The notes below the pieces were generated by a model. That model ran no database searches, was not told the origin of the DNA, and worked only from the letters and a program-made list of their open reading frames with translations. From assembly GCA_902593165.1 (NCBI GenBank), contig CACJHI010000002.1:1-64000 (forward strand): a stretch of DNA of 64,000 bases, written 5' to 3'. Positions 1 through 64,000 of this stretch are shown piece by piece. This stretch comes from an uncultured Bacteroidota bacterium (GTDB lineage Bacteria > Bacteroidota > Bacteroidia > Flavobacteriales > Flavobacteriaceae). How positions within the stretch are numbered: the first letter of the stretch is position 1; each line of letters begins with the position of its first letter. The position numbers and the translations under genes are program-made.

Positions 1-37
1 CTCTAGAATTAAAAACATTTTTAAAAGCAAATAATTG

Positions 38-121
38 TGCCTACGACTGGACTCGAACCAGCACGAGCATAAGCTCACTACCCCCTCAAGGTAGCGTGTA
101 TACCAATTTCACCACGTAGGC
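38..121 (-). tRNA. tRNA-Leu (anticodon GAG)
   Basis: The minus strand folds as a class II tRNA with a long variable arm. The acceptor stem is GCCTACG/CGTAGGC, the anticodon stem CTACC/GGTAG closes the loop TTGAGGG with anticodon GAG, and the T-arm contains GGTTCGAGTCC. The discriminator is A and CCA is not encoded. It lies 17 nt downstream of tRNA-Lys on the same strand, so the two are probably one transcript. Confidence 0.95.
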
Positions 122-138
122 AATAAAAAAAAGGGTAG

Positions 139-211
139 TGACCTGGCTGGGGCTCGAACCCAGGACCCTCTCCTTAAAAGGGAGATGCTCTACCAACTGA
201 GCTACCAGGTC
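139..211 (-). tRNA. tRNA-Lys (anticodon TTT)
   Basis: A perfect 73-nt cloverleaf on the minus strand: acceptor GACCTGG/CCAGGTC, D-arm GCTC/GAGC, anticodon stem TCTCC/GGAGA with loop CTTTTAA (anticodon TTT), T-stem CTGGG/CCCAG with loop TTCGAGC. CCA is not encoded. It is first in a two-tRNA unit with a consensus promoter immediately upstream. Confidence 0.96.
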
Positions 212-223
212 TAAAAAAGAGGT

Positions 224-253
224 CAAATATACATTGAAATATTGATTATTCAA
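224..253 (-). promoter_or_regulatory. Bacteroidota-type promoter of the tRNA-Lys/tRNA-Leu unit
   Basis: On the minus strand this reads TTG-N19-TATATTTG, an exact match to the Bacteroidota sigma-A consensus (TTG at -33, TAnnTTTG at -7). The -7 box ends 12 nt before the first base of tRNA-Lys. It serves as an internal reference for the -7 boxes noted elsewhere in the window. Confidence 0.8.
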
Positions 254-268
254 TGATGTTTTTTATTA

Positions 269-276
269 TAAATTTG
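269..276 (+). promoter_or_regulatory. -7 box of aroK (leaderless type)
   Basis: An exact TAAATTTG on the plus strand, separated by 5 nt from the aroK ATG. A transcript starting about 5 nt after the box would begin at the start codon. No well-spaced TTG is visible (the nearest is 24 nt upstream). Confidence 0.6.
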
Positions 277-281
277 TTAAT

Positions 282-815
282 ATGAGTAAATCGATTGATA
301 CAATTTTTTTATTAGGTTATATGGGTGCTGGTAAAACTGTAATCGGTAGATCATTATCAAAGAAATTAGATTTTAAGTTTTATGATTTAGATAATTATAT
401 TGAGCAGATAGAGGGTAAAAAAGTCTCTGACATATTCAATGAAAAAAATGAAGTTTATTTTAGAAAAATTGAGAATAAGTATCTCCAGGAACTATCATTA
501 AAAAATGAAAAAAAAATTATTTCAACTGGTGGTGGAACTCCTTGTTTCAAAAATAACCTTGAAATTATTCAAAAATCCTCTAACTCGATATCTATTTATT
601 TAAAAGCTAATATTGAAACCTTAGTTATGAGATTATTCAATTCCATTGAGAAGCGACCAATTATCTCACACTTAAAAAAAGAGGATGAATTAAAAGAATT
701 TATAACAAAACATCTCTTTGAGAGAAGTTTCTATTACGAAAAATCAGATGTTAAAATTAAAACTGATGATATTGAATTAAAAGATATTGTCAAGTTGATA
801 GGAGAATTAATTTAA
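282..815 (+). CDS. aroK: shikimate kinase
   Basis: Cytoplasmic kinase that phosphorylates shikimate at the 3-hydroxyl using ATP, the fifth step of the chorismate pathway. Its partner enzyme AroC is encoded near 58.1 kb. The 177 residues match the family length. The P-loop GYMGAGKT is at residues 12-19, the DLD Mg/shikimate region near 35, the shikimate-binding STGGGTP loop near 83-89, and the lid arginine in EKRPII near 120. The ATG is preceded by a TAAATTTG box at a 5-nt distance. The 3' end overlaps the convergent PRTase gene by 9 nt. Confidence 0.95.
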   Translation: MSKSIDTIFLLGYMGAGKTVIGRSLSKKLDFKFYDLDNYIEQIEGKKVSDIFNEKNEVYFRKIENKYLQELSLKNEKKIISTGGGTPCFKNNLEIIQKSSNSISIYLKANIETLVMRLFNSIEKRPIISHLKKEDELKEFITKHLFERSFYYEKSDVKIKTDDIELKDIVKLIGELI

Positions 816-1313
816 GTAAACAGTAAATTCTTCATCTTTATTAACTTCTACATCAACACGCTCATTCACAGAGGTTGAAAGATTTAGACCAGAAAAATTA
901 ATTTTAACAGGAAACAGAGAATGATCTCTATTTACCATTACAGCTGTTTTTATTTTAAATGGATTTTCCAACATTAAATTACTTATAATTAGTTGAAGAG
1001 TCCTTGCTGATTGTGATACATCACTTACAATTACTAAAGACAAATTATCGACGTTAAATTCTTTTTCAAATACTAAACTTTTATTAGAATTTGAATTTAT
1101 CTGAACACCAACTAATTCAGATTTAATTTTTGAATTTTGATTTATAAAATCAATAATTTTTTTTGCTATTATTTTTCCATTTTTGGAAACACCAAAAAAA
1201 ATAAGTTTCTTCTGATCTATATTGTCTTCAATAACTTCAAGACTAATCCTCTTTATTTTATTTTCGACATCAAAACAATCTAAAATGATATTCTGAGAAT
1301 TAATTTTGTTCAT
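807..1313 (-). CDS. PyrR-like phosphoribosyltransferase-domain protein with degenerate PRPP loop
   Basis: 168 residues with the alpha/beta pattern of type I phosphoribosyltransferases: an early FFGVSKNGKIIAKKI segment and a central hydrophobic strand followed by SDVSQSARTL near residues 95-105, where the PRPP-binding DD..(T/S)G(R/K)T loop normally sits. Only one acidic residue of the usual pair remains and the TG is replaced by SA, so binding of PRPP may be altered or lost. From memory, small PRTase-like proteins are often found beside aroK in Flavobacteriia. The substrate is not inferable. It overlaps the aroK 3' end convergently. Confidence 0.65.
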   Translation of the reverse strand: MNKINSQNIILDCFDVENKIKRISLEVIEDNIDQKKLIFFGVSKNGKIIAKKIIDFINQNSKIKSELVGVQINSNSNKSLVFEKEFNVDNLSLVIVSDVSQSARTLQLIISNLMLENPFKIKTAVMVNRDHSLFPVKINFSGLNLSTSVNERVDVEVNKDEEFTVYLN

Positions 1314-1364
1314 CTTTATACTCTTTTAAATAAATAAAGTAATGTTGTATCTTCGCACTAAATT

Positions 1365-2240
1365 ATGAAGAAAAAACTACTTTTTCTTGTTCCTCTATTG
1401 TTGTTATTCCTTCAATGTAAAAAAGATGATGAAACAACCCCTTATGTTATTAGAGAATATAGTGAACAAGTTACAGTTGATCATCAACTTTTAGAGGACT
1501 ATTTAAGAACCCATACATATAATTATAATGACTTCAATAATCAATCTAATTTGGATATTAGAATTGACACATTGATTAATCCAAATTCATCAAGACTATC
1601 ACTATATGATCAAGCAAGTATTAAGACCATTGATGTAACTGACGCAAATGGAAATATTGTCAAACATAATTTATATTATATAATAGCCAGACAAGGGGCT
1701 AATGAGAATCCCTCTGTAGCAGATTCTGTTTATGTATCTTATGATGGTTTTTTAACAGATGGCTATGTTTTTGATAACAGAAAATTTCCAATATGGCTTG
1801 ACCTAGCTAATTCTTTAGAAGGATTTAGGGAAGGTGTCTCAGAACTTAGAACTGGAAATTATTCTGAAAACTTAAACGGAACTATAACTTACGATTCTTT
1901 TGGTGTTGGTATTTTCTTTTTGCCCTCTGGATTAGGGTATTTCGAGAATACTTCGGGAGGAATCCCAGAGTACTCTCCTTTAGTGTTCTCTGTTAAATTA
2001 ATGACTTATGCTGAGACAGATCATGATAACGATGGAATACTTTCAATATTTGAGGATATAGATGGTGACGGAAAACCCTTTAGAGATGACTCAGATGGTG
2101 ATAATCTATGGAATATGTATGATACTGATGATGACGGTGATGGTATTCTCACTATTAATGAAATTGACAAAAACAATGATAGTGTAATTGATGATTCTAA
2201 TAATGATGGAATCCCTGACTATTTAGATCCCGATAATTAA
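1365..2240 (+). CDS. FKBP-type peptidyl-prolyl isomerase-like lipoprotein with Asp-rich calcium-binding tail
   Basis: A 291-residue exported lipoprotein: a basic N-terminus, a Leu-rich core and a lipobox ending LLFLQC with Cys near residue 18. The middle (about 120-220) resembles an FKBP domain: a VSYDGFLTDG strand, a GFREGVSELRTG segment, FFLPSGLGYF, and a final PLVFSVKLM strand. Residues 220-291 are a run of DxDxDG-type repeats (DHDNDG, DIDGDG, DTDDDGDG, DSNNDG) like thrombospondin type 3 calcium-binding repeats. A periplasmic or outer-membrane folding or Ca-binding role is an inference. A TATCTTCG box lies 9 nt upstream. Its stop codon overlaps that of the next gene in a TTAA. Confidence 0.75.
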   Translation: MKKKLLFLVPLLLLFLQCKKDDETTPYVIREYSEQVTVDHQLLEDYLRTHTYNYNDFNNQSNLDIRIDTLINPNSSRLSLYDQASIKTIDVTDANGNIVKHNLYYIIARQGANENPSVADSVYVSYDGFLTDGYVFDNRKFPIWLDLANSLEGFREGVSELRTGNYSENLNGTITYDSFGVGIFFLPSGLGYFENTSGGIPEYSPLVFSVKLMTYAETDHDNDGILSIFEDIDGDGKPFRDDSDGDNLWNMYDTDDDGDGILTINEIDKNNDSVIDDSNNDGIPDYLDPDN

Positions 2241-2902
2241 TCTTTCTTTTTAAATAAGTTATATGGTATGTCGTAAGATATATTTAATGATAATTTATTA
2301 GTTGTCGTATCTACATTGGCATTATCAAGATTAACGCCATTAGCATTTATAATAAGTAGTTCATTATTGTTAAGACCTCTTTCATATCTAAGACCAACAC
2401 TCAATGATCTAACTTTAACTCTTGTGCCAAGCAATAAACTAAGACTATATTGATCTTTGATTTCTTCAAGATCAAAATTACTAGAACTTGAAAGATTATA
2501 TTTAAAGGTTGGTCCTCCAAATAAACTTATGGGGCCTAATACTTTATACCCAAATATAATTGGAACTTGAAGATCTGTTGACTTGTATGAGTGCTCAGCT
2601 ATATTAATTGATTGAGTTAATACTGAGGTGTCATTATTACTTGAAAAAGCAGTCCCATTCTTTGACTTTGAAAAAATTAGATTTAACTCAGGTCTTATAT
2701 AAAATGTAATTAAATCTATTTCTGTATAAACACCTAGTTGAAATCCAGTTGAATTCTTTAAATCAAGATCATAATCATCAATTTTTGTCTTGATATTTTT
2801 TATTGATCCAAAATTATCATCATTTAAGCCAACATTTATACCAAAGTTTCCTTGGGCGAATATTGATCCAGACATCAAAAAAAATAAAATAAAAATTCTC
2901 AT
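2237..2902 (-). CDS. outer-membrane beta-barrel protein (PorT-like family)
   Basis: 221 residues with a signal peptide (MRIFILFFLMSGSIFAQ, cleavage after FAQ) followed by alternating amphipathic strands. Segments such as GFQLGVYTEIDLITFYIRPELNL and SLLLGTRVKVRSLSVGLRYERGL are typical of the small eight-strand outer-membrane barrels of Bacteroidota. The function is unknown and individual members are not interchangeable by sequence. The start overlaps the last base of the transketolase C-subunit gene, so it is probably the third gene of that leftward operon. Confidence 0.7.
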   Translation of the reverse strand: MRIFILFFLMSGSIFAQGNFGINVGLNDDNFGSIKNIKTKIDDYDLDLKNSTGFQLGVYTEIDLITFYIRPELNLIFSKSKNGTAFSSNNDTSVLTQSINIAEHSYKSTDLQVPIIFGYKVLGPISLFGGPTFKYNLSSSSNFDLEEIKDQYSLSLLLGTRVKVRSLSVGLRYERGLNNNELLIINANGVNLDNANVDTTTNKLSLNISYDIPYNLFKKKD

Positions 2903-3858
2903 TAAGCTTTTCTTTTTAAAACTCTAGTTACAGCTTTAATGATTGAATCACTATTTAAACCATATTTATTCATAAGGTCAAGTGGAGTTCCAGACTCTCC
3001 AAATGTATCGTTAGTACCAACAAACTCCTGAGGATATGGAGCTCTAGAAGTAAGAAGTCTAGCAACACTTTCACCTAATCCTCCATAAATATTGTGTTCC
3101 TCAGCTGAGACTAAACACCCTGTTTTGTTTATAGAATTCAGAATTATGTCCTCATCAAGGGGTTTAATTGTATGGATATTAATAATCTCAGCATTAACAC
3201 CATTTTCATGTAATTTTTCTGCTGCTTGAATTGCCTCCCATACAAGATGCCCAGTAGCAACAATAGTCACATCACTTCCTTCGGTCATTAATATACCTTT
3301 CCCAATTTGAAACTTATCAGATGAATCTGTAAAATTTGCAACTTTAGGTCTACCAAATCTTAAGTAAACTGGTCCATCAAAATTACATATTTCCAGAGTA
3401 GCAGATTTTGTTTGATTAAAATCACAAGTATTAATAACAGTAATTCCTGGTAACATTTTCATGAGTCCTATATCTTCTAGAATCTGATGAGTTGCTCCAT
3501 CTTCTCCCAAAGTTATTCCAGCGTGAGAAGCACATATTTTTACATTTTTATTAGAATATGCAACTGATTGTCTTATTTGGTCATAAACTCTCCCAGTAGA
3601 GAAATTAGCAAAAGTGCCTGTGAAAGGAATCTTGCCTCCAGTAGCCAAGCCTGCTGCAAGTCCAATCATATTTGCCTCTGCTATGCCTACTTGAAAAAAT
3701 CTTTCGGGGTTTTCATCTGCAAAAGTATTCATCTTAAGAGATCCCGTTAAATCAGCACAGAGTGCAACAACTTCAGTATTGTTTCTACCAAGTTCTGTAA
3801 GACCTTCGCCAAAACCAGATCTTGTATCCTTATCACCTTGATTACTATACTTTCTCAT
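2902..3858 (-). CDS. transketolase, C-terminal subunit (pyrimidine-binding and C-terminal domains)
   Basis: 318 residues corresponding to the second half of transketolase: the pyrimidine-binding domain begins at about residue 1 (RSGFGEGLTELGRN), with the catalytic-region motif GITLGEDGATHQ near 115-125, and ends with the C-terminal transketolase domain. With the N-subunit it forms the thiamine-diphosphate enzyme that transfers two-carbon units in the non-oxidative pentose phosphate pathway. It sits 1 nt downstream of the N-subunit gene. Split transketolases are a known arrangement; both halves are intact, so this is not a broken gene. Confidence 0.93.
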   Translation of the reverse strand: MRKYSNQGDKDTRSGFGEGLTELGRNNTEVVALCADLTGSLKMNTFADENPERFFQVGIAEANMIGLAAGLATGGKIPFTGTFANFSTGRVYDQIRQSVAYSNKNVKICASHAGITLGEDGATHQILEDIGLMKMLPGITVINTCDFNQTKSATLEICNFDGPVYLRFGRPKVANFTDSSDKFQIGKGILMTEGSDVTIVATGHLVWEAIQAAEKLHENGVNAEIINIHTIKPLDEDIILNSINKTGCLVSAEEHNIYGGLGESVARLLTSRAPYPQEFVGTNDTFGESGTPLDLMNKYGLNSDSIIKAVTRVLKRKA

Positions 3859-3859
3859 A

Positions 3860-4690
3860 TTAATAGTCTCCTAGAGTTTCTGGATTTTGATTTAAAGCCT
3901 TTTCAAGTTGCTCATCATTAGGAGCTACACCGTGCCACTTGTGAGTATGCATCATAAAGTCAACACCATTACCCATAACTGTCTTCATAAGTATCACAAT
4001 AGGTTTTCCTTTCATGCTACTTTTTTTTGCCTCACACATTATTTCATAAACTTCATCTAAGGAATTTCCATCTTCAACTTCAAGAACTTTCCAATTAAAA
4101 GATTCAAGCTTTAATTTTAAGTTGCCAATATCTAGAACATCCTCTGTAGATCCGTCAATTTGCTGTCCATTATAATCAACTGTTACAATTATATTATCAA
4201 CTTTATTTGCTGATGCATACATAAAAGCTTCCCAGTTTTGCCCTTCTTGAAGCTCCCCATCTCCAGTTAAAACGTAGACAAGTGAATCATCATTATTTAA
4301 TTTTTTAGAAAGGGCAATCCCTAATCCTACAGATAATCCTTGACCAAGTGAGCCTGATGAGATATTAACTCCTGGTAAATTATCATGATTAGTTGGATGA
4401 CCTTGAAGTCTTGAATTAATTTTTCTGAAAGTACCTAACTCTTTTATGTCAAAATATCCGGATCTAGCTAAAGTACTGTAATAAACAGGTGAAATGTGTC
4501 CATTTGATAAAATAAACATGTCTTTTAAATTATTGTCACCATCATGTTTCATTATTCTATTGTAAAGTGTTACAAAAAACTCTACACATCCTAGAGATCC
4601 TCCAGGATGACCCGAATTAACAGCGTGAACCATTCTTAATATGTCTCTTCTGGTTTGAAATACCAGCTTATCTAGGTCCTCCCTTATCAT
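3860..4690 (-). CDS. transketolase, N-terminal subunit (TPP-binding domain)
   Basis: 276 residues covering the diphosphate-binding domain of transketolase. The motif HPGGSLG is near residue 28, and the ThDP/Mg motif GDGELQEGQNWEA near 142 is followed by the VDYNG partner. It pairs with the adjacent C-terminal subunit. The ATG follows a TACATTTA box by 5 nt, and that box has a TTG 18 nt upstream, so the mRNA is predicted to be leaderless. It is first gene of a three-gene leftward unit (tktN-tktC-barrel). Confidence 0.93.
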   Translation of the reverse strand: MIREDLDKLVFQTRRDILRMVHAVNSGHPGGSLGCVEFFVTLYNRIMKHDGDNNLKDMFILSNGHISPVYYSTLARSGYFDIKELGTFRKINSRLQGHPTNHDNLPGVNISSGSLGQGLSVGLGIALSKKLNNDDSLVYVLTGDGELQEGQNWEAFMYASANKVDNIIVTVDYNGQQIDGSTEDVLDIGNLKLKLESFNWKVLEVEDGNSLDEVYEIMCEAKKSSMKGKPIVILMKTVMGNGVDFMMHTHKWHGVAPNDEQLEKALNQNPETLGDY

Positions 4691-4695
4691 TTCCG

Positions 4696-4724
4696 TAAAT
4701 GTATAATTAAACTATAACTAACAA
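4696..4724 (-). promoter_or_regulatory. promoter of the split-transketolase operon
   Basis: The minus strand reads TTG-N18-TACATTTA, a near-consensus Bacteroidota promoter with A instead of G at the last position of the -7 box. The box ends 5 nt before the ATG, predicting an mRNA with essentially no 5' leader. Confidence 0.6.
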
Positions 4725-4789
4725 AACTCTTTTTATTATAAATTATATATAAATAATTAACAATCTAATTATGATGTTAATTACTTTAT

Positions 4790-4797
4790 TATTTTTG
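4790..4797 (+). promoter_or_regulatory. -7 box of the Lpt permease gene (leaderless type)
   Basis: An exact TATTTTTG followed by ATTG and then ATG at 4802. The box position favours ATG 4802 over the TTG at 4799 proposed by the ORF track, because the TTG would lie only 1 nt after the box. Confidence 0.55.
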
Positions 4798-4801
4798 ATT
4801 G

Positions 4802-5869
4802 ATGAAGATTATAGATAAGTATATAATCAAGAAATATCTCAGTACTTTTTTTGTAATGTTTGGTCTATTTATTCCAATTGGAATAATGGTAGATTTTGCA
4901 GAAAAAATTGATAAGTTTAGAGAAAATGAGGTCCCTGCTGATTTGATTTTAAATTATTATGTTGATTTTATTTGGTACTTCGGAAGTCAGCTCTATCCAG
5001 TATTTTTATTCTTAGCTGTTATCTTTTTTACATCAAAGCTTGCTAATAACACTGAAATAACTGCAATACTTTCATCGGGTCTTTCATTTCGAAGATTTGC
5101 TAAGCCATACTTCATTTCATCATCAATCATTGTTGTCTTTGCTCTCTTCTCTGGAATGTTTATTGTTCCAAAATCAAATCAAAATTTCAATGAATTTATT
5201 GCTGAGTATGTTAAACCAGAAAATAAAAGAAATACATCAAGGATTTTCAAACAAATTAATGAGAGTGAATACATTTATGCAAGTACTTTTGATCCATCTA
5301 GAAAGAGAGCTTTAAATTTTACTTTAGAAAGTTTTGATGAGAATAAATTGAAGCATAAAATATCTGCTACAACTATTAGATGGGATGATTCAATCTTTAG
5401 GCTAGTAAATTATGTTAAAAGAACGTTTGTAGATGAAAAGGAATATATTGAGAGAGTCACAAGGAAAGATACAATACTTGACTTTGATATAGATGATTTA
5501 GCACCACTTAATTACGTTGCAGAGACTCTGAATTTTTTTGAATTAAATGATCTCATTAGATATGAAAAAAGAGCTGGATCACCACTAATTAACTCACATT
5601 TACTTGTCAGACATAAAAGATATACAATCCCTCTATCATGCTTTATTCTTACTCTAATTGCACTCTCTGTTTCCTCATTTAAAAGAAGAGGTGGTACAGG
5701 TAGTAATTTAGCAATAGGTGTCTCTCTTGGTTTCTTATTTATTTTTTTAGATAAAATTTTCAGTGTTTTAGTAATTAAATCTAATTTTTCCCCTGCTATT
5801 GCCTCCTGGGGGATACTTTTAATCTTTTTAATAATAGCAATATTTTTATTAAAAAAGGCCATTAGATAG
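4802..5869 (+). CDS. LptF/LptG family lipopolysaccharide export permease
   Basis: 355 residues. An N-terminal transmembrane pair (MKIIDKYIIKKYLSTFFVMF onward and a helix near 55-75) and a third helix near 100-120 precede a periplasmic beta-jellyroll-like region (about 130-265). Three C-terminal helices follow, ending FLIIAIFLLKKAIR. This topology is that of the YjgP/YjgQ family, the inner-membrane subunits of the LptB2FG ABC exporter that extracts LPS. Whether it acts as F or G cannot be decided from one copy. The ATG at 4802 is preferred to the in-frame TTG at 4799. Confidence 0.88.
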   Translation: MKIIDKYIIKKYLSTFFVMFGLFIPIGIMVDFAEKIDKFRENEVPADLILNYYVDFIWYFGSQLYPVFLFLAVIFFTSKLANNTEITAILSSGLSFRRFAKPYFISSSIIVVFALFSGMFIVPKSNQNFNEFIAEYVKPENKRNTSRIFKQINESEYIYASTFDPSRKRALNFTLESFDENKLKHKISATTIRWDDSIFRLVNYVKRTFVDEKEYIERVTRKDTILDFDIDDLAPLNYVAETLNFFELNDLIRYEKRAGSPLINSHLLVRHKRYTIPLSCFILTLIALSVSSFKRRGGTGSNLAIGVSLGFLFIFLDKIFSVLVIKSNFSPAIASWGILLIFLIIAIFLLKKAIR

Positions 5870-5894
5870 ATTGTATAATTAAACTATATTTACA

Positions 5895-5902
5895 TAAATT
5901 TT
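5895..5902 (+). promoter_or_regulatory. possible -7 box of accA
   Basis: TAAATTTT (one mismatch from TAnnTTTG) ends 4 nt before the accA ATG, with a TTG 21 nt upstream. An alternative, TATATTTA, lies at 5885-5892. The spacing matches the leaderless pattern, but the box is imperfect. Confidence 0.35.
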
Positions 5903-5906
5903 ACTT

Positions 5907-6860
5907 ATGGAGTTTTTAGAATTTGAAGTTCCAATTAAAGAAATTTTAGATCAGATAGAAAAGTGTAAGTCAATTGAGAATGAATCTGATGTTGATATCA
6001 CTAAGACTTATAATCTTCTTCAAAGGAAGCTAGTTGAAACAAAAAAAGATATATACGGAAATCTATCTGCATGGCAGAGAGTTCAGCTTTCAAGGCATCC
6101 GAATAGACCATACACTTTAGACTATATTAATCACATTTGCGGAGGTTCATTTTTAGAGTTACATGGAGATAGAAACGTGGGTGATGACAAGGCAATGATT
6201 GGTGGTCTTGGTAAAATTGAAGATCAATCATTTATGTTTATTGGAACTCAAAAGGGTTATAATACAAAGACTAGACAATATAGGAATTTTGGAATGGCTA
6301 ATCCTGAGGGATACAGAAAAGCTCTTAGGTTGATGAGGCAAGCTGAAAAATTTAACATTCCTATTGTTACTCTTATTGATACTCCTGGAGCATTTCCAGG
6401 ACTTGAAGCGGAAGAAAGGGGGCAGGGTGAAGCAATTGCAAGAAATATCTATGAAATGATGAATATTGAAGTACCTATAATAAATATCATTATTGGTGAA
6501 GGAGCTTCAGGAGGAGCGTTAGGAATTGGAGTTGGTGATAAGATATTAATGCTTGAAAACACCTGGTACTCTGTAATATCTCCAGAATCATGTTCATCAA
6601 TTTTATGGAGAAGTTGGGAACACAAAGAGGAGGCAGCTGATGCACTAAAATTAACTGCTAAAGATATGCTTAAGAATAAGCTGATCGATAAAATTGTACC
6701 AGAACCACTAGGCGGGGCACATTATGATCCAGATCAAACATATGAATCTGTAAAAGAAAATATTATTTTTTTCTATAAAAAAATTAAGTCTTTGTCTAAA
6801 GATAAGATGATAAACAATCGAAGAAAAAAATTTACGAAAATCGGAAATTTTAAAGGCTAA
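5907..6860 (+). CDS. accA: acetyl-CoA carboxylase carboxyltransferase subunit alpha
   Basis: 317 residues, full length for AccA. It carries the conserved N-terminal helical region ([17 protein letters not shown]), then the crotonase-like carboxyltransferase fold with the [16 protein letters not shown] segment near 90 and the oxyanion-hole glycines in [16 protein letters not shown] near 195-210. With AccD it transfers carboxyl from carboxybiotin to acetyl-CoA to make malonyl-CoA for fatty-acid synthesis. It sits alone between the Lpt permease and dnaB, each with its own start-site box. Confidence 0.96.
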
Positions 6861-6866
6861 TTAGGG

Positions 6867-6897
6867 TATTAACAATTTTCAGTACTTATTAACAATT
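6867..6897 (+). repeat. two direct copies of TATTAACAATT, period 20 bp, upstream of dnaB
   Basis: TATTAACAATT occurs at 6867-6877 and again at 6887-6897, exactly 20 bp apart, close to two helical turns. This suggests a pair of protein-binding sites on one DNA face. The second copy extends to TTATTAACA, which matches 7 of 9 positions of the DnaA-box consensus TTATCCACA. A T-rich tract follows (6898-6935). The function is unproven. Confidence 0.4.
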
Positions 6898-6959
6898 CAT
6901 TTGTTTAAATTTTTTTTTATTTCATTTTAGAATTCTGAATTTTAAAAATTCATTTTCCA

Positions 6960-6967
6960 TACATTTA
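6960..6967 (+). promoter_or_regulatory. -7 box of dnaB (leaderless type)
   Basis: TACATTTA followed by CTAA and the dnaB ATG, a 4-nt gap. It is the same box variant and almost the same gap as at the transketolase operon. Confidence 0.5.
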
Positions 6968-6971
6968 CTAA

Positions 6972-8477
6972 ATGGAGAAAAGAAATCCCCTTAAAATATA
7001 TGAAAATGATAATGCATCAATAGTCAACCTATCTGATGGTAAAATTCCCCCTCAAGCAATAGATCTAGAAGAGGCAGTAATAGGTGCAATGCTTATTGAT
7101 GAAAAAGGTGTAAATGAAATAATTGAAATCTTATCTCCTGAGGTTTTTTATAAAAAATCACATCAACTTATATATGAATCAATAGAAAGATTATTTAGAG
7201 AGTCTGAACCAATCGATTTATTAACCGTTTCTGCAGATCTCAAGAAAAATAAAAATTTTGAAGCTGTTGGTGGAGATTTTTATTTAATTAATCTATCTCA
7301 GAAGGTTTCCTCATCTGCTCATATTGAATTTCATTCAAGGATTATACTTCAAAAATTTATTCAAAGGAAATTGATTACAATTTCTAATGAAATTATTCAA
7401 AAATCATATAACGAAAGTACTGATGTAATTGATCTGTTAGATGAAGCCGAATCAAAATTATATGATGTTGCTCAAGGTAACATAAGAGGGACAAGCGAGA
7501 CTGCACAAACTCTTGTAAAGAAAGCAAAAGATAGAATTGAAGAAATTGGTAATAAAGAGGGCGCTTTAAGTGGTGTTTCAACTGGTTTTGAAAAACTTGA
7601 CACACTTACTTCTGGATGGCAGCCAAGTGACCTTGTCATAATTGCTGCAAGACCGGGTATGGGTAAAACTGCTTTAGCATTGTCAATGGCTAGGAATATT
7701 TCCGTTAAACAAAATATACCTGTTGCGTTCTTTTCTTTAGAGATGTCATCTGTTCAATTAATAACTAGATTAATTTCATCAGAAACAGGTCTTGTTTCAG
7801 ATAAGCTCAGAACTGGTAAACTTGCCGAGCATGAATGGCAACAACTTAATATCAAAGTCTCAGATCTTGAATCAGCTCCACTATACATTGACGATAGTCC
7901 ATCATTAACAATCTTTGAACTAAGAGCTAAAGCTCGAAGACTAGCCTCATCTCATGGAATTAAATTGATTATAATTGATTATTTACAGTTGATGAACATT
8001 GGTTCTTCTAATAAAGCTGGAAACAGAGAACAAGAGATTTCAACAATTTCCAGGAATCTTAAGGCACTTGCAAAAGAGTTAGATATTCCAGTTATTGCTT
8101 TATCTCAGCTTTCCAGAGCAGTTGAAACAAGAGGTGGAACTAAAAGACCAATTCTCTCAGATCTAAGAGAATCAGGTGCTATTGAACAAGATGCAGATAT
8201 TGTTTCATTCTTATATAGACCTGAATATTATGGAATAAATGAATGGGATGATGAGATGAAGACTCCTTCTGAGGGTCAAGGAGAATTTATTGTTGCTAAA
8301 CATAGGAACGGAGCTCTAGACTCTATTAAGCTGAAGTTTATTGCTAATCTTGGTAAGTTTGAAGATCTAGGTGGTTTTGACTCTCCATTTGAATTTCAAT
8401 CTAAGCTTAATCCTGATAATAAATTAAGTGATTTTAGTGAGCCATCGAATAAAGATGATGACGATATCCCATTCTAA
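6972..8477 (+). CDS. dnaB: replicative DNA helicase DnaB
   Basis: 501 residues, slightly longer than typical. The N-terminal helical domain (about 25-130, PPQAIDLEEAVIGAMLID) is followed by a linker and a RecA-like helicase domain. Walker A ARPGMGKTA is near 225, Walker B LIIIDYLQLM near 330, and DnaB motif 4 DLRESGAIEQDADI near 395. The C-terminal acidic tail ends DDDDIPF, resembling the SSB-type tip. It acts as the hexameric fork helicase. A tandem repeat and a TACATTTA box lie upstream and a strong terminator follows. No inteins or insertions are visible. Confidence 0.96.
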   Translation: MEKRNPLKIYENDNASIVNLSDGKIPPQAIDLEEAVIGAMLIDEKGVNEIIEILSPEVFYKKSHQLIYESIERLFRESEPIDLLTVSADLKKNKNFEAVGGDFYLINLSQKVSSSAHIEFHSRIILQKFIQRKLITISNEIIQKSYNESTDVIDLLDEAESKLYDVAQGNIRGTSETAQTLVKKAKDRIEEIGNKEGALSGVSTGFEKLDTLTSGWQPSDLVIIAARPGMGKTALALSMARNISVKQNIPVAFFSLEMSSVQLITRLISSETGLVSDKLRTGKLAEHEWQQLNIKVSDLESAPLYIDDSPSLTIFELRAKARRLASSHGIKLIIIDYLQLMNIGSSNKAGNREQEISTISRNLKALAKELDIPVIALSQLSRAVETRGGTKRPILSDLRESGAIEQDADIVSFLYRPEYYGINEWDDEMKTPSEGQGEFIVAKHRNGALDSIKLKFIANLGKFEDLGGFDSPFEFQSKLNPDNKLSDFSEPSNKDDDDIPF

Positions 8478-8504
8478 AGAGATATTGTTTGATAAGTTTT
8501 AACC

Positions 8505-8531
8505 AAAAAAAAGCCCTTAAAGGGCTTTTTT
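8505..8531. terminator. bidirectional intrinsic terminator between dnaB and csp
   Basis: A-tract, GCCCT, TAA loop, AGGGC, T-tract. The stem is 5 GC-rich pairs extended by 6 A-T pairs, with U-runs in both directions. It serves the convergent dnaB (+) and cold-shock gene (-). It is the strongest terminator in the window. Confidence 0.9.
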
Positions 8532-8549
8532 ATATTGTAATAGGGGGGA

Positions 8550-8744
8550 TTAAGAAATAACTTTAACGTTAATTGCATTTAAACCTTTATTACCTTCTTT
8601 TAATTCAAATTCTACTTTATCTCCCTCTGTAATCCTGTCAATAAGACCTGAAACATGAACGAAATGTTCTGTATCCGAATCATCTTCTTTAATAAAACCA
8701 TAACCTTTGGTCTCGTTGAAGAATTTTACTAATCCTGTACTCAT
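8550..8744 (-). CDS. cold-shock domain protein (CspA family)
   Basis: 64 residues forming one OB-fold cold-shock domain. It starts MSTGLVKFFNETKGYGFI, with RNP1-like KGYGFI and RNP2-like EHFVHVS motifs that bind single-stranded nucleic acids. It is likely an RNA chaperone. It has its own near-consensus promoter and, unlike many neighbours, a real though short 5' leader (about 15-20 nt). Confidence 0.93.
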   Translation of the reverse strand: MSTGLVKFFNETKGYGFIKEDDSDTEHFVHVSGLIDRITEGDKVEFELKEGNKGLNAINVKVIS

Positions 8745-8766
8745 ATATTGTTTTTAATAATTTTAG

Positions 8767-8796
8767 CGAAAATACTCTAATATTTTAATAAATCAA
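8767..8796 (-). promoter_or_regulatory. promoter of the cold-shock gene
   Basis: The minus strand reads TTG-N19-TATTTTCG: correct spacing and one mismatch in the -7 box. The box ends 22 nt before the ATG, leaving a short 5' leader. Confidence 0.6.
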
Positions 8797-8812
8797 TTGA
8801 ATTTGCAATTAA

Positions 8813-9893
8813 TTAACGTTTTAATAAATAGGACTTAAGAAATTCATTGATGTCACCATTTAGAATACTTTCTGTATTTCCAGACTCAAAACCGGTTCTA
8901 ACATCTTTAACAATTTTGTAGGGATGGAGAACATAGTTCCTTATTTGCGATCCCCATTCAATCTTCTTTTTTGAATCTTCAATCTTCTTTTTCTCTTCAT
9001 TATTTTTTTGAATCTCAATCTCATAAAGTTGAGATTTTAATAGCATTAAGGCCTTTTCTTTATTATCTAGTTGTGATCTTGTTTCTGAGTTCTCTACTGT
9101 AATTCCAGTTGGTTTATGCTTTAGTCTTACAGCTGTCTCTAATTTATTCACACTCTGACCGCCAGCTCCTCCGGATCTCATAGTTTCCCATTCTAGATCT
9201 GATGGGGCAATATTAATCTCAATTGTATCGTCAACTAGAGGATAGACATAAACAGATGCAAAGGATGTGTGTCTTTTAGCATTACTATCAAAAGGAGAAA
9301 TTCTAACAAGACGATGAACTCCGTTCTCTCCTTTAAGCCATCCAAATGCATAATCACCATCAATTTGAATAGTAGCAGTTTTAATACCAGCAACATCTCC
9401 AGATTGATTATTTAGCTCTTTAATCTTAAAGTTGTTTTTCTCACTCCACATTAAATACATTCTTAAAAGCATTTCAGCCCAATCACAAGATTCTGTACCT
9501 CCAGCGCCTGCAGTAATTTGAATTATTGCACTCATGGAATCTTCCTTTTTATTCAACATCATTTTAAACTCCAGATCTTCCAATGTTTTAAGTAGCTCTG
9601 AATAAGAAACGTTAATCTCATCTTCAGTTAATTCTCTATTGGCAAGAAATTCACTTAATACAATTACATCATCATATTTAGAATTTAAATTTTGAAAATC
9701 CCCTAACTGATTTTTAATAAATTGAATTTTTTTTAAAGTTTGTTCAGCAGCTTTGGAATCTGACCAGAAATTTGACGTGGAAGCTTTATCTTCTAGGTCT
9801 TGAAGTTCTTTTTCTTTTGACTCTACGTCAAAGATACCCCCTTAACGTATCAATACGTTTCTTAGTAGCCCTGATATTTTCTTTTGAAAACAT
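8813..9893 (-). CDS. prfB: peptide chain release factor 2 with programmed +1 frameshift
   Basis: RF2 releases peptides at UGA and UAA. The ORF track shows only the C-terminal 256 residues. The true gene starts at ATG 9893: 21 codons ([13 protein letters not shown]...) run into an in-frame TGA, then continue in the +1 frame through [14 protein letters not shown] to the stop at 8813, giving 359 residues. The recoding site is AGG GGG TAT CTT TGA C, with an internal Shine-Dalgarno-like sequence just upstream. The RF2 anticodon tripeptide SPF is near residues 199-201 and the catalytic GGQ near 244-246. Length and domains are complete, so this is autoregulatory frameshifting and not a pseudogene. 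Confidence 0.96.
9827..9842 (-). promoter_or_regulatory. prfB programmed +1 frameshift site
   Basis: Read on the minus strand: AGGGGG, TAT, CTT TGA C. This is the canonical bacterial RF2 recoding signal: an internal SD-like element, a slippery CUU Leu codon, and UGA followed by C. Low RF2 slows UGA decoding and permits the +1 slip to GAC. Confidence 0.95.
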
Positions 9894-9951
9894 GATCCAA
9901 ATTAATTATATGGATTCAAAAAAAAAAATTATATTTCTAAAAATATAAGTC

Positions 9952-12318
9952 ATGAAAAATATTCTTTTATCTCTATTAGTTGTCTCAACATTTTCTTTCT
10001 CTCAAGTTAATGAATTTCAAGGATTTATGGATTTTACCTACAATAATGATTCAGGTAAAATAATCCTAAATATTGAAGAGTTAGATAAAGAGTTTTTATA
10101 TATAAATTCTTTAAGCAGAGGTATTGGTAATAATGATTTGGGACTTGATAGAGGGCAATTAGGTAATTCACGAATAGTCTACTTTACCAAAAGAGGTAAC
10201 AAAATATTGTTAATTCAACCAAATATGCGATATGTGTCAAATTCATCTAATCCTTTAGAGAACAAAGCTGTGGAAGAAGCATTTGCCAGATCAGTTTTAT
10301 TTGGATTTGAAATAATAGAAGAAGCTAACAACTCATACAAGGTTGATTTAACACCTTTTTTAATTAATGACGCACATGGCGTTTCCTCTAGGTTAAGATA
10401 TTCTAATTCAGGAACTTATTCTTTAAATAAATCTATGTCTGCTGTAGATTTAAACAGAACAAAAGCTTTTCCTAAAAATATTGAGTTTGATGTATTGCTT
10501 ACTTTTACAGGAACTCCTTCCGGTAATTTAGTTCGAAGTGTTACTCCTACACCATCAAATTTAACAGTTAATCAACACCATTCTTTCGTTGAACTCCCAG
10601 ATGACAAATATCAGAAGAGAAAATTTGATCCTAGAAGTGGAAGTAATCCATTTATTGTGTATGACTATTCTACACCTATTGATGAAAAACTTGAGCAAAG
10701 ATTCATCGTAAGACACAGACTTAATAAAAAGTTCCCAGATAAAGAATTAAGTGAACCTATTGAGCCAATTATATACTACATTGATAATGGAACTCCTGAG
10801 CCGATTAAAACTGCTTTGATAGAAGGAGGAAACTGGTGGAATCAGGCCTTTGAAAGTGCTGGTTATAAAGATGCTTTCAGAATAGAGGTTTTACCAGAGG
10901 ATGCTGACCCAATGGATGTTAGGTATAATTTAATACAGTGGATACACAGGTCTACAAGAGGTTGGAGTTATGGAGCAAGTGTTATTGACCCAAGAACTGG
11001 TGAAATAATTAAGGGTCAGGTTAGTCTAGGGAGTTTAAGAGTAAGACAAGATTATATGATATTAAGCGGTTTAATTGACAATCCCCTTACTTCAGAGAAT
11101 AAGAGTTTAATTAAGGAAACAGCTCTTGATAGAATTAGACAGCTTTCTGCCCATGAAATAGGACATACCCTAGGATTTGCTCATAATTATATATCTAGTG
11201 CAAATAGTAGATCTTCTGTGATGGATTACCCTCATCCCAAGATTGACCTTATAGATGGTTCAATAAATATTAATGATGCTTATTCAAAAGATATTGGTCC
11301 GTGGGATATAGTTAGTGTAAAGTATGCATATTCAGATTTGTCAAATCAACAAGATGAAAGTAAAGAACTAAATAAAATCTTAGAGGATGCAATTAAAGAT
11401 GGTCTTTATTTCTTAAGTGACTCTGATTCTAGACCAGTCGGTAGCGCAAACCCATATTCTCACCTCTGGGATAATGGGTCTATGCCTTTCGAAGAACTTG
11501 AGAAATTACTAAAGATTAGAAAAATAGCATTAAATAACTTAGATCTTGAAAATATTAATTACGGTGAGTCATATGATAGGATTGAAGATATTTTAGTTCC
11601 AATCTACATGTTACATAGATATCAAATTGAGGCTACAGCAAAAGCAATAGGTGGATTAGACTACCTATATTTTGTTAAGGATAATAATAATGAAGAAGTA
11701 AAGTTTGTTGATAGAGATTTACAGAAAAAATCTTTAGAGTCACTTCTTAATGTCCTATCTCCTGAAAATCTAGTATTACCAAATAACTTAATAAAAATAT
11801 TAACTCCTAGGTCATTTAGGAATCCAAGAACAAGAGAAAATTTTATTTCAAAAACTGGTGTTACATTTGATTATATAAATGCTTCAAGCTCAGTTATCAA
11901 TCATACTATGACATTCCTTTTAAACTCTGAGAGAATTAACAGAATTAATCAACAAAATATGTTTGGTAGTGACATACTTACTTTAGATGATTACCTTAAA
12001 ACAATTAGTAATTCTATTTTTAGTAATAAAAAAATGAGTAGCTATGAATCTTCTGTAAATAATAATACCTCGTCATTATTTTTAGACCATCTGTTTATGT
12101 CTTTCAATAATAAAAATACTGATGACTTATCTAAATCGATCATATTATCAAATATTAAGTCTTTATTGAAGAAGCTAAAATCAAAGTCAACTGTTTACAA
12201 TGATTTTTTAGTTAATAAGATTAACGGATTTATAACTAATCCAGATAAATACGTGCCTATAAGTAAAACAAAAATTCCTGATGGTTCTCCTATTGGAGAT
12301 TTTTCATGTGATTACTAG
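9952..12318 (+). CDS. secreted zinc metalloprotease, metzincin-like (DUF5117/DUF5118-type)
   Basis: 788 residues with a signal peptide (MKNILLSLLVVSTFSFSQ). A beta-rich N-terminal region (about 20-260) precedes a catalytic domain with the full metzincin zinc motif HEIGHTLGFAH at about 401-411 and a downstream Met-turn-like SSVMDYPHP near 424. A helical C-terminal region follows. This matches the large Bacteroidota zinc-dependent metalloprotease family. The substrate is unknown, and a periplasmic or outer-membrane location is inferred from the signal peptide. No T9SS C-terminal sorting domain is visible. It stands alone, divergent from prfB; a TATATTTC element lies 14 nt upstream. Confidence 0.85.
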   Translation: MKNILLSLLVVSTFSFSQVNEFQGFMDFTYNNDSGKIILNIEELDKEFLYINSLSRGIGNNDLGLDRGQLGNSRIVYFTKRGNKILLIQPNMRYVSNSSNPLENKAVEEAFARSVLFGFEIIEEANNSYKVDLTPFLINDAHGVSSRLRYSNSGTYSLNKSMSAVDLNRTKAFPKNIEFDVLLTFTGTPSGNLVRSVTPTPSNLTVNQHHSFVELPDDKYQKRKFDPRSGSNPFIVYDYSTPIDEKLEQRFIVRHRLNKKFPDKELSEPIEPIIYYIDNGTPEPIKTALIEGGNWWNQAFESAGYKDAFRIEVLPEDADPMDVRYNLIQWIHRSTRGWSYGASVIDPRTGEIIKGQVSLGSLRVRQDYMILSGLIDNPLTSENKSLIKETALDRIRQLSAHEIGHTLGFAHNYISSANSRSSVMDYPHPKIDLIDGSININDAYSKDIGPWDIVSVKYAYSDLSNQQDESKELNKILEDAIKDGLYFLSDSDSRPVGSANPYSHLWDNGSMPFEELEKLLKIRKIALNNLDLENINYGESYDRIEDILVPIYMLHRYQIEATAKAIGGLDYLYFVKDNNNEEVKFVDRDLQKKSLESLLNVLSPENLVLPNNLIKILTPRSFRNPRTRENFISKTGVTFDYINASSSVINHTMTFLLNSERINRINQQNMFGSDILTLDDYLKTISNSIFSNKKMSSYESSVNNNTSSLFLDHLFMSFNNKNTDDLSKSIILSNIKSLLKKLKSKSTVYNDFLVNKINGFITNPDKYVPISKTKIPDGSPIGDFSCDY

Positions 12319-12328
12319 TTTTTTTCTT

Positions 12329-12336
12329 TAAATTTG
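12329..12336 (+). promoter_or_regulatory. -7 box of the putative sulfonolipid operon
   Basis: An exact TAAATTTG followed by CACC, 20 nt before the ATG at 12357. It begins only 11 nt after the metalloprotease stop codon, giving the pair its own transcription start. No TTG at standard spacing is visible. Confidence 0.55.
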
Positions 12337-12356
12337 CACCTTATTCCTATGGTATA

Positions 12357-13397
12357 ATGTCACAAGACAATAAAGCGTACAATAATATTTTAGAGCTTAT
12401 TGGTAATACACCTCTTATTAAACTAAATAAGATAACTGAGGGCTTTCTCGGCACATATTATACCAAGTATGAAGGATTTAATCCTGGTCACTCTAATAAG
12501 GATAGAATAGCTCTTCATATTTTAAATCAAGCTGAGAAAAAAAACATACTTAAAAAGGGTAATACAATAATTGAAACTACGTCAGGAAATACAGGGTTTA
12601 GTCTTGCTATGGTTTCACTTTTAAAAGGATATAAATGTATTCTAGCTGTTAGTTCAAAGGCATCAAAGGATAAAATAAATATGATGAAGTGTCTAGGTGC
12701 AGATATCTATGTATGTCCATCAAATGTTCCATCGGATGATCCTAGATCATATTATGAAGTAGCAAAAAGGTTAAATAATGAAATAAAAGGCTCTGTATAT
12801 ATTAATCAATACTTCAATGAATTAAACGTTGAGGCACATTATGAAACAACAGGTCCTGAAATTTGGAATCAAACAAATGGTAAAATAACCCATTTAATTG
12901 CTTGTAGTGGAACAGGAGGTACTATCTCAGGTATTGGTAGATATTTAAAAGAACAAAATAAAAATATAAGAATAATTGGAGTTGATGCATATGGCTCAAT
13001 TTTAAAAAAATATCATGAAACAGGGGAGATTGACAAGAATGAGATCTATTCCTATAGAATAGAGGGACTTGGTAAAAATATAGTTCCGTCAGCTACTGAT
13101 TTCAAAATTATTGATAAGTTTGTTAAAGTCACAGATTCAGATAGTGCTCATATGTCTAGAGAAATTACTTTAAAAGAAGGTTTATTTGTTGGATACACAT
13201 CAGGAGCTGCCTTTCAGGCAGTAAATATTCTAAATAATGAAAATGAATTTAAAAAAGATAGTCATGTTGTTATAGTTTTTCCTGATCACGGATCTAGATA
13301 CCTCTCCAAAATTTACTCAGATGAGTGGATGAATAATCAAGGATTTTATGATAGAAGCTTCTATCAACCGAAAAAGAATACAATTAATTACATATAA
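12357..13397 (+). CDS. PLP-dependent cysteine synthase-family enzyme, probable L-cysteate synthase
   Basis: 346 residues of the fold II PLP beta-replacement family. The PLP lysine is in NPGHSNKDRIA near 49, the substrate loop ETTSGNTGF near 80, the phosphate-binding GTGGTISG near 185 and TSGAAF near 279. There are no CBS domains. The family alone allows cysteine synthase or cystathionine beta-synthase. The partner 4 nt downstream is an alpha-oxoamine synthase, and this pair corresponds to the characterised capnine pathway, in which a CysK-like enzyme makes L-cysteate from O-phosphoserine and sulfite. The function is therefore inferred from context. An exact TAAATTTG box lies upstream. Confidence 0.7.
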   Translation: MSQDNKAYNNILELIGNTPLIKLNKITEGFLGTYYTKYEGFNPGHSNKDRIALHILNQAEKKNILKKGNTIIETTSGNTGFSLAMVSLLKGYKCILAVSSKASKDKINMMKCLGADIYVCPSNVPSDDPRSYYEVAKRLNNEIKGSVYINQYFNELNVEAHYETTGPEIWNQTNGKITHLIACSGTGGTISGIGRYLKEQNKNIRIIGVDAYGSILKKYHETGEIDKNEIYSYRIEGLGKNIVPSATDFKIIDKFVKVTDSDSAHMSREITLKEGLFVGYTSGAAFQAVNILNNENEFKKDSHVVIVFPDHGSRYLSKIYSDEWMNNQGFYDRSFYQPKKNTINYI

Positions 13398-13401
13398 GAT
13401 T

Positions 13402-14652
13402 ATGCAAGATTTATTTGATAAAATATATAAAAATAAGGGTCCATTAGGAAAATGGGCTTCAATAGCTGAGGGATATTTTGCCTTCCCGAAATTAGAAGGC
13501 CCTATATCAAATCGAATGAAATTTAATGGTAAAGAAGTTATTACATGGAGTGTAAATGACTATTTAGGACTTGCTAATCATCCTGAGGTAAGAAAAGTTG
13601 ATGCTGATGCAGCAAAAGAATATGGTAGTGCCTATCCAATGGGTGCAAGATTGATGTCAGGTCATACAAAGTTTCATGAAAAGTTAGAGTCTGAACTAGC
13701 AAAATTTACTTCTAAAGAGGCTGCCTATCTTCTAAATTTTGGTTATCAAGGAATACTTTCAACGATAGATTCATTAGTGTCTAAAAATGATATTATAGTT
13801 TATGACATCGATGCTCATGCTTGTATTGTTGACGGAGTTAGACTACATCTAGGTAAAAGATTTACATACCAACACAACGACATGAAAAGTCTTGAAAAGA
13901 ATCTTGAACGTGCAACAAAAATGGCAGAACAAACAGGAGGTGGAATTTTAGTTATTTCTGAAGGAGTTTTTGGAATGAGAGGTGAACAAGGAAAACTTAA
14001 AGAAATAGTTCAGTTAAAGAAAAAATTTAAGTTTAGATTATTAGTTGATGATGCACATGGTTTTGGAACACTTGGAAAGACTGGTGCGGGTGCTGGTGAA
14101 GAACAAGGTGTGCAAGATCAAATCGATGTGTATTTTGCAACATTTGCAAAGTCAATGGCATCTACTGGAGCTTTCATCTCTGGAGACAAAGAGATAATAG
14201 GGTTTCTTAGATATAATATGAGATCACAGATGTTTGCAAAATCCCTGCAAATTCAATTAGTCATTGGAGCTTTAAAACGTTTAGAGCTTCTTCAAACCAA
14301 ACCTGAATTAAAAGATAAATTATGGGAAAATGTTAATATGCTTCAGTCTGGTTTAAAAGAGAGGGGCTTTGACATAGGATCAACTCAAAGTTGTGTAACT
14401 CCTGTTTATTTAGAAGGTAGTGTTCCTGAGGCTATGGCATTAGTTAGAGATTTAAGAGAAAACTATCAAATCTTTTGTTCTATTGTTGTGTATCCTGTAA
14501 TTCCTAAAGGATTAATTCTACTTAGACTAATCCCAACTTCTTCTCACAATGAAGATGATATTAATGAAACACTTGATGCATTTGCATCCATTAGGGAAAA
14601 ATTAGAGAATGGGGCTTATAAAATTGCATCTAAAGAGTTAGCAAAGGGTTAA
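13402..14652 (+). CDS. alpha-oxoamine synthase, probable cysteate-C-fatty acyltransferase (sulfonolipid/capnine synthesis)
   Basis: 416 residues from ATG 13402, preferred to the ORF-track start at 13348, which lies inside the upstream gene. It is a fold I PLP enzyme of the KBL/BioF/serine palmitoyltransferase group: the WSVNDYLGLANHPEV entry motif, the LVDDAHGFGTLG cofactor-binding segment near 230, and the PLP lysine in TFAKSMASTG near 252. These enzymes condense an amino acid with acyl-CoA under decarboxylation. Pairing with a cysteate-synthase-like gene points to 3-ketocapnine formation; serine palmitoyltransferase is the main alternative. No biotin genes are nearby, which argues against BioF. 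Confidence 0.72.
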   Translation: MQDLFDKIYKNKGPLGKWASIAEGYFAFPKLEGPISNRMKFNGKEVITWSVNDYLGLANHPEVRKVDADAAKEYGSAYPMGARLMSGHTKFHEKLESELAKFTSKEAAYLLNFGYQGILSTIDSLVSKNDIIVYDIDAHACIVDGVRLHLGKRFTYQHNDMKSLEKNLERATKMAEQTGGGILVISEGVFGMRGEQGKLKEIVQLKKKFKFRLLVDDAHGFGTLGKTGAGAGEEQGVQDQIDVYFATFAKSMASTGAFISGDKEIIGFLRYNMRSQMFAKSLQIQLVIGALKRLELLQTKPELKDKLWENVNMLQSGLKERGFDIGSTQSCVTPVYLEGSVPEAMALVRDLRENYQIFCSIVVYPVIPKGLILLRLIPTSSHNEDDINETLDAFASIREKLENGAYKIASKELAKG

Positions 14653-14653
14653 A

Positions 14654-15775
14654 TTACTCATTCAACATCACTGGCATTACTAACATCGTAATAGATTCCT
14701 TAGAACCCTTCTTATCATCAACTGGTCTAATTATTCCTGCTCTATTTGGATGAGACATTGATAGGGTTATAGTTTCTGAATCTAAATTATTAAGCATTTC
14801 TATCAAAAATTTAGAATTGAAACCAATCTGCATGTCATCACCTGAATATTGGCACTCAAGATTTTCGTCAGCCTTATTACTAAAGTCAAAGTCCTCAGCA
14901 GAAATATTTAGTAGTGATCCTGCAATCTTAAGCCTAATTTGATTAGTTGTTTTATTTGAAAATATACTAACCCTTCTTACAGAATTTAAAAAGAGTTGTC
15001 TATCAATAGTTAAAACGTTAGGATTATCTTTTGGAATAACAGCTTCATAATTTGGAAATTTACCATCAATTAGTCGACATGTTATGGAAGATTTACCAAA
15101 GGTAAATTTCGCATTCGAATCATTATGTTGAATAGTTAAGTCTGAGTCATCTGCTTGAAGAATACCTTTTAGAATTTGCAAAGGCTTCTTTGGCATAATA
15201 AATTCAGATACATTACTTGCATTATATTCTGAAGTTTCAAATTTAACTAGCTTATGTGCATCAGTAGCAACAAACTTAAGGGATTCACTGTTAAATTGAA
15301 AAAAAACTCCACTCATAACCGGCCTAAGATCGTCAGTTCCAGATGCAAATATTGTAGAGTTTATAGCATTACCTAAGTAGGCACTATTTAATACCGTTTC
15401 ATGAGCATCAAGTATTTCAACTTGTCTGGGAAACTCACCACCCTCAAGATAGGCTAATGAATATTTACCATTACTTGCACTTATTTCTATTGTATTATTA
15501 TCAGTCTTTATAAATGTTAAAGGTTGTTCTGAAAAGGTTTTAAGAATATCAGTTAAAAGTTTAGCTGATATTGCAACTTTATCATTAGAAGTTGATTCAA
15601 TATCAATTTCACTAGTCATTGTAGATTCAAGGTCAGATGAGCTTATTGTAAGTTTATTATTGTCAATTTCAAATAGAAAATTATCAAGAATTGGAATGGT
15701 GTTTGTTGAATTTATAACTCCACTTAAAATTTGAAGTTCTTTGTATAAACTAGAAGATGAAACAATAAATTTCAT
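14654..15775 (-). CDS. dnaN: DNA polymerase III sliding clamp (beta subunit)
   Basis: 373 residues with the three tandem clamp domains: the start MKFIVSSSSLYKELQ, a middle domain with VATDAHKLVKF near 175, and a C-terminal domain ending ITMLVMPVMLNE. The dimeric ring tethers polymerase III to DNA. dnaA, recF and gyrB are not adjacent, so this is not a classical dnaA-dnaN origin cluster. The gene ends 1 nt from the convergent acyltransferase stop. An exact TATATTTG box lies 11 nt upstream of the ATG. Confidence 0.96.
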   Translation of the reverse strand: MKFIVSSSSLYKELQILSGVINSTNTIPILDNFLFEIDNNKLTISSSDLESTMTSEIDIESTSNDKVAISAKLLTDILKTFSEQPLTFIKTDNNTIEISASNGKYSLAYLEGGEFPRQVEILDAHETVLNSAYLGNAINSTIFASGTDDLRPVMSGVFFQFNSESLKFVATDAHKLVKFETSEYNASNVSEFIMPKKPLQILKGILQADDSDLTIQHNDSNAKFTFGKSSITCRLIDGKFPNYEAVIPKDNPNVLTIDRQLFLNSVRRVSIFSNKTTNQIRLKIAGSLLNISAEDFDFSNKADENLECQYSGDDMQIGFNSKFLIEMLNNLDSETITLSMSHPNRAGIIRPVDDKKGSKESITMLVMPVMLNE

Positions 15776-15786
15776 ATGTTTTTATT

Positions 15787-15794
15787 CAAATATA
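15787..15794 (-). promoter_or_regulatory. -7 box of dnaN
   Basis: The minus strand reads TATATTTG, an exact -7 match ending 11 nt before the dnaN ATG and predicting a leader of roughly 6 nt. The -33 element is not obvious. Confidence 0.5.
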
Positions 15795-15853
15795 TTTAAA
15801 TGAAATAAGATTTCTTACTATTAATTATAAAAGTTATCTACTAGATACAAACA

Positions 15854-16681
15854 CTAAAAATATACACTAACTGCATCTCTGTAATTTAGTCCAAAAAGAG
15901 TACTTGCACTTCCAACTGTTTGTGGATTACTTTTATATACACTTAGCTGTAAATACCCTAGATTATTGAATAAGGCAATCTTCTTTCCATCTTCCTCTCT
16001 GTCTTTTTTTTCAAGATTAAAGTCTATTGCATCTGAATAGTTTTTATGGATCTTTGAAAACTTTACATTTCTTGCATTAATTGTAAACGGTCTAGTCTTA
16101 GATATTTCTTTAAATAATTTCTCTGTAATATTTGTTACTACATTTCCATAATTGTCAATATATATAACACTCCCTATTATTTGATTCATTTCCTTATTTA
16201 TTACAGGTCTTAGATTTGTAATCTCTTTAATTGTCTCTATTTCAGATCCAACAACATTTAGAGGCCCTGATCTATTAATGTGAGACGCAACTTTAACAAA
16301 TAGTTCATCAGCAGAAATTTCATAATTATAATTACTGTGTAAATTAATTTCAACAATTTGATCAGGTTTTTTATCTCTAAAAATTAAAGAAAACACACCA
16401 TTATCTGCTCCAATAAAATAGCTTCCTTCATACATTATGGCTATATGTTTATTCTCAGGGGTTAGCTCTGAATCAACACTTAAAATATGGATTGTTCCTT
16501 TAGGAAACTCACTGAATGCTCCCTCTAGAACATATCCGGCTTCAGCTAAGTTAAATGGGCTTATATTATGAGTAATATCAACTATATTAATATCATCTAT
16601 TTCACTAATTAACTTTGCTTTTAAAGAACTAACGGTATAGTCTTTATTTCCATAATCAGTAGTTAGTGTTATGATAGCCAT
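15854..16681 (-). CDS. SAM hydrolase (SAM hydroxide adenosyltransferase, DUF62 family)
   Basis: 275 residues, full length for the DUF62/fluorinase-related family. The N-terminus MAIITLTTDYGNKDYTVSSLKA carries the Asp that contacts the ribose. Further conserved segments are VDITHNISPFNLAEAGYVL, FIGADNGVFSLIF and VIYIDNYGNVVTNI. Family members hydrolyse S-adenosylmethionine to adenosine and methionine; their physiological role is unclear. It is divergent from phoH with a 77-bp spacer. Confidence 0.88.
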   Translation of the reverse strand: MAIITLTTDYGNKDYTVSSLKAKLISEIDDINIVDITHNISPFNLAEAGYVLEGAFSEFPKGTIHILSVDSELTPENKHIAIMYEGSYFIGADNGVFSLIFRDKKPDQIVEINLHSNYNYEISADELFVKVASHINRSGPLNVVGSEIETIKEITNLRPVINKEMNQIIGSVIYIDNYGNVVTNITEKLFKEISKTRPFTINARNVKFSKIHKNYSDAIDFNLEKKDREEDGKKIALFNNLGYLQLSVYKSNPQTVGSASTLFGLNYRDAVSVYF

Positions 16682-16709
16682 TTAATTGATAAACTTTACA
16701 AAATTTATG

Positions 16710-16717
16710 TAAATTTG
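16710..16717 (+). promoter_or_regulatory. -7 box of the phoH-purC unit
   Basis: An exact TAAATTTG with a TTG 21 nt upstream (16686-16688). It lies 41 nt before the TTG start of phoH, so this unit would have a normal leader. Confidence 0.5.
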
Positions 16718-16758
16718 AATCAAATAATCTACTATAACAAATTTTTAAATATAATCTA

Positions 16759-17694
16759 TTGAGTGACCTTCAATTTGAATTAACAGATGTTGATCCACAG
16801 TATTTTTTTTCTAGAGATAACTTAAACTCATTAAAATCAAGTTTTCCAAAAATTAAATTAGTTCAGAGAGGTCAGACCATTAAGGCTCTTGGTGATAAAC
16901 ATGAATTAAAAAAATTCGATAAAAAATTTAGAGCTCTTCTTAATTATTATTCAGAGTTTAATTCAATGGATCCAAATGTCATCAATGATATAGTCATAAA
17001 AGAAATAAAGTTTAATGGTGATAAACCTTCTTTAATTTTACACGGTGTTTCTGGCAAACCTATCTTAGCTAAAACTGTAAATCAAAAAAAGCTTCATGAC
17101 TCAATTGAGTCTAATGATTTAATTTTTGCTGTTGGCCCTGCTGGTACTGGAAAAACATATACTGGAGTTGCTATGGCAGTAAAAGCTCTAAAAGAAAAAG
17201 AAATAAAAAAAATTATATTAACTAGACCTGCTGTTGAAGCTGGAGAGAATCTTGGATACCTCCCTGGTGACTTAAAGGAAAAATTAGATCCTTATATGCA
17301 GCCTCTATATGATGCATTAACTGATATGATTCCTAATAATAAACTTGAAAAATTTTTAGAAGATAGGACAATTGAAATTGCTCCTCTTGCCTTCATGAGA
17401 GGTAGAACTCTTGATAATGCATTTGTTATTCTTGATGAAGCCCAAAATACCACTCCAGCTCAAATGAAAATGTTTCTTACTAGAATGGGAATGAATGCTA
17501 AATTCATGGTTACGGGAGATCCAGGTCAAGTAGATTTACCAAGAAAGGATAATTCTGGTTTAAGAGAAGCGATTAAAATTCTATCTAACAAGAGAGGAAT
17601 TAAAATAATTTATCTTGATGATAAAGATGTAATAAGGCATCCAATTGTTAAAAAGGTTATTGACGCTTATAATAATGTAGAAAAAGATAACTAG
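16759..17694 (+). CDS. PhoH family ATPase
   Basis: 311 residues. An N-terminal KH-like region (DLQFELTDVDPQYFF onward) is followed by the PhoH ATPase domain with Walker A GPAGTGKT near 130, Walker B FVILDEAQNT near 230, and sensor-like VTGDPGQVDLP. The family (YbeZ) is linked to rRNA maturation and translation. No ATG is available; translation begins at TTG 16759, which places the conserved SDLQFELTD at the N-terminus. Its stop TAG shares its G with the GTG start of purC, so the two are translationally coupled. Confidence 0.9.
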   Translation: MSDLQFELTDVDPQYFFSRDNLNSLKSSFPKIKLVQRGQTIKALGDKHELKKFDKKFRALLNYYSEFNSMDPNVINDIVIKEIKFNGDKPSLILHGVSGKPILAKTVNQKKLHDSIESNDLIFAVGPAGTGKTYTGVAMAVKALKEKEIKKIILTRPAVEAGENLGYLPGDLKEKLDPYMQPLYDALTDMIPNNKLEKFLEDRTIEIAPLAFMRGRTLDNAFVILDEAQNTTPAQMKMFLTRMGMNAKFMVTGDPGQVDLPRKDNSGLREAIKILSNKRGIKIIYLDDKDVIRHPIVKKVIDAYNNVEKDN

Positions 17695-18638
17695 TGGATA
17701 GTATTTTTAAAACAGACTTTAGTTTTCCTGGTCAAACTTCTAAGTATGAAGGCAAAGTAAGAGACGTATATACTATAAAGGATGATATATTAGTCATAAT
17801 TGCCTCTGACAGGATTTCTGCATTTGATATAGTAATGCCAAGATCCATACCAAATAAGGGGCAAGTGCTTAACCAAATATCAGTTGAAATGTTAAATTCC
17901 ACTAAAGACATAATAGATAATTGGTTAATTTCTTCACCTGACCCAAATGTTTCAATTGGTCGTAGGTTAAATCCAATTAAAATTGAAATGGTTATTAGAG
18001 GCTATCTAAGTGGTCATGCTGACAGATTATATAAATCAGGTAGAAGGAGTATATGTGGTATAAATTTGCCAAATGGCCTAGTATCAAATCAAAAATTTGA
18101 CAGACCGATAATTACTCCTAGTACAAAGGCTGAAATAGGTCATGATGAAGACATTTCAAAATCCGAAATTTTGAATCAAAATATTCTTTCAATTGATCAA
18201 TATGAAGAAATAGAGAGAGTAACTTATAAATTATTTGAAAGAGGAACTGAGATTGCAAGAAAACGGGGATTAATTTTAGTAGATACCAAATACGAGTTTG
18301 GATATGACTCTAATAATAAACTATTTCTAATTGACGAAATACACACACCAGATTCTTCTAGATATTTTTATTTAGATGGTTATGAGGAAGCTGTTAATAG
18401 TGGAGTTTCTCCAAAACAACTTTCAAAAGAATTTTTTAGACAATGGTTAATTAAAAATGAATTTCAAGGTAAAGAAAATCAAAAATTACCTGAGATAACC
18501 GATGAAATTATTGATGACGTTTCTAAAAGATATGTTGAGCTATTTAATTTGATTACGGGGAGATCATTTCAACCAAGAAAATCTGATAATATTTTAAAAG
18601 AATTAGAGGATAATGTAAATGAATTTCTGCCTATTTAA
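17694..18638 (+). CDS. purC: phosphoribosylaminoimidazole-succinocarboxamide synthase
   Basis: 314 residues. SAICAR synthetase joins aspartate to CAIR with ATP in purine synthesis. It has the N-terminal GKVRDVYTIKDDILVIIASDRISAFD motif, the VIRGYLSGHADRLYKSG loop near 103, and LVDTKYEFGYD followed by LIDEIHTPDSSRY near 200-225. The start is GTG within TAGTG, overlapping the phoH stop by 1 nt. The 3' end overlaps the convergent peptidase gene by 8 nt. Confidence 0.95.
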   Translation: MDSIFKTDFSFPGQTSKYEGKVRDVYTIKDDILVIIASDRISAFDIVMPRSIPNKGQVLNQISVEMLNSTKDIIDNWLISSPDPNVSIGRRLNPIKIEMVIRGYLSGHADRLYKSGRRSICGINLPNGLVSNQKFDRPIITPSTKAEIGHDEDISKSEILNQNILSIDQYEEIERVTYKLFERGTEIARKRGLILVDTKYEFGYDSNNKLFLIDEIHTPDSSRYFYLDGYEEAVNSGVSPKQLSKEFFRQWLIKNEFQGKENQKLPEITDEIIDDVSKRYVELFNLITGRSFQPRKSDNILKELEDNVNEFLPI

Positions 18639-20154
18639 ATTCTGATGAAAGAATCCCTACAAAACTTTCAATTCCCTTTATATAGTTAATCAACTTAATA
18701 TTTTCATTAGGACTATGTTGATTGTTGTCTTTATTTACCGTAGGCACTCCAACAGCAGGAATATCTAGTACATTTACAAACGGAGAAATTGGTACAGATC
18801 CACCACTTGTTCTTCTAAGCACAGGTTCTACTCCAAATGTTTTGGATAATGTTTTAGACAACCAATTCCCTAAATTACTATCAATGTCTGTCCTAAATGC
18901 AGGGTATGATACTGTTGAGTTAAATTTTACTATTTTATCATATTTCATTCTTTCTTCTTTTGAAGGTTCATGGTCAAGAACTACATAGCCCAGATCTTCA
19001 ATGTGTTTCTTTATCAGGTCATGAAGCCTATATCCATCCGATTCTATAACAAGTCTTACATCAATTTCTGCTAAACACTCTGATGGTACAATAGTTCTGA
19101 CCTCATCTTCTACCCATCCAGCTCTAATTCCTCTAACATTTAATGACGGAAATTGAATTGCCTCTTGATATGAATTTCCAACAGATTCAGGTTTCTTAAA
19201 CTGCATCTTATTAAGCATACTTTCTTCATTATCAGGAACATTATCCAAATATTTTTTTACTTGATCTGATATTGTAATTCCATCATAGTATCCTTTTATT
19301 TTCACTATACCATTTTCATCTTTCATAGATGATAATATGTTTGACATCCTAAAGACAGGATTAGGAGCATAGTTACCGAAATGACCACTATGCTGAGGTA
19401 CAACTGGTCCATATGTTTTTAAAGTAATTGATGAAATCCCTCTATTACCAAAATTTAAAGTCGGAAGGTCGGATTCGTGTTGAGGGCCATCAAATATTAA
19501 TAAGGCATCACTTTTAAGAATAGCACTATGCTTTTTAACAGCATCAGGAAGGCTAGGGGAGCCCTTTTCTTCTTCAAAGTCCATTATTAGTTTTAAATTA
19601 AATTTATTATCAATGTTTTTGGAATTCATAAACTTCAGCGCTTGAATTAACATCATTACAGGTCCCTTAGCATCAGATGATGCCCTTGCAAATATTCGAA
19701 TATCTCTTTCTTCTAATGTTTCATAGTCAATATTTGCTATTTTATTTGAATCATAGTCAACAAATATTCCATCCTCTTTTAATTTATAAACTGGAATAAA
19801 TGGATTCTCCTGATTCCACTTGGATAAATCTACAGGTTGTCCGTCTAGATGCATATAAATTAGAACTGTTTTGTAATCATCACTAATATGCTTGCTTGCT
19901 AACATTAAAGGAATAGTCTCGGTATCAAGTCTATTTATTTTAAAATCTAGGGATTTAAATTTATTTTCTGTCCAATCCATTAGTTTATAGATGTCTGATT
20001 CATAGTTTGCATCATTTGGATAAGATAAAAACTCAATAAACTCATCTAGATTATTTATTGCTTGTTCAAATATCTCAGTCTTAAATTCTCTTTGAGAAAA
20101 AGATTTAATTGTAAAAGTTATTAGTATAATTAATAATATATTTTTCTTTAACAT
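18631..20154 (-). CDS. secreted M20-family zinc dipeptidase
   Basis: 507 residues with a signal peptide (MLKKNILLIILITFTIKSFSQ). The M20 catalytic fold shows zinc-ligand regions YMHLDGQP near 117, ASSDAKGPVM near 160 with the bridging Asp, and DFEEEKGSPS near 188. A lid/dimerisation domain follows, with the NRGISSITLKTYGP strand and a C-terminal RTSGGSVPISPF segment. It likely hydrolyses short peptides in the periplasm. It is the last gene of the leftward operon, 3 nt after miaA. Confidence 0.87.
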   Translation of the reverse strand: MLKKNILLIILITFTIKSFSQREFKTEIFEQAINNLDEFIEFLSYPNDANYESDIYKLMDWTENKFKSLDFKINRLDTETIPLMLASKHISDDYKTVLIYMHLDGQPVDLSKWNQENPFIPVYKLKEDGIFVDYDSNKIANIDYETLEERDIRIFARASSDAKGPVMMLIQALKFMNSKNIDNKFNLKLIMDFEEEKGSPSLPDAVKKHSAILKSDALLIFDGPQHESDLPTLNFGNRGISSITLKTYGPVVPQHSGHFGNYAPNPVFRMSNILSSMKDENGIVKIKGYYDGITISDQVKKYLDNVPDNEESMLNKMQFKKPESVGNSYQEAIQFPSLNVRGIRAGWVEDEVRTIVPSECLAEIDVRLVIESDGYRLHDLIKKHIEDLGYVVLDHEPSKEERMKYDKIVKFNSTVSYPAFRTDIDSNLGNWLSKTLSKTFGVEPVLRRTSGGSVPISPFVNVLDIPAVGVPTVNKDNNQHSPNENIKLINYIKGIESFVGILSSEFK

Positions 20155-20157
20155 ATG

Positions 20158-21060
20158 TTACAAGTTTAAATTTTTGATTTTAATATTTTGATTCGTTTCA
20201 ATATTTATTTTTTGTGAATTACTATATTTTTTAAACCAAGTTATTTGCCTTTTTGCATAATTCCTTGTGTTTTGTTTAATTTTTTCAACTGCTACATCAT
20301 ATGAAATCTTATTTTCAAAATAATCAATAAATTCTTTATAACCAACTGTATTCATGGTATTTAAATCTTTGAAGTGTCTAAGATTGTATACTTCACCTTC
20401 AAGACCTTTTTCTAACATTTCTTCTACTCTATTATTGATTCTTGCATACAAATGTTCTCTTGAGCACTCCAAGTTTATTATTGTTGTGTTAAAATCTCTA
20501 TTCTTATTTTTTCCACTTCTCATTGATGAAAAACTTCTTCCTGTAGATTTCATTAACTCCAATGCTCTCAATAGTCTGACATGATTGTTGAGATCAACCT
20601 TACTGTGATATTCTGGATCTAATCTCTTAATTTCAATTTGTAAAAATTCTATTCCTTGTTCTTCATATGCATTTCGGAGATTACTCCTTACTTTCTCAGA
20701 AACTTTTGGAAACTTATCTATTCCATACATTATAGAATCAGCATATAAACCTGAGCCCCCGACTAGTATTAAATAATCTCTATCAGTGAATAATTCACTT
20801 ATTTTCTTGATAGCGTCATCTTCATACATTCCAACATTATATTTATCATGGATACTCTTATTGTAAATAAAATGGTGCGTAACCTCCTCTAATTGTTTAT
20901 TATCAGGTGGAGAGGTACCAATTTTAAATTCTTTGTAGAATTGTCTTGAGTCACAAGAAATTATTTCGGTGTTTAGCTCCTTAGCAAGATTTATACTAAT
21001 TTCTGTTTTACCAATTGCTGTTGGCCCAGCAATATAAATTAGTTTTTTACTTGTCATCAT
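20158..21060 (-). CDS. miaA: tRNA dimethylallyltransferase
   Basis: 300 residues. The P-loop GPTAIGKT is at about 12-19, the catalytic-site motif SCDSRQFYKEF near 35-45, LVGGSGLYADSIMYG near 100, and the C-terminal NTRNYAKRQITWFKK basic segment that contacts tRNA. It adds the isopentenyl group to A37 of UNN-decoding tRNAs. The first two codons are both ATG, and the start lies inside the 3' end of the channel gene (14-nt overlap). Confidence 0.95.
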   Translation of the reverse strand: MMTSKKLIYIAGPTAIGKTEISINLAKELNTEIISCDSRQFYKEFKIGTSPPDNKQLEEVTHHFIYNKSIHDKYNVGMYEDDAIKKISELFTDRDYLILVGGSGLYADSIMYGIDKFPKVSEKVRSNLRNAYEEQGIEFLQIEIKRLDPEYHSKVDLNNHVRLLRALELMKSTGRSFSSMRSGKNKNRDFNTTIINLECSREHLYARINNRVEEMLEKGLEGEVYNLRHFKDLNTMNTVGYKEFIDYFENKISYDVAVEKIKQNTRNYAKRQITWFKKYSNSQKINIETNQNIKIKNLNL

Positions 21061-21868
21061 CTAGATGAGAGCCACATTGATGACAGAATATAGCATTGTC
21101 TTTGTGAACATCACATAGACACTCAGCACAAACTCTTGTATTAACATCTACTTTTTTTCTGCTTTGAACCATTTCTGCAGAGATAATCCCAGTTGGTACG
21201 GCTATGATTCCATAACCTAATATCATTAAAACAGAGGCTAGAAACTTACCCATACCTGTTAATGGAACAATATCTCCATAGCCAACGGTAGAAATCGTAC
21301 TTATACACCAATAAATACTCTCCGGAATATTATTAAATCCTGCTTGAGGACCTTCAATAATGTACATAAGTGTTCCGAATAATATACACATAATCAAGAC
21401 AAACAAAAGAAATATTATAATTTTTGCCCTGCTAACAAGAAGTGATCTATATAAGAAGTTAGATTCACCAATGTATCTAGATATATGGAGTACTCTAAAT
21501 ATTCTAAGAATTCTTAGGGCCCTAATTGCCATCATAGTTTCAAGCTGTGCACCAATAAAAATTAATGATATGTATTTGGGAATAGTTGCAAGTAAATCTA
21601 TAATTCCATAAAAACTAAATATATACTTCCTCGGATGATGAATTGAGATTACCCTCAATATATATTCAATTGTAAATAAAATAGTTATGCTCCATTCTGC
21701 AATATTTAAAATATTGTAATATTTTTCATTAATCCATCCAACTGTCTCAAGTGCAACAAGTATTACACTAATTATAATCACTATAATTAACGTAATATCA
21801 AAAACCTTCCCGGCTGGAGTATCAGCCTCATAGATGATGTCGTGTATTTTTTGACGAGTCTTATTCAA
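21047..21868 (-). CDS. voltage-gated potassium channel-like ion transporter with C-terminal zinc ribbon
   Basis: 273 residues, six-helix Kv-like channel. S1 is near 21-41, an S4-like helix with regularly spaced arginines (RALRILRIFRVLHISR) at 115-130, and the K+ selectivity filter TVGYGD at 193-198. After S6 comes a cytoplasmic tail with two CxxC pairs (C246/C249 and C261/C264) forming a zinc-ribbon-like module. The start is TTG 21868, overlapping the exonuclease stop by 8 nt. The operon neighbours are unrelated housekeeping genes. K+ transport is well supported; the role of the zinc ribbon is unknown. Confidence 0.88.
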   Translation of the reverse strand: MNKTRQKIHDIIYEADTPAGKVFDITLIIVIIISVILVALETVGWINEKYYNILNIAEWSITILFTIEYILRVISIHHPRKYIFSFYGIIDLLATIPKYISLIFIGAQLETMMAIRALRILRIFRVLHISRYIGESNFLYRSLLVSRAKIIIFLLFVLIMCILFGTLMYIIEGPQAGFNNIPESIYWCISTISTVGYGDIVPLTGMGKFLASVLMILGYGIIAVPTGIISAEMVQSRKKVDVNTRVCAECLCDVHKDNAIFCHQCGSHLDDDK

Positions 21869-22988
21869 TGCCCGAAAATTTATATATTTCCTCCAAAGTT
21901 AGTAGTTTTTTATATCTCTTTTCAGAAATTACCCCATATACATAGTTTTTAACTTTTTTACATTCGTCTACTTTAACCACTCTAGAATTTAATTTTTTTT
22001 CAGTATTAATATTATTAAAAAGATCAAAATAGCCATAACCAATAATTTTCTCTTCTTTAAATAGGATGAATCCCTTCTCGTCTTCATTTTTTCCAGAGAA
22101 AGTAATTATGAAGTTTTTTTTATCATTAATAATCTGTGGAATATCAATTTTGTAGAACAACTTTGGATCTATATTGTTATTTATCTTAGGTTTTAAAGAT
22201 CTTATTTCTTGTATTGCCTTTAAAATAGCAATATCAATACTGCCTGTTTTATGAACCTTTATTGATTTAAAATTATTTTGGACATATTTAGGTATAAACT
22301 TTTTACTTGTAAAAAGCTTTATAACCTTATTCTTTATATCCTTACTATAATCAACATATATCAACTTTCTACTCTTATTATAAATATAAAATACCCCAAT
22401 TGTATTCTCTAGATCTTCGATTGTTTTTTTGAATATAGAGCTAATACTCTCGCCAGGAAATTCAACTATGCTTTTTTTAATAATATTTTGATTAATGTCT
22501 TTTTCAATTAATATTTTTAGAAGTTCAACTGTTGCTAGCGCGTCTCCACTTGCTCTATGCCTATCTTTCAGTGGAATACCAAGACTCCTAGATAACCTTC
22601 CCAGCTTATAAGATTCCTGCTCTGGAAGTAATTCTTGAGATAATATAACAGTACATAAAGATTTCATCGAAAATTCAAACCCTAGTCTTTTAAATTCTAA
22701 CTGGAGAATTCTGTAATCAAATTGGGCATTGTGTGCTACAAGAATTGAATCAGAGGTAATCTCAATAATTCTTTTGGCCACCTCATGAAACTTTGGTGCT
22801 GTTTTTACCATTTTAGAGGTTATTCCAGTTAGTTTTTCAACATATGGATGAATATCTCTTTCAGGGTTAACCAGACTAATAAACTGATCAGTTATAGCCA
22901 CACCATCAAATCTATAGGCTGCAACCTCTATAATAGATTCCTCATTAAACTTACCCCCGGTGGTTTCTAAATCAACAATTGTATACAT
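21861..22988 (-). CDS. DnaQ-like 3'-5' exonuclease fused to a degenerate GIY-YIG domain
   Basis: 375 residues from ATG 22988; the ORF track begins one codon earlier at TTG. The exonuclease domain (1-165) has all DEDDh motifs: VDLETTGG, HNAQFDYRIL and HRASGDALATVELL. Residues of about 195-275 resemble a GIY-YIG nuclease (GVFYIYNKSRKLIYVDYSKDIK), but the usual IGKS/R segment reads VDYSKDIKNKV, so catalysis there is doubtful. A beta-rich C-terminal tail follows. The architecture recalls PolC-epsilon/UvrC-like proteins of Bacteroidota. ATG and the yggS stop share an A (TGATG). Confidence 0.82.
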   Translation of the reverse strand: MYTIVDLETTGGKFNEESIIEVAAYRFDGVAITDQFISLVNPERDIHPYVEKLTGITSKMVKTAPKFHEVAKRIIEITSDSILVAHNAQFDYRILQLEFKRLGFEFSMKSLCTVILSQELLPEQESYKLGRLSRSLGIPLKDRHRASGDALATVELLKILIEKDINQNIIKKSIVEFPGESISSIFKKTIEDLENTIGVFYIYNKSRKLIYVDYSKDIKNKVIKLFTSKKFIPKYVQNNFKSIKVHKTGSIDIAILKAIQEIRSLKPKINNNIDPKLFYKIDIPQIINDKKNFIITFSGKNEDEKGFILFKEEKIIGYGYFDLFNNINTEKKLNSRVVKVDECKKVKNYVYGVISEKRYKKLLTLEEIYKFSGIE

Positions 22989-23638
22989 CAATAATTTCTT
23001 TTACCAAAGATTTTGCTTCCAACTCGAATCATATTTGAGCCATTTTCTATCGCTATATTATAATCATCACTCATTCCAATTGATAAAACCTTAAATCTAG
23101 AATCAATCAAAACCATGTCATCATAGATTGTTTTGATTTTTTTAAATTCTTTATCAATCAATTCATTATCATCAGTGAATGAAGCCATTCCCATTAACCC
23201 AATAACATTAAGGTTTTTATAGTTTTGTAAACTTTCATAAAAATTTTTAAAATCTTCTATTTGAAGTCCAAATTTTGATTCTTCTTTTGAGATCTTTAAT
23301 TGGATTAAACAATCAATTTTTCTATTCTCTTTTTTTGCATGTTTATCAATTTCTTTAGCAAGAGATATTCTATCAACTGAATGAATTAAGTTTATGAACT
23401 TAGCTATATATTTTACTTTATTTTTTTGAAGATGCCCAATCATGTGCCACTCTATATTATTAGGTAATTTGCTTTGCTTATCAACAATTTCCTGGACTCT
23501 ATTTTCCCCAAATTTTAATTGACCAGAGTTATAAGCTTCTTGAATTTCTTGAATACTTCTAGTCTTTGATACAGCTACTAAATCCGCTTTATCTTTTATT
23601 TCATTTTTAATAATTGAAATTTGCTTTTCTATACTCAT
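22988..23638 (-). CDS. YggS/PLPBP family pyridoxal-phosphate homeostasis protein
   Basis: 216 residues of the single-domain alanine-racemase-fold PLP protein. The PLP lysine is in LVAVSKTRS near 25, then FGENRVQEIVDK, the signature EWHMIGHLQKNKVK near 77, and the phosphate-binding LSIGMSDDYNIAIENGS near 190. It buffers intracellular PLP and has no catalytic activity known to me. It overlaps Gfo/Idh upstream by ATGA and the exonuclease gene downstream by one base. Confidence 0.93.
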   Translation of the reverse strand: MSIEKQISIIKNEIKDKADLVAVSKTRSIQEIQEAYNSGQLKFGENRVQEIVDKQSKLPNNIEWHMIGHLQKNKVKYIAKFINLIHSVDRISLAKEIDKHAKKENRKIDCLIQLKISKEESKFGLQIEDFKNFYESLQNYKNLNVIGLMGMASFTDDNELIDKEFKKIKTIYDDMVLIDSRFKVLSIGMSDDYNIAIENGSNMIRVGSKIFGKRNY

Positions 23639-24591
23639 AATTGACGCATTATCTCCTCGGCTACTTCAAGAGCTTGAAGACCATCTGCTAAGCTTACTTT
23701 TGAATCAGATCTAGATTTGATAGAGTTATAGAAGTCATTTAATTCAGCCTCTATAGAATTTATACTTTGTACCTCAGGATTTTCAAAGAAAATAACTTTT
23801 TCTTCACCTAAATTATTTTTAATAATTAGTGAACTATCTGAATCAGCTTTATTTTTGTCTCTAATTTTGACAACCTGAAATTCTTTTTCTAAAAAATTTA
23901 TTGAAATATAGGCATCCTCTTGAAAAATTCTAGTTTTTCTCATTTTCTTAAGAGATATCCTACTTGATGTTAAGTTTGCAATACAGCCATCTTCAAATTC
24001 TATTCTTGCATTTGCAATGTCTGGAGTTGAACTAATAATAGAAACTCCAGATGCATCTATTTTTTTGACTTTTGAATTATTGATATTTAAAATAATATCT
24101 ATATCATGAATCATTAGGTCCATTATAACTGATACATCCGTTCCTCTAGGATTAAAATCAGATAGTCTATGTGATTCAATAAATTTTGGGTTTTTTATAA
24201 ATTCTTTACAAGAGATAAATGCTTGGTTATATCTTTCAACAAAACCCACTTGACCGATAACACCCTTTTTCTTTGCAAGTTTCTCTATAATTCTTGCTTC
24301 TTTTGAGTCAGTAGTTAAAGGTTTTTCAACAAATATATGCTTCCCTTTACTGATACATTTTTCTGCTATTTCAAAATGCGTTGTAGTGGGTGAGACTATT
24401 ACTGCTGCATCTATCTTATTAATAAGGGAGTCAAGATCTTTAAAAAATGTATACCCTTTTTCTTGAGATAATTTTTCTGAATTAGAGACATCTGTATCAT
24501 GAAACCCTACAAGTTCAAAATCTGAGTTGTTTAATATGCTTAAATGGATCTTCCCTAGATGTCCAGCTCCAATTACACCAACCTTAATCAT
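23635..24591 (-). CDS. Gfo/Idh/MocA family oxidoreductase
   Basis: 318 residues. The N-terminal Rossmann fold has GVIGAGHLGKIHL at 5-17, the family hallmark VEKPLT near 92-97 (EKP), and a C-terminal alpha/beta domain with FVERYNQA and DLMIHDIDIIL segments; the latter supplies the catalytic-region His/Asp. NAD(P)-dependent sugar or amino-sugar dehydrogenases share this fold. The substrate is not inferable, and the operon (yggS, exonuclease, channel, miaA, peptidase) gives no clue. A TATTTTTA box ends 4 nt before the ATG. Confidence 0.88.
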   Translation of the reverse strand: MIKVGVIGAGHLGKIHLSILNNSDFELVGFHDTDVSNSEKLSQEKGYTFFKDLDSLINKIDAAVIVSPTTTHFEIAEKCISKGKHIFVEKPLTTDSKEARIIEKLAKKKGVIGQVGFVERYNQAFISCKEFIKNPKFIESHRLSDFNPRGTDVSVIMDLMIHDIDIILNINNSKVKKIDASGVSIISSTPDIANARIEFEDGCIANLTSSRISLKKMRKTRIFQEDAYISINFLEKEFQVVKIRDKNKADSDSSLIIKNNLGEEKVIFFENPEVQSINSIEAELNDFYNSIKSRSDSKVSLADGLQALEVAEEIMRQL

Positions 24592-24595
24592 TTGC

Positions 24596-24603
24596 TAAAA
24601 ATA
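24596..24603 (-). promoter_or_regulatory. -7 box of the Gfo/Idh-yggS-miaA operon (leaderless type)
   Basis: The minus strand reads TATTTTTA, GCAA, ATG: a 4-nt gap, matching the pattern seen at dnaB, smpB and others. It predicts a leaderless mRNA for the six-gene leftward operon. Confidence 0.5.
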
Positions 24604-24643
24604 CAATCTTCTTTTGGAATTTTCGACTATTAATTTAATATTA

Positions 24644-25291
24644 GTGATTGTGGAGGATAACTTTAAATTTAAAGGTAGAAGGAGGATACTCGCTTCAGAG
24701 CTTAAGAAAAAAGGGATTCTTAATAATCAAATAATTAATTCAATTGAAACTATTCCACGACATTTATTTATTGACCCTGGACTTTCTGAACAAGCATATA
24801 TAGACAAGGCTCTACCAATTGATTCAAATCAAACTATATCACAACCATATACTGTGGCTTTTCAAACTCAACTATTGAACCCTCTTCCAGGAGAAAAAAT
24901 TTTAGAAATTGGAACCGGCTCTGGATATCAAACTTCAATTCTAGATTTTTTAAAATCAGACGTATATACGATTGAGAGAAACCATAATTTGTTTAGATCA
25001 ACCTCAAAGCTTTTTAAAAAATTAAATATTAATCCAGTTAAATTTAAATATGGTGACGGTTATAAGGGCTTGATAGATGATTCTCCTTTTGATGGAATTA
25101 TAGTGACAGCTGGTTCACCCTATGTCCCAGAAAATCTATTAAAGCAACTAAAGATAGGAGGTAGAATGGTGGTTCCAATTGGTAAAGAGACTCAGGTTAT
25201 GACTAAAATTACTAGAATTAGTGTAAGCGATTTTAAAAAAGAAACTTTTGGTGATTTTAAGTTTGTGCCAATGCTAGATAAGAAGGATTAG
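24644..25291 (+). CDS. pcm: protein-L-isoaspartate O-methyltransferase
   Basis: SAM-dependent repair enzyme that methylates isoaspartyl residues. It carries the PCMT signature IDKALPIDSNQTISQPYTVAFQ, SAM motif I LEIGTGSGYQT near residue 90, motif II VYTIERN and motif III DGIIVTAGSPYVPE. The ORF track starts at TTG 24614, adding a hydrophobic stretch not typical of the family. GTG 24644 or GTG 24650 is more plausible; a TTAATTTA element ends 6 nt before the first. The stop overlaps the smpB stop (TTAG). Confidence 0.88.
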   Translation: MIVEDNFKFKGRRRILASELKKKGILNNQIINSIETIPRHLFIDPGLSEQAYIDKALPIDSNQTISQPYTVAFQTQLLNPLPGEKILEIGTGSGYQTSILDFLKSDVYTIERNHNLFRSTSKLFKKLNINPVKFKYGDGYKGLIDDSPFDGIIVTAGSPYVPENLLKQLKIGGRMVVPIGKETQVMTKITRISVSDFKKETFGDFKFVPMLDKKD

Positions 25292-25746
25292 TTATTAAAG
25301 TTTTTCTTAATCCTCTTTAAGCTTATCTTACTCTCTCTGTCTTTTATTACATTTCTTTTGTCAAACTCTCTTTTTCCTTTTGCAACTGAAACATTAAGCT
25401 TTGCAATCCCTTTTTTACTTATAAATAATGACGTAGCAACAACTGTAATTCCAGCATCCTTAACTTGTTTTTGAATTTTTTTTAATTCTTGTTTATTTAA
25501 CAATAATTTTCTTCTCCTTTTAGGATTATAATTACTTTCACTGGAGTTCTTGTATTCATCAACATGCATATTGACAACAAAAAGTTCATCACCACTAAAC
25601 TCACAATAGGAATTGTTCAATGATGCCTTAGAGTTTCTAATTGATTTAATTTCATTACCAGTTAAAACTATACCACATGTATACTTATCCAATAATGAAT
25701 AATCGTATTTAGCTTTCTTGTTATTTATGTTGACTGAATTATTCAC
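25288..25746 (-). CDS. smpB: SsrA-binding protein
   Basis: 152 residues, family length. SmpB binds tmRNA and delivers it to stalled ribosomes. It has the conserved N-terminal NKKAKYDYSLLDKYTCGIVLTGNEIKSIR, the NMHVDEYKNSSESNYNPKRRRKLLL segment and a basic C-terminus with KGKREFDKRNVIKDRE. The start is GTG 25746, supported by a TAATTTTA box ending 4 nt upstream. It is convergent with pcm, overlapping by 4 nt. Confidence 0.95.
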   Translation of the reverse strand: MNNSVNINNKKAKYDYSLLDKYTCGIVLTGNEIKSIRNSKASLNNSYCEFSGDELFVVNMHVDEYKNSSESNYNPKRRRKLLLNKQELKKIQKQVKDAGITVVATSLFISKKGIAKLNVSVAKGKREFDKRNVIKDRESKISLKRIKKNFNN

Positions 25747-25750
25747 TATG

Positions 25751-25758
25751 TAAAATTA
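25751..25758 (-). promoter_or_regulatory. -7 box of smpB (leaderless type)
   Basis: The minus strand reads TAATTTTA, CATA, GTG: a 4-nt gap to a GTG start. It supports the GTG codon as the real start. Confidence 0.5.
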
Positions 25759-25779
25759 CAAATTTGAAAATGAATAATA

Positions 25780-25787
25780 TATATTTA
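25780..25787 (+). promoter_or_regulatory. -7 box of the GNAT gene (leaderless type)
   Basis: TATATTTA followed by AAAA and ATG at 25792, a 4-nt gap. Together with the smpB box it forms a compact divergent promoter within a 45-bp intergenic region. Confidence 0.45.
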
Positions 25788-25791
25788 AAAA

Positions 25792-26253
25792 ATGGTATCT
25801 ATAAGAATCGCTATTCCTAAAGATTTAAATTATTTAATTGAAATATTTACTTTAAATATTCCAAAATACTTTCATGAAAAAGAGTTAATTGATTTTAAGA
25901 AATATTTTAATTCTAAGAATATTGAAAACTATTTTGTTATTATAACTAAAGGTAAAATATTAGGAGCAGCGGGTTATGCATATGAAAATAAAGAAACTGC
26001 AAATATATGCTGGGTTTTAGTTGATCCTAGTTATCATAACAACGGTTTAGGGACAAAACTAGTTAATCATTGTGTGGACATTATTAAAACAAATGAAAAG
26101 CTAAATACAATTCAGCTTGAATGTTCAAATATTACATACAAGTTTTACGAAAAATTAGGCTTTAAAATTAAATATATCAAGAAAGAGTATTGGCTAAATA
26201 AAGATGATTTATATTTTATGATAATGGATCTAACGGACAATTATAAACAATAA
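25792..26253 (+). CDS. GNAT family N-acetyltransferase
   Basis: 153 residues with the GNAT fold: an N-terminal strand-helix MVSIRIAIPKDLNYLIEIF, the central CWVLVDPSYHNNGLGTKLVNH segment near 77-97 carrying the acetyl-CoA motif A (Q/RxxGxG/A appears as NNGLGT), and the motif B-like FYEKLGFKIKY near 125. The acceptor substrate is unknown. It is a single gene with a TATATTTA box upstream; its stop lies in an AT-rich hairpin. Confidence 0.85.
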   Translation: MVSIRIAIPKDLNYLIEIFTLNIPKYFHEKELIDFKKYFNSKNIENYFVIITKGKILGAAGYAYENKETANICWVLVDPSYHNNGLGTKLVNHCVDIIKTNEKLNTIQLECSNITYKFYEKLGFKIKYIKKEYWLNKDDLYFMIMDLTDNYKQ

Positions 26254-26266
26254 AAATTGTTTATAA
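26241..26266 (+). repeat. 11-bp perfect AT-rich inverted repeat over the GNAT stop codon
   Basis: TTATAAACAAT-AAAA-ATTGTTTATAA: an 11-bp perfect stem with a 4-nt loop that contains the TAA stop. It has few GC pairs and no U-tract, so it is at best a weak terminator or an mRNA 3' end stabiliser. Confidence 0.4.
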
Positions 26267-26338
26267 CTAGTTGATTTATATAATAGGAAACAAATAAACT
26301 CGAGTGCCTAATTTATTAATTTAGCACTTTATAAAATT

Positions 26339-27613
26339 ATGAACAATCAAGATCAAATCTTTAATCTTATTAAAGAAGAAAAGAATAGACAGCTTGGAGG
26401 ATTAGAATTAATTGCATCTGAGAACTTTACAAGTGATAATGTAATGAAAGCAACAGGATCAATTCTTACTAATAAATATGCAGAAGGTTACCCTGGTAAA
26501 CGATACTATGGTGGATGTGAAGTTGTAGATAAAATTGAAAATATTGCTATTGATCGCCTAAAGACCCTCTTTAACGTCGAATATGCAAATGTTCAGCCTC
26601 ATTCAGGTTCACAAGCTAACACAGCAGTATTTGATGCTTTTTTGAAGCCTGGAGACAAGATTCTTGGTCTTGATTTAGCTCATGGAGGTCATTTAACTCA
26701 TGGTTCAAATGTCAATTTCTCAGGAAAAATATATAACTCAAGCTTTTATGGGGTCAATAATGATGGAGTATTCGATTATGAAAAAATCCTTGAAAGAGCA
26801 AAAGAAGTTAAACCTAATCTAATAATTGTAGGAGCTTCAGCATACTCTCGAGACATTAACTTTTCTAAATTCAGAGAAATTGCTGATGAAGTTGGTGCAT
26901 TTCTTCACGCTGATATTGCTCATCCCTCAGGTTTAATAGCTAAAGGATTTCTTAGTGATCCAGTACCTCATTGTCATGTGATTACATCCACAACTCATAA
27001 AACTCTAAGGGGGCCAAGAGGAGGTATAATGATGATGGGTAAAGATTTTGATAATCCATTCGGTCTTAAATTAAAAAATGGAAATTTAAAGAGAATGTCA
27101 TCTATTTTAGATTCTGCTATATTTCCTGGAAATCAAGGGGGGCCTTTGGAGCATGTAATTGCGGCAAAAGCTATTGCTTTTGGAGAAGCTTTAGATCCTC
27201 AATTTAAAAAATATATAAATCAAGTAATTTTAAATGCCTCTAAACTATCTAAAAATTTAATCGATCTTGGTTATAATATAGTTTCGGGAGGTACAGATAA
27301 TCATCTTTTGTTAATTGATTTAAGAAATAAAGATATATCTGGTAAAGATGCTGAGAGGGTTCTTGGTGAATCAAATATTACAGTAAATAAAAACATGGTT
27401 CCTTTCGATGATAAGTCACCTTTTGTTACAAGTGGAATAAGAATTGGGACACCGGCAATTACAACTAGAGGGCTAAAGGAAAATGATATGGATTTTGTTG
27501 CTGAATCTATTGATTCATCAATTGTAAATAGTGAAGATGATATAATTTTATCTGATATAGGTAAAAAAGTTGAATCTTATATGAAAGATAGACCTTTGTT
27601 TTCTGCTACTTAG
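26339..27613 (+). CDS. glyA: serine hydroxymethyltransferase
   Basis: 424 residues. PLP enzyme that interconverts serine and glycine with tetrahydrofolate, the main source of one-carbon units. It has LIASENFTS near 24, [17 protein letters not shown] near 48, the [12 protein letters not shown] region near 197, and the PLP lysine in [16 protein letters not shown] near 226. An imperfect hairpin (AGTGC..GCACT, 26303-26328) lies 10 nt upstream of the ATG. The 3' end overlaps the convergent cyclotransferase by 8 nt. Confidence 0.97.
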
Positions 27614-28619
27614 AGACAATCTTTACCTCGAAAAGTTTATCCCAGTTTTTTCCAGTCACATACATTTTTTGATTTATAAAGGCTATCCCATTCATAACAT
27701 CTAAATTAGGATTCTGTGTGACTCTATCTCTTATTCCTGAAAAGTCAATTACTTTCTCTACTATTCCATTAGATGGATTTATAACTATGACAACATCTCG
27801 ATTAAACTGATAGGTATTAGCGTAAATTTTTCCATCAATAAATTCTAATTCATTAATATTTTTAATTCTGGATTTATCAGTTAATACATCAATATAACTT
27901 ATCTCTTTAAGAGTCATAGGATCTAAAATCCATATTTTACTTGTTCCATCAGACTTATAGATAAATTCTCCATCATTACATAAACCCCAACCTTCTTTGC
28001 TTTTCTCATAATTAAATGTCCCAATTTTATTGAACTCTAGGTCATAAATAAATCCAATATTATTCTTCCATGTAAGTTGATAAATCTTATCCTTTAGAAT
28101 TGTTAATCCTTCTGCAAAATATTCGTAATCAAGATTAATAATTTTCAGTATCTCTCCACTTCTGTAATCTATTCTTCTTAAAGTTGATTTCCCATTTAAC
28201 CCAGTACTCTCATAAAGTTGATTATTGTAAAATTCTAGTCCTTGAGTATAAGCGTTTTGATCATGTCTATATTCATTTACAACTTCATAGGACATCAACT
28301 CAGGTTTTATGTTCGAGTAAATATCAAATCTTTTTGCAATAGAAATTACTTCATTATCAGAGTAAATATCAACGGAAGCTGTGTTTTCGCCGACTTTATA
28401 ATTAATTAATTTAATATTATTTTTTACTTTTTCTCCGTTCAAATAATAATGGACTGAATCAATAATTTTTTTACCTGTTGAGCTTACACTTATTGATATT
28501 TCATCATCAACTGAAATCTTTGTATTAGGAGATTCAATCTGTATTTTAAATCCACTTGTTGCATTAGTATTACAATTAAGAATTAATAAAAAGAAGAAAA
28601 AAACAATACTATGCTTCAT
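27606..28619 (-). CDS. glutaminyl-peptide cyclotransferase-like lipoprotein
   Basis: 337 residues with a lipobox (FLLILNC, Cys near 16), so exported and lipidated. An Ig-like beta segment (about 25-95) precedes a five-bladed beta-propeller of the glutamine cyclotransferase family, entered by [22 protein letters not shown] near 125. It is followed by repeated blade motifs ([32 protein letters not shown] and [15 protein letters not shown]). It probably forms pyroglutamate at protein N-termini, many Bacteroidota exported proteins having Gln after the signal-peptide cut. A TAAATTTA box ends 4 nt upstream. Confidence 0.87.
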
Positions 28620-28623
28620 GAAT

Positions 28624-28631
28624 TAAATTTA
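28624..28631 (-). promoter_or_regulatory. -7 box of the glutaminyl cyclase gene (leaderless type)
   Basis: TAAATTTA (palindromic) then ATTC and ATG on the minus strand: a 4-nt gap. Confidence 0.45.
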
Positions 28632-28653
28632 TTACTAATATATTTAATAAATA

Positions 28654-29445
28654 ATGAGTAAAGTAATTTTAATTACGGGAACATCATCAGGTTTTGGAAA
28701 ATCAATTGCTGAAAAACTTCACTCCCAAGGTCATACTGTTATTGGAACCTCTAGAAATGGCGATAAAATTGACTCAATATTCAAGACGATGAAACTGGAC
28801 ATAAATAACTATGAAATGTCAAAGAGTTTAATAAATAAAATTATTGAGTCTCATGGAAAAATAGACATACTAATAAATAATGCAGGAATTAATATTACAG
28901 GTCCTCTTGAAACTACTGATATGTCAGATTTAAAAAAATTGTTTGATACTAATTTTTTTAGTCATATTAATATGATTCAAAATGTTCTACCTAATATGAG
29001 ATCAAATAAACAGGGTTTAATAATTAATATTACATCTATAGCTGGCTATCTTGGATTACCATTTTGGGGAGCTTATTGTGCTTCAAAATCCTCTTTTAAT
29101 ATAATAGCTGAAAGTTTAAATATTGAGCTTAAAAAACACAATATCAATATAGTTAATATTGCTCCAGGAGATTATAAAACAGAAATTGCTTCTAATAGAG
29201 TGGATAGGGTAGATCCTAATTCACCATATTTTAAAGAATACAAAAAAGTTATAGATAATGTTAATGGTAAGATGCAGCATGGAAGGGATCCAATAGAAGT
29301 AGCAGAATTAGTCTCAAAAATTATTAACAAAAAAAACCCAAAAATTAATTACCTTGTTGGAGGATTTCTTGAAAAAAAAATCACATTGAAAAGTTTATTT
29401 CCTGACAAGATTTTTCAAAAAATAATAATGAAACTATATAACTAA
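28654..29445 (+). CDS. short-chain dehydrogenase/reductase
   Basis: 263 residues of the classical SDR family. The cofactor motif [11 protein letters not shown] is at 8-18, NNAG at about 76-79, catalytic Ser in [10 protein letters not shown] near 128, and the YxxxK in YCASKSSF near 147. NAD(P)H-dependent. The substrate is unknown; sequence features also fit 3-ketosphinganine reductase-type SDRs, making it a speculative candidate for reducing 3-ketocapnine from the acyltransferase encoded at 13.4 kb. A TATATTTA box ends 7 nt upstream. It is co-directional with the transaldolase gene, 5 nt apart. Confidence 0.85.
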
Positions 29446-29450
29446 ATATT

Positions 29451-30104
29451 ATGAAATTTTTTATCGATACTGCTAATCTAGATCAAATTAAGGAAGCTCA
29501 AGAAATGGGTATTTTAGATGGTGTTACTACAAACCCCTCTCTAATGGCTAAAGAAGGAATAACAGGAGAGAAAAATATTATAGACCACTACCTTAAAATT
29601 TGTGAAATAGTTGATGGTGATGTCTCTGCTGAAGTAATATCAGTTGATTACGAAGGAATTATTAAAGAAGGAGAAGCTCTTGCATCACTTCATAAACAAA
29701 TTGTAATAAAAGTACCAATGATAGAGGAGGGAGTGAAAGCCATAAGATACTTTAGTGATAAAGGACTAAAAACTAATTGTACTTTAATATTTTCATCTGG
29801 TCAAGCATTGCTTGCTGCAAAAGCAGGGGCTACTTATGTCTCACCTTTTATTGGGAGGCTTGATGATATTTCTACTGATGGTTTAGATTTAATTTCTGAT
29901 ATAAGAGATATATATGATAATTATGCTTATGAAACCGAAATTTTAGCTGCTTCAATAAGACATACTATGCACATAATTGATTGTGCTAAAATAGGAGCAG
30001 ATGTAATTACTAGCCCTTTATCTGCAATCAAGGGTCTGTTGAAACATCCCCTAACAGATATTGGTTTAGAAAAGTTTTTAAGTGATTATAAAAAGGGAAA
30101 CTAA
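29451..30104 (+). CDS. transaldolase / fructose-6-phosphate aldolase family protein
   Basis: 217 residues, the short transaldolase subfamily. [17 protein letters not shown] and [13 protein letters not shown] at the N-terminus, the Schiff-base Lys in [12 protein letters not shown] near 86, [31 protein letters not shown], and a final helix. It transfers dihydroxyacetone units, completing the non-oxidative pentose phosphate pathway with the split transketolase at 3-4.7 kb. Fructose-6-phosphate aldolase activity cannot be excluded. The stop overlaps the convergent lipoprotein stop (CTAA). Confidence 0.92.
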
Positions 30105-31486
30105 TTCTCTCTTAAAATATTATCAACCTCATTAGTAAATAGATTACTAAATCCATCTATAATATTAACTTTTTGGTCAATTATAATGGTTTTATTTAAA
30201 TATGTAAGTACCCAGTTTTTACTAGATCTTTCAAAGTCTTTAAATGAAAATTGATTTGATAAATCAAGATTTAATATATTTTGAGCTTGGCTGACCATAT
30301 CAGTGTATGGCTGAATACAAATGCCAATAAACCTATAATCTGGATAGCTCTCTTTAAGTTCCTCAATCCTTCTTATAGTCCTCCTGTAATGGTTCATTTG
30401 AGTCTGAGACCAAAAATAAATTAATGATTTTGATCCTCTAAGTTCATTCGAACTAGATTTAATTTCTCCATTGTAGTCAATAATTTCAATATTTGGAAGT
30501 GAATTCCCTTTCTTCATTTTCTCAATATCATTATATAATTTAGTTATCTCATCAAGATATTGTTCTGATGAGTTTACATATGTATAGTAATCAATAAACT
30601 CTTCGTGGTAATCATTATTCTTAAAATTTAAAATTTCCTCAATTGCTGTTGCACGAGCCAAGTTGTTTTTTAGAGATTGATCAGTAATTTGAGAATCAAT
30701 TATTAAAAGTTTTTTAATATTAAAATCAGTATTATTTTTCTCATAGAAATATACCTTTCCACTGCCTAAGGTTTTTTCGTTAAAATAATTCATTAGATAA
30801 GTAATATACGGTTCAAAAAGTGATAAATCTGAATCATTTAAGTCCATTTCATCTCTGTAACTAAAGAACTCCTCCCTCTTAATATCACTCCAGTCTTTAC
30901 CTCTTAACAGAGCGTATCTCTCAAGTTTGTTAAAATAGTTATATTTTATACTTGCTTTAGTTATATTTCTTGAAAGACTTTTTGGTTTTCCACTACTATT
31001 AAAAATTTCCCATATATTCTCTTTTTCATTCATTAGAGAATCTATAGCATTTTTAAATACGTCACTTTCTTGTGAGTATATTTCAGATATATATCCAATT
31101 TCTGACTCATCCAAGATAGACATATCAACTAAAAAATTATTCTTTGATGATCCTTTACCACTGAAAGTCAAGGATTCTTTGAAATCTTCAACATTAACTC
31201 TTATCCATAGACTATCACCGTTTTCAACAATAATATTTTGATTTTCTGGTACATGCTCAATCCTATATATTCCGGGTTTAATATCCTCAATTTTTTTAAA
31301 AAATTTATTATTAGAATCTAATTCTATTGAATCTATTTTAATATTGTTATAGTAAAAGTTAACATATCCTGAAGACGGATTTATAATCTCTCCTCCTAGA
31401 AAAAAACTAGTATTTTGAGTGTCTTTATTACATGAGCTTGAAAAAAATAAAATAATAACTACTATAATTAGTTTTAGAAATTTCAT
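30101..31486 (-). CDS. DUF4369/thioredoxin-fold lipoprotein lacking the CxxC motif
   Basis: 461 residues from ATG 31486; the ORF track uses ATG 31504, six codons earlier, which is also possible. Signal peptide and lipobox end FFSSSC. A beta-rich DUF4369-like domain (about 20-115) and a helical middle precede a C-terminal thioredoxin-like domain with the TlpA-type lead-in [13 protein letters not shown]. The redox site WCxxC is replaced by [12 protein letters not shown], so it cannot act as a thiol-disulfide reductase; a binding role is likely. It is divergent from the ABC-F gene. Confidence 0.72.
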
Positions 31487-31491
31487 CTTAC

Positions 31492-31499
31492 TATTTTTG
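31492..31499 (+). promoter_or_regulatory. -7 box of the ABC-F gene
   Basis: An exact TATTTTTG followed by CGCATATTT and ATG at 31509 (9-nt gap). It lies inside the N-terminal codons of the divergent lipoprotein if that gene starts at 31504, and outside them if it starts at 31486. Confidence 0.5.
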
Positions 31500-31508
31500 C
31501 GCATATTT

Positions 31509-33131
31509 ATGTTATCTGTATCTAATTTATCGCTTCAATTTGGAAAGAGAATACTCTTTGATGAAGTAAATATAACTTTTTCTCCTGGAAATTGTTATGG
31601 AATTATTGGAGCTAATGGAGCAGGTAAATCTACTTTTCTTAAAATTTTATCTAAAGATTTAGAGCCTAATACTGGTTCTGTTTTTCTTGAACCAGGAAAG
31701 AGGTTATCTGTTCTTGAACAGAACCATAATAGGTATGATGAAAACACTGTAATAGAGACTGTAATTCTTGGAAATCAAAAACTATTTGAATTAAAAAGTG
31801 AGATAGATTCAATTTATGCAAAAGAAGATTTTTCAGATAAAGACGCTGATAGGGTTGGTGAGCTCCAGGCTTCATTTGAGGAAATGAATGGATGGAATGC
31901 AGACGCAGATGCAGCCTTCTTATTATCAAGTCTTGGAATCACTGAAGAATTACATCACAATAAAATGGCTGATATTGATCAAAAGGTAAAAGTTAAAGTT
32001 CTATTAGCTCAATGTTTGTTTGGAAATCCAGATGTTTTAATCATGGATGAGCCAACCAATGATCTTGACTATAATACTGTTGAATGGTTAACAAATTTTA
32101 TAAATGAATTTGAGAATACTGTTATAGTTGTATCTCACGATAGATATTTTCTCGATGCAGTTTGTACGCATACCTCAGATATAGATTTTAGTAAAATCAA
32201 TCATTTTTCAGGTAACTACTCTTTTTGGCAACAATCAAGTGAATTAGCTTCCAAGCAAAAACTACAACAAAATAAGAAAGCTGAGGAAAAGAAAAAGGAA
32301 TTACAAGAATTTATTTCAAGGTTCTCTGCAAATGTTGCTAAATCTAAACAGGCAACTGCTAGAAAAAAGATGATTCAAAAACTTAACATCGAAGAAATTA
32401 AGCCATCTAGTAGAAGGTATCCTGCAATAATCTTTGAACAAGAAAGAGAAGCAGGTGATCAAATTCTTGAACTAAAATCACTTTCATATGAGAAGGATGG
32501 AGAAGTATATTTTAAAGATATCAGTCTCAATCTAAATAAGGGTGAGAAGGTTCTTATAATATCAAAGAATTCAAGATCTATTAATCTTTTCTATGATTGT
32601 ATTTCTGGAAACTTAGAACAAACATCTGGATCTTACAGCTGGGGAGTTACTACAAGTTCAGGGTATTTGCCGATGGATAATCACTCATTTTTTGATAAAA
32701 ATATTTCCCTTGTTGATTGGCTTAGACAGTGGACTAATACTGAGGAGGAAAGGGAAGAGTTGTTTATAAGAAGTTTCCTTGGTAGAATGCTTTTTAGTGG
32801 AGATGAGGCACTTAAATCATGCAATGTACTTTCAGGAGGTGAAAAGGTTAGGTGTATGCTCTCTAAGATCATGATGGGTAAACCTAATGTTCTTTTAATT
32901 GATGAACCTACTAATCACCTAGACCTTGAATCAATTACTGCATTTAATAATTCACTATCTAATTTTAAGGGTACTGTACTTTTAAGTACCAATGATAGGG
33001 CTTTTGCTGAATCTGTTGCTAATCGTATTATTGAGATAACTCCAAATGGAATAATAGATAGTTATCTTCCTTTTAGTGAATATATTGTTGATGAAAAAGT
33101 CTTATCTCAAAGAGAAAAACTTTATTCCTAG
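31509..33131 (+). CDS. ABC-F family ATPase with one degenerate composite ATP site
   Basis: 540 residues from ATG 31509; the ORF-track start at 31419 adds 30 residues antisense to the neighbour. Two ABC domains are joined by a basic linker (about 250-310, KKAEEKKKELQEF), the layout of ribosome-acting EttA/YbiT proteins. NBD1 has Walker A GANGAGKS near 34-41, Walker B MDEPTND and H-loop SHDRYF, but no LSGGQ (QKVKVKVLL instead). NBD2 has LSGGEKVR and IDEPTNHLD, but its Walker A is replaced (ISKNSRSINLF) and its H-loop is STNDRAF. No membrane helices. The gene ends 1 nt from the pheT stop. Confidence 0.9.
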   Translation: MLSVSNLSLQFGKRILFDEVNITFSPGNCYGIIGANGAGKSTFLKILSKDLEPNTGSVFLEPGKRLSVLEQNHNRYDENTVIETVILGNQKLFELKSEIDSIYAKEDFSDKDADRVGELQASFEEMNGWNADADAAFLLSSLGITEELHHNKMADIDQKVKVKVLLAQCLFGNPDVLIMDEPTNDLDYNTVEWLTNFINEFENTVIVVSHDRYFLDAVCTHTSDIDFSKINHFSGNYSFWQQSSELASKQKLQQNKKAEEKKKELQEFISRFSANVAKSKQATARKKMIQKLNIEEIKPSSRRYPAIIFEQEREAGDQILELKSLSYEKDGEVYFKDISLNLNKGEKVLIISKNSRSINLFYDCISGNLEQTSGSYSWGVTTSSGYLPMDNHSFFDKNISLVDWLRQWTNTEEEREELFIRSFLGRMLFSGDEALKSCNVLSGGEKVRCMLSKIMMGKPNVLLIDEPTNHLDLESITAFNNSLSNFKGTVLLSTNDRAFAESVANRIIEITPNGIIDSYLPFSEYIVDEKVLSQREKLYS

Positions 33132-33132
33132 A

Positions 33133-35541
33133 TTATTTATCCCTAATTACTGCTCCAAGTTCTAATTTATAAGCGTCAGCGAACCTAGTCATAATCTTAT
33201 CTATAATTTTATCAGTAAGAGTTTTTTTACTATCATTAAATGTAAAACTTACAGCAAAGGATTTTTTGTCGTCACTAATATTTTTACCCTTGAATTCATC
33301 AAAAAGAACAACATCTTTTAGAATTTTACCCTCTAAACCATAAGCTATTGACTCGATCTCTTCAAATTTTATGTTGTTATCTAGAATCATAGACAAATCT
33401 CTTCGAGATGATGGAAATTTAGATAATTCCTCAAATTTATTATTAAATGTCTTTAACCTTATTTTATCAAGATCTAAATTTAAAATATGTATGTCTTGAT
33501 CAATAGAAAACTCTTGAATATAATCTTTATCGAGCTCTCCGATAAAACCAACTTCTTTTTTATTATATAAAATTTTGAGTTTAGATTTAAAAATTTCATC
33601 TTCAACTAGCTCATACTTAACATTTGATATATTTAATTTTTCTAATAAATTTTTAGAAACTCCTTTTAAATAATAAAAGTTATTTTCTTTATAATCTGTG
33701 ATCCAGTTTTCCTCAAATACATCACCGGTAATCGCTACATTAAGCCTTTTGTTTTCATAATAATTCTCCTTATCTAGGGAGTAACTGTTTCCAAACTCAA
33801 ATAATTTAAGATTTCTATTCTGCCTGTTAGAATTGTGTTTAATAGTTTCTAACATGTTTGGAATAAGCGAAGCTCTTAGATTAGATAATTCAGTTCCTTG
33901 TGGATTCAAAATACTAATTGGCTTATCACTATATCTCTGATTTATTGATGGAGAACAAATAGAATTATTTATAATTTCATTGAATCCGATTCCAACAAGA
34001 TTTTGACTAATAATACTTTCAATAACATTGATTTTATTTTTTCCAATTTCTGGAATAGTCATTGAAATTTTGTTCTCTATTTTGATATTGTCAAATCCAT
34101 ATACTCGAAGTATTTCTTCAATTACATCAATCTCCCTGTAGACATCATGTCTGTAGTATGGTGAGACAATATTGACACCATCATCAGTAATTCCTGAAAT
34201 CTCAAAGTCTAGAGAACTTAAAATTTGAGTAATAACTTCATTTTCAATTTTTTGACCAGATATATCTTCGATTCTCTTATACCTTAGATAAATATCTTTT
34301 TTTTCTAATTTATTATTATCCTCTACAAAAACTTCTGAGATTTTACAATTAGGATTATCGTCTTTTATAAGAATTGCAGCTCTTTTTAAAGCATATATTA
34401 CTTTTTCAGGATCAACACCTCTTTCATATCTAAATGATGCATCAGTAAATAGTTGATGCCTTTTTGATGACTTTCTTATTGTTACTGAATTAAATATAGC
34501 TGATTCTAAAAATAAATTTTTTGTTGAGTCTGAGACTCCAGAGTCTAGACCACCATATATTCCTGCAATACACAGGGGTTTATTTTCGGAACAAATCATT
34601 AAATCATCACTATTGAGTTCAATTATTTCGTCATCTAAAGTTTTAAATTTAGTTCCAGATTTTAATGATTTAACATTTATATTTTTTAGTTTATCAAAGT
34701 CAAAAGCATGAAGTGGTTGCCCAATTTCATGCATTACAAAGTTTGTTATGTCTACTATGTTGTTTATTGGTTTTAGTCCTATTGACTTTAATTTATTCTG
34801 CAGTTTGTCGGAGGACTTTTTGACTTTTATATCCTTTATAATCAAACCTGAATAAAAAGGACATTTTTCTTTGTCTATTATATCAAGGTTAAAATCTTCT
34901 TCAATATTAACTGACTCGAAAGAATTGATCGATGGAAGATTTATCCTACTTTTAATTGACTTGTAATCATAATATGCTTTTAGATCTCTTGCTACCCCAT
35001 AATGCGACATTGCATCACATCTATTGGGAGTTAATCCAATTTCTAGAATATTATCATTTTCAATATTAAACACTTCACTAATTGGAGTTCCTGGTTTAAT
35101 ATTTTTATCTAATACCATAATTCCATCATGAGAATCACCAAGACCAATCTCATCTTCAGCACATACCATACCATTGCTAACAACCCCTCTAATCTTTGAT
35201 TTTTTAATTTTTATCTCTGTACCATCATTAGTGTAGATTTTTGATCCAACTACTGCTACAGGAACTATTTGGCCTTTTTCAATATTTGGTGCACCACAAA
35301 CTATTTCTGAAATTTGATTGTTTCCAAGATCTATAGAGGTAAGCTTTAATCTATCTGCATTTGGATGCTTTTCACATTTTATAACTTTACCCGCAACAAC
35401 TCCTTCTAGACCACCTTTTACTGATTCAAAAGAATCAATCTTTTCTACTTCTAACCCTAAATTTGTTAATATTTCAGAAATTTCTACTGGGTTTGATTCA
35501 GTTTGAATGTATTCCTTAAGCCAGTTTATCGATATTTTCAC
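33133..35541 (-). CDS. pheT: phenylalanine-tRNA ligase beta subunit
   Basis: 802 residues, full bacterial length. The tRNA-binding OB domain (about 40-150, GVVAGKVIKCEKHPNADRLKLT), the B3/B4 editing domain (about 210-390), the B5 domain, the catalytic-like core with YRHDVYREIDVIEEILRVYG near 475, and the C-terminal ferredoxin-fold anticodon-binding domain (about 705-800, KFPSSRRDLSMIL). It pairs with PheS, not in this window. The start is GTG; TATATTTG lies 17 nt upstream, beyond the recG stop. Confidence 0.96.
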   Translation of the reverse strand: MKISINWLKEYIQTESNPVEISEILTNLGLEVEKIDSFESVKGGLEGVVAGKVIKCEKHPNADRLKLTSIDLGNNQISEIVCGAPNIEKGQIVPVAVVGSKIYTNDGTEIKIKKSKIRGVVSNGMVCAEDEIGLGDSHDGIMVLDKNIKPGTPISEVFNIENDNILEIGLTPNRCDAMSHYGVARDLKAYYDYKSIKSRINLPSINSFESVNIEEDFNLDIIDKEKCPFYSGLIIKDIKVKKSSDKLQNKLKSIGLKPINNIVDITNFVMHEIGQPLHAFDFDKLKNINVKSLKSGTKFKTLDDEIIELNSDDLMICSENKPLCIAGIYGGLDSGVSDSTKNLFLESAIFNSVTIRKSSKRHQLFTDASFRYERGVDPEKVIYALKRAAILIKDDNPNCKISEVFVEDNNKLEKKDIYLRYKRIEDISGQKIENEVITQILSSLDFEISGITDDGVNIVSPYYRHDVYREIDVIEEILRVYGFDNIKIENKISMTIPEIGKNKINVIESIISQNLVGIGFNEIINNSICSPSINQRYSDKPISILNPQGTELSNLRASLIPNMLETIKHNSNRQNRNLKLFEFGNSYSLDKENYYENKRLNVAITGDVFEENWITDYKENNFYYLKGVSKNLLEKLNISNVKYELVEDEIFKSKLKILYNKKEVGFIGELDKDYIQEFSIDQDIHILNLDLDKIRLKTFNNKFEELSKFPSSRRDLSMILDNNIKFEEIESIAYGLEGKILKDVVLFDEFKGKNISDDKKSFAVSFTFNDSKKTLTDKIIDKIMTRFADAYKLELGAVIRDK

Positions 35542-35571
35542 AGGGTTTCTTTATTAGACAAATATACTTAA

Positions 35572-37677
35572 TCAACTAATATATCTCCACAAATTCTTAG
35601 AATTTGAAGATGATGAGATTTCATTTCTGATAGGTAAGTTTTCTTTGTTATTTAGTCTAGGGTCATCTTTTAATATTTTAATTGCAGAATTACGAGCATT
35701 ATTTAGTATTTCTGTATCATATATAATATCAGCTAATTTAAACTTAAGCATTCCGCTCTGTCTTGTTCCTAACATATCTCCTGGACCTCTAAGTTTTAAG
35801 TCTACTTCAGCTAGCTTAAATCCATCACTTACCTTGACCATTGTTTCAATCCTAAGTTTAGAGTCTTCAGATAATTTATCCTTTGTCATTAAAATACAAT
35901 AGCTTTCATCGTTCCCTCTGCCAACCCTTCCTCTCAATTGATGTAATTGAGATAATCCAAATCTTTCTGCACTCTCAATTACCATAACTGATGCATTTGG
36001 AACATTAACTCCAACTTCAATTACTGTTGTTGAAACTAAAATTTGTGTTTCTTTTTCTATAAATCTTTTCATTTCATAGTCTTTATCTTTTGCATTCATT
36101 TTTCCATGTACAATACTTACCTGATAATCAGGACGAGGAAATTCTCTTACAATACTTTCATAACCATCCATTAAATCTTTATAATCTAGTTTCTCTGATT
36201 CATTTATAAGAGGGTAAACAAGATAGACTTGTCTTCCTTTTTTAATTTGATCTTTTAAAAATTTAAATACACTAAGTCTATTTTTATCATATTTATGAAC
36301 GGTTTTTGTGGTTATTCGGCCTGGCGGTAGTTCTTTTATTGATGATATGTCTAAATCTCCATACAAGCTCATTGCTAGTGTTCTTGGTATAGGAGTTGCT
36401 GTCATAACAAGTATGTGTGGAGGTGGATTATTTTTTTTCCAAAGTTTAGCTCTTTGTGCAACACCAAATCTATGTTGCTCATCAATTATACTTAAACCCA
36501 AATTTTTAAACTTTACAATGTCCTCTAGAATTGCATGAGTTCCTACTAAGATATTAGTTTCACCACTCAAAAGATCATTATGAATAAATCTTCTGTTCTT
36601 TGCTTTGGTAGAACCAGTTAGTAGATTAATTTTTATATCAAAATCAATTAATAGTTCACTAAGAGATTTAAAATGTTGATTTGCTAAAATCTCCGTGGGA
36701 GCAAGTATACATGATTGAAAGCCATTGTCAATTGCTATTAACATTACCATCAATGATACTATAGTCTTTCCTGAACCAACATCACCCTGAAGTAATCTGT
36801 TCATCTGTTTTCCATCACGAAAATCATTTCTTATCTCTTTGATAACCTTTTTTTGATCCCCGGTCAATTCAAAGGGTAGGCTATTTTTATAAAATTCATT
36901 CAAGTTATTACCTACTTTTTCAAACTTAAATCCATTTAATTTTTGAACTCTATCATTACGGGTAAGTTGGAATCCTAATTGGTTAAAAAACAATTCTTCA
37001 AATTTTAACCTCCTTATTGACTCTGAGAGTAATTCTTGGGACTCAGGAAGATGAATATTTATAATTGCTTTATATCTGTTAATTAGATTGAATTCATTCA
37101 GTATTGACATCGAAAGATTCTCTTTAATATGATCTTGAATAGAATTTAACAGGTTATAAATTATTTTGATGAAATATTTCTGTGTAACACCCTCATTTAT
37201 CAATCTTTCAGTAGAGGAGTAAATTCCATGAAGTCTTCTTGGGACATTTCTATTGAAATTAGACTTAGTCTTTATCTCAGGGTGTGCAATTGAAGCCTTG
37301 TTGCCAAACCATGTAATTTTTCCATAAACTACGTAATCTTCATTAATCTTTAAGGATTCTTCAACCCAATTAAATCCTCTATACCATATTAAATCAATTT
37401 TTCCTGTATCGTCATAAAGCTCACAATTTAATCTGTCTCTATATCTAACTTTGGTTCTTCTAATACTCCTGATTTTTCCAATTATTTGAACCTCTGATTG
37501 ATTCTTTGGTATCTCATTAATACTATAGAATCTAGATCTATCTATATATCTATATGGATAAAAATCTACAAGATCTTTAATTGTTTTTAGATTTAATTCT
37601 TCACTGAGTAATTTTGATCTTGCAGGGCCTACTCCTTTTATAAATTCAATCGATTGATTTAAAAAGTCACTATTCAC
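35572..37677 (-). CDS. recG: ATP-dependent DNA helicase RecG
   Basis: 701 residues. The N-terminal wedge/OB domain (IIGKIRSIRRTKVRYRDRLNCELYDDTG) is followed by SF2 helicase motifs: Walker A LQGDVGSGKTIV near 292, DEQHRFGV near 400, TATPIPRT near 427, and motifs V-VI with STTVIEVGVNVPNA and QLRGRVGRG near 605. It remodels stalled forks and Holliday junctions. The start is GTG, with a TATTTTTTA element 4 nt upstream that is one base too long for the consensus box. It is probably the first gene of the recG-pheT unit. Confidence 0.95.
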   Translation of the reverse strand: MNSDFLNQSIEFIKGVGPARSKLLSEELNLKTIKDLVDFYPYRYIDRSRFYSINEIPKNQSEVQIIGKIRSIRRTKVRYRDRLNCELYDDTGKIDLIWYRGFNWVEESLKINEDYVVYGKITWFGNKASIAHPEIKTKSNFNRNVPRRLHGIYSSTERLINEGVTQKYFIKIIYNLLNSIQDHIKENLSMSILNEFNLINRYKAIINIHLPESQELLSESIRRLKFEELFFNQLGFQLTRNDRVQKLNGFKFEKVGNNLNEFYKNSLPFELTGDQKKVIKEIRNDFRDGKQMNRLLQGDVGSGKTIVSLMVMLIAIDNGFQSCILAPTEILANQHFKSLSELLIDFDIKINLLTGSTKAKNRRFIHNDLLSGETNILVGTHAILEDIVKFKNLGLSIIDEQHRFGVAQRAKLWKKNNPPPHILVMTATPIPRTLAMSLYGDLDISSIKELPPGRITTKTVHKYDKNRLSVFKFLKDQIKKGRQVYLVYPLINESEKLDYKDLMDGYESIVREFPRPDYQVSIVHGKMNAKDKDYEMKRFIEKETQILVSTTVIEVGVNVPNASVMVIESAERFGLSQLHQLRGRVGRGNDESYCILMTKDKLSEDSKLRIETMVKVSDGFKLAEVDLKLRGPGDMLGTRQSGMLKFKLADIIYDTEILNNARNSAIKILKDDPRLNNKENLPIRNEISSSSNSKNLWRYIS

Positions 37678-37751
37678 TATCTAAAAAATAAATTCTTTAT
37701 AAGTATTGATTTAATATATAATTAATAGGTAATTAAAATTTATTAATTACT

Positions 37752-37759
37752 TAAATTTA
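37752..37759 (+). promoter_or_regulatory. -7 box of pcrA/uvrD (leaderless type)
   Basis: TAAATTTA followed by TATCA and ATG: a 5-nt gap. No clear TTG element. Confidence 0.45.
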
Positions 37760-37764
37760 TATCA

Positions 37765-40005
37765 ATGTTAGAAGATAACAAATCTTACCTAAAAGATCTT
37801 AACGAAGCTCAATTAAATGCAGTTTTAAAAACAGAAGGTCCTTCAATGGTAATTGCAGGTGCCGGTTCTGGAAAAACTAGGGTTTTAACATATAAAATTG
37901 TACATCTTGTAGAAAATGGAGTTGATCCATTTGAGATTCTTGCACTTACATTCACAAATAAAGCTGCAAGAGAAATGAAATTGAGAATATCGGCAATGAT
38001 AGGGGAGAGTGAATCAAAAAATATTTGGATGGGTACTTTCCATTCAGTTTTTGCAAAAATTTTAAGGTTTGAAGCCCATAAGATTGGATTTACATCTGAT
38101 TTTACAATTTATGACACCCAAGACTCTGAAAGACTTGTATCATCTATAATAAAGGAAAAAAACCTTGATAAGGATGTGTATAGACCAAAGTCAATAAGAA
38201 ATAGAATCTCTTCATTAAAAAACAATTTTATTTCAGTAAATGGATACTTCTCAAATAATGAGCTGGTTGAATCAGATAATCTCTCTAGAAAACCTGAAAC
38301 TGGTAATATATATAAAGAATATAACGAGAGGTTAATAAAGTCAAACTCTATGGATTTTGATGATTTATTGATGAAAACCAATGAGTTGCTTAATAATTAT
38401 CCAGAAGTGTTAGCTAAGTATCAAGAGAAATTCAAATATATTTTGGTGGATGAATATCAGGATACTAATAATTCACAATATTTAATAGTTAAATCACTTT
38501 CAGATAAGTATCAGAATATTTGTGTGGTTGGAGATGATGCTCAAAGTATTTACTCATTTAGAGGAGCAAATATTAATAATATTATCAACTTTAGAAATGA
38601 TTATGATGAAGTAGAGGTTTTTAGACTCGAGCAAAATTATAGATCTACAAAAAATATTGTCAATGCAGCAAACTCTGTAATTGAACATAATAAGAATAAA
38701 ATCGATAAAGAAGTTTGGACTGATAATGACTTTGGTGATAGAGTTGAAATAATAGCAAATGATTCCGACATTGGTGAAGCTAGAGGTCTATGTCAAAAGA
38801 TAATATCTTTTAATAATACTAGCTTTTCAAATATTGCTATTCTTTACAGGACCAATGCACAGTCCAGGCCAATAGAAGACTCTCTAAGGCTTAATAAGAT
38901 TCCATATCAAATTTTTGGTGGAGTATCATTCTACAATAGAAAAGAGATAAAAGATGTTTTAGCATATCTAAGACTCATTGTGAATAGTAGTGATGAAGAA
39001 AGTTTAAAAAGAGTAATTAACTATCCCGCTAGAGGTATCGGACAAGTAACAATAAATAAAATTATTCTAGCTGCACAAAATCATAATTTGACATTGTATG
39101 AAACAATTAAAAGGAATAACGAACTATCAATAGGCCTTTCTGCCTCTGTCTTAACAAAACTTCAGAATTTTATTGATCTTATTGATGTATTTAAAATTGA
39201 GAATAAAAAATTAAATGCGTTTGATCTTACAAAAGAGGTAATTGAGAAAGTCAGAATAATAGATGAATTAAAAAAAGATGATTCTCCAGAGGGAATATCA
39301 AGAGTAGAAAATGTTCAGGAATTATTAAACGGAATAAGAGATTTTATTGAGGATCAAAAAGAGCTTGTAGATTCAAATGATAAATTATCTGAGTTTTTAT
39401 CTACAGTATCACTTTCAACCGACTTTGATACAGTGAATGAAGACCAAGATAAAGTCTCATTAATGACATTACACTTATCTAAAGGACTTGAGTTTAAGCA
39501 TGTATTTATTGTAGGTCTTGAAGAAGATCTATTTCCCTCTGCTTTAAGCTATAATACTAGATCAGAATTAGAAGAGGAGAGGAGGCTATTCTATGTTGGA
39601 ATTACAAGAGCAAAGGAAAACTTATACTTATCTTATGCGAACTCAAGATATAGATGGGGTAAATTAATATACTGCGAAGAAAGTAGGTTTCTCAATGAGA
39701 TTGATAAGGATTATGTGAAAATAATAAATCCAAATCCTATTAAGTCTAATGTACCTTTATCTCCGAGAAAGAATATAATTTATAATTCAAAACCTAACTT
39801 AAAAAGACTCCCAAAGACATCCACTACGATTCCTGCAATTAAGATAAATGTATCTGAAGGAGATAATGTATCTCATGAAAAGTTTGGTATTGGGGAGATA
39901 ATTAAAATTGAAGGAAGTGGAAATGACTCAAAGGCCACAGTTAATTTTAAAAAATTTGGTTTAAAAAACTTGCTCCTTAGATTTGCTAAGTTAAATAAGG
40001 TGTAA
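37765..40005 (+). CDS. UvrD/PcrA-type superfamily 1 DNA helicase
   Basis: 746 residues. Q-motif LNEAQLNAVL near 12, Walker A AGAGSGKTRV near 32-41, Walker B DEYQDTN near 228, GDDAQSIYSFRGA near 250, QNYRSTKNI near 290, LMTLHLSKGLEF near 570, and VGITRAKENLYLSYA near 615. The C-terminus carries the PcrA-type SH3-like module (VSHEKFGIGEIIKIEG). A 3'-5' helicase in repair and replication. Whether PcrA or UvrD cannot be resolved. It is followed by a bidirectional terminator. Confidence 0.94.
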   Translation: MLEDNKSYLKDLNEAQLNAVLKTEGPSMVIAGAGSGKTRVLTYKIVHLVENGVDPFEILALTFTNKAAREMKLRISAMIGESESKNIWMGTFHSVFAKILRFEAHKIGFTSDFTIYDTQDSERLVSSIIKEKNLDKDVYRPKSIRNRISSLKNNFISVNGYFSNNELVESDNLSRKPETGNIYKEYNERLIKSNSMDFDDLLMKTNELLNNYPEVLAKYQEKFKYILVDEYQDTNNSQYLIVKSLSDKYQNICVVGDDAQSIYSFRGANINNIINFRNDYDEVEVFRLEQNYRSTKNIVNAANSVIEHNKNKIDKEVWTDNDFGDRVEIIANDSDIGEARGLCQKIISFNNTSFSNIAILYRTNAQSRPIEDSLRLNKIPYQIFGGVSFYNRKEIKDVLAYLRLIVNSSDEESLKRVINYPARGIGQVTINKIILAAQNHNLTLYETIKRNNELSIGLSASVLTKLQNFIDLIDVFKIENKKLNAFDLTKEVIEKVRIIDELKKDDSPEGISRVENVQELLNGIRDFIEDQKELVDSNDKLSEFLSTVSLSTDFDTVNEDQDKVSLMTLHLSKGLEFKHVFIVGLEEDLFPSALSYNTRSELEEERRLFYVGITRAKENLYLSYANSRYRWGKLIYCEESRFLNEIDKDYVKIINPNPIKSNVPLSPRKNIIYNSKPNLKRLPKTSTTIPAIKINVSEGDNVSHEKFGIGEIIKIEGSGNDSKATVNFKKFGLKNLLLRFAKLNKV

Positions 40006-40008
40006 AAA

Positions 40009-40034
40009 AAAAGCATAACTAATGTTATGCTTTT
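40009..40034. terminator. bidirectional intrinsic terminator between pcrA/uvrD and ompA-like gene
   Basis: AAAA-GCATAAC-TAAT-GTTATGC-TTTT: a 7-bp stem extended by A-T pairs, with A/T tracts on both sides and more Ts after a C. It serves both convergent genes. Confidence 0.85.
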
Positions 40035-40057
40035 CTTTTAACTAATTAATTTCTTTA

Positions 40058-40981
40058 TTAGTCAGGCTTGTTATCTGAGCTAATAGTATCACTAGGACCA
40101 GTAGCAGGTACATTCATACTCATGCCTTCCTCAATAAGTTTAGTAAACTGATCAAGCTTAGGAAGAACAATTATCCTTGTTCTTCTATTAACTGCTCTTG
40201 TAACTGAAGAATCATTATCAGCTATTGGCATATAAAAACTTCTTCCAGCAGCCACTAATTTAGTAGGATCTACACCATAGCTATTTTGAAGAATTCTCAC
40301 AACAGAAGTTGCTCTTTTAACAGATAAGTCCCAGTTATCAACCACACCTGGAATAGTCTCAGCAGCTTTTTCCTGATCTATTGGCATGTTGTCAGTATGA
40401 CCCTCTACCATAAATTCTAGATCTGGCTTATCACTTATTACTTTAGCAATTTTTTCTAAGACACCTCTTGCTCTTGTTGTTACAGTAAAACTTCCACTGT
40501 TGAATAATAATTTATCAGAAATAGATACATAAACAACACCTTTTTCTACGTTAATCTCTATATCATCATCACTAAGAGTTCCTAAAGAGCTCTTAAAGCT
40601 TTGAACAAGCGCTAGAGTAACTGAGTCTCTTTTTGTAACAGCATCTTGCATTCTAGTTATGATAAGATCTTTTTCTTTAATACTTTCAAGAGATCTCTCA
40701 AGATTTTCAGCTCCTTTTTGTGTTAGAGTTGTTAGATTTCCAATGTTATCAATTAAATCTTGGTTGTTAGCTCTTAAAAATTTGTTTTGTTCAGATAAAG
40801 CAGCTAATCGTTCTGAAGTAGCAGATAATTGAGTTTCTGTAGCTCCAAGTTTAGCAGTCGCGCTATCTAATAGTTCCTTTGTATTTTGTTGTAGACTTTC
40901 TAAATCTGAGTACTTCTTTTGAGAAACACAAGATGATAGAAGTAAGCCTACAAAACCTACGATTATTATATTCTTTTTCAT
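40058..40981 (-). CDS. OmpA-family peptidoglycan-binding lipoprotein
   Basis: 307 residues. A lipobox LLLSSC (Cys near 18) gives an outer-membrane lipoprotein. A long coiled coil (about 25-115, heptads around LDSATAKLGATETQLSATSERLAAL) precedes the OmpA C-terminal domain (about 145-280) with FMVEGHTDNMP and the SVKRATSVVRIL helix, which bind diaminopimelate in peptidoglycan. It likely tethers outer membrane to cell wall. A TAAGTTTG box 32 nt upstream indicates its own promoter and a real leader. It is followed by a strong terminator. Confidence 0.93.
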   Translation of the reverse strand: MKKNIIIVGFVGLLLSSCVSQKKYSDLESLQQNTKELLDSATAKLGATETQLSATSERLAALSEQNKFLRANNQDLIDNIGNLTTLTQKGAENLERSLESIKEKDLIITRMQDAVTKRDSVTLALVQSFKSSLGTLSDDDIEINVEKGVVYVSISDKLLFNSGSFTVTTRARGVLEKIAKVISDKPDLEFMVEGHTDNMPIDQEKAAETIPGVVDNWDLSVKRATSVVRILQNSYGVDPTKLVAAGRSFYMPIADNDSSVTRAVNRRTRIIVLPKLDQFTKLIEEGMSMNVPATGPSDTISSDNKPD

Positions 40982-41013
40982 GTCAAAAATATTGGTTATT
41001 AATTAGTCAGCTA

Positions 41014-41021
41014 CAAACTTA
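41014..41021 (-). promoter_or_regulatory. -7 box of the OmpA lipoprotein gene
   Basis: The minus strand reads TAAGTTTG (exact), 32 nt before the ATG, predicting a leader of about 27 nt. The -33 TTG is not evident. Confidence 0.45.
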
Positions 41022-41045
41022 ATATTTTTAAACTAAAATATTGCA

Positions 41046-42029
41046 CTACAAATGAAAGAATTTTTTCTTACCAAGTATAAAATATTTATACACTATGCTG
41101 TTGATTTTGAAATAATTAGGCCTATTTATATGGTTATTTCTATTACTTAAAAGCATTTTTACATTTATAAAATAGTCTAACTGAGCCTTATATATTGATA
41201 GGAAATTAGAAATTTCCCCACGAATAAGAAATCTAAATGATGAGAGAATATCCATCATTAACCTAATAGTTAAGATGCTAACAAGTCTTTTTAATGGGAG
41301 ATTCTTTGTAAGCATGAACAATGAATTTCTATAGTTTAAATAGGTTTTCTTTGAGTTTATTTTAATTGTTGCTGCTCCTTGATGATAAACCTTAGAGGAG
41401 GAAATATAGTAGACACTATAGCCATGGTTAAATGCTCTCCAGCAAAAATCAATTTCTTCCATATGGGCAAAAAAACTCTTATCAAAACCTCCTAAGTCAT
41501 TAAAAATCTTTTTTGACAAGAACATACATGCTCCTGAAGACCAAAATATTTTGTTATCTAAGTATTGATTGTTATCCTCCTCAATAGTATTAAAAATTCT
41601 ACCTCTACAGTAAGGATATCCATATTTATCAATAAATCCTCCAGCTGCTCCAGCATATTCAAAGTAGTTGGGATTATTTAAATCAAGAATCTTAGGTTGG
41701 ATTATTGAATTAGGATGATTATTTAACCTTTCTTTAATTGGTTCAAGCCAGTCTTTTGTAACCTCTATATCGTTGTTTATTATACATAAATAATCTTCTT
41801 TAACATCTTGAATACCAATATTATATCCCTCAGCAAAACCATAATTTTTGTTTAAGCTTATTATTTTAACATCATTATGGTTTTCTCTTATGTATTTAAG
41901 TGATTCATCTTTTGAATTGTTATCTATTACATAAACATTTTGATCTGGAGAATTATCAATTATTGTTTTAAGATACTTTTTTAAAAGTTCTAGTCCATTC
42001 CAGTTTATTACAACAATCCCAATTTTCAT
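41046..42029 (-). CDS. family 2 glycosyltransferase
   Basis: 327 residues. GT-A fold with the N-terminal IVVINWNGLELLKKYLK, nucleotide-binding DNNSKDES near 36, the DxD-like NNDIEVTKDW near 83-92 and FDKSFFAHMEEIDFCWRA near 190. This is the rhamnosyl/galactofuranosyl-transferase-like subgroup used for surface polysaccharides. A hydrophobic C-terminal region may associate with the membrane. The acceptor is unknown and there is no polysaccharide cluster nearby. The start overlaps the upstream HsdR_N gene by 4 nt (ATGA). Confidence 0.9.
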   Translation of the reverse strand: MKIGIVVINWNGLELLKKYLKTIIDNSPDQNVYVIDNNSKDESLKYIRENHNDVKIISLNKNYGFAEGYNIGIQDVKEDYLCIINNDIEVTKDWLEPIKERLNNHPNSIIQPKILDLNNPNYFEYAGAAGGFIDKYGYPYCRGRIFNTIEEDNNQYLDNKIFWSSGACMFLSKKIFNDLGGFDKSFFAHMEEIDFCWRAFNHGYSVYYISSSKVYHQGAATIKINSKKTYLNYRNSLFMLTKNLPLKRLVSILTIRLMMDILSSFRFLIRGEISNFLSIYKAQLDYFINVKMLLSNRNNHINRPNYFKINSIVYKYFILGKKKFFHL

Positions 42030-42469
42030 TTATAATAAGTAGTTAAATTTTCTTTTTGCTTATATACCTTCTCACTCTCATCATAATTAAAATAAAAATG
42101 ACTTATTCCATTGGTAACTATAATATTTTTACTTTTTAATTCTAAATTATATCTCATTACTTGATCAAAATGATCTTGATTTATTTTTATTTCATGAGAC
42201 TTACATTCTACTAATATATTAACATCTCCTGACGAGTCATAGACAACAATATCATATCTTTTTAAAACTTTGTTAATATAGAATACTTTCTCGCAATTAA
42301 TCAGTGATTTAGGGTAGTTTTTAGACAAAATAAATTTTATAAAGTTCTGTCTTACCCATTCTTCTGGTGTCAAAACAATCCACTTCTTTCTTATTTCATC
42401 AAAAATGATATTATTCTTTTTTTCTTTTTTAATTTTAAACTCGAATAAAGGTAGATTTAACTTTCTCAC
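42026..42469 (-). CDS. stand-alone HsdR N-terminal-like (PD-(D/E)xK nuclease fold) protein
   Basis: 147 residues matching the type I restriction enzyme R N-terminal domain (HSDR_N_2). Motifs: RKKWIVLTPEEWVRQNFIKFI near 27-48, then YDIVVYDSSGDVNILVECKSHE near 73-94, giving the D...ExK nuclease core (ECK). No helicase, HsdM or HsdS genes are nearby, so it is not a restriction system; the family occurs singly in Bacteroidota. The start is GTG, 9 bp from the divergent holA, with CATATTTA ending 4 nt upstream (inside holA). Confidence 0.75.
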   Translation of the reverse strand: MRKLNLPLFEFKIKKEKKNNIIFDEIRKKWIVLTPEEWVRQNFIKFILSKNYPKSLINCEKVFYINKVLKRYDIVVYDSSGDVNILVECKSHEIKINQDHFDQVMRYNLELKSKNIIVTNGISHFYFNYDESEKVYKQKENLTTYYK

Positions 42470-42478
42470 ACTATAAAT

Positions 42479-43489
42479 ATGTCAGAATATAATAAATTAA
42501 TTAATGATATAAATGACAGAAATTTTTTACCTGTCTACCTTATGCATGGAGATGAAAATTATTTTTCTGATCAAATCATCAATCTTTTGGTATCAAATGT
42601 AATTAATGAAGATTCTGTAGACTTTGATTTAAAAAAGATTTATGGAAAAAAATCTGATGAAAATCAAGAAAGTGAGGTTATAGACTTTGTCAAAAGATTC
42701 CCTTTAAGTGGGGATTATAATCTATTAATAGTAAAGGATGCAAAAAATTTATCAAACGATTTTAAAAATATTATTTCATATTTAGAAAATATAAATCCTA
42801 GGACAATTCTAGTCTTAGCCTTCAGTGGTAGTATAGATAAAAGAAAAAAAATCTATAAGTCTGCACAAAAAAATGGAGTTGTTTTTGAGTCAAAAAAAAT
42901 CTATGAAAATCAAGTATATAAATGGATTGAGAATCAATGCGTTCATAATTCATTAGATCTCCATCCAAATTCAATTAAAATTATCTCTGATTTTACTGGA
43001 AATGATTTATCTCAAATAGATAATGAGTTGGAAAAATTAAAATTAAACTCAAAAGAAGGACAGACTATTAGTCCAAATGAAGTCGAGAGTATAATTGGAT
43101 TTAGTAAAGAATATAATTTTTTTGAGTTAACTAAAGTTATTGGAAAAAACAATCTTAACAAAACAATTGAGATAGCCTCTTATATGAGTAAAAACAATAA
43201 AAAATATCCTGTACCTCTTATTGTAGCTACTATTTACTCTTTTTTTAATAAGTTATTTATATATCACTCAATTGAAAACAAAAAGGAGGCTTCAAAGATC
43301 CTTGGAATTAATCCTTATTTTATTGATGAATACCACCAAGCTTCATCATTTTATCCTATGAAAAGAATATCTAAAATTTTTGAGTTCCTTTTAGAGGCTG
43401 ATAAAAGGTCAAAAGGAATTGACTTTGATAATAATGATCAAGAAGGCATTATTAACGATCTAATTTTTAAAATATTTAAATCAAAATAA
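42479..43489 (+). CDS. holA: DNA polymerase III delta subunit
   Basis: 336 residues. The clamp-loader delta subunit opens the DnaN ring. It has the N-terminal YLMHGDENYFSDQII region (a non-catalytic AAA+ fold without a functional P-loop, as in the family), a central FSGSIDKRKKIYKSA segment near 120, and a helical C-terminal collar domain with the YPVPLIVATIYSFFNKLF stretch. The 3' end overlaps the convergent E1 gene by 9 nt. It is divergently paired with the HsdR_N gene, sharing a tiny spacer. Confidence 0.9.
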   Translation: MSEYNKLINDINDRNFLPVYLMHGDENYFSDQIINLLVSNVINEDSVDFDLKKIYGKKSDENQESEVIDFVKRFPLSGDYNLLIVKDAKNLSNDFKNIISYLENINPRTILVLAFSGSIDKRKKIYKSAQKNGVVFESKKIYENQVYKWIENQCVHNSLDLHPNSIKIISDFTGNDLSQIDNELEKLKLNSKEGQTISPNEVESIIGFSKEYNFFELTKVIGKNNLNKTIEIASYMSKNNKKYPVPLIVATIYSFFNKLFIYHSIENKKEASKILGINPYFIDEYHQASSFYPMKRISKIFEFLLEADKRSKGIDFDNNDQEGIINDLIFKIFKSK

Positions 43490-45880
43490 TTTATTGAACT
43501 TATCTGGGTTTGCCTCCCTTATAATTGTATATATTTCTTCAAATATATCTTCAAATGAAGGCTTACTAATATAGTCTCCATCAGATCCATATGGAGGCCT
43601 ATGATCTTTTGCAGTTAATAATGATGGCTCACTATCCAAATGTCTGTATATATCTTGATTCTCAAGTAGTTCTTGAAGAATATAACTGGATCCACCTCCT
43701 GGCATATCTTCATCAATTATAAGGAGTCTATTTGTTTTTATTATGCTTTTTGAAATTTCCTTTTTTATATCAAATGGAAGCAGACTTTGGACATCTATAA
43801 CTTCACAGCTTATTCCATGTTTTTCAATTTCTTCGGCTACATTAAAAACAATATTTAAAGTAGAACCATATGATACTAATGTTATATCTGACCCCTCTCT
43901 TAGAATTTCAATCTCTCCAATTGGAGTCTTAAATTCACCATAATTAATTGGTAATTCCTCTTTTGTCCTGTACCCATTTAATGGTTCAATTACAACAGCG
44001 GGCTGATCAAGATCTAAGAGTGAATTATAAAAACCAGCAGCTTGAGTCATGTTTCTGGGAGTAAGAATAAAAAGACCTCTTAAAAAACTTATCATCCCAC
44101 CAAGTGGTGATCCTGAATGCCAAATACCTTCAAGCCTGTGTCCTCTTGTTCTAACTATTAATGGAGCTTTTTGTCCTCCATGAGTCCTGTAAGTCAATGT
44201 TGCTAGATCATCACTGAGTATCTGAAGTGCATATAATATATAATCTAGATATTGAATCTCAGCTATAGGTCTTAAACCTCTCATAGCCATTCCAATTCCT
44301 TGACCTACAATAGTTGATTCTCTTATACTTGTATCAAAAACTCTATTTATACCATATTTCTTTTGAAGTCCCTCCAAACCTTGGTTCACATCACCTATTT
44401 TACCTACATCTTCACCAAAAATGAAAATTTTTGAATTTTTTTCTAAAAGTCTATCAAAATTATCTCTAATTATTATTCTACCGTCAACAAACATCTTTTC
44501 ATCAGAGTATAAGGGTTTAACTTTAGGTATACTATTAACAGTTTCAATATTAATTGAATATAAATCTGAAGAATATTTATCTGAAAGTATATTCATATAT
44601 TTATTTTTCCAACTATTAAGACTTTCTCTGTCATTGTGGTTACCAGCATCTAATTGATAAATTAGTCTTCTACATATTTTAATTAATTCTGAAAAATTAG
44701 AATCGTCTAAATCTGAAAACATTTCACTAATTTCTTGAGGACTAATTGATTCCTCAAGGTTATTAATTGTTTGAACTAAATCTGTTTTTGAATCTTTTAT
44801 GGGTCTTTGATAATGATCCCAAGCTAATTTTTTCTCATCCTTAACATAACTAGAAATCTCATCCTTTATACTTTGCATCTTTTTCTTTGTACAGAGTTTA
44901 TTTTTAAGTATCCATTCCTCAAACTTTTTATTACAGTCATTTTCAGCTTCCCATTTCAGTCTATCCTCACTTTTATATCTCTCATGAGACCCAGAGGTTG
45001 AGTGACCAAGTGGTTGTGTTAGTTCAGTTACATGAACTATTACAGGAATATGATGCTTCCTTGCTATTTTGTCAGCATATGAATATGTTTTCATCAATGA
45101 CTGATAGTCCCATCCTTTAACTTCAAGTATTTCTATTCCTGATGAATCAGATGAGATCTTAAAACCTGCAAGCGCTTTTGATATACTTTCTTTAGTTGTG
45201 TGATCTTTATTATGAACAGATATTCCATATTCATCATCCCATATGCTTATAATTGTAGGAATCTGTAGAACTCCACATGCATTTATTGCTTCAAAAAATA
45301 TTCCCTGACTTGTGCTTGCGTTTCCAATTGTTCCCCAGACAACTTCATTACCATTTTTAGAGAATTTTTCAGAATCGATTATCCTATTATTTCTGTAAAT
45401 TTTCGAGGCTAGACCAAGACCAACAAGCCTTGACATTTGACTAGCAGTTGGAGAAATATCTGATATGTGATTTTTTTGTGATGTCTGGTCTATCCAATTA
45501 TTATTTTCATCAATTGTATTTGTTAAAAAATGACCAGCCATTTGTCTACCCCCTGACATTTTTTCATAAACTTTGTCGGGATGACCATATACTGCAGAAA
45601 AAATTTCTCTTGCAGAGAGTAAATTTTGTGACATTAATAAGGTTTGATCTCGGTAGTAGCCTGATCTGTAGTCACCATCTTTAAAGAAATGACTCATTAC
45701 TACTTGAGGTAACTCTTTTCCATCACCAAAAATTCCAAACTTTCCTTTTCCTAATAACACCTCACGTCTTCCTTGAACACTTGTTTCACGGCTTAAGGAT
45801 ACAGTTCTGAAGTCATTAATAACTTTTTCCTTAAATTTTTTTAAGCTAATCTCCTCTTTTATAGAACTAGATATACTCAT
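43481..45880 (-). CDS. fused 2-oxoacid dehydrogenase E1 component (alpha + beta), first copy
   Basis: 799 residues. Residues 1-400 resemble the E1 alpha TPP-binding half and 455-799 the E1 beta transketolase-like half (FIFGEDVGKIGDVNQGLEGL, then RTHGGQKAPLIVRTRGHRLEG, and IDEDMPGGG near the end). It should decarboxylate a 2-oxoacid and acylate an E2 lipoyl domain; no E2/E3 is adjacent. The usual GDG ThDP/Mg motif reads GTIGNASTSQG near 182-192, with Asn for the Mg-binding Asp. The substrate is unknown. A TAAGTTTG box ends 8 nt upstream of the ATG. Confidence 0.85.
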   Translation of the reverse strand: MSISSSIKEEISLKKFKEKVINDFRTVSLSRETSVQGRREVLLGKGKFGIFGDGKELPQVVMSHFFKDGDYRSGYYRDQTLLMSQNLLSAREIFSAVYGHPDKVYEKMSGGRQMAGHFLTNTIDENNNWIDQTSQKNHISDISPTASQMSRLVGLGLASKIYRNNRIIDSEKFSKNGNEVVWGTIGNASTSQGIFFEAINACGVLQIPTIISIWDDEYGISVHNKDHTTKESISKALAGFKISSDSSGIEILEVKGWDYQSLMKTYSYADKIARKHHIPVIVHVTELTQPLGHSTSGSHERYKSEDRLKWEAENDCNKKFEEWILKNKLCTKKKMQSIKDEISSYVKDEKKLAWDHYQRPIKDSKTDLVQTINNLEESISPQEISEMFSDLDDSNFSELIKICRRLIYQLDAGNHNDRESLNSWKNKYMNILSDKYSSDLYSINIETVNSIPKVKPLYSDEKMFVDGRIIIRDNFDRLLEKNSKIFIFGEDVGKIGDVNQGLEGLQKKYGINRVFDTSIRESTIVGQGIGMAMRGLRPIAEIQYLDYILYALQILSDDLATLTYRTHGGQKAPLIVRTRGHRLEGIWHSGSPLGGMISFLRGLFILTPRNMTQAAGFYNSLLDLDQPAVVIEPLNGYRTKEELPINYGEFKTPIGEIEILREGSDITLVSYGSTLNIVFNVAEEIEKHGISCEVIDVQSLLPFDIKKEISKSIIKTNRLLIIDEDMPGGGSSYILQELLENQDIYRHLDSEPSLLTAKDHRPPYGSDGDYISKPSFEDIFEEIYTIIREANPDKFNKLF

Positions 45881-45888
45881 AGGGATTG

Positions 45889-45896
45889 CAAACTTA
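45889..45896 (-). promoter_or_regulatory. -7 box of the first E1 gene
   Basis: The minus strand reads TAAGTTTG (exact), then CAATCCCT and ATG: an 8-nt gap, predicting a leader of only a few bases. Confidence 0.45.
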
Positions 45897-45917
45897 CAAA
45901 TAATTATACGAACTACT

Positions 45918-48698
45918 CTAGAGCCATCTTCTTGAGAAAAGCTTCCCTAATGATTCTAAATTATATGATACAATAAAACGTATTTTGTTATAATATCTGA
46001 AATCATTAAGTTCAAACCCATTAGATGAACTAACTGGAAAATATAGTTCAAAAAAGTCAGGAAGTAAATTTAGTCTTAGTCCAGTCCCATAGAAATATCT
46101 TGAATCAGAATCTTTGTTTTTAAGCATCCCCAGATCAAGATATCCTTCAACCCATTTCCATATTCCAATATTTAAGTTGGAGGTTAGCATGAAATTATTT
46201 GTAGTTGGATCATCAAAAAATGATTTAAACCCTCCACCAGCCATTATAAACTGCTGACTGAGTAAACCTGTTCTCTCAGATCTACCTAGATAATTGTCCA
46301 AGAATAGATAGCCTCCTGATCTACCAAGATTATATTTAAAATTGTCAAACTGATCGTCATTCCAAAAAAACTTTCCTAAATATATTCTTGCTTGAAATTG
46401 TCTATTACTATTGAATAGTTTTCTGTAATCAAATATTAAATTTATTTTACCAAAATTATTAGAGAATTCTGTATTAACAGATGTCTTTAAATACTTAATT
46501 ATGCCAATATCTGAATAATAGTAGCCTAGATTAAATATTGAATATTTGTCTAAACTATTTTTACTTTCAATATTTTTTTCTTTATCAACGCTAAACATTG
46601 ATAAAGAAATAGATTTTCTAATCTTAGATCTTAAATTATTATTATCTCTAAAATTTATTTGAATAGATGGAGAAAAAACCTGATATCTTAGGTTTTCATT
46701 ATAATGATTTGTGTTATAGTAGAGGTTGAAAAGTGTTGAATAATTATTTTTAATCTCATTGTTAATCTGATACCTAAAGTTCATTGAACCAACTAAAGTC
46801 TTTTCTTTAGATGCATATTGTGTAAAAACTTCAAAGCTAAGTGGTCGATTTTTTATTCCCCTATTTATTAGATTTATTCCTGGAGATACCCCACTATATA
46901 AATTATATGTAACCTCAGGTCTGTAGTATATATTCCTATACTTGGGATTTTCTAAATCCCCAACAAATTTTAATTTTAATGGCTTTAAATTAGATTTTGA
47001 CTTACCGTATAACCAGTTATTACTTCTGTTAAATTCAGGTAATTTTATAATTGGATTTATCGCTACATAATCAAAATCAATTTTTGGAAGTTCAACTTTA
47101 CCATTTTTATTAAATATTTCTGAATATATAATTGAATCATTTTTAACAAGTCCAACTGAATAGGGTAGTTCAATGTTATTTTTTTCAGATACCGAAAAAC
47201 CATCTATACCTATTTTCTTGATTTTTAAATCAATTGATTGCCTGCTTCCTAAATAGTCATCTATAAACCATTTCAAATTACTCTTAGGATAATTAATGAA
47301 TAAACTATTTAACTCATTTCGCGAATTAATTACACTTACATTTTTAATTAATTCTTTAAACTCATTATCCCCAATGATACTCTCTATATATATTAAGCCA
47401 ACTCCTGAGTGATAAGGCGAGGCAATCTCTTCATTTATCCTAGTTAAAGATTCACTTGATTGATCATCTATTTGGTGAAGGTTTAGTCTTTGGACATATT
47501 CTGAATAGTTTAGGAATAAATCATTAAAGTTAATTTTTGATATCTCATAGTTCTTTATGAGTCCAAATCTGGATAATCTTCCTAAAAATTTGACTTCGGG
47601 GTAATATTCACCTATATATTTATTAATCAAGAATATTTCAAGGCCACTATATAACCAGTGAGAATCTCTTTTATTTAAATTTATTTTATGATTTAAATAG
47701 TTTTTGACAAATGATTTTAGAAAAACTATTTCCTCTAAAAATTGATCTGAAAATGGACTTATAAAACTAGGAAGTTCATTTAGTCCATAAAATGGGTTTG
47801 ATTCATAATCTGATTTAGGTATTAAGAGTTTAAACTTATCTGTGTCGTCAAAATAATTTGTTACAAACTTGCTTACTCTGTTAAATTTAATCTCTGCCTC
47901 TAAAGGATCAGAAATTCTAAATATATCTGTTTCAATCTCAATATCTTCATTATATATAGAACTAAAGTCATCCTCAATAACTAAGTTTAATCTTACATTA
48001 TTAATTCCTGAACCGTATAGCACGACAGTCTTAATTTGGTTAGTTACAATTTTCTCACCTTTATTTAGATTGGAATTTAAATTATAATCTCCTTCATAAG
48101 AGAAATTTAAATTATAGGTTGACTCTTTTAATGATTGATCATCAAGATTTAAATTACTTTGTTTAAGCCATTCATCCTGATATATATTTGAAAATACAAT
48201 TATCCAATTCTTTAAATAAAAGTTCTTATCATCATATCCAAAACCTGTAAATTTAGAATCAGGAAGCTTTATAGTGTATTTTAACTCTATCGATATAGAC
48301 TCATTTATTTCTAATGGTTCTTCTAATTTAATTCTTATTATATCTGACTGATCTTGATATCTATTCCATGTCAATACATTATCTGACTTTAGTTCATTTA
48401 TTAATGTATATCCTCTTTGTCTTTTCTTAGCAAAAGAAAAGCTCCTCGAGTATTCATCAGAAATTCTCTTGGCAAGTTTTGTTTCATTGTTGATATATGA
48501 ATTTGACCAATCCTCTAGAAATATTTCGTTTAATATGATGTTAGAGGTGTTTTTAAATTTCATTATCTGACTAACCTCAATACTCTTCTCATCAATATTT
48601 AGAATAGCATCGACATTATAGGAGTTAATGTCTTGACTTTTTAGCAGTGGAGAAATAATTAAAGTCCCAATCGTTAAAATATTTACTAAAAATCTCAT
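45918..48698 (-). CDS. outer-membrane protein with M1-aminopeptidase-like N-terminus and C-terminal beta-barrel; no HExxH
   Basis: 926 residues with an N-terminal signal segment ([22 protein letters not shown]). Residues of about 22-270 resemble the beta-sandwich domain of M1 peptidases. About 280-500 has the W-(x)-GLE-like segment SHWLYSGLEIFLINKYIGEYYP near 345, but no HExxH zinc motif anywhere. About 590-926 is a series of amphipathic strands ending LGKLFSRRWL, consistent with an outer-membrane barrel. It resembles Bacteroidota proteins annotated as metalloprotease or aminopeptidase; an inactive or substrate-binding role is more likely here. It is followed upstream by uvrA and ggt in the same direction. 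Confidence 0.6.
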   Translation of the reverse strand: MRFLVNILTIGTLIISPLLKSQDINSYNVDAILNIDEKSIEVSQIMKFKNTSNIILNEIFLEDWSNSYINNETKLAKRISDEYSRSFSFAKKRQRGYTLINELKSDNVLTWNRYQDQSDIIRIKLEEPLEINESISIELKYTIKLPDSKFTGFGYDDKNFYLKNWIIVFSNIYQDEWLKQSNLNLDDQSLKESTYNLNFSYEGDYNLNSNLNKGEKIVTNQIKTVVLYGSGINNVRLNLVIEDDFSSIYNEDIEIETDIFRISDPLEAEIKFNRVSKFVTNYFDDTDKFKLLIPKSDYESNPFYGLNELPSFISPFSDQFLEEIVFLKSFVKNYLNHKINLNKRDSHWLYSGLEIFLINKYIGEYYPEVKFLGRLSRFGLIKNYEISKINFNDLFLNYSEYVQRLNLHQIDDQSSESLTRINEEIASPYHSGVGLIYIESIIGDNEFKELIKNVSVINSRNELNSLFINYPKSNLKWFIDDYLGSRQSIDLKIKKIGIDGFSVSEKNNIELPYSVGLVKNDSIIYSEIFNKNGKVELPKIDFDYVAINPIIKLPEFNRSNNWLYGKSKSNLKPLKLKFVGDLENPKYRNIYYRPEVTYNLYSGVSPGINLINRGIKNRPLSFEVFTQYASKEKTLVGSMNFRYQINNEIKNNYSTLFNLYYNTNHYNENLRYQVFSPSIQINFRDNNNLRSKIRKSISLSMFSVDKEKNIESKNSLDKYSIFNLGYYYSDIGIIKYLKTSVNTEFSNNFGKINLIFDYRKLFNSNRQFQARIYLGKFFWNDDQFDNFKYNLGRSGGYLFLDNYLGRSERTGLLSQQFIMAGGGFKSFFDDPTTNNFMLTSNLNIGIWKWVEGYLDLGMLKNKDSDSRYFYGTGLRLNLLPDFFELYFPVSSSNGFELNDFRYYNKIRFIVSYNLESLGKLFSRRWL

Positions 48699-51520
48699 TA
48701 ATTATATTCTTTTGAAAGATATTCTGCTGTATACCCTTTATTGTTTTTAATAATATCAATTGGGCTGCCACTATCTATTAATTTCCCTCCATTTTTTCCT
48801 CCTTCAGGACCTATATCAATAATATGATCAACCTGTTTAATAACATCTAAATTATGTTCAATTATAATTATTGTGTTGCCTTTATCAACAAGTTGATTTA
48901 AGACGTTCAATAAGATTCTAATATCTTCAAAGTGTAACCCTGTTGTTGGTTCATCAAGTATATATAGAGTTCTCCCAGTATCTTTTTTTGATAGCTCACT
49001 TGCTAATTTAATTCTTTGAGATTCACCACCTGATAGAGTGGTAGAGGACTGTCCCAGTGTAATATATCCCAATCCAACACTTTCAATTGCCTTAAGCTTA
49101 TTGTAAATTTTTGGAATGGATGAGAAAAATTCTAGAGACTTAGAAACACTCATATCTAAAACATCTGAAATGGATTTACCTTTGTATCTAACTTCAAGTG
49201 TCTCTCTATTAAATCTTTTGCCATTACACACTTCACATTCAACAAACACATCTGGTAAAAAGTTCATTTCTATCAATTTCATTCCACCTCCTTTACAATT
49301 TTCACATCTACCGCCAGATACATTAAAGCTGAATCTTCCTGGCTTATAGCCTCTAATTTTTGATTCTACGGTATCAGAAAAAAGCTTTCGGATTTCACTG
49401 TATACCCCCGTGTAAGTAGCAGGATTACTTCTGGGAGTTCTGCCAATTTGTTGTTGATTAACTTCTACTACTTTATCAATATTTTCAATTCCATCAATTT
49501 TTATAAATTCTAATGGTGATTTAACTGAATTATATATTTTGGAGTTTAGAATTGGATATAGAGTCTCATTAATTAGCGTAGACTTTCCGCTTCCTGATAC
49601 ACCCGTAACAGCTATCATTTTTCCTAAAGGGAATTCAACATCTATTTTTTTTAAATTATTTCCTTTACATCCATATAATTTTAAAGATTTTCCATTTCCT
49701 GACCTTATTTTTTTTGGAATTTTAATTTGTTTAGTTTCATTTAAATAATCTGCTGTAATTGTCTTTGATTTTTTAATATTTTCAGGAGTTCCCTCATATA
49801 TCAATTCACCACCATTAACTCCTGCAAATGGTCCTAAATCAATTATGTGATCAGAACTCATGATCATTTCTTTATCATGTTCAACTACAATTACAGAGTT
49901 TCCAGAATCTCTAAGTTTTTTTAAAGAGTCAATTAATTTTAGATTATCTTTTTGATGTAATCCAATACTAGGCTCATCTAGTATATAAAGAACTCCGACT
50001 AATTGAGAGCCAACTTGAGTTGCAAGTCTAACTCTTTGAGCCTCTCCACCTGATAATGATCTTGATGACCTTGAGAGGGTAAGGTATTCTAGACCCACAT
50101 CAATTAAAAACTGTATTCTAATTAATATTTCTTTAGTTATTTCTTCAGAAATTCTGATATCCTTATCTGACAACTTACTGTTTAGTTTTTCGAACCAACT
50201 TTTCAGCTCTGAAAGATCCATCTCGCTAAGTTGAAAAATATTTTTGTTATTAATTTTAAATGACCTTGATTCAATCTTTAGCCTACTACCATCACATGAC
50301 TTACACTTTTTAATATCTACATATTGAAGAGCCCAACGTCTTAAGTTTTTGGATTCATTATTATTTAATTGATCTTTAATAAAGGCTTCAATTCCCATAT
50401 AATCGATTTCATAATCTCTTTTTACACCTAAATCCTTTGAATTAATAGTAAAGCTTTTTTTACCACCAGTAAGAATAAATTCAATAGCATCTTTTGGAAC
50501 TTTTTTAATTGGATCGCTAAGCGAGAAGTTATAATATTTTGAGATAAGTTCTACTTGTCTGTGAATCCATGAGTTATCTTTTTTACCAATAGGTGCAATT
50601 CCTCCGTTGTTGATTGATACTGATTCGTCTGGAATTAATTTTTTTAAGTTAATCTCATACTCTGTCCCTAAACCATTACATGTTTCGCACATCCCTTTAG
50701 GTGAATTAAAAGAGAATGTATTGGGCTCAGGTTTAGGATATGAAATGCCCGTTTTGGGACACATTAAATTTCTACTAAAATATTCAGGTTTTCCTGAATC
50801 TGAGTCTAAAATAAAGATTGTATCATTTCCATATTTCATGGCTATCTTTATTGACTCTGAGAGAATCCTTTTAGATTCAAAATCATCTTTTACAGATAGA
50901 TTATCAACAACTAAACTAATATCGTGAGTTTTATACCTATCTAGCTTCATGCCTCTTTTAATATCAAGTATGTCTCCGTCTACTATAACTTTTGAAAATC
51001 CTTGCTTAGTAAAATTCTCAAATAAGTCTCTATAATGGCCTTTTCTAGATCGTATAATTGGAGCAAGAATTATGATTCTTTGATTTAAAAATTTTTCACA
51101 AATTAATTTTATAATCTCCTCATCAGTATTTTTTACCATTTTTAAATTAGACTTATGGCTATATGCTATTCCTACTCTTGCATACAATAGTCTAATAAAA
51201 TCATATATATCGGTTACTGTACCAACTGTTGATCTGGGGTTTTTGCTTGTAGTTTTTTGCTCAATTGCAATAACAGGGGAGAGTCCCTCAATTTTTTCTA
51301 CATCAGGTCTTTCATAATTCCCAACAAATTGTCTTATATATGCAGAAAAGGTCTCCATATATCTTCTCTGTCCCTCTGCATGTATTGTATCAAATGCCAG
51401 AGAAGATTTTCCGCTTCCAGATAAACCTGTAATGACAACAAGTTTCTCTCTAGGAATCTCTAAATCAAGATTTTTGAGATTATGAACTTTAGCACCTTCA
51501 ATTTGAATTGTGTTATCCAA
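48698..51520 (-). CDS. uvrA: excinuclease ABC subunit A
   Basis: 940 residues. The UvrA damage sensor has two ABC ATPase modules: Walker [10 protein letters not shown] near 33 and GVSGSGKST near 635, signature LSGGEAQRV near 490 and LSGGESQRI near 830, and the DEPTTGLH Walker B. The zinc module [16 protein letters not shown] is intact near 740; the earlier zinc module retains CETCNG but its first pair is CPKT, so it has lost one Cys. The start is TTG 51520, 9 nt after the ggt stop. Same-strand ggt-uvrA-barrel-protein unit. Confidence 0.95.
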
Positions 51521-51529
51521 TTAAATCAC

Positions 51530-53218
51530 CTATTTTAAAATTTCACCATAGTCGTCACCTCTAAAGTCAGCCCCGGTTGAAACCTTTCCCTTTTCATCAA
51601 TCAATATCGCATCAACTGCACCTATAGAAGATCTAGCAGACATCCCACCTGTATCTACTTCAATTGGTAACGATATCACAAAATAGCTTTTCGATTTTAG
51701 GATTGAGTCTTTCTCTTTGTCAATAATGCCCTCTTCAAAAATTACAACATCGGGTAACCATTGATGGTGAAACCTAGGGGCATTAACAGCTTCTTGGACA
51801 TCCATATCAAATTCATAGACATTAAGTATCGTTTGAAGCACAGAAGTTATTATAGTTGAGCCACCTGGTGTACCAACTATCAGGGATGGCTTATTATCTT
51901 TAAGGATAATCGATGGGGTCATTGAGCTTAACATTCTTTTACCAGGTTGGATAGAATTTGCTTCACTTCCAATCAATCCATAAAAATTAGGATGCCCTGG
52001 CTTGGAGCTAAAGTCATCCATTTCATTATTCAAGAAAAAACCACCTTCTTCAACAAAAACCTTTGAACCGTAGCTATTATTTAATGTAGTTGTCACAGAA
52101 ACAGAATTTCCATACTTATCTATAATAGAATAATGAGTTGTTTCATCACTCTCCTTAACAATAATATTTCCATGTTTTACCTCTGAAGATGGAGTTGCTT
52201 TATCCCATGAAAAACTTTCCATTCTATCTACTACATATTCTTTATCCATTAACTCATAAACTGGAAGATTCATATAGTCAGGATCACCCATAAAATGACT
52301 TCTATCTGCATATGCTCTTCTTTCAGCCTCAACTAAAAGCTGAATTGCCTTAACTGAATTATGTCCAAAACTTTTAATATCATAGTCTTCAATCACTTTA
52401 AGCATTTGACCTAATAGAATTCCACCACTTGATGGCAGAGACATTGATATTATATCCAAATCTTTATATTTAAATTTAACTGGATCACGCCAAACAGATT
52501 CATAGTTCTTTAGATCCTCTAAAGTCATTATACCTCCAGTTTTATTGACTGAATTGACAATCATTTCACCAATTTCTCCTCCATATAAAACTTCTGGTCC
52601 AAATTCTGAAATCTTAGATAATGTCTCAGCAAATCTTAAATTTTTAATTGTGTCACCTTCATAATATTTTTTTGAATAAAGTGATTCTTTGCCATTAACT
52701 TTTATGAAATCATCTAATTTACCGCCTAATGAATTTGATTGTTTTTTAGTTACTACAAAACCATTTTTTGCAAGATCAATAGCTGGTTTAAATAAATCTT
52801 CAATTGGGAGAGATCCAAACTTGGCATGTATTTCATAGATTGCAGAAATTGACCCAGGTACTCCGACAGCTGCACCTCCAAGTGTACTCATATCTGGTAT
52901 TACATCTCCATTTTCGTCAAGGTACATATCTTTAAATGCACTCCCTGGAGCCATTTCTCTAAAGTCTAGGGATCCACTAGATCCATCTTTATGATGATAT
53001 ACAAAGAATCCACCTCCACCAATGTTCCCAGCTGTAGGATGAACAACTGCTAATGCAAGGTGTGTTGCTATCATTGCATCATATGCATTACCACCATTTT
53101 TCATAATTTCAAGTCCTATCTGAGATGCTTCTTTTCTTGCAGAAACAACAGCTGGCTGATATATATCACTACAACTAAAAAGGAAAAAAGATGAGAGAAT
53201 TAGAATAATATTTTTCAT
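51530..53218 (-). CDS. ggt: gamma-glutamyltranspeptidase
   Basis: 562 residues. A lipobox FFLFSC (Cys near 16) suggests a lipid-anchored exported enzyme. The N-terminal large subunit begins ARKEASQIGLEIMKNGGNAYDAM. Autocleavage should occur before the nucleophile Thr in SDETTHYSIID (about 357), with conserved SVTTTLNNSYGS and GTPGGSTIITSV in the small subunit. It cleaves glutathione and other gamma-glutamyl compounds in the periplasm. First gene of the unit with uvrA; no clear -7 box before its ATG. Confidence 0.94.
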   Translation of the reverse strand: MKNIILILSSFFLFSCSDIYQPAVVSARKEASQIGLEIMKNGGNAYDAMIATHLALAVVHPTAGNIGGGGFFVYHHKDGSSGSLDFREMAPGSAFKDMYLDENGDVIPDMSTLGGAAVGVPGSISAIYEIHAKFGSLPIEDLFKPAIDLAKNGFVVTKKQSNSLGGKLDDFIKVNGKESLYSKKYYEGDTIKNLRFAETLSKISEFGPEVLYGGEIGEMIVNSVNKTGGIMTLEDLKNYESVWRDPVKFKYKDLDIISMSLPSSGGILLGQMLKVIEDYDIKSFGHNSVKAIQLLVEAERRAYADRSHFMGDPDYMNLPVYELMDKEYVVDRMESFSWDKATPSSEVKHGNIIVKESDETTHYSIIDKYGNSVSVTTTLNNSYGSKVFVEEGGFFLNNEMDDFSSKPGHPNFYGLIGSEANSIQPGKRMLSSMTPSIILKDNKPSLIVGTPGGSTIITSVLQTILNVYEFDMDVQEAVNAPRFHHQWLPDVVIFEEGIIDKEKDSILKSKSYFVISLPIEVDTGGMSARSSIGAVDAILIDEKGKVSTGADFRGDDYGEILK

Positions 53219-53246
53219 AATAAAATTTCGTGTAATTTACAATTTA

Positions 53247-53254
53247 TATATTTA
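53247..53254 (+). promoter_or_regulatory. possible -7 box of the glmM-like gene
   Basis: TATATTTA, 8 nt before the ATG at 53263. The motif is common in AT-rich DNA, so support is limited. Confidence 0.35.
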
Positions 53255-53262
53255 CATTTCAT

Positions 53263-54651
53263 ATGACTTTAATAAAAAATATATCAGGATTTAGGGGAAC
53301 AATAGGGGGGAATAATCTTGAGAATTTAACACCTACTGATATTGTAACATCTATTTCTGCATTTTCCAGATTAATCAAGGAAAATAATCCCAATTCATCT
53401 AGTTTGACAGTAATGACAGGAAGAGATGGAAGAAAATCTGGAAGAATGATTCAGTCTATAGTTAATTCTACATTTAACTCTATGGGAATCAACGTTATAG
53501 ATGCAGGTTTATCAACGACTCCTACTATTTGTTGGGGGGTATTAAATAATGATTCTGTAGGTGGACTAATGATAACAGCGAGTCATAATCCTGAAGAGTA
53601 TAATGGTTTAAAATTTTTCAACTCTGAGGGTGAATTTTTATCAAGAGAAGATGTATCTAAATTAATTGAATACTCGGAATCAAAAAATCATATTTTTTCT
53701 TCCAATAATTCACTTGGAACTATTTCAGAATATGATAGACTTATAGATGATCATGTAGATGCAATTTTAAATTTAAAAATATTGCCACTAGATGAAATTA
53801 GAGAACTAAAACTCTCTGTTAGTGCTGATGCAATTAATTCTGGAGGATCAATAGCTATACCTAAGTTACTCGATAGACTTAATATTCAATACAACATCAT
53901 AAATTCAGAAATAAAAGGAGTATTTAATCATACACCTGAGCCTTTAGCTGAGAACTTAACAGATTTATCAGAATCAATTAAAGTGAACAAATCTGACTTT
54001 GGAATTGCAGTTGATCCAGATGTTGACAGGCTTGTCTTTTTTGATGAGAACGGTGAGATATTGGGCGAAGAATACACTCAGGTATTCTGCTCAGACTTTG
54101 TTTTGTCAAAGAATAAAGGTGATACAGTTTCAACCTTATCCTCTTCAAATGCACTTAAAGATTTAACTATTTCATATGGTCAAAAGTATTACTCGACTCC
54201 TGTTGGAGAAATGAATGTTGTTAAAAAGATGAAAGAGGTCGACTCTATAGTAGGAGGTGAAGGTGGAGGAGGTATAATATACCCTGAATTACATTATGGA
54301 AGAGATGCTTTAGTTGGTATTGCTCTTTTTCTTGGTCTATTAGTTGATAAGAAATGTAGAGTATCGGAATTAAAAAGTCAGTACTCTAGTTATTACATGA
54401 AAAAAATAAAAATTACTTTAAAAGATTCAAAATTAATAGATAGGACCTTTAACGTGATAACTGAAAATTACTCAGAGCTGTCTCCTAATACAGAAGATGG
54501 AGTTAGGATTGATTTTGATGATGCTTGGGTGCATATGCGTAAATCAAATACAGAGCCAATTATAAGAATTTTTGCAGAAGCTAACTCGCAGGATATTGCT
54601 GATACCTATGCTTTAAAGATTGAAAAAGAAATAAAATCAATTAGTTCTTAA
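53263..54651 (+). CDS. glmM: phosphoglucosamine mutase (alpha-D-phosphohexomutase family)
   Basis: 462 residues, four-domain phosphohexomutase. The phosphoserine loop is TASHNPEEYNGLKFF near 105, the Mg loop DPDVDRLVFFDE near 248, the sugar-binding GEGGGGIIYPELHYGRD near 330, and the C-terminal phosphate loop RKSNTEPIIRI near 430. It most likely converts glucosamine-6-phosphate to glucosamine-1-phosphate for peptidoglycan and lipid A; phosphomannomutase is the alternative. The 3' end overlaps the convergent acyltransferase gene by 15 nt. Confidence 0.87.
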   Translation: MTLIKNISGFRGTIGGNNLENLTPTDIVTSISAFSRLIKENNPNSSSLTVMTGRDGRKSGRMIQSIVNSTFNSMGINVIDAGLSTTPTICWGVLNNDSVGGLMITASHNPEEYNGLKFFNSEGEFLSREDVSKLIEYSESKNHIFSSNNSLGTISEYDRLIDDHVDAILNLKILPLDEIRELKLSVSADAINSGGSIAIPKLLDRLNIQYNIINSEIKGVFNHTPEPLAENLTDLSESIKVNKSDFGIAVDPDVDRLVFFDENGEILGEEYTQVFCSDFVLSKNKGDTVSTLSSSNALKDLTISYGQKYYSTPVGEMNVVKKMKEVDSIVGGEGGGGIIYPELHYGRDALVGIALFLGLLVDKKCRVSELKSQYSSYYMKKIKITLKDSKLIDRTFNVITENYSELSPNTEDGVRIDFDDAWVHMRKSNTEPIIRIFAEANSQDIADTYALKIEKEIKSISS

Positions 54652-55503
54652 GTGCTTAAATCTATTATGAGACCAAAAATATTGTGATGGATCTCTGTGT
54701 ATTTGATTTTCTAATAATTTTAAAAACTGATCTGTAATACTGTAATTGGTATTCTTTTTATCTATTATCTCTATAAATTTAGTTTTATAGTGACCTCTTT
54801 TAGTCCTTGTTATATCAGCGAATACAACCGATAAGTCATAGTCTTTTGAAAATCTCTCAGCACCAGTAAAAATTGGGACTTTATGGCCTAAAAAATAGTT
54901 TATGTAGGATTTACCCACTTTTCTAGGAGACTGATCTGCTGCAAATCCAAATAAGTAATATTTCTCGGGATTAAGATTTGACATAAAATCTTTCACTTTA
55001 TATCTAGATACTAAATAGGCTTTGTGCTTCCCTCTAATCTTTTCAAATAATTTATTAAAATATTTATTAGTCATAGGTGTATAAATGCCATATCCATTAC
55101 CCTTTACATTATAACCAATAGACAGTAACCATTCAAAGTTGGAATAATGTCCACATATTAAAATAATATTCTTTTTCTTCTCTTGAATACTCTCTATTAA
55201 TTCAATGTTTTCATAGTTATAACGAGACCTCATTTGACTTTCACTCATTCCAAAAGCTTTGATACTCTCAATAGTTATATCCGCAAAATGCTTATAAAAA
55301 TCCCTTTCTATTCTATGTATCTCATTTATTGATTTTTCGGGGAAAACAAGTCTTAAATTATTCCTTACCATTTTTAGTCTATACTTAAATATTTTATGGA
55401 GTAGATATGATAAAAAATCAGAAATAGAGTATACAACCCTAAAAGGGAGGATCGATATAAGCCTAATTATGGGGTATAAAATTAAAAATGTAAGTAATTG
55501 CAA
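54637..55503 (-). CDS. LpxL/LpxM-like lipid A (lysophospholipid) acyltransferase
   Basis: 288 residues. An N-terminal membrane helix (MQLLTFLILYPIIRLISILPF) and the catalytic HX4E motif in CGHYSNFEWLLS near 121-126, followed by the FAADQSPRKVGKSY segment near 190 and VFADITRTKRG. It adds a secondary acyl chain to a lipid A precursor at the inner membrane. The start TTG 55503 lies 3 nt after the TlpA stop, so it is translationally coupled or in the same operon. Confidence 0.88.
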   Translation of the reverse strand: MQLLTFLILYPIIRLISILPFRVVYSISDFLSYLLHKIFKYRLKMVRNNLRLVFPEKSINEIHRIERDFYKHFADITIESIKAFGMSESQMRSRYNYENIELIESIQEKKKNIILICGHYSNFEWLLSIGYNVKGNGYGIYTPMTNKYFNKLFEKIRGKHKAYLVSRYKVKDFMSNLNPEKYYLFGFAADQSPRKVGKSYINYFLGHKVPIFTGAERFSKDYDLSVVFADITRTKRGHYKTKFIEIIDKKNTNYSITDQFLKLLENQIHRDPSQYFWSHNRFKHLRTN

Positions 55504-55506
55504 TTA

Positions 55507-56637
55507 TCAATCATTTAATGATAATGCTAATTTAATGCTTTCTTCGAGATCATTTCCTCTCAAGTTTTTTCCAATTACTACACCTTCTTTATTTATAAGG
55601 AAAGATTGAGGAATAGCTCTAATGCTATATCTTCTAGCAATAGGATCATTCCAAAAGTTTAAATTGGATACTTGAGTCCATAAGAGATTATCATCTTCAA
55701 CAGCTTGTTCCCATTGTTCTTTTGTTCTATCTAAGGAAACACCAATAATATCAAAACCATCTTTATTATAGGCCTTGTATAATCTAACAAGATTTGGATT
55801 CTCAACCCTACAAGGTCTACACCATGCAGCCCAAAAATCAAGGAGGGTAACATTGTTTTGTGACACCTCTTTACTCAAAGTAACGTCTGAACCATTTATG
55901 CTTGGTGCAGTAAAATCTGGTGCAGTCTCACCAACTTCTATTGGATTTTCATATTGCCTTAGTAGATCAGCTATATTTTTACCTACATCACTTACTTTAA
56001 TTCGATTGGAGAAACTTTCATAAACATCTATTATACTGTCTTTGTTAACTTTATTCTCTATCATAAATACTTCAAGCAGTAACGCTGACATATATGAGTC
56101 TAAATTGTCAATTATGAAATCCCACTCATATAGCATCACCTCACGTTCCTTTGATTTATACTCTTTCTCTAGTTCCATAGCAATTTCTACATCACCAGTC
56201 ATTATTGCATCTTGGGCTTCGTAAGATATATTATTCATATCATCAACAAGGAACTTTGTCTCAGATTTATATTTGATAAAGTCATCATTTGATTTAGTTC
56301 CGAAGACCTTGGATTTTGATATACTATCCTTGAATAAATCTGCCTTAATATCTCCGTTTTCAAGAATTGCTAGAACGTAACCATTAACTCCCTCAACCTG
56401 AATGTAGCTTATCTGAGGTGTAGATGATATACCTTGAAATTTAAAATTATTAGATTGAACAGTTGTAGAGTCTTTAATAAATGGTTGGTTATTTTGATCT
56501 GCTTGTAATACATATATTTTTGTGCCATCGGCTACATCAGCTTTTCCAGTTAATACAAACTGATTCTCTTGACTGCCACAAGAGCCTAATAAAAATAGGA
56601 ATGACAAACCTGTAAACCTTATTAATAATTTTTTCAC
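55507..56637 (-). CDS. TlpA-family thiol-disulfide lipoprotein with DUF4369 domain
   Basis: 376 residues. Signal and lipobox FLLGSC (Cys near 20). A DUF4369 beta domain (about 27-120), a helical linker, and a thioredoxin domain (about 235-376) with the active site WAAWCRPCRVEN and the cis-Pro in RAIPQSFLI. It reduces or isomerises periplasmic disulfides. The start is GTG; an exact TAAATTTG box ends 4 nt upstream. It is a CxxC-containing relative of the CxxC-less lipoprotein at 30.1 kb. Confidence 0.92.
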   Translation of the reverse strand: MKKLLIRFTGLSFLFLLGSCGSQENQFVLTGKADVADGTKIYVLQADQNNQPFIKDSTTVQSNNFKFQGISSTPQISYIQVEGVNGYVLAILENGDIKADLFKDSISKSKVFGTKSNDDFIKYKSETKFLVDDMNNISYEAQDAIMTGDVEIAMELEKEYKSKEREVMLYEWDFIIDNLDSYMSALLLEVFMIENKVNKDSIIDVYESFSNRIKVSDVGKNIADLLRQYENPIEVGETAPDFTAPSINGSDVTLSKEVSQNNVTLLDFWAAWCRPCRVENPNLVRLYKAYNKDGFDIIGVSLDRTKEQWEQAVEDDNLLWTQVSNLNFWNDPIARRYSIRAIPQSFLINKEGVVIGKNLRGNDLEESIKLALSLND

Positions 56638-56641
56638 ACAG

Positions 56642-56649
56642 CAAATTTA
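56642..56649 (-). promoter_or_regulatory. -7 box of the TlpA lipoprotein gene (leaderless, GTG start)
   Basis: The minus strand reads TAAATTTG (exact), CTGT, GTG: a 4-nt gap. The box supports GTG 56637 as the start. Confidence 0.55.
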
Positions 56650-56694
56650 GTTTTTTATATTTAATATCTTTAGTTAACTTTTTGTTAAGGCTAA

Positions 56695-58083
56695 ATGACA
56701 ACAAACTCTTTAATTAGTTTATTTGAAAAAATATTAGACAATGACTTAATCATAAGTGGAGAGTATCTTAAGTCAAGGTTTTATCATATTTGGAAAACTG
56801 ATATTCCCCTAGAGTCAATTTGCCTTCTAATGCCAAAGACAACTGCCCAAGTATCTTCAATAATTAAAGTATGTAATGAAAACAATCAAGAGGTAGTTAT
56901 ACATGGTGGACTTACTAATCTTGTTGGCTCTACAAAATCTAATGACACTCAAGTAGTTCTATCATTAGAAAAGATGAATAATATAATTGAAGTAGATGAA
57001 ATCTCTAAGACAATAACATGCGAATCGGGTGTGATAATAGAAGATTTGATTAATGCCTGTAAAGAAAAAGAATTGCTTCTTCCTTTAAACTTTGGGGCTA
57101 GAGGCTCTGCTCAAATAGGTGGTGCTATATCTACAAATGCAGGTGGCTTGAGAGTTTTTAAATATGGCATGACTCGAAATTTAGTTATGGGTATTGAGGC
57201 TGTGCTTCCAGATGGAACAATTATTTCATCATTAAAGAAATTAATGAAAGATAATTCTGGATATGATCTAAAACAACTCTTTATTGGTTCTGAGGGTACA
57301 CTTGGTGTTGTAACTAAAGTAGTGCTGAGGTTATACCCACTTCCAAAGACTAGATACACTTCTCTAGCTGTAACAAATGACTATCAAAAAGTTTTAGATC
57401 TTTTAAAAATTCTAGAGGATAAAATCTCAAATAATTTGACTGGGTATGAGCTTCTTTGGAATAGCACTTATCAACAAATGGTTAGTGAGAAAACTATTTA
57501 CAATAAATATCTGCCTGATAATTTTAAATACTATCTATTTATAGAATATATGGGGAGAGATTTTGATAACGATTACAAGATATTTGAAGAGACTATACTT
57601 GAATGTATTGAGGATAAGCTAATAGATGATGCAGTTATTGGAAAAGATGAAAAGGAACAGGTCAATATATGGGGGATAAGAGAAGATGTTGCGGTTTTAG
57701 CTGATGAACGAAAGTTTGATCAGCAATTTGATATTAGTATACCAGTCCCTTTAATTGGGGAAGTAATATCCAAAATTTCAAACGAACTTAATGAATGTGA
57801 AGGAGTAAAAACTATTTTTCCGTTTGGCCATGTAGCTGATGGTAATATTCACTTTATAATTGGAAAGGACACGGATAGTGAAGACTTAAAATCACAAATC
57901 AATGATATAATATACAATAATACTGAACTTGTAAATGGTTCAATTTCTGCTGAACATGGTATTGGTTTAGACAAAAAAAGATATTTGATAAAAAGTAGGA
58001 GTGAAGATGAAATCAGTCTCATGAGATCAATTAAAAAAACAATTGATCCAAAAAATATATTAAATCCCGGTAGAGTATTTTGA
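56695..58083 (+). CDS. FAD-dependent 2-hydroxyacid oxidase/dehydrogenase (GlcD/D-lactate dehydrogenase family)
   Basis: 462 residues. The PCMH FAD-binding domain (about 38-215) shows VVIHGGLTNLVGST near 70, GGAISTNAGGLRVFKYG near 143 and SEGTLGVVTKVVLRLYP near 200. The C-terminal FAD-oxidase domain has FPFGHVADGNIHF near 385 and the SAEHGIGLDKKRY active-site region near 425. It is a D-lactate, D-2-hydroxyglutarate or glycolate dehydrogenase; the substrate is undecided. It opens the rightward unit with aroC, DAACS, ung, E1 and DUF1569. A TATCTTTA box lies 22 nt upstream. Confidence 0.9.
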   Translation: MTTNSLISLFEKILDNDLIISGEYLKSRFYHIWKTDIPLESICLLMPKTTAQVSSIIKVCNENNQEVVIHGGLTNLVGSTKSNDTQVVLSLEKMNNIIEVDEISKTITCESGVIIEDLINACKEKELLLPLNFGARGSAQIGGAISTNAGGLRVFKYGMTRNLVMGIEAVLPDGTIISSLKKLMKDNSGYDLKQLFIGSEGTLGVVTKVVLRLYPLPKTRYTSLAVTNDYQKVLDLLKILEDKISNNLTGYELLWNSTYQQMVSEKTIYNKYLPDNFKYYLFIEYMGRDFDNDYKIFEETILECIEDKLIDDAVIGKDEKEQVNIWGIREDVAVLADERKFDQQFDISIPVPLIGEVISKISNELNECEGVKTIFPFGHVADGNIHFIIGKDTDSEDLKSQINDIIYNNTELVNGSISAEHGIGLDKKRYLIKSRSEDEISLMRSIKKTIDPKNILNPGRVF

Positions 58084-58113
58084 TATAAGGTGTTATCTTT
58101 ATATTTCTAGGTT

Positions 58114-59178
58114 ATGGCAGGAAATTCATTCGGAAACATATTTAAACTTTCAACCTTTGGTGAGTCTCATGGTAAGGCATTAGGTGGTGTTATTGATGGC
58201 TGTCCTGCAGGAGTTGAGCTTGACTTTGATACCATAAATAAAGAGTTAAATAGAAGAAGGCCAGGTCAATCTGAAATAGTTACTCAGAGAAAAGAGGATG
58301 ACTCTGTAGAATTTCTCTCAGGTATTTTTGAAGGAAAAACAACTGGAACTCCAATTGGATTTATAATTGTAAATAAAGATCAGAAGCCAAAGGACTATTC
58401 CCATATTCAAAATAGTTATAGACCTTCTCATGCTGATTTTGTTTATGATAAAAAATATGGATTTAGAGATTATAGAGGTGGAGGTAGAAGTTCTGCTAGA
58501 GAGACTGTTGTTAGAGTAGTAGCAGGATCTATTGCTAAAATGTTACTAAAAGATGTGAAAATTAATGCATTTGTATCATCAGTTGGAGAAATTACATACG
58601 ACTATCAAAATTCCAAAGTTAATTTTGATAAAATTGAAGATTCAATTGTCAGGTGTCCTGACGAAAAAGCATCAGAAGAGATGATTAGTTTGATTAAGTC
58701 TATCAAAAAGAATGGAGATACTGTAGGGGGAGTAATTTCCTGCATTATTAGTGGTGTGCCTGTTGGACTGGGAGAGCCAGTGTTCAACAAATTACATGCT
58801 GAGCTTGGTAAAGCAATGTTATCAATAAATGCAGTTAAAGGTTTTGAGTTTGGGAGTGGATTTAAGGGTTCTTCAATGAAAGGATCTGAACATAATGATT
58901 CTTTCAATGCAGATGGAACAACAAAAACTAATAGATCTGGAGGTATTCAAGGTGGAATATCAAATGGAATGGACATTTACTTTAATGTTGCATTTAAACC
59001 AGTCTCGACAATTATGAGAGATCAAGATTCAATTGACAGCGATGGTAATGAAGTTAAAGTTAAAGGTAAGGGAAGGCATGACCCATGTGTTGTACCAAGA
59101 GCTGTTCCAATAGTTGAGGCTATGTCAGCTCTTGTATTGGCTGATTACCTCTTATTAAATAGACTATCAAAAATATAA
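58114..59178 (+). CDS. aroC: chorismate synthase
   Basis: 354 residues, full length. It converts EPSP to chorismate using reduced FMN, the final shikimate pathway step (aroK is at 0.3 kb). Signature 1 [18 protein letters not shown] near 17-34, [29 protein letters not shown] near 105-132, and the C-terminal [17 protein letters not shown]. The ATG is 30 nt after the oxidase stop; the DAACS transporter begins 2 nt after its stop. Confidence 0.97.
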
Positions 59179-59180
59179 TT

Positions 59181-60458
59181 ATGAAACTACACTGGAAGAT
59201 TATCATAGGAATGGTTGCGGGTGTGATATTTGGACTTTTAATGTCTCAAACATCCTTTGGGTCAGAAGTTATAAGCGATTGGTTTAAACCTTTTGGAACA
59301 ATTTTTATCAATCTTCTAAAATTAATTGCAATGCCTTTAATATTGGCTTCATTGATTAAGGGCATATCTGATTTAAAAGATATATCTAAGTTATCTACTA
59401 TTGGTACGAGAACATTGGGTGTATACATTTGTACAACTGTTTTAGCCGTTATTATAGGGTTAGTCCTAGTAAATATTGTCCAGCCAGGTAATACTATAAC
59501 TGAAGAGACTAGGATTGATTTAGTTCAAGAGTATGAACAAGGTGTTCTTGAGAAGCAACAGCAGGCTCAGCAACAAGCTGAAAGTGGTCCTTTACAGCCT
59601 TTAGTTGATATAGTACCTTCAAATATTTTTGATGCAGCTACAAATAATAGAAATATGCTTCAGGTTATTTTCTTTGCTATCTTTTTTGGAATAGGTTTAA
59701 TTCTTGTTGATCCTAAGATAGCAAGACCAGTAAAAGAATTTTTTGATGGATTGAATGCTGTAATTCTAAAGTTAATTGATTTAATTATGGAGTTTGCTCC
59801 ATATGGAGTTTTTGCTCTTCTTGCTACACTTGTAGTAGAATCGCCAAGCATAGATCTATTCATTGCCCTAGGAATGTACTCCTTGACATTAATTATTGGA
59901 TTAATCCTAATGATATTTGTATACAACATAATCGTCAAATTAGTAACTAATACTAATCCAACTACTTTTATGAAAGGTATTTCTGCTGCTCAGCTTTTAG
60001 GTTTTTCAACCAGTTCAAGTGCAGCCACTCTTCCTGTTACAATGAATTGTGCTGAGAATAATCTTGGAGTAGATAAAGAGATTTCAAGTTTCGTCTTGCC
60101 AATTGGTGCAACAATTAATATGGATGGAACAAGTGTCTATCAAGCAGTAGCAGCAGTATTTATTGCTCAAGCTTTTGGACTCGATTTAAGTTTAGGCGCT
60201 CAGCTTGGAATTATAGTAACCGCCTCCTTGGCTTCAATTGGAGCTGCTGCAGTCCCGAGCGCTGGTATTGTTATGCTAGTTATAGTTCTCGGTCAAGCAG
60301 GTATTCCAGAGGCTGGTCTTGCACTTATTATTGCAGTAGATAGACCGCTAGATATGTGTAGAACAATTGTAAATGTTACTGGTGATGCAGCTGTTTCAAT
60401 GATTGTTGCTAAATCAGTTGGGAAGTTAAAAGATCCTAAAGATGTCGGTGAAAATTGA
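59181..60458 (+). CDS. dicarboxylate/amino acid:cation symporter (DAACS family)
   Basis: 425 residues of the GltPh/GltT/DctA fold. Multiple helices, the hairpin HP1 serine-rich FSTSSSAATLPVTMN near 275, the TM7 motif GATINMDGTSVYQ near 310, and the TM8 substrate site VDRPLDMCRTIVNVTGDAA near 395. It imports a C4-dicarboxylate or acidic/neutral amino acid with Na+ or H+; the substrate is not decided. A periplasmic loop near 115-135 contains a Gln-rich insert (KQQQAQQQAES). It overlaps ung by 17 nt. Confidence 0.93.
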   Translation: MKLHWKIIIGMVAGVIFGLLMSQTSFGSEVISDWFKPFGTIFINLLKLIAMPLILASLIKGISDLKDISKLSTIGTRTLGVYICTTVLAVIIGLVLVNIVQPGNTITEETRIDLVQEYEQGVLEKQQQAQQQAESGPLQPLVDIVPSNIFDAATNNRNMLQVIFFAIFFGIGLILVDPKIARPVKEFFDGLNAVILKLIDLIMEFAPYGVFALLATLVVESPSIDLFIALGMYSLTLIIGLILMIFVYNIIVKLVTNTNPTTFMKGISAAQLLGFSTSSSAATLPVTMNCAENNLGVDKEISSFVLPIGATINMDGTSVYQAVAAVFIAQAFGLDLSLGAQLGIIVTASLASIGAAAVPSAGIVMLVIVLGQAGIPEAGLALIIAVDRPLDMCRTIVNVTGDAAVSMIVAKSVGKLKDPKDVGEN

Positions 60459-61116
60459 TGAATCTTGGAAAAGACTTCTAGAGTCAGAGTTTAATTCAGA
60501 ATATTTTAAAAAACTAATTTCTTTTATAAAGAAAGAGTACTCTGCATTTAAATGTTACCCTAAAGGATCTGAGATATTCAATGCATTTGATTGCTGTCCA
60601 ATTAATAAACTCAAAGTTGTAATTATAGGTCAAGATCCATATCATGGAATAAACCAAGCTAATGGTCTATGCTTTTCAGTAAATAAAGGAATATCACATC
60701 CACCATCACTAATTAATATTTTAAAGGAAATTGAAAATGATCTGAATTTTAAATTTGAGAGTAACAATGGAGATCTCTTTAAATGGGCTAATCAAGGGGT
60801 TATGCTTCTAAATGCAACATTAACTGTGAGAGAAGCACTTGCAGGAAGTCATCAAAATAAAGGGTGGGAAATATTTACTGATAAGGTTATTCAAATTATA
60901 TCTAATGAAACAAATAATACTGTATTTTTATTATGGGGATCATTTGCTAAGAAAAAAAGAAAATTGATTGATGTAAGTAAACATAAGATACTAGAATCAG
61001 GTCATCCATCTCCATTAAGTGCAAATAGAGGTTATTGGTTTGGCAATAAACATTTTAGTAAGTGTAATGAGTATTTAGATAGTTATGGTAAAAAGAAAAT
61101 TGATTGGTCATTATGA
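60442..61116 (+). CDS. ung: uracil-DNA glycosylase
   Basis: 224 residues, family-1 UDG. The catalytic water-activating loop VIIGQDPYHGINQANGLCFSV is near 62, and the DNA-intercalation loop HPSPLSANRGYWFG near 188. It excises uracil from DNA. The start at ATG 60442 lies within the transporter gene. The stop TGA overlaps the E1 ATG (ATGA). Confidence 0.96.
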   Translation: MSVKIDESWKRLLESEFNSEYFKKLISFIKKEYSAFKCYPKGSEIFNAFDCCPINKLKVVIIGQDPYHGINQANGLCFSVNKGISHPPSLINILKEIENDLNFKFESNNGDLFKWANQGVMLLNATLTVREALAGSHQNKGWEIFTDKVIQIISNETNNTVFLLWGSFAKKKRKLIDVSKHKILESGHPSPLSANRGYWFGNKHFSKCNEYLDSYGKKKIDWSL

Positions 61117-63092
61117 AATTTGATGTAAAAGGAATAGATAAAGATATTCTTATCAATTTATTTCAAAACATGTTGAAGTCTAGAATGATTGAAGAAAAAA
61201 TGATCATTCTACTGAGACAAGGTAAAGTTTCAAAATGGTTTAGTGGAATTGGTCAAGAGGCTATATCAACTGGAGTTACAGAGGCTTTGGATATGGATGA
61301 GTATATTCTGCCAATGCATAGAAACCTTAGTGTATTTACATCAAGAAAAATCCCATTAGATAGATTGTTTGCTCAATGGCAAGGAAAAAATGAAGGATTC
61401 ACTAAAGGGAGAGATAGAAGCTTTCATTTTGGGACAAATGAACACAAAATTGTTGGAATGATTTCTCATTTAGGACCTCAAATGGGAGTGGCTTGTGGAA
61501 TTGCGCTATCAAATAAACTAAAAAATAATAATCAGGTTACGGCAGTTTTTACTGGTGATGGAGGAACAAGTCAAGGGGATTTCCATGAAGCTTTAAATTT
61601 AGCCTCAACTTGGAATCTGCCAGTAATATTTTGTATTGAAAATAATGGGTATGGCCTAAGTACACCAGTAAATGAGCAATATGCAATTGAAAATCTCGCA
61701 GATAGAGGTGATTCATATGGAATTGAATCTCATATAATTGATGGAAATAATATAATTGATGTTTACAGCTGTGTTAAATCAGTTGTTGAAAATATGAGAA
61801 AAGACTCAAAGCCTGTTTTAATTGAATTTAAGACATTTAGGATGAAAGGTCATGAAGAGGCAAGTGGTCAAGCTTATATAGACAATAGTATAATAGAGGA
61901 GTGGGCTAAAAAAGATCCTATATCTCATTTTGAATCGTTTTTATTGAAGTCAAAATTTTTATCAAAGAAAGAAATTGATACTATTAAGTCCTCTACTTCT
62001 AAAGAAATTGATCAAAACTGGAGTTCTGCTAACTCATACAAAGAGGTTGACTTTAATATTGAAAATGAGTTAGGGGATGTATATAAAGAACATAATGAAG
62101 GAAAATCAGACCCAATAGATGAATCTTTAAGGGAAGTAAGGCTTGTAGATTCAATAAAGGAGGGTATCTATGAATCAATGGAACAACATGATAATCTTGT
62201 AATTATGGGGCAGGATATTGCCGAATATGGTGGTGTATTTAAAGTCACAGACGGTTTATTTGATAAATATGGAAAAAACAGAGTGTTGAATACGCCTTTA
62301 TGTGAATCAGTAATATTATCATCTGCATATGGTTTAAGTGTAGGAGGCTATAAGTCCATCGTAGAGATGCAATTTGCAGACTTTGTTAGCTCAGGTTTTA
62401 CTGCAGTAGTTAACCTTATAGCTAAGTCAAATTATAGATGGGCCCAAAACTCTGATATAGTAGTCAGAATGCCTTGTGGAGGAGGAGTAGGGGCAGGTCC
62501 ATTTCATTCTCAAACAAATGAAGTTTGGTTTACTAAAGTTCCTGGTTTAAAGGTTGTATACCCATCTCATCCATATGAAGCAAAGGGCTTACTTAATGCA
62601 TCTATTGATGATCCTAACCCTGTAATGTATTTTGAACATAAGTTTTTATACAGGACTGTATCTGAAGAAATACCATCATCTAGATACACATTAGAGCTAG
62701 GAAAAGGGAAAATTAGAAATATTGGATCAAAAGTGACTATTGTGAGTTATGGATTAGGTGTTCATTGGGCATTAGGTCTATTGGATAATTATAAAAATCA
62801 AGAAATTGAAATTATTGATTTAAATACTCTTGTTCCTTGGGATAAAGAACTGGTTTTCAATTCTATAAAGAAGACAGGTAAAGTATTGCTTTTAGGTGAA
62901 GATACTCTTTTTAATAGCTATTTAGGAGAGATTTCAGCAGTAATTAGTGAAGAAATATTTGAACATCTAGATGCTCCTATTGTTAGAGTTGGATCTTTAG
63001 ACACCCCAGTACCTTTTGCTAAAAATCTGGAAGAAGGATTTCAAGCAAGCTATAAGTTAAAAGACAAGTTAGAATATCTACTTAACTACTAA
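61113..63092 (+). CDS. fused 2-oxoacid dehydrogenase E1 component (alpha + beta), second copy
   Basis: 659 residues from ATG 61113; the ORF track begins three codons earlier at TTG. The E1 alpha half (about 1-330) has the canonical ThDP motif FTGDGGTSQGDFHEALN plus the ENNGYGLSTP partner near 147-180. The beta half (about 345-659) has VIMGQDIAEYGGVFKVTDGL, RMPCGGGVGAGPFHSQ and a C-terminal LGEDTLFNSYLG. It is typical of the Bacteroidota alpha/beta fusion annotated as pyruvate or branched-chain 2-oxoacid dehydrogenase E1. It is coupled to ung by ATGA. No E2/E3 in this window. Confidence 0.9.
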   Translation: MKFDVKGIDKDILINLFQNMLKSRMIEEKMIILLRQGKVSKWFSGIGQEAISTGVTEALDMDEYILPMHRNLSVFTSRKIPLDRLFAQWQGKNEGFTKGRDRSFHFGTNEHKIVGMISHLGPQMGVACGIALSNKLKNNNQVTAVFTGDGGTSQGDFHEALNLASTWNLPVIFCIENNGYGLSTPVNEQYAIENLADRGDSYGIESHIIDGNNIIDVYSCVKSVVENMRKDSKPVLIEFKTFRMKGHEEASGQAYIDNSIIEEWAKKDPISHFESFLLKSKFLSKKEIDTIKSSTSKEIDQNWSSANSYKEVDFNIENELGDVYKEHNEGKSDPIDESLREVRLVDSIKEGIYESMEQHDNLVIMGQDIAEYGGVFKVTDGLFDKYGKNRVLNTPLCESVILSSAYGLSVGGYKSIVEMQFADFVSSGFTAVVNLIAKSNYRWAQNSDIVVRMPCGGGVGAGPFHSQTNEVWFTKVPGLKVVYPSHPYEAKGLLNASIDDPNPVMYFEHKFLYRTVSEEIPSSRYTLELGKGKIRNIGSKVTIVSYGLGVHWALGLLDNYKNQEIEIIDLNTLVPWDKELVFNSIKKTGKVLLLGEDTLFNSYLGEISAVISEEIFEHLDAPIVRVGSLDTPVPFAKNLEEGFQASYKLKDKLEYLLNY

Positions 63093-63550
63093 TGATGGAT
63101 TATTCCAAATTAATTAATTCAATTCATTTACTTGATAAAGATACTGATCCTAAATGGGGGAGAATGAACTCCTCAATGATGCTTAAACACTGTTCTGCCT
63201 TTATCGACGTATATTTAAACAAGACAAAACTTAACCCTTTGATCTTTATTGTAGGATTTGTTTTTGGTATATTTCACAGACTCTATTTAAAGTATATAGT
63301 GAGATATAATGTAAAAAACTATATAAAAAACTTACCTACACTCAAAGTTTTTAATACCTACCAATGTGAAAATCTTGATTTTGAATTTGAAAAAAATAAG
63401 TTGATAAGGGATTTAAAAGAAGTAGAATCCATCAATAAGAATTACTTATTTAATAATTTTCACGGAATCGTACCCAACATGGCATTTAAAAAGGTTGTCT
63501 ACTTTCATACATCATATCATTTATATCAATTTGATGTATATAAAACCTAA
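63092..63550 (+). CDS. DUF1569/DinB-superfamily-like small protein
   Basis: 152 residues. Features of the DUF1569/DinB-like four-helix family: DTDPKWGRMNSSMMLKHCSAF near 17-37 (the metal-binding His region) and HTSYHLYQFDVY near the C-terminus with paired His. The function is unknown; some relatives are DinB-fold metal-dependent enzymes. The first two codons are both ATG and the gene overlaps the E1 stop by one base. The stop overlaps the convergent mscL stop (CTAA). Last gene of the aroC-ung unit. Confidence 0.65.
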   Translation: MMDYSKLINSIHLLDKDTDPKWGRMNSSMMLKHCSAFIDVYLNKTKLNPLIFIVGFVFGIFHRLYLKYIVRYNVKNYIKNLPTLKVFNTYQCENLDFEFEKNKLIRDLKEVESINKNYLFNNFHGIVPNMAFKKVVYFHTSYHLYQFDVYKT

Positions 63551-63990
63551 TTCTTCTTTGTTAGATTTTTATTTAAATCTTTTAGTGAATCATTAATCTC
63601 TGTTAGAAGCTTTATGTTTCTTGGTGTTGATACCTTATTATTTCTAGGGTCTTCAGCTTGTATTTTTAATTTATTTAGAAACTTTATCACAATAAAAATT
63701 GTGAATGCTACAATCATAAAATCTATAAAAGTTTCAATAAAAAATCCATAGTTTATTGCAACTTCTTCATTAATTATATCACCAGAAGAGCTTATATCAG
63801 CTTGCCTTAGAATTATTTTTTTTGAATCTATATTCAACCCATTAGAGAGCAGAGAGAGGGGAGGAAGCAATATCTGTTTAACTAATACATCAATTACAGA
63901 GTTAAAAGAAGCACCAATTATTATACCAATTGCCATTTCCATCATGTTTCCTTTTACAGCAAACTCCTTGAATTCATTAAGTAATTTCAT
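63547..63990 (-). CDS. mscL: large-conductance mechanosensitive channel
   Basis: 147 residues. The amphipathic N-terminus MKLLNEFKEFAVKGNMMEMAIGIIIG leads into TM1, with the conserved Gly-rich face. A periplasmic loop (about 45-75) precedes TM2 YGFFIETFIDFMIVAFTIFIVIKFLNKL near 82-110 and a charged cytoplasmic C-terminal helix. Homopentameric turgor safety valve. The ATG is 10 nt from the window edge, so its promoter is not visible. Confidence 0.95.
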   Translation of the reverse strand: MKLLNEFKEFAVKGNMMEMAIGIIIGASFNSVIDVLVKQILLPPLSLLSNGLNIDSKKIILRQADISSSGDIINEEVAINYGFFIETFIDFMIVAFTIFIVIKFLNKLKIQAEDPRNNKVSTPRNIKLLTEINDSLKDLNKNLTKKN

Positions 63991-64000
63991 TTTTTTCTGT

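Follow-up and report, generated by a model that had tools for sequence, protein, structure and literature searches.

Lineage-wide loss of one composite ATP site in YbiT/YkpA-type ABC-F proteins, with a likely one-hydrolysis mechanism

In current descriptions, ABC-F proteins work with two ATP, and they are usually trapped by means of double EQ2 mutants. A gene in the window, which is the whole stretch of 64,000 nucleotides analyzed from an uncultured Flavobacteriaceae bacterium, raised the question of whether a member of this class could run on one ATP site. The original prediction, made from the DNA letters alone, was that this gene encodes an ABC-F protein whose missing motifs all fall in the same composite site, and that the pattern is coherent with evolution to one hydrolytic site and speaks against random decay.

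The frame at 31509-33131 (forward strand) starts with ATG, is uninterrupted, and encodes 540 amino acids with two PF00005 stretches and a PF12848 domain (aa 224-307) by Pfam. ABC-F proteins are recognized by having two ABC domains on a single soluble polypeptide, joined by a PtIM/ABC_tran_Xtn linker, and the fold agreed with this assignment: the AF2 model had an ABC-F fold (mean pLDDT 86), and its top Foldseek match was ribosome-bound E. coli YbiT (9njf), which was also the best PDB sequence match (E 3e-145). The predicted ABC-F identity was confirmed by these Pfam matches and by the phylogenetic tree, in which the protein clades with E. coli YbiT, apart from other ABC-F proteins. The assignment to YbiT is based on the tree; the YbiT model PRK15064 was the top NCBIfam family with 598 bits, which is under its curated cut-off of 762 bits. 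The cut-off of this model (NCBIfam NF011646) was missed by all YbiT proteins sampled from Bacteroidota, Bacillota, and Acidobacteriota and appears to be tuned to Pseudomonadota; proteins below it are therefore annotated under a generic name. The conserved PtIM and the predicted fold are consistent with action of the protein at the ribosomal E site. The features of the gene, all on the forward strand, are as follows.

31509..33131, forward strand: YbiT/YkpA-subfamily ABC-F protein, 540 aa (PF00005 twice, PF12848, PDB match 9njf, tree)
31608..31634, forward strand: NBD1 Walker A GANGAGKST, aa 34-42 (site 1), intact
31719..31721, forward strand: NBD1 Q-loop Gln71 (site 1), intact
31974..31988, forward strand: NBD1 signature position, IDQKV for LSGGQ/E, aa 156-160 (site 2), lost
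32046..32060, forward strand: NBD1 Walker B DEPTN, aa 180-184 (site 1), intact
32133..32141, forward strand: NBD1 H-loop SHD (SHDR, aa 209-212; site 1), intact
32178..32429, forward strand: inter-domain linker with the P-site-tRNA interaction motif, conserved (PF12848 match; entropy of the RFSAN..KSKQAT stretch)
32562..32588, forward strand: NBD2 Walker A position, SKNSRSINL, aa 352-360 (site 2), lost
32673..32675, forward strand: NBD2 Q-loop position, Met389 for Gln (site 2), lost
32829..32843, forward strand: NBD2 signature LSGGE, aa 441-445 (site 1), intact
32901..32915, forward strand: NBD2 Walker B DEPTN, aa 465-469 (site 2), kept here and repeatedly lost in relatives
32988..32996, forward strand: NBD2 H-loop position, TND with Asn495 (site 2), lost

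Site 1 was composed of the Walker A, Q-loop, Walker B, and H-loop of NBD1 and the signature of NBD2, and site 2 of the Walker A, Q-loop, Walker B, and H-loop of NBD2 and the signature of NBD1. Every lost motif falls in site 2. The motif states given in the original prediction (NBD1 with Walker A, Walker B, and the H-loop and without LSGGQ; NBD2 with LSGGE and Walker B, without Walker A, and with Asn at the H-loop) were all found as described, and the Q-loop Gln of NBD2 was identified as a further site-2 loss beyond its list. Since the losses are confined to one composite site, opposite signature included, the protein shows the motif pattern of the degenerate-site ABC proteins, a class defined by function and not by homology. 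Site 2 is not wholly erased, as the Walker B Glu is kept. E. coli YbiT (9njf, 9nlf; PRK15064) is of the same subfamily and clade, with a length of 530-540 aa, the same PtIM, and an NBD1 signature position that already reads VAPGW. However, its NBD2 Walker A, Q-loop, A-loop, Walker B, and H-loop are canonical, whereas the window protein keeps Walker B alone.

An alignment across Bacteroidota had been proposed as a check of whether the asymmetry is lineage-wide. YbiT-type proteins, which scored clearly apart from other ABC-F proteins, were found in about 87 of 297 Bacteroidota genomes searched. Essentially all of these were aligned with sequences from 12 species of the window's genus, 43 Bacillota, 30 Pseudomonadota, 30 Spirochaetota, 24 Acidobacteriota, and 80 named loci from many phyla. 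The named loci were found via a pattern including [DN]EPTNHLD, which under-reports Walker B loss among them; the other sets do not have this bias. In a few cases, two loci stand for one genome (e.g., L018 and L165), and the tree was built on dereplicated tips.

The scored site-1 residues were canonical in all 316 sequences but one, a truncated contig. For site 2, the 108 Bacteroidota sequences retained the Walker A glycines in 5, the Walker A Lys in 10, the Q-loop Gln in 7, the signature GG in none, the catalytic Glu in 91, and the H-loop His in 76. The asymmetry was lineage-wide, being found in nearly all Bacteroidota YbiT, and it extended to three further phyla. A Bacteroidota-specific feature was rejected, as erosion of the NBD1 signature is common across YbiT and NBD2 Walker A loss also occurs in Bacillota (a degenerate NBD2 P-loop in all 43 sampled), Spirochaetota, and some Acidobacteriota. 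A general ABC-F feature of Bacteroidota was likewise rejected, as each of the 60 paralogues of EttA and Uup type sampled from this phylum had two intact sites. When NBD2 Walker A was lost (219 sequences), the rest of NBD2 was affected to different degrees: the Glu remained in 171, the His in 160, and the Gln in 6, and the adenine-stacking A-loop aromatic was missing in 210 and kept in nine. When it was intact (78 sequences), the rest of NBD2 was canonical (Glu in 77 and unreadable in one, His in 78, Gln in 78, and A-loop aromatic in 77).

Two side observations came from the alignment. Pseudomonadota YbiT (L117-L129, L233-L262) carry a strikingly constant [VI]APG[WFL] at the NBD1 signature position, a replacement that resembles a new motif under conservation rather than free decay. 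Two Acidobacteriota proteins (L298 and L300) are of the degenerate type with DGPTN at NBD2 Walker B, and the Acidobacteriota genomes G836 and G810 carry a second, fully canonical YbiT (L315 and L316).

A maximum-likelihood tree was inferred from 120 dereplicated sequences with the motif columns removed and was rooted on 12 other ABC-F proteins, from which the 108 YbiT tips were separated as monophyletic (support 100/100). The 81 tips lacking NBD2 Walker A formed one clade (support 100/100), in which the NBD2 P-loop was lost, in nearly every case together with the Q-loop, and the A-loop aromatic was almost wholly absent. This clade took in almost every Bacteroidota YbiT, every Bacillota YbiT sampled, the majority of those from Spirochaetota, and a few from Acidobacteriota. 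At 12 matched ATP-contact residues across the 108 YbiT tips, parsimony gave no changes for site 1 versus at least 121 for site 2. The site-2 catalytic Glu changed at least 12 times and the H-loop His at least 14 times, all within the Walker-A-lost clade (68% of the YbiT tree length) and nowhere else in YbiT. As an evolutionary pattern, this lineage-wide and ordered loss of a single ATP site across at least four phyla is close to certain.

Two further placements were observed in the tree. The YbiT proteins of one Bacteroidota family (L002-L005, L007) branch with Bacillota and not with other Bacteroidota, which suggests horizontal transfer. Some Bacteroidota families carry a second, deep-branching YbiT type (L015, L016, L027, L031, L033) with a wholly canonical NBD2 and LPTDL or LPNDL at the NBD1 signature.

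The earliest-branching YbiT proteins (several Acidobacteriota, a Legionella-like bin, and one spirochaete) have two canonical sites, with LSGGF or LSGGY and GPNGxGKST, and Pseudomonadota, Sulfurimonas, and others have lost the NBD1 signature alone. SGG was missing at the NBD1 signature in 66 Walker-A-intact sequences, whereas it was present in only two of the 219 sequences without NBD2 Walker A, both from a single Bacillus species sampled twice. Signature loss is more widespread than Walker A loss, and the comparison suggests that signature erosion preceded P-loop loss, an order inferred for a signature that has changed repeatedly. The losses would have started with the NBD1 signature, continued with the NBD2 P-loop, Q-loop, and A-loop, and then repeatedly reached the Walker A Lys, catalytic Glu, and H-loop His.

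Neutral ratcheting could account for such an order: site 2 would have been dispensable already in the YbiT ancestor, and the remaining motifs would have been lost after the signature with no new function gained. The excess of signature loss over Walker A loss (66 versus 2) and the many later losses of Glu, Lys, and His to varied residues, as relaxed constraint predicts, favor this course. However, much of the degenerate Walker A segment has stayed constant in the window's genus, with 9 of 13 positions invariant across 13 species, and Flavobacteriaceae show a common S[KR][DN]SRA-type consensus, which suggests a structural role for the segment. We give neutral ratcheting roughly even odds; it is compatible with a one-site translation factor, as the former concerns cause and the latter mechanism.

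The AF2 models were used to compare the P-loops; they are nucleotide-free and speak to P-loop shape and not to site occupancy. NBD1 of the window protein was modeled with a 5-residue P-loop followed by a helix starting at Lys40, and NBD2 with a 2-residue loop and a helix already from Ser355. As a control, a Pseudomonas YbiT whose NBD2 Walker A is canonical was modeled by the same method with an overlapping alignment; its NBD2 loop had 6 residues and the helix started at Lys358. The comparison of models supports replacement of the NBD2 P-loop by an early-starting helix, by which the phosphate-wrapping loop would be gone. The NBD2 Walker A was also among the more variable stretches in the Walker-A-lost clade (entropy of 2.23 vs. 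0.07 for NBD1 Walker A).

A second alternative is that site 2 holds a structural, non-hydrolyzed ATP in a non-canonical pocket, making the protein a two-ATP, one-hydrolysis machine. Degenerate sites of type I exporters do hold non-hydrolyzed ATP (PMC7756269), Pseudomonadota YbiT have all NBD2 motifs and lack the NBD1 signature only, and in the 219 Walker-A-lost sequences the site-2 Walker B Asp is retained in 214, along with the Glu in the 171 given above. The Walker A Lys is retained in 69 of the 219, mostly from Bacillota and Spirochaetota, many of which keep both Lys and Thr (GxNxxAKTT). Nevertheless, Bacteroidota retain hardly any of the signature, the P-loop glycines and Lys, the Q-loop Gln, or the A-loop aromatic, the modeled NBD2 has no P-loop loop, and the constancy of Walker B may instead reflect the adjoining D-loop at the dimer interface. 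A retained structural ATP seems unlikely overall; the proteins that still have the Walker A Lys would be its most plausible holders.

The window assembly is fragmented and 75% complete, and several canonical motifs are missing from the gene, which could point to an error in NBD2 or to an early pseudogene. The same losses were present in 12 other species of the genus (81-94% identical), with the H-loop Asn in 12 of 12, and the frames were intact in 13 congeneric species. Within the genus, dN/dS was 0.040 overall and 0.044 in NBD2, a ratio that is approximate because dS was high (median 1.6) but that clearly indicates strong purifying selection. A sequencing, assembly, or frame error, for which orthologues had been named as the test, was rejected as extremely improbable, as 12 congeneric assemblies show identical states without a frame break and these states, the H-loop Asn excepted, are found throughout Flavobacteriaceae. 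Random decay or an early pseudogene was dismissed with equal firmness by the 0 versus at least 121 changes, the dN/dS of 0.04, the intact congeneric frames, and the spread over four phyla. The original claim of coherent loss is strongly supported by conservation, phylogeny, and the paralogue controls.

Regarding the locus, the ybiT start codon (forward strand) lies 4 bases from the start of a divergent gene for a TlpA-like thioredoxin-fold lipoprotein on the reverse strand (31504-31509), and each promoter therefore lies inside the other gene. This gene pair and the downstream pheT were kept at 12 of 12 congeneric loci. The degenerate YbiT was the sole PF12848 protein found in most YbiT-bearing genomes of the genus and in a same-order genome that is a single contig of 1.9 Mb and 99% complete.

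From these comparisons, the favored explanation, with a probability of about 0.82, is that the gene encodes a housekeeping ABC-F translation factor of the YbiT/YkpA type that hydrolyzes ATP at one site. As judged from sequence, a one-hydrolysis mechanism that uses site 1 alone is likely. In the established cycle, an ABC-F protein closes on two ATP molecules, occupies the E site, and departs once ATP has been hydrolyzed (PMC11282234). The window protein would enter the E site with ATP sandwiched at site 1 only, which would suffice to close the dimer, while the site-2 interface would pack without tightly bound nucleotide; a single hydrolysis at site 1 would then open the dimer and release the protein from the ribosome. 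Judging from the retained Lys, site 2 may bind nucleotide weakly in the relatives that keep this residue (69 of 219). A stricter version could as easily fail as hold: the Walker-A-lost clade would bind and hydrolyze one ATP per cycle, at site 1 only, its NBD2 P-loop would have been rebuilt as a dimer contact free of nucleotide, and alternation as in MtbEttA would be impossible.

Functional asymmetry between sites has been reported for other ABC proteins. In MtbEttA, the sites engage alternately with 30S rotation, and in one state site I is fully engaged while the Q-loop of site II is disengaged (PMC8782954); by analogy, the degenerate YbiT looks like a protein locked in a mode that uses site I only. 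In MsrD, mutation of the NBD2 Glu causes a more complete loss of resistance than that of the NBD1 Glu (PMC10314930). Both are ABC-F proteins with functionally asymmetric or alternately engaged sites on the rotating ribosome; unlike in YbiT, both sites are chemically intact. ABCE1, another soluble ribosome factor with two ABC domains, likewise has sites of unequal function; however, both are canonical, and its site II, equivalent to the eroded site of YbiT, is the essential control site (PMC6124641). The loss of site 2 in YbiT was unexpected because site II is functionally critical in ABCE1 and MsrD (PMC6124641, PMC10314930). Pdr5 and other degenerate-site exporters resemble YbiT in having one composite site altered in all motifs and the other canonical (PMC7756269). 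Pdr5 differs in being a membrane exporter whose eroded site is NBS1 (NBD1 Walker A and NBD2 signature), opposite to that of YbiT, and in having Cys for the Walker A Lys with no loss of the P-loop fold described; restoring its degenerate-site residues to canonical reportedly gives a phenotype (PMC7756269).

B. subtilis YkpA/YbiT belongs to the same subfamily by published phylogeny, and functional evidence shows that this Bacillota YbiT resolves stalls on charged motifs (PMC11381351); the motif state of Bacillota comes from our 43 sampled sequences. No description of a degenerate site in YbiT/YkpA was found in the open literature, subscription journals and preprints being outside the scope, and such a site is unmentioned in the passages found in the ABC-F diversity survey (PMC6723617) and the YkpA/YbiT paper (PMC11381351).

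The Walker-A-lost YbiT clade suggests that the ABC-F class can run on one ATP site, and a natural clade with a single intact site directly tests the role of each site. If a site-1 E-to-Q mutation alone behaved like EQ2 in these proteins, one hydrolysis event would be enough for ribosome release; EQ2 constructs in species with the degenerate YbiT would effectively be EQ1. The degenerate YbiT proteins are missed by the curated PRK15064 model. The clade drops the site that is weightier in ABCE1 and MsrD, and site roles are thus not fixed across ribosomal twin-ABC factors.
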